30,268 nt of DNA from a virus: IMG/VR virus record IMGVR_UViG_3300000233_000019, positions 1-30,268 of that record. One strand, given 5' to 3'. Under the pieces are notes generated by a model. It ran no database searches and was not told the DNA's origin. It was given only the letters and a program-made list of their open reading frames with translations. This document shows, piece after piece, positions 1-30,268 of this stretch (positions within the stretch are counted from its first letter, which is position 1; each line of letters starts with the position of its first letter). Made by a program: the position numbers and the translations under genes.

Positions 1-18
1 AATATTGCAAGACATATT

Positions 19-103
19 GGAGAAATGGCAGAGTGGTCGATTGCGGCAGTCTTGAAAACTGTTGACTGTAACAGGTCCGGGGGTTCGAATCCCTCTTTCT
101 CCG
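19..103 (+). tRNA. tRNA-Ser (anticodon UGA), host integration target
   Basis: A full class II tRNA can be folded by eye. The acceptor GGAGAAA (19-25) pairs with TTTCTCC (96-102) and the discriminator is G103. The anticodon loop CTTGAAA (51-57) carries TGA at 53-55. A long variable arm lies at about 63-78. The T arm is GGGGG-TTCGAAT-CCCTC (79-95). CCA is not encoded, which is common in Bacteroidota. The phage integrase follows directly downstream in the same direction, the usual layout when a tyrosine recombinase has used the 3' end of a tRNA gene as attB. The tRNA remains intact, so the phage copy of the att core would restore its 3' end. Confidence 0.95.
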
Positions 104-105
104 CA
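79..105 (+). other. probable prophage attachment site core (tRNA-Ser 3' end)
   Basis: Inference from context: the integrase gene starts 137 bp downstream of the tRNA-Ser 3' end, and everything beyond it is phage-like. The crossover core is expected to overlap the T arm and acceptor 3' strand. The matching direct repeat would be at the far prophage end, outside the window, so exact limits cannot be fixed here. Confidence 0.45.
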
Positions 106-112
106 AGAACTT

Positions 113-147
113 GGGAAGCCCTTTAAAATATAGGCTTCCCATTTTTT
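113..147 (+). terminator. Rho-independent terminator after tRNA-Ser
   Basis: Perfect 8-bp stem GGGAAGCC (113-120) / GGCTTCCC (133-140) with a 12-nt AT-rich loop, followed by a T-rich tract (ATTTTTTAT, 141-149). It ends tRNA-Ser transcription before the integrase. It is on the phage side of the presumed core. Confidence 0.8.
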
Positions 148-158
148 ATAAAAAATTA

Positions 159-176
159 GTACACAAAACGTACACA
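159..176 (+). repeat. tandem GTACACA direct repeats upstream of integrase
   Basis: GTACACA occurs at 159-165 and again at 170-176, an 11-bp period (one helical turn), between the presumed att core and the integrase. The position suits Int arm-type or excisionase binding sites. This is only a candidate, since a 7-bp repeat can arise by chance. Confidence 0.3.
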
Positions 177-241
177 GATTGTATTGAATTAATTGGTTTC
201 AAAATCCTGCAAACATTTTAATAATTTCTAATTATTAAAAT

Positions 242-1390
242 ATGAAAGCAAATTATTCAATTCCAAAAATTACCAAAAGTAAATATTGGTATGTTCACTT
301 TCGTTATAACGGAAAGCAGTTTCGTTATAAATACGGTTTAAACCTCATCGAAGATCCAAAAGAAAAAGAGAAAGAAGCTAACTTGCTCCGTGATGCTTTG
401 CATCTAAAATTGAAAGGAGGTTGGAATCCTCAAATTCCTGATATTGTTGCCACTCAAAGCGATTTATCTTTCATAAGTGCTTTGGACTTTGCTATTGATA
501 AGAAAACACCTAATATCGGCTCAAAAACGCTTTCTGGATATAATGGTACGATAAAATTCATAAAAGATGCTATTAAAATAGTTGGACTGGAACATTTGCA
601 AATTGTTGACACCAAAAGAGTGCATATTAAATTGATTATTGAAAAAGCAAAAGAAGAACGCAAATGGACCAATAACGCCTACAACAAACACCTCAACCAT
701 TTAAAAGCGATTTTAAGCGAATTAATTCAATGGGATATAATAGAAACGAACCCAGCCCATAAAATCAATAATTTGGTGGTCGCTGAAAGCGATGCTAATA
801 CTCCAGCGTGTGTTGAAGATGTTGAAAAAATAAAACTGGAGTTAGAAAGCAATCATTATAATTTTTGGGTTTTCTGTTTAACAATTTTTCATACAGGAAT
901 TCGTCCAGAAGAAATATTAAAAATTACATTAGCAATGGTTGATATGGAAAACTCTGAAATTGTACTTCCAGCAGAAATAACGAAAACAAATAGAAAACGA
1001 ATCGTTCCTATAAATCAACATTTAATGGAATATTACAAAAAAATGAACTTTCAATATCTACCAAAAGATTATTATCTATTTGGGAGTAATCGAGAACCAG
1101 GAAAAGGAAACATTGGAAAACACAAGGATTTCATTGCTGCACCAACAAAATTAAAACGTGATACTGCTACAAAACGTTGGGAACGCATTGTGAAAAAAGG
1201 TTTAGAAATTCAAATGAATATGTATGCAATGAAACATTTAGGTGCAAACAGAAAAATATTGGCTGGATTAGAGCTTGATAGTTTAAGAGAATTATATGGA
1301 CACACTTCAAAATTGATGACTGAAAAATATGCAAAAGTTGTCAAAGAAGTGCATCGAAAAAATATATTAGAAAATTCTCCAGCACTTTAA
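242..1390 (+). CDS. int: tyrosine site-specific integrase (phage integrase)
   Basis: A 382-residue tyrosine recombinase that would catalyse prophage integration and excision at the adjacent tRNA-Ser. The N-terminal ~60 residues are a small arm-binding-like domain, ~70-175 is the core-binding SAM-like domain, and ~190-370 is the catalytic domain. Visible catalytic residues are Arg221 in TGIRPEE, Lys248 in TKTNRKR, His354 in LYGH and the nucleophile Tyr363 in EKYAKV. The usual box II H-x-x-R is replaced by Y-x-x-K-H (Tyr328, Lys331, His332), a variant I recall in Bacteroidota phage integrases. Length is normal for the family. It is the first phage gene after the att end and points away from the tRNA, as expected. 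No Shine-Dalgarno sequence is present, consistent with the phylum. No clear TAnnTTTG promoter was found in 148-241. Confidence 0.93.
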   Translation: MKANYSIPKITKSKYWYVHFRYNGKQFRYKYGLNLIEDPKEKEKEANLLRDALHLKLKGGWNPQIPDIVATQSDLSFISALDFAIDKKTPNIGSKTLSGYNGTIKFIKDAIKIVGLEHLQIVDTKRVHIKLIIEKAKEERKWTNNAYNKHLNHLKAILSELIQWDIIETNPAHKINNLVVAESDANTPACVEDVEKIKLELESNHYNFWVFCLTIFHTGIRPEEILKITLAMVDMENSEIVLPAEITKTNRKRIVPINQHLMEYYKKMNFQYLPKDYYLFGSNREPGKGNIGKHKDFIAAPTKLKRDTATKRWERIVKKGLEIQMNMYAMKHLGANRKILAGLELDSLRELYGHTSKLMTEKYAKVVKEVHRKNILENSPAL

Positions 1391-1403
1391 TAAATTTGTC
1401 GAT

Positions 1404-1601
1404 ATGAAATGGTACGAAATAGTTATTGGAGTTTTTGTTTGGCTATTGGCTTTGTGTTTTTATGGATACATACGTCGTTGTTATGTTCGAGATAGATATG
1501 GTTACTTTCCAAAAATTTCAAAAGATAAACCATACAAAGAACCTTTCTTTATAAGAATAAAGCAGTTTTTCGAGTTAAAATTGTACCGAAAATACTTTTA
1601 G
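1404..1601 (+). CDS. small membrane protein, unknown function
   Basis: A 65-residue protein, 13 nt after the integrase stop and probably cotranscribed with it. Residues ~5-23 form one hydrophobic segment (IVIGVFVWLLALCFYGYI). The rest is strongly basic and aromatic, with clusters such as RRCYVRDRYGY and LYRKYF, suggesting an inner-membrane protein with a positively charged cytoplasmic tail. I do not recognise a family. Its place between int and the HicAB pair suggests an accessory or lysogeny-expressed gene. It could also be a superinfection-exclusion peptide, but nothing in the sequence proves this. Confidence 0.6.
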   Translation: MKWYEIVIGVFVWLLALCFYGYIRRCYVRDRYGYFPKISKDKPYKEPFFIRIKQFFELKLYRKYF

Positions 1602-1610
1602 TTTAATAGA

Positions 1611-1637
1611 AAAAAATAACCCCTCAATGAGGGGTTT
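1611..1637. terminator. bidirectional terminator between convergent genes
   Basis: Perfect 8-bp stem AACCCCTC (1618-1625) / GAGGGGTT (1629-1636) with a 3-nt loop. On the minus strand the stem runs into ATTTTTTC, a good T-tract; on the plus strand the tract is short. It separates the rightward int unit from the leftward HicAB unit. Confidence 0.85.
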
Positions 1638-1670
1638 GCTGTACTATAAATAAAATCGTCAAATAATAAC

Positions 1671-2060
1671 TTATAGTTCTACAGCTAAGAGTTCTTTGCC
1701 TAAACTATGTAAAGCACTTTCTATTTTCTCACGTTGCTCAACTCTTGGTTTTCTATGACCAGTTGCATAGTGTTGTATTTGTTTTTGATTAATTCCAGTT
1801 ATCTTTTCTAAAGCTGAATTTGTAAAAATACCTTTGTAGTAATTCAAAAGACTAATTGCATCAAATTTGTATGTTATAATATAATCTCCTTTCAATTCTT
1901 TATGACAACTATCTAATCCTTTTAATGTTTCAATAGCATCTAATACTGATTGTTTACATTCTTCTGCTGTATCACCAGCACCGTATATTCCTGATACATT
2001 TTCAGAGTATGCTCCAAATGAATCTGAACTTTTTTCGATAATAATTTTTATTTCTTTCAT
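1671..2060 (-). CDS. hicB: HicB-family antitoxin with C-terminal helix-turn-helix
   Basis: A 129-residue antitoxin of the type II HicAB system, expected to bind and block the HicA ribonuclease and to repress the operon. The N-terminal half (~1-70) has the degraded RNase H-like HicB fold: an amphipathic strand, then SFGAYSENVSGIYGAGDT, the usual HicB pattern in which the protein 'samples' G-x-G-D-T. Residues ~78-125 look like an XRE-type helix-turn-helix (ALEKITGINQKQIQHYATG, then RKPRVEQREKIESAL). It lies 29 nt downstream of hicA in the same direction, the common HicA-first order. The palindrome at 2301-2318 is its likely operator. The two genes probably stabilise the prophage or act in defence against other phages (inference). 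Confidence 0.88.
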   Translation of the reverse strand: MKEIKIIIEKSSDSFGAYSENVSGIYGAGDTAEECKQSVLDAIETLKGLDSCHKELKGDYIITYKFDAISLLNYYKGIFTNSALEKITGINQKQIQHYATGHRKPRVEQREKIESALHSLGKELLAVEL

Positions 2061-2089
2061 TTTTTTAATTTGTTTTAAGAAATGAGGTT

Positions 2090-2269
2090 TTACAACCCCA
2101 TTTCTTTTTTTAAACTTTTTTCTAAACCTTTTGGCATTTCTTTAGAACCGTGATTTGGAATTACTACCTTTTGTTCGTTTTTCTCCCAAATTTCGTGGCT
2201 TCCTTTTCCTTGCCTTGAAAGTTGCCAACCGTTCCGTTTGGCTAACTTAAAAAATTCACTGTACTTCAT
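2090..2269 (-). CDS. hicA: HicA-family mRNA interferase toxin
   Basis: A 59-residue double-stranded-RNA-binding-like toxin that would cleave mRNA when HicB is lost. Start chosen at 2269 (MKYSEFFKLAKRNGW). The reading frame is open to an ATG at 2326, but the promoter and operator lie within 2297-2326, so the longer form could not be translated from that transcript. The family signature is clear: N-terminal helix, GWQLSRQGKGSHEIW with the catalytic His25, then KVVIPNHGSKEMPKG and a basic C-terminal helix. Length matches typical HicA proteins (about 60 residues). It is transcribed first, with hicB 29 nt downstream. Confidence 0.9.
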   Translation of the reverse strand: MKYSEFFKLAKRNGWQLSRQGKGSHEIWEKNEQKVVIPNHGSKEMPKGLEKSLKKEMGL

Positions 2270-2296
2270 AGAACTCGTTGTTATTATTTGACTATT

Positions 2297-2326
2297 CAAA
2301 GATAGTAAATTCACTATCAATAACAA
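2297..2326 (-). promoter_or_regulatory. hicAB promoter (Bacteroidota type)
   Basis: On the minus strand TTG (2326-2324) and TATCTTTG (2304-2297) are 19 nt apart, matching the Bacteroidota consensus TTG-N19..21-TAnnTTTG exactly. The predicted start of transcription near 2292 leaves about 23 nt before the hicA ATG at 2269. Confidence 0.8.
2301..2318. promoter_or_regulatory. hicAB operator palindrome
   Basis: GATAGT-AAATTC-ACTATC, an 18-bp near-perfect palindrome with 6-bp perfect arms, fills the spacer and overlaps the -7 box of the hicAB promoter. A repressor bound here, presumably the helix-turn-helix of HicB, would block RNA polymerase, giving autoregulation. Confidence 0.65.
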
Positions 2327-2386
2327 GTAAAAAAGAAACTTTTTTTTAATTATTTTTTGTTTTTCTTTTTTTAGGCGTTTTCAATG

Positions 2387-2425
2387 AATAAAAAAAGGCG
2401 AGATTCACTACAAATCTCGCCTTTT
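2387..2425 (-). terminator. strong terminator of the fibre/lysis operon
   Basis: Perfect 13-bp stem, arms 2393-2405 and 2413-2425 (GGCGAGATT / AATCTCGCC core with flanking A/T pairs), 7-nt loop. On the minus strand it runs directly into a T-tract. It lies 23 nt beyond the last gene of the late operon and before the hicAB promoter. Confidence 0.9.
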
Positions 2426-2448
2426 CAACTAACTTAAACTCAACTAAA

Positions 2449-3108
2449 CTATTTTACTATCTTAAAAATACTTGATTTGTAACTGACATTAATACGTTTT
2501 TCAGTATCATATCCTACTTCTATAATATTACCTTTTTTATTTTGGAATCCTAAATTTGCATTAAAAAGCGGTTTGTCAAAAGTTATCGTGTTGCAAACTC
2601 CCACACCTGCTAATAATCTAAATTTAGTTTCAGGTACTAATTGAGGTTTAATAACATAATCAAATCCAACTTCTTTAACTTCTCCAAACGCTATCCCTTT
2701 TACATTTGCTTTTACAAACTCATCCTCAAATGTTTTATTGAACTTTTTTAATTGAATGGCATCAATATATAATTTAAGTTTCTCAATACTATCCGAAGCG
2801 TTAATATAAGCTATTTGTAAATTGTAATTTTCATTTGCAAGTTCCTTATTAATTTCGTTGCTTCGATACTTAATAATTGGTTCGGATTTGACGAATTTTG
2901 TCAAAAGAATAGTGTCAATTGTGCCTAATGGAATATTCACAGGTTTATCTTCCTTAAAAGTTCCTTTACGTTCCTTAATTTCCTTAATGGTTGTATCATC
3001 TTGATTTTGCTGACTTCCACACCCTCTAAACCATAATACTAAAAAAAGTAAAACCCAACCCAACCATTTGAATAGTTGGAAATTTATGTATTTTTGTTCT
3101 TCGTTCAT
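2449..3108 (-). CDS. membrane-anchored protein in spanin position, function unknown
   Basis: A 219-residue protein with one N-terminal transmembrane segment (~12-28, LFKWLGWVLLFLVLWF) followed by GCGSQQ and a long soluble part, so probably anchored in the inner membrane with the rest in the periplasm. Residues ~85-125 (NKELANENYNLQIAYINASD onward) look like a coiled coil, and the C-terminal ~80 residues look beta-rich. It is the last gene of the lysis cassette, 5 nt after the endolysin stop. Position, anchor and coiled coil would suit an inner-membrane spanin subunit for outer-membrane disruption, but no family match was recognised and no lipoprotein partner is evident. The Cys after the anchor (CGSQQ) could suggest a lipobox, but the preceding residues do not fit well. 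Confidence 0.6.
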   Translation of the reverse strand: MNEEQKYINFQLFKWLGWVLLFLVLWFRGCGSQQNQDDTTIKEIKERKGTFKEDKPVNIPLGTIDTILLTKFVKSEPIIKYRSNEINKELANENYNLQIAYINASDSIEKLKLYIDAIQLKKFNKTFEDEFVKANVKGIAFGEVKEVGFDYVIKPQLVPETKFRLLAGVGVCNTITFDKPLFNANLGFQNKKGNIIEVGYDTEKRINVSYKSSIFKIVK

Positions 3109-3113
3109 AATTT

Positions 3114-3689
3114 CTAAATTGAATATTTAAAATCCGCTAATCTATTTTTCCACCCTTTAATAAAACGCTTTTGACTTGGGTTGCTTTTTACAATGTTTTC
3201 TAAAAAATTGACACGTGAAGCATAAATCCTATTAAACAAAGCTTCTGCATCTTTATCAATTAATTGGTTCAATTTTTCAATAGTTTTGTCGCCAACAACA
3301 CCATCTGCTTTTAACCCTAAAATATCTCGTTGCGGAATAACAATTCCCCATTTTCCAGAACCCCAATACCAATCAACAAGTATATTAGCAATTGATTGAT
3401 TTTTAATTTTATCAGCTTGCCATTTGTTCCAATATTTTCGCAATACAAATTTGAAATCGTCTTTGGATAACAATTTCATATCTACATTATTAATAACACC
3501 ATCGCCATTTTTATCATAGCCTAATTGCTTCCAGGTGTTAATGGTAATTCCCATATTTGTAGCACCTCCTCTGTCAACAGGGTCATTAACATAATTACCT
3601 TCCCATTTTGCTACGATAGGTGCTAATTTTTCTATTTTGCAACCTTGATATTTCGATTTAATGAAAGGTGCTTTTTCAAATACAGCCAT
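3114..3689 (-). CDS. endolysin, glycoside hydrolase family 108 muramidase
   Basis: A 191-residue peptidoglycan hydrolase of the GH108 (N-acetylmuramidase) type that would cut the cell wall at lysis. Start at 3689 (MAVFEKAPF) is preferred over an upstream in-frame ATG at 3725 because it follows the preceding small gene by 2 nt. The signature VAKWEGNYVNDPVDRGGATN (~27-46) contains the catalytic Glu30. WNKWQADKIKNQSIANILVD and WYWGSGKWG follow, as in the family. The C-terminal part, with LGLKADGVVGDKTIEKLNQ (~125-142), matches the companion peptidoglycan-binding domain. Residues 59-70 (DKNGDGVINNVD) form an EF-hand-like calcium loop. There is no signal peptide, so export to the wall needs a holin; candidate holins lie immediately upstream. 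Confidence 0.92.
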   Translation of the reverse strand: MAVFEKAPFIKSKYQGCKIEKLAPIVAKWEGNYVNDPVDRGGATNMGITINTWKQLGYDKNGDGVINNVDMKLLSKDDFKFVLRKYWNKWQADKIKNQSIANILVDWYWGSGKWGIVIPQRDILGLKADGVVGDKTIEKLNQLIDKDAEALFNRIYASRVNFLENIVKSNPSQKRFIKGWKNRLADFKYSI

Positions 3690-3691
3690 AA

Positions 3692-3856
3692 TTATTTTGA
3701 TTTTTTTTCTAAATATTTTTTCCAATAAAAAGCAACTGTTTGACCTATTACCATAGCAATAACAGTTACTAATATTTTCAATATAGCATCTTCTACAAAT
3801 GCACCACTTACTAAACCTAAAAGAGGTACAGCTAATTCTATTTTATGAGTCACCAT
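3692..3856 (-). CDS. 54-residue holin-like small membrane protein
   Basis: Found by translating the stretch between two longer genes. ATG at 3856, TAA at 3692-3694. The start overlaps the end of the upstream gene by 14 nt and the stop lies 2 nt before the endolysin start, so the gene fits tightly into the cassette. The product starts MVTHKIELAVPLLGLVSG. It has a hydrophobic stretch (~7-20), an acidic turn (VEDAIL) and a second hydrophobic segment (~26-44, ILVTVIAMVIGQTVAFYW), then a basic tail KKYLEKKSK. Small size, one or two membrane segments, a charged C-terminus and a place directly before the endolysin are the classic holin features. No family match is claimed. Confidence 0.72.
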   Translation of the reverse strand: MVTHKIELAVPLLGLVSGAFVEDAILKILVTVIAMVIGQTVAFYWKKYLEKKSK

Positions 3857-4100
3857 TGTTTTCATCTTTTGAAGTTTTAATATAATCTTCGCCGTTCGCT
3901 AAAAGCATTCCTAATGCTTCTACTATTGAAATTGACCAAGCAGAGATAAATGTTACGTCGTCTGCTGTACAACCAAATCGTTGTAATGTTTCATTAAATA
4001 AAGCTCCTACAAATAAGAAGTAGAATATTGCTCTAAACTTTCTGTACCATCTTGGGGCTGGTTTATCTGTGTTTTTACTTGATAATGTTACTCTTGACAT
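3843..4100 (-). CDS. small membrane protein, holin candidate
   Basis: An 85-residue protein, third-last before the endolysin in transcription order. The N-terminus is polar and basic (to RWYRKFRA). A hydrophobic segment follows (~27-38, AIFYFLFVGALF), then a polar loop FNETLQRFGCTADD, a second hydrophobic stretch (~49-67, VTFISAWSISIVEALGMLLA) and a charged tail KTSKDENNGDS. Two membrane segments with a short loop and a polar tail fit a class II holin. It shares this role as candidate with the 54-residue gene it overlaps by 14 nt; one could be a holin and the other an antiholin (inference). Confidence 0.7.
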   Translation of the reverse strand: MSRVTLSSKNTDKPAPRWYRKFRAIFYFLFVGALFNETLQRFGCTADDVTFISAWSISIVEALGMLLANGEDYIKTSKDENNGDS

Positions 4101-4120
4101 ATATTATATTTTAAAAATTC

Positions 4121-4624
4121 TTAATCTATTTTTCCTATTTTTTCTCCTACTAAATGCAATGATAATTTTACTGACATGTAACTTTCTGCCCAAAAAAAGA
4201 CGTTTTCAGCATCATATTTTAGTGCTAAAAAATATACTGGAATAGTTGAAAGAGAAGCAATAATTTTATAAATACGCTGTTTCTTTGAACTGTACCATAT
4301 CATTACAATATCGTTACCTATGAAGAAATTTAAGGCAAATAAATAATGCCAAAAAGGAACTTGTAAATGTGGCGTATAAGCAACTCCAACCAAGCAAAGT
4401 GCAAGTAACATATTATACCATCTTCGTCTGTCGGTATATCCGTCTTGAAAATAAAGCAGGGCAGTAGTGCAAAGCAAAACTTTAAAAGTAGATTCAGTAT
4501 AATAGACAAAATTTGAAATACTTGGACGAATTTCGCCACCATTTGCTATTACCAAAACAAGAGGTATAAACATTAATATTAATGCTTTTATTACCTCAAA
4601 ATCTATTGCTTTTTTAACTTCCAT
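4121..4624 (-). CDS. multi-pass membrane protein of the lysis cassette, unknown function
   Basis: A 167-residue protein with about five hydrophobic helices, including ALILMFIPLVLVIAN, FKVLLCTTALLYF, WYNMLLALCLVGVAY, YLFALNFFIGNDIVMIW and IIASLSTIPVYFLAL. The start at 4624 (MEVKKAIDF) overlaps the upstream gene by 11 nt; an alternative ATG lies three codons earlier at 4633. It lies between the fibre genes and the holin candidates, so a role in lysis or in changing the host membrane is plausible, but no family is recognised. Confidence 0.65.
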   Translation of the reverse strand: MEVKKAIDFEVIKALILMFIPLVLVIANGGEIRPSISNFVYYTESTFKVLLCTTALLYFQDGYTDRRRWYNMLLALCLVGVAYTPHLQVPFWHYLFALNFFIGNDIVMIWYSSKKQRIYKIIASLSTIPVYFLALKYDAENVFFWAESYMSVKLSLHLVGEKIGKID

Positions 4625-5402
4625 AATAGTCAATGTTTACTGCATTAATAATATAGTTTAAAGTCGACTGCATTAAATTGTCATTTACAGAAGTACCCTG
4701 CAAAGCTGTTACTAAAGGCAAATGCTCACGTTCCTCACGATAAAGTGTAATTTGTTTTTGAAGTGTATCAAATAATTTCAAAGCTTCCTGTAATTGAGGT
4801 GTAATATTTTGAGGTGTGCCATTTTGTAAATTGGTTTGATAAATAAAAGCACCAGTATTTTTACGAACACGCTCTATAATATTTGAACGACTTTTTTTAT
4901 CTGCCGACACTCTTTCGTTTTCATTATACACCCTTGTTGGCAACACTACTAATTCAAAAGTTCCATTTTTACGATAATATTTTACACTTAAATCTCGTTT
5001 TAAAAATAATTGAGCCAACAATCCTGTACCCACTTTATATCGTGTATAAACCAATTCCTCTACAATAGCGGTATTACCATTATTGTTTTTCCAAATAATC
5101 TGACTTTTGTCGCCCTTATTATCAATAACAGCATCACCATTCAAAAAGAAATTTGACCAAATTGAAAAATCATCTTTTTGATTGATTTCAAATTCATTAT
5201 TATAAATAAATCGCTTGTTTTCTTCGTTATTTATAAGTGTAATTTCTTCTTCTGATGCCCCTTCAGTCCATTCTGTACCATTCCATTTGTTATTAATAAA
5301 TTGAGTGTTTGGTTCAATTGTTGAAAATTGAAAAGGAATATTTTCATCTTGAGTTGCGGAATAAAGATAAAATCCGTTTGCATCGTAATAATAAACTATC
5401 AT
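4614..5402 (-). CDS. fibre-associated structural or assembly protein
   Basis: A 262-residue protein. Start chosen at 5402 (MIVYYYDANGFYL), 5 nt after the stop of the upstream fibre gene. The frame is open to an ATG at 5510, but that would overlap the fibre gene by over 100 nt and gives a low-complexity Asn-rich extension. The N-terminus resembles small phage proteins that follow tail fibres: FYLYSATQDE, then FINNKWNGTEWTEGASEEE, a pattern like tail-fibre assembly chaperones. The middle is beta-rich, with a repeated aromatic/Asn pattern. The C-terminal ~90 residues are helical (LQEALKLFDTLQKQITLY, REEREHLP). Probable role: fibre folding or a minor structural part. No exact family is recognised. 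Confidence 0.6.
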   Translation of the reverse strand: MIVYYYDANGFYLYSATQDENIPFQFSTIEPNTQFINNKWNGTEWTEGASEEEITLINNEENKRFIYNNEFEINQKDDFSIWSNFFLNGDAVIDNKGDKSQIIWKNNNGNTAIVEELVYTRYKVGTGLLAQLFLKRDLSVKYYRKNGTFELVVLPTRVYNENERVSADKKSRSNIIERVRKNTGAFIYQTNLQNGTPQNITPQLQEALKLFDTLQKQITLYREEREHLPLVTALQGTSVNDNLMQSTLNYIINAVNIDYYGS

Positions 5403-5407
5403 AATCT

Positions 5408-7582
5408 TTAATTTAAAGTTGTTATTAACATTGTTGTTCCTGCGTTTAATTGAGCAACTGTTGTTGTTTCTGATGCAAATTGTAACTGAAATACACCACC
5501 TGTTGTACAAGTAAAAATTAAGTTTGCATAAGTATAATGAGGAGCGTTTATAGCAGACACGCTTGTTGAAGTTATAAAACTTCCAGCAGTTGTATTTGTA
5601 GCATTTATGGCTCGAATTGTTGTAGTTAAATCTGTTGCTGATGTAGCTTTAGATGTAGCCATTGTAGAATAGCCTTTGATAGTTCCTGTGCCTGATATCA
5701 AAACAAATCCAACGCTTCCCCCTGTTGCAACAGCTCCAGTTTGATAATCGCCTATTAATTCTATTTTATATCTTTTACCTGCGGTTATACTAAATGACAT
5801 TCCTGTAACATTCGCTCTAGTCGTTGATGTTGAACTAAAATTACTTGCTAAAACAAATTCTGTAATTTTATCTTGTTTTAAACCTAATGCAGTTTGAGTG
5901 GCGGTAGAAATTGGTTTGTTTACATCAGAAGTATTGTCAATATTACTTAAACCAACTGAAATCTTGTCTAATGTTTGCCAAGTCTTGTCTCCTCTGTAAT
6001 ATTGAGATATAGTGCCACTTGCTAAAATAGGTTCTTTTGTTGCTAATCCAGTATTTACAGCATCTACAGTTGGATATTTTGTTGATGAAGCGACAAGGTC
6101 AGTTTGTTTGTTTGAAATGTCTTCTTTACCTGAAATAGTATTTGTAACCTGTGCCGAAGTTTGAAAATCGCTATTATTAGTTAACTGGCTTGTTGTAGTT
6201 GGAATATCATCTGTAGTAACCAAAGAGTATGTTCCAGCTAATTTATTAGGCAATTGGTAAACTATATCTGCGGTTAAATTATCACTTCTTATCCACCCGT
6301 TTCCGTTAAATCCGTTATAATTTGTTCTTAATTGTAATCCAGTATCATATCTTAATCCGACAAATCTGTTATAAATTGATTGCCAGTTTTGAAACCCAGC
6401 CAAACTAACATTTATCGCATCTGTAGAGCCTGAATTTTCGATATAATATTGTTGAGAACCTATAACAGATGTACTGCCGTAACCCTCATTGAAGTCGATT
6501 GGTATTTTGGCATAATTACCTTGTGTTAAAACTTGTTGTAAGTTTTGAGATGTTCCTTGAGTACTAACCCAATCTCTTGTCGCTAAAATCTCATCTCCAT
6601 TTGGTGTTATTGGTAGAGGAAATCTTATTGTACCAGAAGTAGGAGTTGCAGAATTATATGGGTAAACTATTTCGTAATACCCTAAATTATTATTCATTTC
6701 AATTCCGTAAGTGCTATACTTTAAAGATAAATTATCTCCAGCACCATCTGAATAAGCAGTAAGAAAATGATTGTCTGCAATATCTGTTTTTTGGTAAGGT
6801 TGAAATGGAATTAATGGTGTTCCAACTGTAATTGTATTTGTGGTAACGCTTCCATTATTTGTAACCAACTGTAAGTCTTGTGAGCTTATCGTTGATTTAT
6901 CTAAAGAAACTAAATCCCCTGTGGCATTTCTACCTAAAACAGTTGTAACAGAATTATCTAAAATAGGAGATACACCTATGTTTATCTGGCCATTACCATT
7001 TATTTTTAGTTTTGATGTTGTAGCACCATATGTGTTTCCTGTATGAAAATCAATAGGATTATTATTTGTAGACATAACAAACCAAGGCTTATCGGAATAT
7101 AAAAGTGCACTATTTCTTAAAAAAGGAACGTAATAATTATTATTAATATAATTTAATGACGCAACATTTGAATAGTAACCTCCAGTTCCTTTTGCAGAAA
7201 AACTCGAAACTGCTGCATTTCCTAAATCGTCAGAATTAATAGCGGTAAAACCAGTATTACCATTAAAAGATTTATTAATATGAAAACCACTATAAGTTGT
7301 TCCAATTGGTGTGAGTCTCGTTCCTAAATTATTATCAAGAAATTGAGTTGAAATGAATTGAGTAACAGGAGGGAAAGCAATATTGTAATCAGTAAATAGT
7401 TGATTTTTAGTTACTTTTTCAACAACTTTAGAAGTTGAATTTCTAACAAGAATTTCATCACTTGTGTTATTAGTATTTGGGGCGTTGTTAATTATCAGAC
7501 TTCCGACTTTAGTTGTTGTGGTTTGCGAAACCACAGCGTGATAAATAAAAAATGTAGCGATTAAAAAAAATATTTTTTTCAT
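5408..7582 (-). CDS. phage tail fibre / receptor-binding protein with N-terminal signal peptide
   Basis: A 724-residue fibre-like protein. Residues 1-19 are a convincing Sec signal peptide (MKK, hydrophobic core FFLIATFFIY, cleavage region HAVVS-Q), which is unexpected for a virion protein. The next part, to ~480, is rich in Thr, Asn, Gly and short beta strands. Around 480-580 the classic phage-fibre shaft motifs appear: TSQLTNNSDFQT, YYRGDKTWQTLDK, VGLSNIDNTSDVNKPIS and TATQTALGLKQDK, a repeat type known from many tail fibres. The last ~150 residues (from VLASNFSSTSTTRANV) look like a beta-sandwich tip domain for receptor contact. It lies in the fibre/lysis operon, 1 nt after the preceding gene. 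If the signal peptide works, this form would go to the periplasm or cell surface rather than into virions. Confidence 0.8.
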   Translation of the reverse strand: MKKIFFLIATFFIYHAVVSQTTTTKVGSLIINNAPNTNNTSDEILVRNSTSKVVEKVTKNQLFTDYNIAFPPVTQFISTQFLDNNLGTRLTPIGTTYSGFHINKSFNGNTGFTAINSDDLGNAAVSSFSAKGTGGYYSNVASLNYINNNYYVPFLRNSALLYSDKPWFVMSTNNNPIDFHTGNTYGATTSKLKINGNGQINIGVSPILDNSVTTVLGRNATGDLVSLDKSTISSQDLQLVTNNGSVTTNTITVGTPLIPFQPYQKTDIADNHFLTAYSDGAGDNLSLKYSTYGIEMNNNLGYYEIVYPYNSATPTSGTIRFPLPITPNGDEILATRDWVSTQGTSQNLQQVLTQGNYAKIPIDFNEGYGSTSVIGSQQYYIENSGSTDAINVSLAGFQNWQSIYNRFVGLRYDTGLQLRTNYNGFNGNGWIRSDNLTADIVYQLPNKLAGTYSLVTTDDIPTTTSQLTNNSDFQTSAQVTNTISGKEDISNKQTDLVASSTKYPTVDAVNTGLATKEPILASGTISQYYRGDKTWQTLDKISVGLSNIDNTSDVNKPISTATQTALGLKQDKITEFVLASNFSSTSTTRANVTGMSFSITAGKRYKIELIGDYQTGAVATGGSVGFVLISGTGTIKGYSTMATSKATSATDLTTTIRAINATNTTAGSFITSTSVSAINAPHYTYANLIFTCTTGGVFQLQFASETTTVAQLNAGTTMLITTLN

Positions 7583-7583
7583 A

Positions 7584-8657
7584 TTAAAAAGAGTTTATAA
7601 TTATTGGTTCAAAATTGTTGTAATCATCCAAAGAAGATATATCTATGTAATTTATTAATTTGGCTTCAGACCATCTTTCGGTTACATCTTTCCACCCACA
7701 GTATATGTCTCCTATTTCTGGAGTTGAATTAGAATTACCGTATCCTTTTTGTATTAATTGAAAAGTGCTAAAAACAGGAGTGCTTGTTGTTGGAACTTCC
7801 GAAGTGTTTATGAACTCTAAAAAACCACTAACAGCGGAATATTTTACTTTAATAAGTTCTTTAGGTTTTAAAATATAATCTAACTCATTGTTGAACCAAA
7901 ATAAAATTCTTGCAGGAAATCCAGTATTGTGTTTAATTGTAATATTTGAAATACCGTTATTTTTAAAAGTAAATTCTCTTCCATCATATAAATTTGTACT
8001 TGAATTTATTAACCCATAAAACGTTAATAATGCATCCCCAAAGCGGTAAGATGCTTTAGTATCAATTTTAACATATCCATTGTATGGGTCAATATTCCAA
8101 ACGATTTCTCCTTTTTCAATTTTACTTCTGAAAGCATCTCCTGTTATTGGTGGTGTTGGGTCGCCTACAGATGAATCTGTTACGTTTATTTCAGTTACCA
8201 AAATCGTGTCAGTTGGAATATTTGGTCTTACTGCAATTCCTGCTGTTTCTATGCCTGAAATTCTTATTATTTGGCTTAATGTATTTGCAACTAATATGTC
8301 GGTTCTTGTCAATTCAGTTTCAGCATAAGGAATATTAATTACAGTATCGGATGTAGTATTGTAATTTACTCCATTTATAAGCCATTGTGCGTTTAATGGA
8401 ATAGTTAAGTTATTAGCAACAAGTGTAATTTCTCCTATTGAAATTATTTGATTAGTAGTGTTGTCTAATATTACATCAATAATTTTTTGAATTGATAAAG
8501 ATTCTGAAATGCCATTATTTGAAACATGAATTTTTGAAAACGAATTCAATAATTCCTGAACAGGTAACTCATCAATTTTCTTTGCATTAGTTGATATAGC
8601 ATTCAATGTTGCTGTTATTGCTGCTAATCTTTCTGTTACAAATGTTTGAAAACTCAT
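7584..8657 (-). CDS. tail fibre or baseplate-type structural protein
   Basis: A 357-residue protein, first gene of the fibre/lysis operon, starting ~20 nt downstream of the promoter box at 8677-8684. The N-terminal ~60 residues are helical (FVTERLAAITATLNAIST and following), a common trimer-forming attachment region. The remainder is beta-rich with many Thr, Ile and Asn residues (for example ISIGEITLVANNLTIPLNAQ and WLINGVNYNTTSDT) and looks like a fibre stem with a folded tip. No enzymatic motif is visible. It is followed 1 nt later by the larger fibre gene, so the two probably form one host-recognition assembly. The specific family is not recognised. Confidence 0.6.
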   Translation of the reverse strand: MSFQTFVTERLAAITATLNAISTNAKKIDELPVQELLNSFSKIHVSNNGISESLSIQKIIDVILDNTTNQIISIGEITLVANNLTIPLNAQWLINGVNYNTTSDTVINIPYAETELTRTDILVANTLSQIIRISGIETAGIAVRPNIPTDTILVTEINVTDSSVGDPTPPITGDAFRSKIEKGEIVWNIDPYNGYVKIDTKASYRFGDALLTFYGLINSSTNLYDGREFTFKNNGISNITIKHNTGFPARILFWFNNELDYILKPKELIKVKYSAVSGFLEFINTSEVPTTSTPVFSTFQLIQKGYGNSNSTPEIGDIYCGWKDVTERWSEAKLINYIDISSLDDYNNFEPIIINSF

Positions 8658-8676
8658 TAGTTATAATTTTATTGAA

Positions 8677-8720
8677 CAAATGTAATAAATATTTTTCACT
8701 ATTTAGAATTATTCTAAATA
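8677..8720 (-). promoter_or_regulatory. fibre/lysis operon promoter with 21-bp palindrome
   Basis: Minus strand: palindrome TATTTAGAAT-A-ATTCTAAATA (8720-8700), 15-nt spacer, then TACATTTG (8684-8677), a perfect TAnnTTTG box. There is no TTG at -33; the palindrome covers that place. The predicted RNA start near 8672 leaves ~15 nt before the ATG at 8657. A second copy with the same geometry lies at 22593-22636. Confidence 0.75.
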
Positions 8721-8753
8721 ACAAAACGCAAAAAATGAACCTATAATATTTTG

Positions 8754-8761
8754 TAATTTTG
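8754..8761 (+). promoter_or_regulatory. possible promoter box of the His-rich gene
   Basis: TAATTTTG fits TAnnTTTG and ends 4 nt before the ATG at 8766, so the transcript would be leaderless or nearly so. There is no TTG at the proper upstream distance, so this is weak. Confidence 0.35.
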
Positions 8762-8765
8762 CTTC

Positions 8766-8987
8766 ATGGACTTTTTTATAGTGTTATTTCTAATTCTCGT
8801 TATTGCTGGTTGGCAACTTGGAAAAGTTGTTGGAGGCTCTATTTTTGGAAGAAAAAAAGATAGTTATACTTTTATAGATAAGTCCGTGCATCATCATCAT
8901 CACACCCACGAGCATAAAAATATTTCAATAATTGATGATGCTATAAAACAGAAAATTTTTGAATTGAAAGAGAGTAAAGAAAAATAA
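8766..8987 (+). CDS. small His-rich membrane protein, probable moron
   Basis: A 73-residue protein and the only rightward gene within the long leftward late region. Residues 1-19 form a hydrophobic helix (FFIVLFLILVIAGWQLG), then GGSIFGRKKD. A His cluster follows at ~41-49 (VHHHHHTHEHK), then a charged amphipathic helix (ISIIDDAIKQKIFELKES). It probably sits in the inner membrane with a cytoplasmic tail that could bind Zn, Ni or Cu. It has its own short upstream region and a shared terminator at 8989-9014, the hallmarks of a moron: a single self-contained gene inserted between late operons and expressed in the lysogen. No family is recognised, and a coding role is supported mainly by composition and context. 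Confidence 0.65.
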   Translation: MDFFIVLFLILVIAGWQLGKVVGGSIFGRKKDSYTFIDKSVHHHHHTHEHKNISIIDDAIKQKIFELKESKEK

Positions 8988-8988
8988 G

Positions 8989-9014
8989 AAAGCCACCTGT
9001 TAAGATGGCTTTTT
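8989..9014. terminator. bidirectional terminator between the His-rich gene and the head/tail operon
   Basis: AAAGCCA (8989-8995) pairs with TGGCTTT (9006-9012), with possible extra inner pairs. T5 follows on the plus strand. On the minus strand TTTCTTATTTTTC follows. It closes the rightward small gene and the leftward structural operon that ends at 9036. Confidence 0.75.
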
Positions 9015-9035
9015 GATTATATGAACTATTCATTA

Positions 9036-11057
9036 TTAGTAGCTTACAAATCCACTTTCTGTAGATATTAAACCAGGTACTTCAACCTCGCTTCCATCAA
9101 AGTCAAGACTTCCACTTGTTTGTGAATTATAAACATTACCTATTTTTATCATTGATGCTGTTAAAACATAAAGATTAGAACGATCCAATGGACCTTCTGT
9201 GTTGAAACTTCCATTTTTTACATATCCTACTCCGTTAAGAAATACTTTTTCGTGTGAAAGTGCAATCATAATTTTTCTCCAGATTTCTTTTGTTACTGGT
9301 TCAAATTGAAAATCATCTGCTTCATACAAATCAGCATTTAACAAAATTGTATCTGTATCGGTTTTGTGAGTTTCGCTATTTTCATCAGCCTTCCCACTAA
9401 CTTTTAAATATGGAATTCTAATTTTATGCTCAATTCCTGTGCTATATATTATATCAGTATTGGTAGTATTTCGGTATCTAATCTCAAGAACATTATCGTG
9501 TTTTACTTTGCACCATATTTCTTCTGACAAATGAGTAATTGTAGTGAAATTTGGATCTGAATTTTCTAATTTAACTCTAAATTTTTGGTCAATATAATCA
9601 ACCATATCTATTGAAAATTCATAAACCTCATAATTAAAACGGTTGTAAATAGACCCTACAATTATATTAACCTCTGGACCAGTATAAGCATTTGTAAAAA
9701 CAATTACATCTGCATTTTTTATCTCGTCAAAAATAACATCTTCAATCAAGTAAAACGCTGTGCCAATACTGAAATAGTTACCAGCAACTGCCCATTCTGG
9801 CAATAATCCATTCAACGAATAACTATTGATAATTGCATTAGTATTATAATCATATACATTTCCTGAAACAAAATATATTCCTGTTTTGCCACCGCCAAGA
9901 TTATATTTTCGTGCATCACGTTTATCTTTTAAGCCAATATTATTTGTTTTTTGAACTATTGTAATATTCACAATGGTTGCATCGCTTTTAATTACACTTG
10001 CTACTTTGTTCAAATAATTAGACTTGAATTGAGTAGTAATAATGTCAGCACTTTGAAACTGTTGAGTCTCTTTATATGCCAACTCAACATCTACTTCACA
10101 GCTTAATGTGTTTTCATCTGTTTTGTAATTTTCGCTATCTCCCCAAGTTATTCTGTTTGCAAAACGAAATGAATTAGCTTTTGAAATATAAAAGTATGGT
10201 GACTGTATACCAAATTCATCAACATTAAAGGTCTTTGAAGTTGAACATCCTAATTGATCTTTGATGTATAAAGTATAACTTCCAGTTGCTAATCCATAAA
10301 ATTCATTTGAACTTTGCCAAACAATATTGTCTAATGAATATTGTAAAATTAATTGATCTGAATTGGAATTACCTATTAAAACACTTGCACCAAAAGGACT
10401 ATTATTTATCTGCAAAATAAAATTTGAAGCACTTAATAAAGCTGGAGTTTCAATTAGTTCGTTAATAATATTTCCATTTGCATTTTTTAATTGCAAGGCT
10501 AATGTCTGACCTCTTAACAAATTTATCGTAAATGGATTGTTAGCATTTGGATTTATGACTACGGGACTTAATATTTCCGTTGCTAATTCGCTTGTTGTAA
10601 CAACCACATCAACATTACTACAACTATTAGCTGCCGATTGATTATAAACCATTGAGGTAATAGAAAAAGGAGCAGAATTACCATTGTTTATTTCGAATAC
10701 TATACTTGGATGATTATTGTAAGAAGCAAAAATTCCATTTACATAGAATTCAGTAAATCCATAAATGTTTTGAGCTACAATCGTTACTTGGTTTAACGTT
10801 CTTGTAACAGTATATTGACCTCCAGTATCTAAATTAAAAGCAGTTACAAAGTTCATTGCAGTTCTTTCACCAACATTTATTGTTGGAGTTCCTTTTGTAA
10901 CTTGACCAGATGAACTTCTAATATTTACCCAATTAAATACATGAGCGTATGTTGTCGGAACTCCCCACATACCTCCATCATTTACAACATCAAATCCTAA
11001 TTGTGCTCCAATAGGTAAATCTTGTGTAAATGTTATTTTTATAGATGATGCACTCAT
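9036..11057 (-). CDS. large tail-tip / baseplate protein with SprB-like repeat
   Basis: A 673-residue, beta-rich protein, last gene of the head/tail operon and therefore likely at the tail tip. Residues ~1-150 consist of beta-sandwich-like segments. Residues ~237-279 (QYSLDNIVWQSSNEFYGLA, then GSYTLYIKDQLGCSTSK) closely resemble the SprB/adhesin repeat typical of secreted Bacteroidota adhesins, including the conserved D-x-x-GC. The C-terminal half (from ~285) begins SPYFYISKANSFRFANRITW and forms a large beta/alpha region ending in DGSEVEVPGLISTESGF. The gene overlaps nothing and is 10 nt after the preceding one. A role in host contact is likely. The precise tail family is not recognised. Confidence 0.65.
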   Translation of the reverse strand: MSASSIKITFTQDLPIGAQLGFDVVNDGGMWGVPTTYAHVFNWVNIRSSSGQVTKGTPTINVGERTAMNFVTAFNLDTGGQYTVTRTLNQVTIVAQNIYGFTEFYVNGIFASYNNHPSIVFEINNGNSAPFSITSMVYNQSAANSCSNVDVVVTTSELATEILSPVVINPNANNPFTINLLRGQTLALQLKNANGNIINELIETPALLSASNFILQINNSPFGASVLIGNSNSDQLILQYSLDNIVWQSSNEFYGLATGSYTLYIKDQLGCSTSKTFNVDEFGIQSPYFYISKANSFRFANRITWGDSENYKTDENTLSCEVDVELAYKETQQFQSADIITTQFKSNYLNKVASVIKSDATIVNITIVQKTNNIGLKDKRDARKYNLGGGKTGIYFVSGNVYDYNTNAIINSYSLNGLLPEWAVAGNYFSIGTAFYLIEDVIFDEIKNADVIVFTNAYTGPEVNIIVGSIYNRFNYEVYEFSIDMVDYIDQKFRVKLENSDPNFTTITHLSEEIWCKVKHDNVLEIRYRNTTNTDIIYSTGIEHKIRIPYLKVSGKADENSETHKTDTDTILLNADLYEADDFQFEPVTKEIWRKIMIALSHEKVFLNGVGYVKNGSFNTEGPLDRSNLYVLTASMIKIGNVYNSQTSGSLDFDGSEVEVPGLISTESGFVSY

Positions 11058-11067
11058 AATAATGTTT

Positions 11068-13353
11068 TTATCTGTTAGCTTTTAATACTTTCCATTGTCC
11101 TTTTCCATTTGGTTTTAGGTTGAAAAGAAACCCTTTTTCTATTTCGTTTCTTTCGTTTATGAATTCTACTAAACCATAAAAATTAGGTATTCGTTTTCCT
11201 AAAATAGTTGTAAACCCATTAACTTGTTGCATTACGTCAAAATCGCATACGTGCTCAAATTCTATTTCTTCAGGTAAGAATCGAGGTGCTGCAATTTCGG
11301 AGTTAATTATATTTCCATTTTCTGCGTACTCATTCCCATTACCTGGTGTATTACTCAAGTTATTTGCATAAGTTGCATCTGTTCTTAATTTAGTTTTCAA
11401 CTGACTATTTGCGGTTGAACTTCCATATCTCACATAATCTGAAGCATACTTTTTAAAACCACCAGAAAACCACCACGAATGACGAAGTAAACAATTGATT
11501 GGCGAAAACCTTAAATTGGTAGCCGTTTCTGGACTAAAAACACCTGTGGGTTCTACTTCAAAATCATCCTGCCACTTTCTTTGTTTGAAAAGTGAAGTAA
11601 CTCCTCGTTTCAAATCCAAAAACCAAATAGAATTATCTCTTCCAGTATCTTCCGTGTCATTCAATGATTTTTGTTTTCTTCGAGTAAATTCCATCCCATA
11701 ACTATCGGCACGATATTCCGATGTTTTGGTATAGGTGTTTTTCAAACGATTAATAACGGTTGTAAAATTAGATTTTGCATTGTATTCATCAAGCCCACAA
11801 GCTTCTTCATAATTACCACCTTCGACATATCCAAACTCTAAAGCTGAATAATATTTTTCTACTGCAATATTTCTTTTTACATTTTTAATTTGATTAGGAA
11901 GTTTTATTGTTACATTTCTGTTATAGAAGTAACTCAATTCCTCCATTCGCACTCTTTCTGAAAAACCTATTTTCTCAATTCCAATTCCAACATTCCATAC
12001 TGCAGATAATGATGCAACATAATCTTTGAATGATGTTGTAAGGGGTTTGAACATATTTTCAACCTTTGGAGGACCTTCCGTTGGTATTGGTAGTTTATCA
12101 AAACCACGAACCCAAAATCCGTGAGTACAACCTGTCAATGACGCTTTTCCATCAATCGGATAACCAATATCGGTACGACCTAAAAAATCAGAGTAAAATG
12201 CACCTTGCTTATTTGTAGCAATTGAAACAAGTCTCTCTCCAATTTCGTGAACCAAAAGTGCTTTTGTATTTGTTTTTTCTTGCTTACTGTCTTCGTCAAT
12301 AGTAATTTTACCTACGATACTATCAGTGGTTACATCCCAATGCCCTCTGCTCCAATTACCGCCCATATCAGCATGAATTAATACTTCCATTCCAAGACTT
12401 TCTCCTTGTAATAAAGTAATTGCTCCAGCCCAATTTACTGAATGTGTAAAACCAGAATTTCCATAAGCATTTCCTCCTAACTCTACATTTCCAGCGAGTG
12501 CATTTGCACCAAATAATGTAATTCTGTTTTTTACATTAAAAGCACTACCATCTTTATATTTTGTTAATGAAAACCAATAATAACCATGATTAATATCATC
12601 ATCTTGAGTTACGTTTGTTCTAAACGTGAAATTTAATTTTACATCTAATACTCGATCTACTTCTGAAACTAAAAAGAACATCATATTTGTAGTTCCTTGA
12701 TCTTCGTTTGCGGTTGATTGATTTGGAACAAATGATAATTCTTCGTGCGATTTATTTATTATTTTTAAAGGAACACCACCTGTTTGGTTTCGAGTGTTAC
12801 CATTTGAATAAATGCTTAATGAAATATAATTGTCTGGAGCTTTGGCTTCCAATTGAGATTTTAGAAAAATACGTCGACCTTCCAATTCAACATCTATTGT
12901 ATTTATTGGAGGGATTACTTTTCCATCGATGGTAGTGAGTCTATCAAGTTCTACCTTTTCGCCTTCACGAGATTTTAATAATTGTTCTAAACCACCGGAA
13001 TTGAATTTTACGCTTACTTGATTGTTTTCTCTACTCCATGTTGATAAGTCCAAATAACCAGAATAGGTTAAAGTCCAAACATCAGTTTGTGGATGTTTCT
13101 CTTCACGGATTAGTTCTACTTGCTCATTTATTCCATAGATGTCTAAAATTAATTGAATATAGTCGGCACCACTATCAATAAACTTTAGAGAATTAGAAAA
13201 TTTGGCAATTATACCATGGTATTGTTCATGTCTTGAAAACTCTTTTTCATCATCGTTCCAACCGATTGGCTCAGTAACAATTAATGATTCTAAATCTTTA
13301 CTTTTCAAAGTGTAACGAACTCTATCGTTAAAAATTGGATTGATATTTCCCAT
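11068..13353 (-). CDS. large tail protein downstream of tape measure (tail-tip candidate)
   Basis: A 761-residue protein whose ATG shares one base with the tape-measure stop (TAATG arrangement), showing translational coupling. Siphophage genes directly after the tape measure usually encode distal tail and tail-associated proteins. The N-terminal ~130 residues (GNINPIFNDRVRYTLKSKD, then LTYSGYLDLSTWSREN) fit a mixed beta domain, the centre is beta-rich, and ~430-600 is more charged (ENMFKPLTTSFKDYVASLSA; RRKQKSLNDTEDTGRDNS). The C-terminus ends NFYGLVEFINERNEIEKGF, FLFNLKPNGKGQWKVLKA. No peptidase motif is seen. Assignment to the tail tip rests on position. Confidence 0.6.
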   Translation of the reverse strand: MGNINPIFNDRVRYTLKSKDLESLIVTEPIGWNDDEKEFSRHEQYHGIIAKFSNSLKFIDSGADYIQLILDIYGINEQVELIREEKHPQTDVWTLTYSGYLDLSTWSRENNQVSVKFNSGGLEQLLKSREGEKVELDRLTTIDGKVIPPINTIDVELEGRRIFLKSQLEAKAPDNYISLSIYSNGNTRNQTGGVPLKIINKSHEELSFVPNQSTANEDQGTTNMMFFLVSEVDRVLDVKLNFTFRTNVTQDDDINHGYYWFSLTKYKDGSAFNVKNRITLFGANALAGNVELGGNAYGNSGFTHSVNWAGAITLLQGESLGMEVLIHADMGGNWSRGHWDVTTDSIVGKITIDEDSKQEKTNTKALLVHEIGERLVSIATNKQGAFYSDFLGRTDIGYPIDGKASLTGCTHGFWVRGFDKLPIPTEGPPKVENMFKPLTTSFKDYVASLSAVWNVGIGIEKIGFSERVRMEELSYFYNRNVTIKLPNQIKNVKRNIAVEKYYSALEFGYVEGGNYEEACGLDEYNAKSNFTTVINRLKNTYTKTSEYRADSYGMEFTRRKQKSLNDTEDTGRDNSIWFLDLKRGVTSLFKQRKWQDDFEVEPTGVFSPETATNLRFSPINCLLRHSWWFSGGFKKYASDYVRYGSSTANSQLKTKLRTDATYANNLSNTPGNGNEYAENGNIINSEIAAPRFLPEEIEFEHVCDFDVMQQVNGFTTILGKRIPNFYGLVEFINERNEIEKGFLFNLKPNGKGQWKVLKANR

Positions 13354-16300
13354 TAGTTCCAGCTAGTATTTTTCATTTTCCATAAATGATGGTTGATGTC
13401 TAATTTTGGAGTATTTACTACAACACTCGATTTATTCTTTTCGATTGCTTTTCTTGTAAGCCTCATTTCTTCGACCAATTCTTTGTTTCTATTTTCAAAA
13501 AATTGAGTAGCTTGAAAATCACTTACTTTTCTACCTTGCATATCAATACTTGTTAGTAAAGCTGCTTTTTGAAGTCTCAAATATTCATCTACCGAACTAT
13601 GTACTTTATCTCCAGCATTTAACTTAACCAAAGTATCAGTAGCTGGTGTAATTTCAACAGCACCTGTTACTCGTTCAATAACTTCACGAACGCCACCATC
13701 ACCAACATAAGCTAATTCTTCTGGACCACCTTTTCTACCATACTTGTATTTTGGTATTGGAGTTGCAAGAACAGCTGCTAATTGTATTGCACCAAGAACG
13801 CCAGCTAATATTGCACCACCAGTTCCAGCAATTGGACCTAATTGTGCGTAAGCTTGCATAATAGCCATAGCAGTTGAAATTCCAACTTGTACTGCTGACA
13901 TTGCTTTATTCAGTACTGCCTGTTTGTGTTGTTCTTTTCGCTTTTCTGCTTCAAGTTTTTTTCTTTTCTTTTCTGCTTCTTGAGTTAGAATATCTTTTTT
14001 ATGTTGATCGTTTCCTGCTTTTTCAATTTCTGAATTATAATATTCATCACTTGCGGTTATTTCAGCATCAATATTGGCAATTTTAGTATCAAATATTGCA
14101 TTGGCTAAATCACCAAGTGCACCAGTCAAATTTTGAGAAATTTCAAGTATTTTTTCTGCAGTTACTTTTTCTTTTTCAACTGTTTTCTCATTTTTCTTAT
14201 CATTGTTACTCAATTCAACTTCCGACAAATCTAATTTTGCTTTACTTAAAGTTTCAGCTATTTTTTGTCTTTTTTCTGCTGATAATTGCTCTTTTACTGG
14301 CAAAGCATCACTTGCTGTTAATTCGGTTTCAAGATTAGAAATTTGTAACTTCAAAGCTTCAATTGCATATCTTTTCTTAATATCAAAGATTACTTTTTCG
14401 TGTGCTTCGATAGCTGCTTCTCTATCTTTTTGACTCATTTTTTCTAAATCGCCAAGAGCAAGAAATTTTTTGTTTTCGGCTTCTAATTCCGAATTCATTG
14501 CTATATTTTGTTTAGAGATTTTATCCTCTAAATCCTTGGTATATTTCGCTTCGTCAAACAGATTTATTTTGTCTAATTCCTTTTGAGTTTTTGAATTCAA
14601 TTCAAGTAGTTTATTAGAATAGTCTTCATTAATTCTAATTCTATCATTAGCAGTTAATTTGTCCTCATCCAACAAATGATTTTTAGTTAAAAGCAATAAT
14701 TCTTGTTGCTTTTTTTGACTATTGGTAAGTGCTTGAATTCTCATCTCATCGCTTTGCAAATCATCTGCAACTATTTCATCATTAAATTTGATGGTTTGTT
14801 CCAAGCGTTGCTTTTGCAATTCGTACAATGAATCGGCTAGGCGTTTCTCTAAATCTAATTTGTCTTGAGCTGCTTTTTTCTGTTTGGCTAAACGTTCTTT
14901 TCTTTGTGCATCAGTTTCACTACCAGTATTAGTTTTGTCAGTTGGAGGAACTACTTTTGGTGGTTTTTCTCCAGCCTTAATTTTTGCATTAGCTTCTCTA
15001 ATAATTGTTGCTTGCTCATTTATATTTTTTATTAATTCCTCTTTCTGCAATTTTAAGTCTTTGGGTGATGGTCCAGAAAATCGAAGTGCATACGGATTAA
15101 TTTCTTTTATTTTTTTAGAAACATCCTTCATTTGTTTCTCGTAAATTTTATAGTTTTTTTCTGCAACAGTTTTAATTGATTGTGCAATATCGGCATCACT
15201 TCCTGTTCCAATTAAATTATTGAATTGGTTTTGAAATGATTTTGCACCGCTATTTTGACCATCTTGTTTTGCTTTATCAAATAATTCATCCCAAGAAGTA
15301 TTCAATCGGATTAATCCATTTAAAGCATCTGTAGCTCCATCAACAAAGAATTTGAAAAATTCTGAAACAACACCGCTTCCGCTTCCAATTGATAATACCA
15401 AGCTATCATAAGTGCTTGATAATTTATCAGTTTTACCTTGTAGCGTATTACTTCTTATAATTGCCTGTTCCTCGGCTGTACCAACTTCTCCCATTTTGGC
15501 AGTAAGATCTTTCAATCTATCCGTGTGCTCAATTATATTTCGAGCTGCTACTACATTTTCAAAACCAAAAGCTTTAAGTAGTTTTCCGTTGTCTGCTAAT
15601 AATGGTTTTAATGCTTCAAATTTTTCTTGTATTGGAATAGATTTGTCTTTTAATAGTTCGAAAGAAATTCCTAAATCTTTTAATGATTTTTGAGCTTCTT
15701 TTGGCAAGGCATCTGGTGCCGATATTTTCAATAATACATTTCTTAATGCTGTACCCGCATCTGCTCCTTTGATTCCGTTTTCAGCTAATAATTGAATTAA
15801 CGCTGTACTTTCTTTAATGTTTACATTAGAACTTCGAGCCACCGCACCAAATTTTAATAATGCTTCGGTTGTTTGTGGTATTTCTGCTGCTCCATATTTT
15901 GCACCGTTCGCCAAGGCATCAATAAACATACTTGCTTGACTTGCATCTGCTCCAAATTGGTTCATTGCATCTGTCAAAGCAGTAGCTGCTTCTGGCATTT
16001 CCATACCAGCTGCTTTTGATAAAGTCAAAGTAGCTTCTGTAACCTGGTTTAATGCTTTTACATTTTCTAATAATTCTGGTTTTGCAGAGCCAATCAATTT
16101 GTATGCTTCAACGACAGCAATCGCACCGCCTTTGGTTGATTTACCTAACTCAATGGCTTGCTTTTTTAAATAGTCTAAATCTTTTCCACTTGCACCGGTT
16201 ATCGCACTCAAATCTGCCAACCCTTGTTCAAACTTTTTAATAGTTTCATAAGCACCTTTCATAATAGAAGCAAAGGCCGCTACACCTCCAGCAATTCCAA

Positions 16301-16994
16301 AAGAACTTGCAAGATCTTTCAAACTGTTTTTTAATCCTGCTAGATTATAATTACCTACATTTTTAGTAAAATCGCCAACTGCCTGGTCCGCTTTTCTAAC
16401 CTTGCCATCAAGATTTTCAAATTCCTTTTGTGCTTTTTTAATTTCTGCAGTAGATGCACTTTCACTAGCAATTAAATCTCGAAGTTTGTTTTTTGCTTCA
16501 GTTCTTGCTGCGTTCAATTTTGTGTATGCAGAAACCAACCCCAAACGTTCCAATGCTTCTTGTTTGAGTGCTTTGTTGTTTATCTCATTCTGAACCCGTT
16601 CTTCAATTGTCAATTTTTTAGAACGTTCCTTTTCAGTATTGGCTCGTTGTGTTGCTTTTTCAGATGCTTCTCTTGCTTTACGCTCGGCTTCCATTGTTGC
16701 TATTGCTGACCTCTTTACTTTGTCTGCTGAAATTTCGGCAGCTTCTTGTTTTTTGATAGCATCGATAGCTTGCTGTGTAGCCAAAGCCTCGGCTTGTTTA
16801 GCAGTTATGTAATCTTTTTGACTGTTGGCAACTTTAAATGCTTGGACTTGCTTATTTAAAGTTTTTACAGAATCAACCAGTATGTTATTTTGTTTAACTG
16901 CCTCTTTTATGTTTTCAGCATAAACTTCACCCCATCTCATCGCTTCATCATCAACAATGTCTTTTCGAGTAATTATTCCTTTAGGATTTGCCAT
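13353..16994 (-). CDS. phage tail tape measure protein (TP901-type core)
   Basis: At 1213 residues, the largest gene. It sets tail length and forms the core of the growing tail. Residues ~1-200 are a long charged coiled coil (runs such as AMEAERKAREASEKATQRA). A TP901-type tape-measure core follows at ~225-560: FEQGLADLSAITGASGKDLD, LGKSTKGGAIAVVEAYKLIG, AAGMEMPEAATALTDAMNQF and ENGIKGADAGTALRNVLLKI. Residues ~690-1010 are again charged helices. A Gly/Ala-rich hydrophobic segment (~1060-1100, MAIMQAYAQLGPIAGTGG onward) and a compact C-terminal domain end the protein. Start at 16994, 2 nt after the preceding stop. By the usual 1.5 angstrom per residue the tail would be ~180 nm. Confidence 0.93.
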   Translation of the reverse strand: MANPKGIITRKDIVDDEAMRWGEVYAENIKEAVKQNNILVDSVKTLNKQVQAFKVANSQKDYITAKQAEALATQQAIDAIKKQEAAEISADKVKRSAIATMEAERKAREASEKATQRANTEKERSKKLTIEERVQNEINNKALKQEALERLGLVSAYTKLNAARTEAKNKLRDLIASESASTAEIKKAQKEFENLDGKVRKADQAVGDFTKNVGNYNLAGLKNSLKDLASSFGIAGGVAAFASIMKGAYETIKKFEQGLADLSAITGASGKDLDYLKKQAIELGKSTKGGAIAVVEAYKLIGSAKPELLENVKALNQVTEATLTLSKAAGMEMPEAATALTDAMNQFGADASQASMFIDALANGAKYGAAEIPQTTEALLKFGAVARSSNVNIKESTALIQLLAENGIKGADAGTALRNVLLKISAPDALPKEAQKSLKDLGISFELLKDKSIPIQEKFEALKPLLADNGKLLKAFGFENVVAARNIIEHTDRLKDLTAKMGEVGTAEEQAIIRSNTLQGKTDKLSSTYDSLVLSIGSGSGVVSEFFKFFVDGATDALNGLIRLNTSWDELFDKAKQDGQNSGAKSFQNQFNNLIGTGSDADIAQSIKTVAEKNYKIYEKQMKDVSKKIKEINPYALRFSGPSPKDLKLQKEELIKNINEQATIIREANAKIKAGEKPPKVVPPTDKTNTGSETDAQRKERLAKQKKAAQDKLDLEKRLADSLYELQKQRLEQTIKFNDEIVADDLQSDEMRIQALTNSQKKQQELLLLTKNHLLDEDKLTANDRIRINEDYSNKLLELNSKTQKELDKINLFDEAKYTKDLEDKISKQNIAMNSELEAENKKFLALGDLEKMSQKDREAAIEAHEKVIFDIKKRYAIEALKLQISNLETELTASDALPVKEQLSAEKRQKIAETLSKAKLDLSEVELSNNDKKNEKTVEKEKVTAEKILEISQNLTGALGDLANAIFDTKIANIDAEITASDEYYNSEIEKAGNDQHKKDILTQEAEKKRKKLEAEKRKEQHKQAVLNKAMSAVQVGISTAMAIMQAYAQLGPIAGTGGAILAGVLGAIQLAAVLATPIPKYKYGRKGGPEELAYVGDGGVREVIERVTGAVEITPATDTLVKLNAGDKVHSSVDEYLRLQKAALLTSIDMQGRKVSDFQATQFFENRNKELVEEMRLTRKAIEKNKSSVVVNTPKLDINHHLWKMKNTSWN

Positions 16995-16996
16995 GA

Positions 16997-17581
16997 TTAG
17001 TTTTTATTTTGTTGATTCATTGATTTTATTTTTGCGTTTACCTGTTTCTCATAGCCATAGAAAGCATTATAGGTAACGACATTAAAATCGCCAATATTAA
17101 ATCCAAGAATAGTGCAGTATAGAGCCATTGTATCATCAACATTAAATTCTGAACTATTATTTTCTTTTTTTTCAGGCAACATATTTTTATAATTTTCTGC
17201 CTTAATGATGTAAGCATTTGCTTCTCGTTCTATTCGTTGAATATCGCCATGATATGATTCCGTATCTGCAATAGATAATTGATAACCAAAACCAGTTATC
17301 ATATCGAATAATTCTTGGTCAAATTCAAATCTCAAACATTCACACGCCATCAAAACAACTTTATTTAGAGTTAGCAAACTGTCAATTTCCTTAGATAATT
17401 TGAATATCTTTTTAGATTCTGTAGTTTGATTTTTTGACAAATGCTCATCGTAGATTTGCTCCCAAATTTCCTGTAGCACTTCAATGTTTTTTTCGTTCTC
17501 ACTCAATAAAGAAACATCGCCTGTATCGGCAATTTTTACAAATAGTTTATATGGTATTGTATCAAGATTTTTGTAAATCAT
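16997..17581 (-). CDS. tail assembly chaperone-like protein
   Basis: A 194-residue, mostly helical protein directly before the tape measure, the classical place for a tail assembly chaperone. It starts MIYKNLDTIPYKLFVKI, with ADTGDVSLLSENEKNIEVLQ next. Its C-terminal part reads DDTMALYCTILGFNIGDFNV, then VVTYNAFYGYEKQVNAKIK, the shape of Bacteroidota phage proteins found at this place. The start overlaps the previous stop in an ATGA arrangement (17578-17581). Assignment rests on position and general shape; no strong motif is available. Confidence 0.55.
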   Translation of the reverse strand: MIYKNLDTIPYKLFVKIADTGDVSLLSENEKNIEVLQEIWEQIYDEHLSKNQTTESKKIFKLSKEIDSLLTLNKVVLMACECLRFEFDQELFDMITGFGYQLSIADTESYHGDIQRIEREANAYIIKAENYKNMLPEKKENNSSEFNVDDTMALYCTILGFNIGDFNVVTYNAFYGYEKQVNAKIKSMNQQNKN

Positions 17582-18027
17582 ATCTCTAAAATGTTTCTGC
17601 TATTTTCAATAAAAAAAGGAAGTAATCTTTTTTCGATTACCTCCTTTAAATTTTCATCAGATAATCCAAAAAGCTCATTGGATAACCAGTTTTTACTGTT
17701 TAGTATTGTTTGTGTTTTTGAATCGGAAGACCCAAAACGTAAAACTCCAGATACTTCTTGCATATAAAAACCTTTAAAAAAATCCCCAGTATCAAAACCT
17801 GTGAAAGGTTCGCCTTTTTTCTTTTTGCCTTTTGATATTACTTCTGTTGCATAAGAATAAAAACCTATCGGATTTCCATTTATATCTTTGCTTTTGTTAA
17901 ATATCTGGTCTTTATTTTTATCTAATAACTCCTTTTCAATACTTTTTATAAACTTGAACAAGTCCTTTTGCAACCTACTTGGCTGTAACTTCTTTACTTT
18001 CGTTAGTTGTTCTTGAATAGTTGCCAT
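17578..18027 (-). CDS. small tail protein, possibly tail completion or neck, unknown
   Basis: A 149-residue protein. The N-terminus is helical and basic (TKVKKLQPSRLQKDLFKFIK). The middle contains NKSKDINGNPIGFYSYATEV, GKKKKGEPFTGFDTGDFFKG and VLRFGSSDSKTQTILNSKNW, resembling minor virion proteins that bind at the head-tail junction. The C-terminus is an amphipathic helix (ENLKEVIEKRLLPFFIEN). Its first 53 nt overlap the end of the preceding 67-residue gene in another frame, an unusually long overlap that hints at translational coupling or a frameshift product. No family is assigned. Confidence 0.55.
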   Translation of the reverse strand: MATIQEQLTKVKKLQPSRLQKDLFKFIKSIEKELLDKNKDQIFNKSKDINGNPIGFYSYATEVISKGKKKKGEPFTGFDTGDFFKGFYMQEVSGVLRFGSSDSKTQTILNSKNWLSNELFGLSDENLKEVIEKRLLPFFIENSRNILEI

Positions 18028-18178
18028 CAGTAGCGATTTTGAATGCTTTTTTTAGTTCTTTTTCTCTTTCGTCTGGGTGGATTTCATTAAAGATATGAGT
18101 TGAACCAAACTCTTCTTTAAATTCCGCAAAGGACTTGTTATAGTCCTTTGCGAAAGTTATCCCTTTGTAACTATTCAT
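17975..18178 (-). CDS. short tail-region protein, unknown
   Basis: A 67-residue acidic/basic mixed protein (MNSYKGITFAKDYNKSFAEF, then EEFGSTHIFNEIHPDEREKE and a basic helix). Its ATG shares one base with the tail tube stop (TAATG), so it is translationally coupled. Its last 53 nt overlap the start of the next gene. A run of seven A (about 18041-18047 on the reverse strand) lies just before that start, which could allow a -2/+1 shift into the next frame; this is speculative. It could be a small tail chaperone. Confidence 0.5.
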   Translation of the reverse strand: MNSYKGITFAKDYNKSFAEFKEEFGSTHIFNEIHPDEREKELKKAFKIATDGNYSRTTNESKEVTAK

Positions 18179-19056
18179 TAGATAGTTACAACTAATGGTT
18201 CTGGACTTTCGTACATAATTGTAGTTTGTGCTACAACTCCGTTTAAAGAAACAGTATGTCCGTTTGCAAATCCTGTTCCAGTCAAAGTATAAACACCGTT
18301 TGCATCTGCAGTAACAAATGAAACTGTTTGAATTGCTCCAGCTGCATTTTTAACTACTACATCAGCAGAAGTTAAAGAAGTGATTAATGCTCCACCACCT
18401 GAACAACCAGCAGATGCAGTAAATTTAATTTGACCTGCAGTAGCTGATACTTGTTTCAATTCTACATCAAAGATTCCTTCTAAGTCTGTTTCTGATAAAT
18501 CAGACTTAACAATTACAGCATCTAAAACATCGTCTTTATCTGCAAAAGTGATTTCTCCTTTTACATAAGGAACTTTGTCTTTTGTAGCACGAATTCTCGT
18601 TACTGTTAATGATTTGATTTTTCTACCTTTTACTTTTGTTTCGTCAGAAGCAAAAATTCCAGAGTAGTCTCCTTCTTCGTTGAATTCAAACAATTCTCCA
18701 TAATTTCCAGAGTTTTCATAACTTTTTAAAGCTGCATAAGCACAAACGCTGATGTAACATTCAAAAGTGATTTTTTCAACTCCTTTTGCAGTAATTTTTG
18801 AGAAATTACCACTCTCAAACTTGGTGTCTTCTGTTGAAGCATCTGCAAGTTCATAAACAGGAAACAACGGAACTAAATTTTTTGCTTGAATTGCTGCCTT
18901 CCAATCAGCAACAGTTTTAAAAGCCGTTACACTTGGAAATTGAAACCCATTTGATAAAATAGGGATTTGCAATTTTGATTCAATACATTGTTCTTTGAAC
19001 CCTGTATTTTTTGGTTTTTTTTGACCACTTCCACAAATTTCTAAATGTGTACTCAT
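18178..19056 (-). CDS. major tail tube protein with C-terminal Ig-like domain
   Basis: A 292-residue protein at the usual tail-tube place between the head-tail connectors and the tail chaperone/tape-measure genes. Residues ~1-195 would be the tube domain, with strands such as EKITFECYISVCAYAALKSY and GRKIKSLTVTRIRATKDKV. Residues ~205-292 look like an Ig-like add-on: GQIKFTASAGCSGGGALITS, TADANGVYTLTGTGFANGHT, with the typical end LVVTI. Surface Ig-like domains on tail tubes are known from other siphophages (lambda V has one). The assignment is by domain plan and gene order; no sequence match was computed. Confidence 0.7.
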   Translation of the reverse strand: MSTHLEICGSGQKKPKNTGFKEQCIESKLQIPILSNGFQFPSVTAFKTVADWKAAIQAKNLVPLFPVYELADASTEDTKFESGNFSKITAKGVEKITFECYISVCAYAALKSYENSGNYGELFEFNEEGDYSGIFASDETKVKGRKIKSLTVTRIRATKDKVPYVKGEITFADKDDVLDAVIVKSDLSETDLEGIFDVELKQVSATAGQIKFTASAGCSGGGALITSLTSADVVVKNAAGAIQTVSFVTADANGVYTLTGTGFANGHTVSLNGVVAQTTIMYESPEPLVVTI

Positions 19057-19065
19057 AATATTTTT

Positions 19066-19593
19066 TTATTTTGTTAAACAACTAATTGTATAAGAAACCT
19101 CGCCTGTTATTGAAAAGATATGATACGGTTGCATATCTTGTAATTTGATATTGTCTGTGAAAAACTCACCCAATGAAAGCTTTATTCCTTTTTCCATTTT
19201 TTCAAAAGAAAACTTTGGATTTTTACGAATCAATTCAATTGATTTCATTTCAGCTTCCATGTCGGCTCTGTGATTGATATTGGGAAAGGTTTTACTTAAG
19301 TTAATCATAAAGACTATTTTCAACTTATTTGTAAAACGGATGCCTTCCTTTGAATTATGAACTTCATCTTCAATGAAAAAGATAGTTGCGTTTTTAGTAT
19401 CATCAGTAAAAACATCTTTGTATTCATTTTTTCCGTGATACGCTTCAATACTAATACCTTTCTGTTTTGATTGATTTCTATAAACTCTTCCATAAACATC
19501 AATTTCACCCCAATTCAAATTATCAAACAAATAGTTTTGAATTTTTTGAATAGTGTTGTCAATGCCTTGTGGATTTGTGATAGTGTAATTCAT
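19066..19593 (-). CDS. tail completion / tail terminator-like protein
   Basis: A 175-residue protein. Start chosen at 19593 (MNYTITNPQGIDNTIQKIQ), 4 nt after the preceding stop; an in-frame start at 19617 would overlap the upstream gene by 20 nt. The protein has the alpha/beta plan of tail-terminator proteins: an N-terminal helix (IQKIQNYLFDNLNW), strands EIDVYGRVYRNQSKQKGISIEA and KLKIVFMINL, then a helix MEAEMKSIELIRKNPKF and the C-terminal strand HIFSITGEVSYTISCL. It lies between the connector and the tail tube, the typical place. No exact family is recognised. Confidence 0.55.
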   Translation of the reverse strand: MNYTITNPQGIDNTIQKIQNYLFDNLNWGEIDVYGRVYRNQSKQKGISIEAYHGKNEYKDVFTDDTKNATIFFIEDEVHNSKEGIRFTNKLKIVFMINLSKTFPNINHRADMEAEMKSIELIRKNPKFSFEKMEKGIKLSLGEFFTDNIKLQDMQPYHIFSITGEVSYTISCLTK

Positions 19594-19597
19594 AGTT

Positions 19598-20179
19598 CTA
19601 CCAATCATTCCCACCAATAATCAATATTGGATCTGGAAATATTATTTTTTGAGCTTTTTTGATGGCTTGTTCTTTCTTGTAAACAATACCTTTTGCAATG
19701 AAATGACCGTTATCATTTTTTGCTCCTTCCAATTCTATTTTAAGTGTATTAAAACTCATTGCATTACTTCTTTCAGTCGCATTGCTTCTTGTAGATGATA
19801 CAAATAACTCAAGGCATTTTACAGCCATTGCGTAACCGATAGTTTCATCAAATAGCCTTGCTTTTGAAACAATAACATTTGAATAATCAACATCGTCTTT
19901 GTATAATTTATGAGAATCCATTATTGCAGTTAAAACTTCAATAACAGATTGTTGTCTCATATTAAAAAGCAATTGATTGAAAAGAACTTCGTCAGCATCA
20001 ATTTCAGATATGTTGCTGTAAATATTCTCAACAGAAGCCAGCTGGTGGAATGATAGCACCGTTCTTCCTGAATTTGCTAATAGGTTACTGCTATTTATAG
20101 TAACCTCAAAATCAGAATTCAACGGCTTTCCCCAGCCGATTCTGTCTATAAGAAATAATATGCTTTCGTTAGAATACAT
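19598..20179 (-). CDS. head-tail connector or head completion-like protein, unknown
   Basis: A 193-residue protein directly after the capsid gene (3 nt gap). It starts MYSNESILFLIDRIGWGKP and has helical stretches such as LLFNMRQQSVIEVLTAIMD and ETIGYAMAVKCLELFVSSTR. The C-terminal segment IKKAQKIIFPDPILIIGGND is characteristic of its own. Genes here usually encode head-tail adaptors. Assignment is by position only. Confidence 0.5.
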   Translation of the reverse strand: MYSNESILFLIDRIGWGKPLNSDFEVTINSSNLLANSGRTVLSFHQLASVENIYSNISEIDADEVLFNQLLFNMRQQSVIEVLTAIMDSHKLYKDDVDYSNVIVSKARLFDETIGYAMAVKCLELFVSSTRSNATERSNAMSFNTLKIELEGAKNDNGHFIAKGIVYKKEQAIKKAQKIIFPDPILIIGGNDW

Positions 20180-20182
20180 TTA

Positions 20183-21469
20183 TTAAGCTGCTATGATTTC
20201 TTCTTCAAATGCTAAAACTTGCTCTTCATTCAGTTTGTTAATTCTGTTTTGAAGCTGTTTGTCGGTCATCTCTAAAGTTGCAGCAGATTCTGGATTAGCA
20301 ATATTTAATGCATCTACTACTGAAGCTTTAGTGTAATTTGTTCCTTTATATGCGAAATTTGCATCACCATCAATTTGAGCATCTACTACTGCATCTTCAC
20401 AATTCAAGATGTAAATACTTTCTACATTATCAATTACTGGAACTGCTAATGCTTGAGAAGAAGTAAACTCTTGCAATGGATCATTTTTATGGTATTTAGA
20501 AACCAAAATATAATCATCAACTTTTTGATAAACTACATTTTCAACTGGATGTGCTTCTTCAGCTAATCTACCATAAGACAATGTTCCAACATCTTGTAAA
20601 CTTGTTAAGAATACAACTGCATTTTCAGCCCATGGTTTAACTTTCGTTCTTTTACCATTTCTCTCAAATGTTACAGTTCTTTCTACTAATTGAATAGTTA
20701 CTCCTTTGTCAGCAGATAACGCATTATTCAATTGTTCAAAGTTTGGAGTTGGAATTTGAGTACCAGTGAATCCAAGACTAAAGCCGTATAATTCTTTTAC
20801 TTGCTTATTCGTTCTGAACTTATTGAATGTTGCTCTATCCATCAAAATGTAAGACAATGAATCACCATTGGCTCTCGCTTCTGTTAATACATTATCAATA
20901 TCATCAATTGGAGTAGCATAAACAGATGACCATGGAGCAGTAATTGCACCAAATTTGTTTTTATTAGGATGACCGTAATCTACACGAACACCTAATCCAA
21001 CATTTTTATCATCTTCCATCAAAGCAACACCGGTTGACAATCCTTGTAAGAACATAAACTCAATAATTTCATAGATACCACCAATAACTCGTGAGGTATC
21101 CTCAAAAATCTTTTGTGATACTTGAGCTTCTGTTCCTTGCTGATTTCTCAAAATCTCAATGTCTTGCATTGTTCTTTCGTTCATGTATAATTTCATTCCA
21201 AGTTTTGGAATTTCGCCTTCATGTTTAGCGATTGAATCTCGCTTTTTCAATGGAAGCGCACTATCTAATGCGACAACATCCGCAGAAACAATTGTGTTGT
21301 TTGAAGACAACGCACCCCATTTAAGAGTTGTAGACAATTGTTTTTTAAGCATTGTTTTAAACATATACTTTTGTTGTCCATTTTTTACATCGTTAAGTTT
21401 CTCAACGACTTTCAAAGCAACAGGACCAAAATATTTTGATACCCATTCGTGAAATAATGATCTTAACAT
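20183..21469 (-). CDS. major capsid protein (HK97-fold, capsid family E-like)
   Basis: A 428-residue protein that would form the icosahedral shell. The N-terminal helix region (SLFHEWVSKYFGPVALKVVE) is followed by the domain with KLGMKLYMNERTMQDIEIL, RVIGGIYEIIEFMFLQGLST and GVRVDYGHPNKNKFG; the run GAITAPWSS plus the DIDNVLTEAR and YILMDRATFNKFRTN helices match the typical order in capsid E-type proteins. The C-terminal ~90 residues (ESIYILNCEDAVVDAQIDGD onward) look like an added domain. Neighbours are a decoration-like gene upstream and connector genes downstream, the normal head order. No N-terminal propeptide with a clear cleavage site is visible. Confidence 0.85.
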   Translation of the reverse strand: MLRSLFHEWVSKYFGPVALKVVEKLNDVKNGQQKYMFKTMLKKQLSTTLKWGALSSNNTIVSADVVALDSALPLKKRDSIAKHEGEIPKLGMKLYMNERTMQDIEILRNQQGTEAQVSQKIFEDTSRVIGGIYEIIEFMFLQGLSTGVALMEDDKNVGLGVRVDYGHPNKNKFGAITAPWSSVYATPIDDIDNVLTEARANGDSLSYILMDRATFNKFRTNKQVKELYGFSLGFTGTQIPTPNFEQLNNALSADKGVTIQLVERTVTFERNGKRTKVKPWAENAVVFLTSLQDVGTLSYGRLAEEAHPVENVVYQKVDDYILVSKYHKNDPLQEFTSSQALAVPVIDNVESIYILNCEDAVVDAQIDGDANFAYKGTNYTKASVVDALNIANPESAATLEMTDKQLQNRINKLNEEQVLAFEEEIIAA

Positions 21470-21471
21470 AA

Positions 21472-21873
21472 TTAATCTTGTGTAAATCTGATTAGTACTA
21501 AATCTGTTTTTGCTTCTGCTGGTGTGGCAAACCCACCACCATTTTGAAAAGCAACCTCGTTAACTGTTCCACGCACTAAAATAGATGCAAAAGGTTTTGT
21601 TTTTAAGATTGAAGCTACAAGCACACCTTTGTAAGTGTGATTTGCTGGTAAAGCATCGTAAGCAGTTCCTCCAGCGTTAACAGGCATCGGTTTTAATTCC
21701 TTTGACGCTGTTTCTTCTATGATGATGTGCCCTGCTTTAATGACATCTGGAGTAAACCCTGTTACATCCAATGTTCTACCACCTGGAATTGTTTCAGTAT
21801 TTAAAACGATAACAATGCTATCATTTCCTGTATCTACTGAAATCCCTTCGGAGTTTAAATTTGCTATTGACAT
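21472..21873 (-). CDS. head decoration-like protein
   Basis: A 133-residue, beta-rich protein with the plan of small capsid decoration proteins: a flexible N-terminus, then GHIIIEETASKELKPMPVNA, HTYKGVLVASILKTKPFASI and ILVRGTVNEVAFQNGGG. It would stabilise the shell at three-fold sites. It lies 2 nt upstream of the capsid gene in transcription order, a common place. The family name is not certain. Confidence 0.6.
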   Translation of the reverse strand: MSIANLNSEGISVDTGNDSIVIVLNTETIPGGRTLDVTGFTPDVIKAGHIIIEETASKELKPMPVNAGGTAYDALPANHTYKGVLVASILKTKPFASILVRGTVNEVAFQNGGGFATPAEAKTDLVLIRFTQD

Positions 21874-21889
21874 AATTTTTATTTATTAA

Positions 21890-22558
21890 TTAAACGATTC
21901 CATCAACAATAGAATCAATCATTTTATCATCTGGTTTGTTGCCAGTTGTTCCACTTGGTGTTGGACCAGAATAGCGTGTAGTTTCTGCTACTGCTTGACG
22001 TATGTCTGTGAATTCAGTTTCAAGATTTTTAACTTGATCCTCAATAGGCGTTTCAGAGTTTACATCGATTCTGTTTAACCAATTAGTTCTAATCTCTGGC
22101 TTTAATCCTTTTAAAATTTCAGAAGCATCGAAAACAGACTGTGCAGTTTGCTTTTTAGTTTCAATAATTTTTCCAGTTTTAATTGCCTCAATGTCTGCGG
22201 TTAGTTTTTGATTTGTTTCAATCAAAGTTTTAGCCCATGCTGGAGTGTCATCTGCTGGAGTTACTACTGGAGTAACAGGTGCAGGAGTTGGCTCTGGATT
22301 AGGTGTTGGAGCGGGTGCAGGAGTTGGATTAGCTTTTGCCTCTAATGTTCTTACTCTATCGTCCTCACGGGCGATTTCTTCAAAAGAATTAAAGTCATTT
22401 GCTTGATTCAAAACTACATCTACTGCTGCATCATCTGCATCGTCAGCAGGCATTGGAGCAAGTTTAGCCGCAATTGCGTCTATCCTTTTTTGAGATAAGT
22501 TAGCCTTTGGGAACAATACCTTAAGTCTAGCCTTAATGATTTCTGGTTTAACTGCCAT
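21890..22558 (-). CDS. scaffold-like head assembly protein with Pro-rich linker
   Basis: A 222-residue protein, first gene of the head/tail operon. The N-terminus is helical and basic (KPEIIKARLKVLFPKANLSQ), then acidic (APMPADDADDAAVDVVLN). Residues ~77-103 form a repetitive Pro/Ala/Thr linker (PTPAPAPTPNPEPTPAPVTP and more). A coiled-coil C-terminal part (KTLIETNQKLTADIEAIKTG; EDQVKNLETEFTDIRQAV) and a short hydrophobic end (DSIVDGIV) follow. This make-up and the place before the decoration and capsid genes fit an internal scaffold. No protease motif is present. The start at 22558 is ~30 nt downstream of the predicted RNA start. Confidence 0.65.
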   Translation of the reverse strand: MAVKPEIIKARLKVLFPKANLSQKRIDAIAAKLAPMPADDADDAAVDVVLNQANDFNSFEEIAREDDRVRTLEAKANPTPAPAPTPNPEPTPAPVTPVVTPADDTPAWAKTLIETNQKLTADIEAIKTGKIIETKKQTAQSVFDASEILKGLKPEIRTNWLNRIDVNSETPIEDQVKNLETEFTDIRQAVAETTRYSGPTPSGTTGNKPDDKMIDSIVDGIV

Positions 22559-22592
22559 GATAAAATATTTTTATATTGTTGATAATTGATTA

Positions 22593-22636
22593 CAAATGTA
22601 ATAAAAAATATTTCTTATTTATAATCATTCTAAATA
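22593..22636 (-). promoter_or_regulatory. head/tail operon promoter with 21-bp palindrome
   Basis: Minus strand: TATTTAGAAT-G-ATTATAAATA (22636-22616), 15-nt spacer, then TACATTTG (22600-22593). It has the same spacing as 8677-8720, the palindrome is identical at 19 of 21 bases and the -7 box at all 8, although their downstream operons differ. It gives a leader of ~30 nt before the scaffold gene ATG at 22558. Confidence 0.75.
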
Positions 22637-22645
22637 AGAAATATT
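22607..22645. repeat. 15-bp inverted repeat around the head/tail promoter palindrome
   Basis: AATATTTCTTATTTA (22607-22621) and TAAATAAGAAATATT (22631-22645) are perfectly complementary, with a 9-nt spacer. The longer arms extend beyond the promoter palindrome and are not present at the second copy (8700-8720). Confidence 0.7.
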
Positions 22646-22678
22646 AAAATAAAAAAACCACTCGATTTTGAGTGGTTT
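22646..22678 (-). terminator. terminator of the terminase/portal operon
   Basis: 9-bp stem AAACCACTC (22655-22663) / GAGTGGTTT (22670-22678), loop of 6, with a T-rich tract on the minus strand (complement of 22646-22657). It closes the operon that ends with the DUF3127 gene, 14 nt upstream, and isolates the head/tail promoter. Confidence 0.88.
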
Positions 22679-22691
22679 AAATTCTTTGTTT

Positions 22692-22946
22692 TTATTCTAT
22701 TTTCCAGCCTTGAATTTGTGCATACCATCGACCGTTATGCTCTGAACCTCTTAAATTAATTTGAATCTTTACATCTTGATCAATTTTTATTTGGTCCAAA
22801 AGCGATGTTTTGTCTTTTACAAAATCAATCGGTAATTTTTGAGGGTATTGTTCATTTGTTTCGATTACCAATAATCGTTTTGTAAATCCATTTTGACCTA
22901 CACTTTCTGTTTGTCCAACGCTGACAACTTTTCCTGATACTTCCAT
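22692..22946 (-). CDS. DUF3127 OB-fold-like protein
   Basis: An 84-residue protein with the full DUF3127 pattern known from Bacteroidota: MEVSGKVVSVGQTESVGQNG, RLLVIETNEQYPQKLPIDFV, then QDVKIQINLRGSEHNGRWYA and a C-terminal GWKIE. I recall DUF3127 proteins as having an OB-fold and being linked to single-stranded DNA binding, though the function is not settled. It is the last gene of the portal operon and follows a small membrane gene by 1 nt. Placement after the portal, rather than in a replication block, is unusual. Confidence 0.8.
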   Translation of the reverse strand: MEVSGKVVSVGQTESVGQNGFTKRLLVIETNEQYPQKLPIDFVKDKTSLLDQIKIDQDVKIQINLRGSEHNGRWYAQIQGWKIE

Positions 22947-22947
22947 T

Positions 22948-23133
22948 TTATTTATATGATTTATTGATTACTAATGATACTATTGAAAGCAATACAAAAA
23001 TTATTATTACTGATATGAATGTTGAAAAATTCAAATCAAGATAATATTCGATTTTGCTAATTATGTAATTTGACACTATTGCAAAAAGTGCTATTACAAG
23101 AATGAACTGAAGATTTACTAAAATTTTTTTCAT
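22948..23133 (-). CDS. small two-helix membrane protein, unknown
   Basis: A 61-residue protein with two hydrophobic segments (residues ~8-25, LQFILVIALFAIVSNYII, and ~38-56, TFISVIIIFVLLSIVSLVI) and very few charged residues. Its start overlaps the DUF7220 stop by 4 nt (ATGA). It could modify the host membrane, help superinfection exclusion or act in entry; there is no evidence to choose. Confidence 0.55.
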   Translation of the reverse strand: MKKILVNLQFILVIALFAIVSNYIISKIEYYLDLNFSTFISVIIIFVLLSIVSLVINKSYK

Positions 23134-23342
23134 TGTGTTTTTTTGTTAAAATATCTTCTTATGGCATAACCTCTTATGAATGAAGCTAAAAAGAAAACGA
23201 TTGTTATTATTATGTTTTGTTTTATTGTTACTGGAATTTCGAGTAATGGATATATAATTATTTGGATTAAAAAACTTACTACCAAACCAATCAATATGTT
23301 AACTATACTCTCGAATGCTGATTGCTTCTTACTTTGTGCCAT
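23130..23342 (-). CDS. DUF7220-like small membrane protein
   Basis: A 70-residue protein with the pattern I associate with the DUF7220 family: MAQSKKQSAFESIVNILIGL (Q-S, S-x-x-E-S, N-x-x-x-G), then FLIQIIIYPLLEIP, NIIITIVFFLASFIRGYAIR and R-R-Y-F. Two transmembrane segments are visible. The family is widespread in phage genomes but of unknown role. The ATG overlaps the portal gene end by 14 nt, so it is translationally coupled. Confidence 0.7.
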   Translation of the reverse strand: MAQSKKQSAFESIVNILIGLVVSFLIQIIIYPLLEIPVTIKQNIIITIVFFLASFIRGYAIRRYFNKKTQ

Positions 23343-24735
23343 TATCAGGATTTACATTATTAGCTGCATCTGATTCAATTAATTTTAACTCCTCTTCAGC
23401 ATCTTCGGTCATATCAATATACTTGACAGCAGTTTTTTTGCTCATAATTCCAGCATTTTTTGCTGTCGTAGCATTATTAATCGCTTCTGTAATATCATTT
23501 GGTAAAATAGAATTGAATTGAATTCCAACTTTAGTATCTTTTGCCTTTGAGGATAGTTTTGTGTTTGTAGTTGTGATAATTCCAGAGATAAATAATTTTA
23601 TAATTCTTTGAATCATTGTCTTGTTATCGCCTTCATTCATTTTTGCTTTAATGATACTATCAAGAAACAAAAGTTTTATTGCAACTCCAGATAAATTGCC
23701 TACACTACCTTTAAGATTGTTAAATGAAAGATTTGGAACTTGAGAAATAGAAAATATTAAGTCCTCTAAATTTTCCATTTCAAGTTTTACGCTTTCTGGA
23801 GCATTAGAATTTGTTAGAAATTCAGCATCGCCATGAATAGTTTTACCACTTTCGTTGTCAACTTCCTTCATTGGAAACTTTAATGTTTTGCCATCATCAT
23901 TTCTATCTGGCATTGATTGAACCTCTCCGTAAAGTTTCAGTAATGGATAACCCGAATAATCATTACTTCCCCCAAGTTTTGAAAGAGCCGTTTCATATCT
24001 GTCAATTAAACTTTCAACATCATACCATTCAGGGAACTCTTGAGAAATATAAACAATTGGAATTTTTGAAAATCCGTGTGGTAAATTTTCAACCAAACCA
24101 AAAGTTCCATTTTCATCTGAACATTTGTAACATAGTGTGCTAGTCCAAATCCAAACATTTTTTATTGATTTTCCTTCTATGTTTTTTGAAGAAAAAGACC
24201 AAGTAAACGCAATCATATCTCCTGTAGAATCAAAGTAAGGAGCCATAGTTCCTTCTTCATTTGTAAGAAGCTTTGATTTTATTGTTTTGATTGGCTTGTT
24301 TTCAGCATCTACATCATCTTTAATGTACATTTGAATGGCACATTCTGTTTGGCTCTTTTGAATGATTTTTGCTTTCTGAATCTTATCATCCATTCGGTTA
24401 TCTTCCCAAAAGTTTAATATTTCAGTTGTCAAATCATTTACATCATTTGGTATTAAAGTAACTGGTTCTCCAACCTCGAATGCACAAGCAGTCGTAACTA
24501 TCTTTTTCTGATAAGACACAATAGATCTGATTGACTTAACTGTTTTCAAGCTTTCGCCTTTACCGACTTGTTTATCTTTCTGTATTTTACCAACCTGCGA
24601 ATCACGAATAGTTCTATCAAGTTTTTTATATTCCTTGATATACTTTGAGATAATCTCGCTGTCCTTCTTATTTGAAGTAAGCTCTTTTATAGCTGCTTCA
24701 ATATCTCCGCTTAATAATAATTCTAATTCTTCCAT
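23329..24735 (-). CDS. phage portal protein (SPP1 gp6-like)
   Basis: A 468-residue protein, the dodecameric DNA entry channel at the capsid vertex. The N-terminal part is helical (LELLLSGDIEAAIKELTS; SEIISKYIKEYKKLDRTIRD). SPP1-type portal features follow: SYQKKIVTTACAFEVGEPVT, GFSKIPIVYISQEFPEWYDV, and a wing/stem region ending LIDRYETALSKLGGSNDYSG. Then PLLKLYGEVQ, SISQVPNLSFNNLKGSVGNL, the typical SGVAIKLLFLD and a C-terminal helical part (NNATTAKNAGIMSKKTAVKY). The length is normal. It lies 7 nt after the large terminase stop, the standard TerL-portal order. Confidence 0.9.
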   Translation of the reverse strand: MEELELLLSGDIEAAIKELTSNKKDSEIISKYIKEYKKLDRTIRDSQVGKIQKDKQVGKGESLKTVKSIRSIVSYQKKIVTTACAFEVGEPVTLIPNDVNDLTTEILNFWEDNRMDDKIQKAKIIQKSQTECAIQMYIKDDVDAENKPIKTIKSKLLTNEEGTMAPYFDSTGDMIAFTWSFSSKNIEGKSIKNVWIWTSTLCYKCSDENGTFGLVENLPHGFSKIPIVYISQEFPEWYDVESLIDRYETALSKLGGSNDYSGYPLLKLYGEVQSMPDRNDDGKTLKFPMKEVDNESGKTIHGDAEFLTNSNAPESVKLEMENLEDLIFSISQVPNLSFNNLKGSVGNLSGVAIKLLFLDSIIKAKMNEGDNKTMIQRIIKLFISGIITTTNTKLSSKAKDTKVGIQFNSILPNDITEAINNATTAKNAGIMSKKTAVKYIDMTEDAEEELKLIESDAANNVNPDNGTK

Positions 24736-24742
24736 AATATGA

Positions 24743-26218
24743 TTAATAGTTGATTCCTAATTCTTGTAATGATTCTTGAGTTACATGTGTTTCTGGTTTT
24801 GTGTTGTATGACATGTGTCCGTAGCGAGACGAATCCCAAAAGTGATTGAAAGAATCTATCGGCTGATTGATAGCAATTCCGTTTATCTCTTTCAGTCGGT
24901 AATTTTCTTTTTCTTTTTTAATTTGATGATACAGATGATTTTTTACAACGTGTATTTTTTTATTCTTCATTGAAAGCAACCAAAACATTACACTCCTTGT
25001 TTTACTTACTTTTGAAGCATTCCATAAGCCTTTCTTCAATGCTTTAACCATTTCTACAGTTCCTTTGTTTTCACCAGTATATTTGTCAGAACTATCACAA
25101 ATCAATAAATCGCCATCACGTGAATATTTATCACTATTTGGTTTAAGTCCGTGTGCTATTAGAACTTCTATTAGTTCTTCAGCCGTTTCGATAGGTTCAT
25201 AGCATAGTGGCTCAATCCATATATTATTTTCATCCTCTGCATATTTATTTAAAGCATTTGGATCTGTTGTAAATCCGAAGTCATTAGTAAAGATGTAAGC
25301 AATATCTTCAGGGAATTTGTCTATCCATTCAATATGATTGAAAATAACCCCTTTCATTGCTCCACGCAATCCAAGACCGTAAACTTTCCACATAAATAAA
25401 TCGGCTGTACCATTATCTATGTTTGTTGGATGTGGCTTTGGAACATTTGATTTGCTTATTGGCTCTACCTTTTTTGTTTCTTTATTATAGCAGCATATCT
25501 CATCATCTTTTACTATGTAAGAACCAGGAAGAAAAGGTTCATACGAAAGGATTTTATTTTTTTCTTGAATAGAAACAAACTTATTGTCAAGGTATGTTGT
25601 ACGCAAAAATCCAACATCTGGTCTTGATAATACTTTATCAAAGAACCAGTGCTCCGTTACTGATGGATTGTAGTCAGCCCACCAGAATTTTCTACAACGC
25701 ATTTCTGATTGATCAAAAACTGAATTTTGAATAAACATCATTTCGTTGTAGAAAGCATAATCACACCCGCCTCCGTGTTTACCGTCTCCAAGAAAGTAAA
25801 TCGTACTTTTGTTTATTCTGAAACTCTTAACTTCCTTCGCATTGTGAAATGGATTTGGCAAACCATAATCATCAAGTCGTCGCTTAAAGTCATCGTAAAG
25901 AGTGGTTTTAAATTCGTTGTAGGTTTCACGATAAATATTGATGGTGCAACTTTCTTCAACATAAAGACAAAGCCACATTATTATATCTATTCCACTCCAT
26001 GTTTTACCAGAACGTGAAGAACCTTCCAAAGCACAACCTCTGTAACCACCAATCAGTTCTCCGAGTTCGTTATACTTTTGTGATTTGATTGCTTCTTGAA
26101 GCAACTTGTAGTTTGGATTTGTTTCCTCACCGATATTTATCAATCGCTTACGAGAATTATCAATATCTCTTTCTTTCAAAAGAGTTTCAAGTTCTAATAT
26201 TTCAGCATCAGTTAGCAA
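24743..26218 (-). CDS. terL: terminase large subunit
   Basis: A 491-residue DNA-packaging motor. The ATPase half carries Walker A (GSSRSGKT, 66-73) and a Walker B-like DYAFYNEM (153-160, Glu159), here Asn-Glu in place of the usual Asp-Glu. The nuclease half of RNase H fold has Asp313 in YIFTNDFGFTTDP, Asp375 in LLICDSSDKY and Asp462 in HFWDSSRYGH. These three acidic sites match the typical metal ligands. It starts within the last bases of the preceding small gene (7-nt overlap), and the portal follows directly. The overall length and order are typical of phage TerL. Confidence 0.95.
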   Translation of the reverse strand: MLTDAEILELETLLKERDIDNSRKRLINIGEETNPNYKLLQEAIKSQKYNELGELIGGYRGCALEGSSRSGKTWSGIDIIMWLCLYVEESCTINIYRETYNEFKTTLYDDFKRRLDDYGLPNPFHNAKEVKSFRINKSTIYFLGDGKHGGGCDYAFYNEMMFIQNSVFDQSEMRCRKFWWADYNPSVTEHWFFDKVLSRPDVGFLRTTYLDNKFVSIQEKNKILSYEPFLPGSYIVKDDEICCYNKETKKVEPISKSNVPKPHPTNIDNGTADLFMWKVYGLGLRGAMKGVIFNHIEWIDKFPEDIAYIFTNDFGFTTDPNALNKYAEDENNIWIEPLCYEPIETAEELIEVLIAHGLKPNSDKYSRDGDLLICDSSDKYTGENKGTVEMVKALKKGLWNASKVSKTRSVMFWLLSMKNKKIHVVKNHLYHQIKKEKENYRLKEINGIAINQPIDSFNHFWDSSRYGHMSYNTKPETHVTQESLQELGINY

Positions 26219-26430
26219 TTGATAATTGTTTCTAATTCTCCAGAAGTAACTATTTTATTGAATTCTTCAATAATTATATTCTGCTGCACTTTTGGAAGTT
26301 TACATTTCTTTCTTTTGATTTGATTATATTGAGATACTACATACTTTTTTCTTTGTATCTCGTGATATAATTGATTGGCTTTTGCTTTTTTCTTATCCAA
26401 TCGTTTGTTTATCCAATTTCTTAACCACAT
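26212..26430 (-). CDS. small basic protein, unknown
   Basis: A 72-residue, very lysine-rich helical protein (WINKRLDKKKAKANQLYHEI; RKKCKLPKVQQNIIIEEFNK). It overlaps the terL start by 7 nt and so is translationally linked. The strong positive charge suggests contact with DNA or RNA, perhaps with the terminase, but no family is recognised. Confidence 0.55.
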   Translation of the reverse strand: MWLRNWINKRLDKKKAKANQLYHEIQRKKYVVSQYNQIKRKKCKLPKVQQNIIIEEFNKIVTSGELETIINC

Positions 26431-26434
26431 AATT

Positions 26435-26626
26435 TTAATAGATTATTTTGTCTTTTGACAATTCAAATGAATAGTGTTTTGAGTATTCTGTACCTGAAAT
26501 TAGCTCATACATAACACAATATTTATCAATTATGATATTGATAATCATTCTCGGTTTTTGCTCAATATCATGCTTTAGAAAAACTATATCTTCTATATTG
26601 AAATCATTATCAATCTTCATTTTCAT
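26435..26626 (-). CDS. small hypothetical protein
   Basis: A 63-residue protein with strands IVFLKHDIEQKPRMIINIII, KYCVMYELISGTEYSKHYS and a closing FELSKDKI. It resembles short conserved phage proteins of Bacteroidota with a beta barrel-like pattern, but the function is unknown. Its start overlaps the previous gene by 17 nt, and the next gene begins 4 nt later. Confidence 0.55.
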   Translation of the reverse strand: MKMKIDNDFNIEDIVFLKHDIEQKPRMIINIIIDKYCVMYELISGTEYSKHYSFELSKDKIIY

Positions 26627-26795
26627 AAATACATTTACCTACACTTTCAACGAAAACATCTTGTTCTTTTAGTGTAATTGCTATTCCATCATTTTCAATA
26701 GTTTCTGCATAGTCTAATAATGCGTATCCAATTAACTCTGGGTTAGTTGTATGCTTACCGTCTATAAAAATTGCTCCGTTGTTAATTGAAATCAT
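26610..26795 (-). CDS. small hypothetical protein, acidic
   Basis: A 61-residue acidic protein (starting MISINNGAIFIDGKHTTNPE, with LIGYALLDYAETIENDGI). It is the first protein gene after tRNA-Tyr, ~16 nt beyond its 3' end. No family is recognised; it may be of mixed alpha/beta fold. Confidence 0.5.
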   Translation of the reverse strand: MISINNGAIFIDGKHTTNPELIGYALLDYAETIENDGIAITLKEQDVFVESVGKCIYENED

Positions 26796-26811
26796 ATTAT
26801 AAAATTGTTAG

Positions 26812-26894
26812 TGGGAGTAGAAGGAATCGAACCTACAAAGCCAAAGGCGACAGTTTTACAGACTGCTGATTTAACCACATTTACCATTACTCCC
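26812..26894 (-). tRNA. phage-encoded tRNA-Tyr (anticodon GUA)
   Basis: Minus strand. Acceptor GGGAGTA (26894-26888) pairs with TACTCCC (26819-26813), discriminator A at 26812. The anticodon loop CTGTAAA has GTA at 26859-26857, with a GCAGT/ACTGT stem. The variable arm GCC-TTT-GGC is long, as expected for tRNA-Tyr. The T arm is GTAGG-TTCGATT-CCTTC with one T-T mismatch, and the D stem is short (about 3 pairs). CCA is not encoded. It lies between the TerS-like gene and the three small genes before terL, just after its own promoter, so it is the first product of that operon. Confidence 0.85.
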
Positions 26895-26906
26895 TTTATT
26901 GTTTGT

Positions 26907-26949
26907 CAAAAATAACATAAATTACAATTAACTTGCAAAATATGTTATT
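26907..26949 (-). promoter_or_regulatory. tRNA-Tyr / terminase-portal operon promoter with AACATATTTTGCAA box
   Basis: Minus strand: box AACATATTTTGCAA (26946-26933), containing TTG at 26938-26936, then a 21-nt spacer and TATTTTTG (26914-26907). A predicted RNA start near 26902 gives ~8 nt before the tRNA. An inverted repeat AATAACAT (26911-26918) / ATGTTATT (26942-26949) flanks the whole region and is a candidate operator. The same box and spacer occur upstream of the ParB-methyltransferase gene. Confidence 0.7.
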
Positions 26950-26966
26950 TATTGTTTAAAAAAATA

Positions 26967-27434
26967 TCAATCTTCTTTCATAGCTTTTGCTATCAATTGA
27001 GCAATACGAGCTTCTCTTTCTTCCGAATTTGTTATAACCAAAGGGTTTTCTTTGTCGCCTTGAATTATATGTTTTTTAGCAGGATATAATGCTTCCAATT
27101 TTGATATTTCTTTTTTGATAGAATTTACAACCGACATTCCTTGAGGAGTTCCTTTGTAACTATCTTTCATTGACCTAATATCCTGCTTCAATTCTGCAAT
27201 TCTTAATGCTCTTTTTTGCTCAACTGTAGCTTCCTCACTCTCTTGCCAAACACTATATGCCTTTTGCAATAAGTTTTTAGCTTGACGAAATCCTAAAAAC
27301 TCTCCAGCACCGTTTTTAAATTGTGTTTGAATGTTTTTTAAAATCAAATAATCAGGCACACCATTGATTATCCACCCTTGAATGGTGAACACTCTTTTTT
27401 CTGTTTCTAATTTAGTTGATCTAACACCTGACAT
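26967..27434 (-). CDS. terminase small subunit-like protein
   Basis: A 155-residue protein. Residues ~10-60 form a helix-turn-helix-like part (EKRVFTIQGWIINGVPDYLI and the following FRQAKNLLQKAYSVWQES). A coiled coil (~70-115, EQKRALRIAELKQDIRSMKD) and a polar C-terminus (NPLVITNSEEREARIAQLIA) follow. This three-part plan is that of TerS, which recognises the packaging site and oligomerises. It lies ~750 nt upstream of terL, separated by the tRNA operon, so the two subunits are not directly adjacent. No terminator lies between this gene and the next promoter. The sequence-based TerS assignment is moderate. Confidence 0.65.
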   Translation of the reverse strand: MSGVRSTKLETEKRVFTIQGWIINGVPDYLILKNIQTQFKNGAGEFLGFRQAKNLLQKAYSVWQESEEATVEQKRALRIAELKQDIRSMKDSYKGTPQGMSVVNSIKKEISKLEALYPAKKHIIQGDKENPLVITNSEEREARIAQLIAKAMKED

Positions 27435-27441
27435 ATTTTAT

Positions 27442-27681
27442 TTATGTGTTTTGAAAAAGAGACTTTATAATATCTAAAATATCTCTTTGCTCTTGAATTA
27501 CTGCTCTAATTTTTGAAGCTTCATCTTCACGCATTTTTTGAACAATCTCTGGAACATTGTCTAATGATGAACTACTAATCGCTTGTAGTGCATCTAATCT
27601 ATTTGAAAGTCTTTTTTCTAACAGATCCTTTATTGAATTCACAGTTGCACTCATAATTTCTAATTGCTTATTATCGTCCAT
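27442..27681 (-). CDS. small coiled-coil protein, unknown
   Basis: A 79-residue, fully helical protein (SATVNSIKDLLEKRLSNRLD; MREDEASKIRAVIQEQRDIL) likely to form a coiled coil. It lies 7 nt before the TerS-like gene and ~47 nt after the ParB-methyltransferase gene, and so is in the same transcription unit. It could be a partner of TerS, but this is unproved. Confidence 0.55.
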   Translation of the reverse strand: MDDNKQLEIMSATVNSIKDLLEKRLSNRLDALQAISSSSLDNVPEIVQKMREDEASKIRAVIQEQRDILDIIKSLFQNT

Positions 27682-27719
27682 TGAAGTAGTTTTTTAAAAT
27701 TTCATCAAAATTACTTCAA
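27681..27719. promoter_or_regulatory. inverted repeat and weak promoter box upstream of the coiled-coil gene
   Basis: TTGAAGTA (27681-27688) and TACTTCAA (27712-27719) form a perfect 8-bp inverted repeat with a 23-nt spacer. A TAATTTTG box lies on the minus strand (27713-27706). No TTG is at the correct -33 distance. It is a candidate internal operator/promoter or a short regulatory hairpin near the ATG at 27681. Confidence 0.4.
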
Positions 27720-27728
27720 AAAAACATA

Positions 27729-29207
27729 TTAAATTATAGTTGATTCATTATTCGATAACTCAAAATCGTCTCCCAAATTTAGTTCTGGGTAGTTTTCTTT
27801 TATCTTTTTAGGGTCGCCTTTGTAGAACACTAATACATTTTGGTGCATCTTACCAATCTTTCTGCCACCATTGAATTGACGACGAACACGAACAGCCAAG
27901 CTGCCGACAACATTCACTAATATGATTTCGTTGTATAATTCCATTCCAGCATCTCTAAATGCTTGAATAGTATCACTAACAAAATTTAAGTAAAATCCTT
28001 TCTTATCTCGAACATCACCAACAACAAAACAAGCAAAACGGTCATCTTTCAATTGCTCAACAGATTTCTTTATAATACTGAAATAAGCATCTTTAAAATC
28101 TTCATAAGTCATATTTGATAAATCCTTTGGATCTTCACTGTATTTTTCAAGGTAAGCGTAAGGAGGACAACTATACACAAAATCCGGTGCAACTGAAATT
28201 GTATCTAAAACATCATTACTATCTCCATCAAACCATTCTACATTTTCAATTCCTAATATTGATGCTTGTTTTCTGTTGGCTTCTACCTGGTCCAATCTTA
28301 AATCAATTCCTTTGTATGGATAACCAAGAACACCAGCGACTATACCACGAACAGAACCACCAGCAAAAGGGTCAAGTATTGTTCCACCATCTGGACAAAA
28401 CCAACGATAAGACAATTCACAAAGTACAGGGTCAAAGATACTCGCACCTTCATAAACGTGCATTCCTTTTTTCTTTGCATAGTCAAGGATTTCATCCCAC
28501 TCTGGATCTCGTCCCAAACTTTCACGCATTTTATTTCGTAGTTCATAGATTGCTGTTGATTGTCCGCTTTTTGCAATTAGTTCAACATCTTCTCTGGTTT
28601 CTTGAGAGTTGAAACCAAGAGCCAGCCATTTGCGTTTGCGTTCTTGCCATACACCAGAACGTGTATCTAAAATTGAGAATGGTGGAAATATAAAGCTATC
28701 TTTCAATGATGCTGGAATGATTTTCTCTTCCTCGTTTCCTTCTGATTTATTCAACAATCCTTGAAATGCAATATCATCAAACTCTGGAATGTTCATCATT
28801 GCCTGTAAGTCTGGAAAATCTAAATCAAAATTCTTAACAAAATCAAGCAATCCTTGTTGTGTTATTCTTGCATAAGCCGATGAATAAACTAAAACCAATT
28901 CAGCAGCTTCTTTCATATTGGAGCAATCAATAAAAGTTGCAGGAAGCATATCAGGAACATTAGCACCAAGTTCAACAGCTTCGTTTAAATCTAAACATCT
29001 GTGGCGACCATCAAGACAATAATTTACACCTTCATTTTGCCAAACCATAAATGGTGCAACAAATTGATACTTTAAAAGTGATTCAAGTAATTTCTTATTA
29101 CCGTTTGGCAACCACTCCTTGAAATCATCTTGTTGAATGAATTGTAATTCACGCCAATTGACTAATTCAGTTTTAATAATTCGAGATTCAATAATTTGTT
29201 CAGACAT
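27729..29207 (-). CDS. ParB-like nuclease domain fused to DNA (N6-adenine/N4-cytosine) methyltransferase
   Basis: 492 residues from ATG 29207 (MSEQIIESRIIKTELVNWRE); a nearer ATG at 29231 would leave almost no leader. Residues ~1-105 are a ParB/Srx-type N-terminal domain with the CLDGRHR motif (64-70), typical of phage ParB-like proteins. After a linker, ~255-475 is a SAM-dependent methyltransferase: motif I ILDPFAGGSVRG (277-288), IDLR as the acidic SAM ribose-binding strand (~301-304), and motif IV as SCPPY (346-350), in which Cys replaces the usual D, N or S of the DPPY form. The rest ends NVLVFYKGDPKKIKENYPEL. Such fusions would modify phage DNA to evade restriction or to mark packaging sites (inference). 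Its promoter lies at 29239-29270. Confidence 0.88.
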   Translation of the reverse strand: MSEQIIESRIIKTELVNWRELQFIQQDDFKEWLPNGNKKLLESLLKYQFVAPFMVWQNEGVNYCLDGRHRCLDLNEAVELGANVPDMLPATFIDCSNMKEAAELVLVYSSAYARITQQGLLDFVKNFDLDFPDLQAMMNIPEFDDIAFQGLLNKSEGNEEEKIIPASLKDSFIFPPFSILDTRSGVWQERKRKWLALGFNSQETREDVELIAKSGQSTAIYELRNKMRESLGRDPEWDEILDYAKKKGMHVYEGASIFDPVLCELSYRWFCPDGGTILDPFAGGSVRGIVAGVLGYPYKGIDLRLDQVEANRKQASILGIENVEWFDGDSNDVLDTISVAPDFVYSCPPYAYLEKYSEDPKDLSNMTYEDFKDAYFSIIKKSVEQLKDDRFACFVVGDVRDKKGFYLNFVSDTIQAFRDAGMELYNEIILVNVVGSLAVRVRRQFNGGRKIGKMHQNVLVFYKGDPKKIKENYPELNLGDDFELSNNESTII

Positions 29208-29238
29208 ATTTTTATTTTCTTTAGGAAACATTATGCAA

Positions 29239-29278
29239 CAAAAGTAGTAAAATATGTTATTAAGTTGCAAAATATGTT
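29239..29278 (-). promoter_or_regulatory. ParB-methyltransferase operon promoter with AACATATTTTGCAA box
   Basis: Minus strand: AACATATTTTGCAA (29278-29265) containing TTG at 29270-29268, 21-nt spacer, TACTTTTG (29246-29239). A second copy of AACATATTTT lies at 29258-29249, a 20-bp spacing (two helical turns). A predicted RNA start near 29234 gives a leader of ~27 nt to the ATG at 29207. Confidence 0.7.
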
Positions 29279-29282
29279 AAAC

Positions 29283-29310
29283 TAAAAAAGCCACTCATTA
29301 CAAGTGGCTT
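29283..29310 (-). terminator. terminator after the helicase gene
   Basis: 8-bp stem AAGCCACT (29288-29295) / AGTGGCTT (29303-29310) with a 7-nt loop. On the minus strand it runs into a T-tract. It lies 21 nt after the helicase stop and just before the ParB-methyltransferase promoter. Confidence 0.88.
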
Positions 29311-29331
29311 AGTTTTTTAAATAATTGATTT

Positions 29332-30268
29332 TTAAATTGTTGCAGCTTCACCCCAACTAATATTTATTTTACCATCTTCATCTTTCTGTTTAGTTATCAA
29401 ATCATTGAGTATGTCGAGGTCAATATCATATTCGGAATAAATATCTGAATTATCCTTGTATTCTAGTGTTTTTACGAAGTCATTTAGTCTTTCTTTGGTC
29501 ATTAATAGTGCCAAAAGGTTCGTTTCAATGGTTCCTTCATAGTTTATGAATATCACTCTTGTAATATTTTTAGAGTTGTATCTGATAAATCTAAAATAGA
29601 ATTGTTCAATCTTCGGAATGTTCCATTGAAGCGATTCTACAATTACAATATCACAAGTTGGAATGTTTACTGATGATTTCAAACTTTGTTGAGTACATAC
29701 AAGAATTCCGTTATGAGTGTTTTCAAAATCTTTGATGATGCTTTTACGTTTGTTGAAAGAAACATCGCCTACAATTTTGAATATAGTTCTAAATGGAAAC
29801 CGCTCTTGCAATTGTTCAAAGTACCAGTTCGTGCCTTTTATTGAAGTGCAACCGATGGCAACTTTCTCATCATTCTTTTCGCAGATCTGAAATATCTTTT
29901 TTGCTTTGTTTGGTATTCCAGAGCCATTATAAAAATCAAAGAATTGCGGTGTTGAGGTTGCTTCAATCATAAGTGTCAATTGCCGAATGATTCGGAGTAA
30001 AGCATCTTTTCTGCTATTACCCGTAGAAGTGAAGTAATCTCCTGCAATCGTTTCAAATTCTTTGATAATTTTACGATAGACTTCACGCTCGGATATTTCT
30101 TGAGAAACTTTGATATTTTCTACTTTGTATTTTTCTCCAGCAATTTCTTTGAATTTTCTTGTGATGATTGTTTTTTCAATGATTTCACGGAGGAACTCTT
30201 CGTTGTATAAATCTTGATTTTGCTTTTGAATTCCAAAGACAGTTCCTTTGCTTGGATTGAAACATCGT
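29332..30268 (-). CDS. C-terminal part of an SNF2-type DNA/RNA helicase (cut by window edge)
   Basis: At least 311 residues are visible and the frame is open to the end of the window, so the N-terminus with motifs I-III is missing. A TTG near 29979 is not a real start, because the reading frame continues upstream without a stop. Visible helicase C-domain features: KAKKIFQICEKNDEKVAIGC, the strand KIVGDVSFNKRKSIIKDFEN, GILVCTQQSLKSSVNIPTCD as motif V, and ESLQWNIPKIEQFYFRFIRY, where a degenerate motif VI (Q-x-x-x-R-x-x-R) is found. Upstream residues (RKFKEIAGEKYKV, ISEREVYRKII, LLRIIRQLTLMI) fit the SNF2 subfamily linker. It probably belongs to the phage replication or recombination block. Confidence 0.8.
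   Translation of the reverse strand, partial: RCFNPSKGTVFGIQKQNQDLYNEEFLREIIEKTIITRKFKEIAGEKYKVENIKVSQEISEREVYRKIIKEFETIAGDYFTSTGNSRKDALLRIIRQLTLMIEATSTPQFFDFYNGSGIPNKAKKIFQICEKNDEKVAIGCTSIKGTNWYFEQLQERFPFRTIFKIVGDVSFNKRKSIIKDFENTHNGILVCTQQSLKSSVNIPTCDIVIVESLQWNIPKIEQFYFRFIRYNSKNITRVIFINYEGTIETNLLALLMTKERLNDFVKTLEYKDNSDIYSEYDIDLDILNDLITKQKDEDGKINISWGEAATI

Follow-up and report, generated by a model that had tools for sequence, protein, structure and literature searches.

A Fur-box-type palindrome in place of the -33 element at two putative late promoters of a flavobacterial phage

Two virion operons of a flavobacterial prophage, one for the head and one for fibre and lysis, are preceded by a matching element in which a palindrome of the flavobacterial Fur-box type occupies the place of the -33 promoter element. 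We propose that both elements are late promoters with a Fur-type operator, most likely bound here by host Fur together with a small phage module protein, a reading to which we give an even chance. The window, meaning the whole stretch of DNA analysed, is a 30,268-bp fragment of a virus record; it is cut inside a helicase gene, and its integrase adjoins tRNA-Ser. Little has been described of how Bacteroidota phages control their late genes, and the design suggests a means of turning such genes on that is as yet undescribed.

Two matching putative promoters and their genes

On the minus strand, the head operon is preceded by the palindrome TATTTAGAATGATTATAAATA (copy 1, 22636-22616) and, 15 nt past it, by the -7 element TACATTTG (22600-22593). 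The fibre/lysis operon is preceded in the same way by the palindrome TATTTAGAATAATTCTAAATA (copy 2, 8720-8700), a perfect 10-1-10 inverted repeat, followed after 15 nt by a -7 element at 8684-8677. A first-pass annotation had described these stretches (22593-22636 and 8677-8720) as two copies of one layout, and its particulars hold: the palindromes share 19 of 21 positions, the -7 elements are identical, the spacers differ at 6 of 15 positions, and a -33 TTG is missing from both, with no TTG 17-23 nt upstream of TACATTTG. Both copies match the TAnnTTTG -7 of the standard Bacteroidota -33/-7 promoter and fail at its -33 TTG. When up to three mismatches are tolerated, the complete layout has two matches in the window and none in any of 100 dinucleotide shuffles, and no further copy of the element was found in the 30,268-bp window with up to four mismatches. 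A sigma-70 scan gave matches at about chance level. We refer to the two palindromes, from their sequence and the shuffle test, as predicted Fur-box operators of type A.

The genes behind the two promoters encode virion and lysis functions. The head operon opens with a 222-aa gene of PHROG 5824 (21890..22558, minus strand, ATG at 22558), followed by the PHROG 29 major head protein, and the fibre/lysis operon opens with a 357-aa gene (7584..8657, minus strand, ATG at 8657) and extends to an endolysin gene. Just before the head promoter, stem prediction places a terminator-like hairpin (22678-22655, minus strand) that would end the upstream terminase/portal transcript and separate it from the head operon; the element is absent upstream of the window's terminase/portal operon. 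On the far side of copy 2, 33 nt from the palindrome, the -7 element TAATTTTG (8754..8761, plus strand) belongs to a divergent, nearly leaderless promoter, and this distance is 32-34 nt in 18 distinct sequences. Behind it lies the gene for a small membrane protein with a His-rich stretch (8766..8987, plus strand). This arrangement, a His-rich membrane protein with a nearly leaderless start beside the fibre promoter, is kept in 16 of 19 compared phages.

Recurrence among phages and host genomes

The element is widespread among phages. A relaxed pattern, TTTAGAATNATTNTAAA-N14-20-TANNTTTG, matched at least 118 stretches in IMG/VR, several contigs being matched two or three times; a reversed-palindrome control gave 0 matches and a shifted-spacer control (same palindrome, spacer 26-32) gave 32. 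The first gene downstream belonged to the head family in 32 matches and to the fibre family in 17 (the window counted in both), was a portal gene in 6, and otherwise fell into several unrelated groups, so that unrelated phages have the element in common. In most of the complete relatives it again stands before the head gene and the fibre gene. Among distinct sequences, the gap between the 21-bp palindrome and TAnnTTTG is 12-15 nt in all 35 head promoters and in 21 of the 22 fibre promoters, and a -33 TTG is present in none of the former and one of the latter. The palindrome/spacer/-7 pattern thus recurs in the window and in related phages at the same head and fibre genes with fixed spacing: one box, at a constant distance, before several late operons.

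Host chromosomes do not hold the many copies that would have spoken against a phage element. A scan of 300 Flavobacterium genomes met the layout in 4 of them, at 6 places in all (control, 0), and in the hosts of prophages that bear the module the exact palindrome hardly occurs outside those prophages. The earlier proposal of one shared, phage-specific late-promoter element is therefore sustained by the constancy of its two genes and its spacing, by the missing -33 TTG and by its rarity in hosts.

Some phages depart from this pattern. No close relatives by capsid alone were found in IMG/VR, and the capsid relative Nekkels_1 has neither palindrome promoters nor the module protein described below in the ~37 of 53 kb examined. 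Type A promoters occur without the module in Arctus and G016. The Polaribacter phages Freya and Danklef carry several palindrome copies each, and two of the three in Freya lie only a few nucleotides from TATATTTG, a geometry unlike that of the head and fibre promoters. As a separate observation, record G354 (L306-L308) has a different palindrome, of GTAACATAATATGTTAC type, upstream of TATATTTG at contig positions ~24015 and ~26564; it once precedes a methyltransferase-like gene and is perhaps an operator of earlier genes.

A predicted Fur-box operator and Fur-like phage proteins

The palindrome is similar to Fur-family boxes of the 7-1-7 kind. For Riemerella anatipestifer, a member of the Flavobacteriales, the published Fur box reads ATTTAGAATTATTCTAAAT, and EMSA backs it at several promoters (PMC5609570). 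Copy 2 departs from this box only at the central base, and copy 1 agrees with it at 17 of 19 positions, one of the two differences again being the central base; apart from these mismatches, both palindromes conform to the inverted repeat ATTTAGAATnATTCTAAAT that defines the flavobacterial Fur box. By sequence, then, the window palindromes are the flavobacterial Fur box, and from the EMSA results, all at Riemerella promoters, we infer that Fur could bind them. This identity places the regulator in a known DNA-binding family, and the palindrome also fits the dimeric regulator proposed at first pass. The two systems share the 19-bp palindrome, the host order and promoters of -33/-7 type. They differ in use: in Riemerella the box is an operator of iron genes, found at varied positions and read as a repressor site (PMC5609570), whereas the phage box sits in late promoters at a fixed place, replacing the -33 element.

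Host chromosomes carry related sites. With zero or one mismatch, the box lies at TonB-receptor genes, feoB and hemA in some hosts, at distances from the -7 that vary in host genes and are fixed in phages. At feoAB of the genus Flavobacterium there is no good match, a weak point of the host-side argument, and the feoAB promoters were set aside for deriving a host Fur consensus. Most Flavobacterium feoAB operons (L265-L294) instead have TTGCAATCTAAATTCAATCTAAAT in common just upstream of feoA, likely a metal-regulator site distinct from the Fur box studied here.

Several relatives encode Fur-like proteins of their own. In Freya and Danklef, the terminase genes adjoin the gene of a 142-aa protein whose annotation places it in the ferric uptake regulator family and whose N-terminal part scores 32 bits against PF01475 (cut-off 23.1). 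Further Fur-like genes occur in about seven lineages (L188, L191, L197/L220, L177, L184, L370 and L386), the fusions of L188 and L197 scoring 17.6 and 19.0 bits, below the same cut-off. An AlphaFold model of the L197 fusion (pLDDT 81) was compared with the PDB by Foldseek: of the 18 best matches, almost every one is a Fur, Zur, PerR or Mur structure, usually at a probability of 0.84-0.99, and the best of them (Zur, PerR, Fur) reach 0.9-0.99 but with E-values of only 0.16 or weaker. On this model, the L197 protein has a predicted Fur-type DNA-binding fold. Alignment with Fur of Flavobacterium hosts shows a common HRKTxER motif and no counterpart of the C-terminal dimerisation and metal-binding domain in the phage proteins; lacking that domain, they are better described as a Fur-derived DNA-binding domain without a sensor than as a Fur. 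The matches of L029 and L055 are to the generic HTH_11.

In the window's phage family, the C-terminal ~35 residues of the Freya/Danklef protein have their counterpart in a small protein encoded between TerS and TerL. In the window this module protein has 61 aa (26610-26795, minus strand), and the module is present in every fully fetched relative of the family, weakly in G004 (E 0.002). Elsewhere the module comes first and a Fur-like winged helix follows it in the same protein (L188, L191, L197/L200/L220 and L370). Module-Fur fusions thus exist in both orders, which suggests that the two parts work together, and we propose the module protein as a putative co-factor of the late switch. The Fur-like protein can also be separate from the module: in L177 and L184 it is encoded directly upstream of the head promoter, and in L386 a 76-aa Fur-like protein lies between portal and head promoter. 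A PDB search with the module fold gave no credible match.

The window has no detectable Fur-like gene, and a search of 14 type A relatives, mostly ~40-58 kb in size, likewise came up empty, whether with Pfam, with a phage-specific profile or in a profile-profile comparison covering 99 gene families. Individual candidates were set aside. The window ORF at 26967-27434 is unrelated to the Fur-like protein and, by position and relatives, is the terminase small subunit. The basic protein before TerL (26212-26430) was considered as a hidden winged helix; its family reached an hhalign probability of ~2%, and this conserved, small protein also coexists with Fur fusions. Beyond the known families, no other Fur-resembling gene family is conserved in type A phages.

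Some relatives carry, at the same promoter position, a second operator type in place of type A. A DNA scan for this type B (TTATTTAG-N-CTAAATAA; TTATTTTTATTTAG-W-CTAAATAAAAATAA) yielded 46 stretches, including new phages with Fur-like genes. Both promoters of one phage are usually of the same type (p 0.002, hand-classified phages), with the mixed G029 as an exception. The module accompanies either type, those of the window (A) and L182 (B) being 78% identical. Of 61 Flavobacterium genomes, a single one contains the type B core TTATTTAGNCTAAATAA, at a pair of sites separated by 14.8 kb that lie within and beside its prophage region; a host-borne type B regulon was rejected on this ground, and type B, at least, would need a phage protein. 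A Fur-like gene accompanies 3 of 7 distinct type B head promoters and 1 of 21 of type A (p 0.04; counting those for which 6 kb or more of upstream sequence is available), and is present in 6 of 10 type B lineages and 2 of 24 type A lineages (p 0.003; hand-grouped). Given small counts, related lineages and our own grouping, it is suggestive that type B is accompanied more often by an encoded Fur-like protein.

Candidate binders, mechanism and known systems

The geometry of the promoter, with the operator at the -33 place, fixed spacing and no -33 TTG, best fits an activator of class-II-like type, and it is on this geometry that the activator role is built. The operator, centred ~24-26 nt upstream of the -7, would be bound by a Fur-family winged-helix dimer that recruits RNA polymerase, and the head and fibre/lysis operons would be switched on together, presumably from starts set by the -7 elements. 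Beside copy 2, the divergent spacing is about two helical turns beyond the 13-nt class, so that one bound protein could serve both directions. Several relatives would bring their own metal-blind Fur DNA-binding domain, often fused to the module; the window codes for the module alone, which may convert host Fur into a late activator, unless the binder is a phage Fur-like protein encoded beyond the fragment. Host Fur with the module is favoured because the operator is the flavobacterial Fur box, because type A relatives lack a Fur-like family and because module and Fur domain are fused in both orders.

The regulator had initially been taken to be phage-encoded, and for some relatives this part of the claim stands: Freya/Danklef and the other lineages listed above have Fur-like proteins, and type B operators are absent from the 61 host genomes bar one prophage. 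For the window and most relatives with the same operator it finds no such footing, and with no Fur-like gene detectable there host Fur becomes a serious candidate. A phage regulator other than host Fur would have to be a Fur-like protein in the missing part of the prophage or one too divergent to detect, and the blank searches of the 14 type A relatives make this the less likely reading, though it is the main alternative. Fur is best known as a repressor, and stx1 in lambdoid prophages offers a precedent of host Fur controlling a prophage promoter. Host Fur might likewise act as an iron-dependent repressor lock in the lysogen, the strong -7 alone starting transcription once Fur leaves. The box being the host Fur box would suit such a lock, but the constant spacing, seen in 56 of 57 head and fibre promoters, and the missing -33 TTG suit an activator, host boxes lie at varied distances, and phages with sensorless Fur domains would gain nothing from a lock that depends on iron; we consider it improbable. 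The stx1 case shares with ours host Fur on a prophage promoter and differs in that a single cargo gene is repressed there, whereas here two virion operons are probably activated and some phages have Fur-like genes. PMC5552940 is a related paper.

Palindromes near promoters are typical of repressor operators, and many relatives have S24-like genes, so the palindrome could be the operator of the prophage's own CI/S24-type repressor. Good copies, however, stand at late promoters and none at repressor or early genes, and the same sequence is common to unrelated phages, which leaves this reading very little room. Returning to host Fur with the module, we extend the proposal tentatively, and with less than an even chance, to flavobacterial phages at large: through a small phage module protein, host Fur would be the DNA-binding part of their late-gene activator, and some lineages would have captured a sensorless Fur DNA-binding domain, changed the operator and been freed from the host protein.

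Boxes that replace an upstream element and activators linked to terminase genes are known; a Fur-type operator and Fur-derived proteins at virion genes appear to be new. At T4 middle promoters (MotA/AsiA), a phage-specific box replaces the upstream element, and a small winged-helix protein bound to it turns on one class of genes. Our element is similar in the first respect and, as proposed here, in the second, and differs in its Fur-type palindrome, its late genes and the Bacteroidota -33/-7 RNA polymerase; among viral fold matches of the L197 fusion, only the Bp7 MotA homologue is well supported (E 0.26, probability 0.95), a resemblance at the level of fold. Late activators encoded near terminase genes, such as RinA/ArpU and P2 Ogr, are known from many phages. 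They share a small regulator gene at the middle/late border and one regulator for several late operons, and differ in protein family, the candidates here being a Fur-derived winged helix and/or a 35-aa module. The literature searched contained nothing relevant on Fur-type late promoters, phage Fur or Bacteroidota late promoters, and the Freya/Danklef paper makes no mention of a Fur-type operator or of Fur-derived proteins used for virion genes. The element offers a sequence signature for late operons across unrelated Bacteroidota phages together with a named regulator family, and raises the question of whether virion production is tied to the iron status of the host. In phage Fur domains that lack a metal site, a metabolic sensor would be seen turned into a pure phage switch with two operator types.

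Other features of the window were seen in passing. A second upstream element, TAACATATTTTGCAAnTTAA, is common to 26907-26947 and 29239-29279, both on the minus strand, where it stands before TATTTTTG (26914, upstream of tRNA-Tyr and terminase genes) and TACTTTTG (29246, upstream of a methyltransferase gene), a possible pair of middle-gene promoters. A HicA-like toxin gene (2090-2326) and a weak HicB/HTH antitoxin-like gene (1671-2060) adjoin the integrase. The phage-borne tRNA-Tyr gene (26811-26894) is flanked by the genes for the terminase small subunit and the module protein, and phage Arctus_1 has a tRNA-Trp shortly upstream of its terminase genes.
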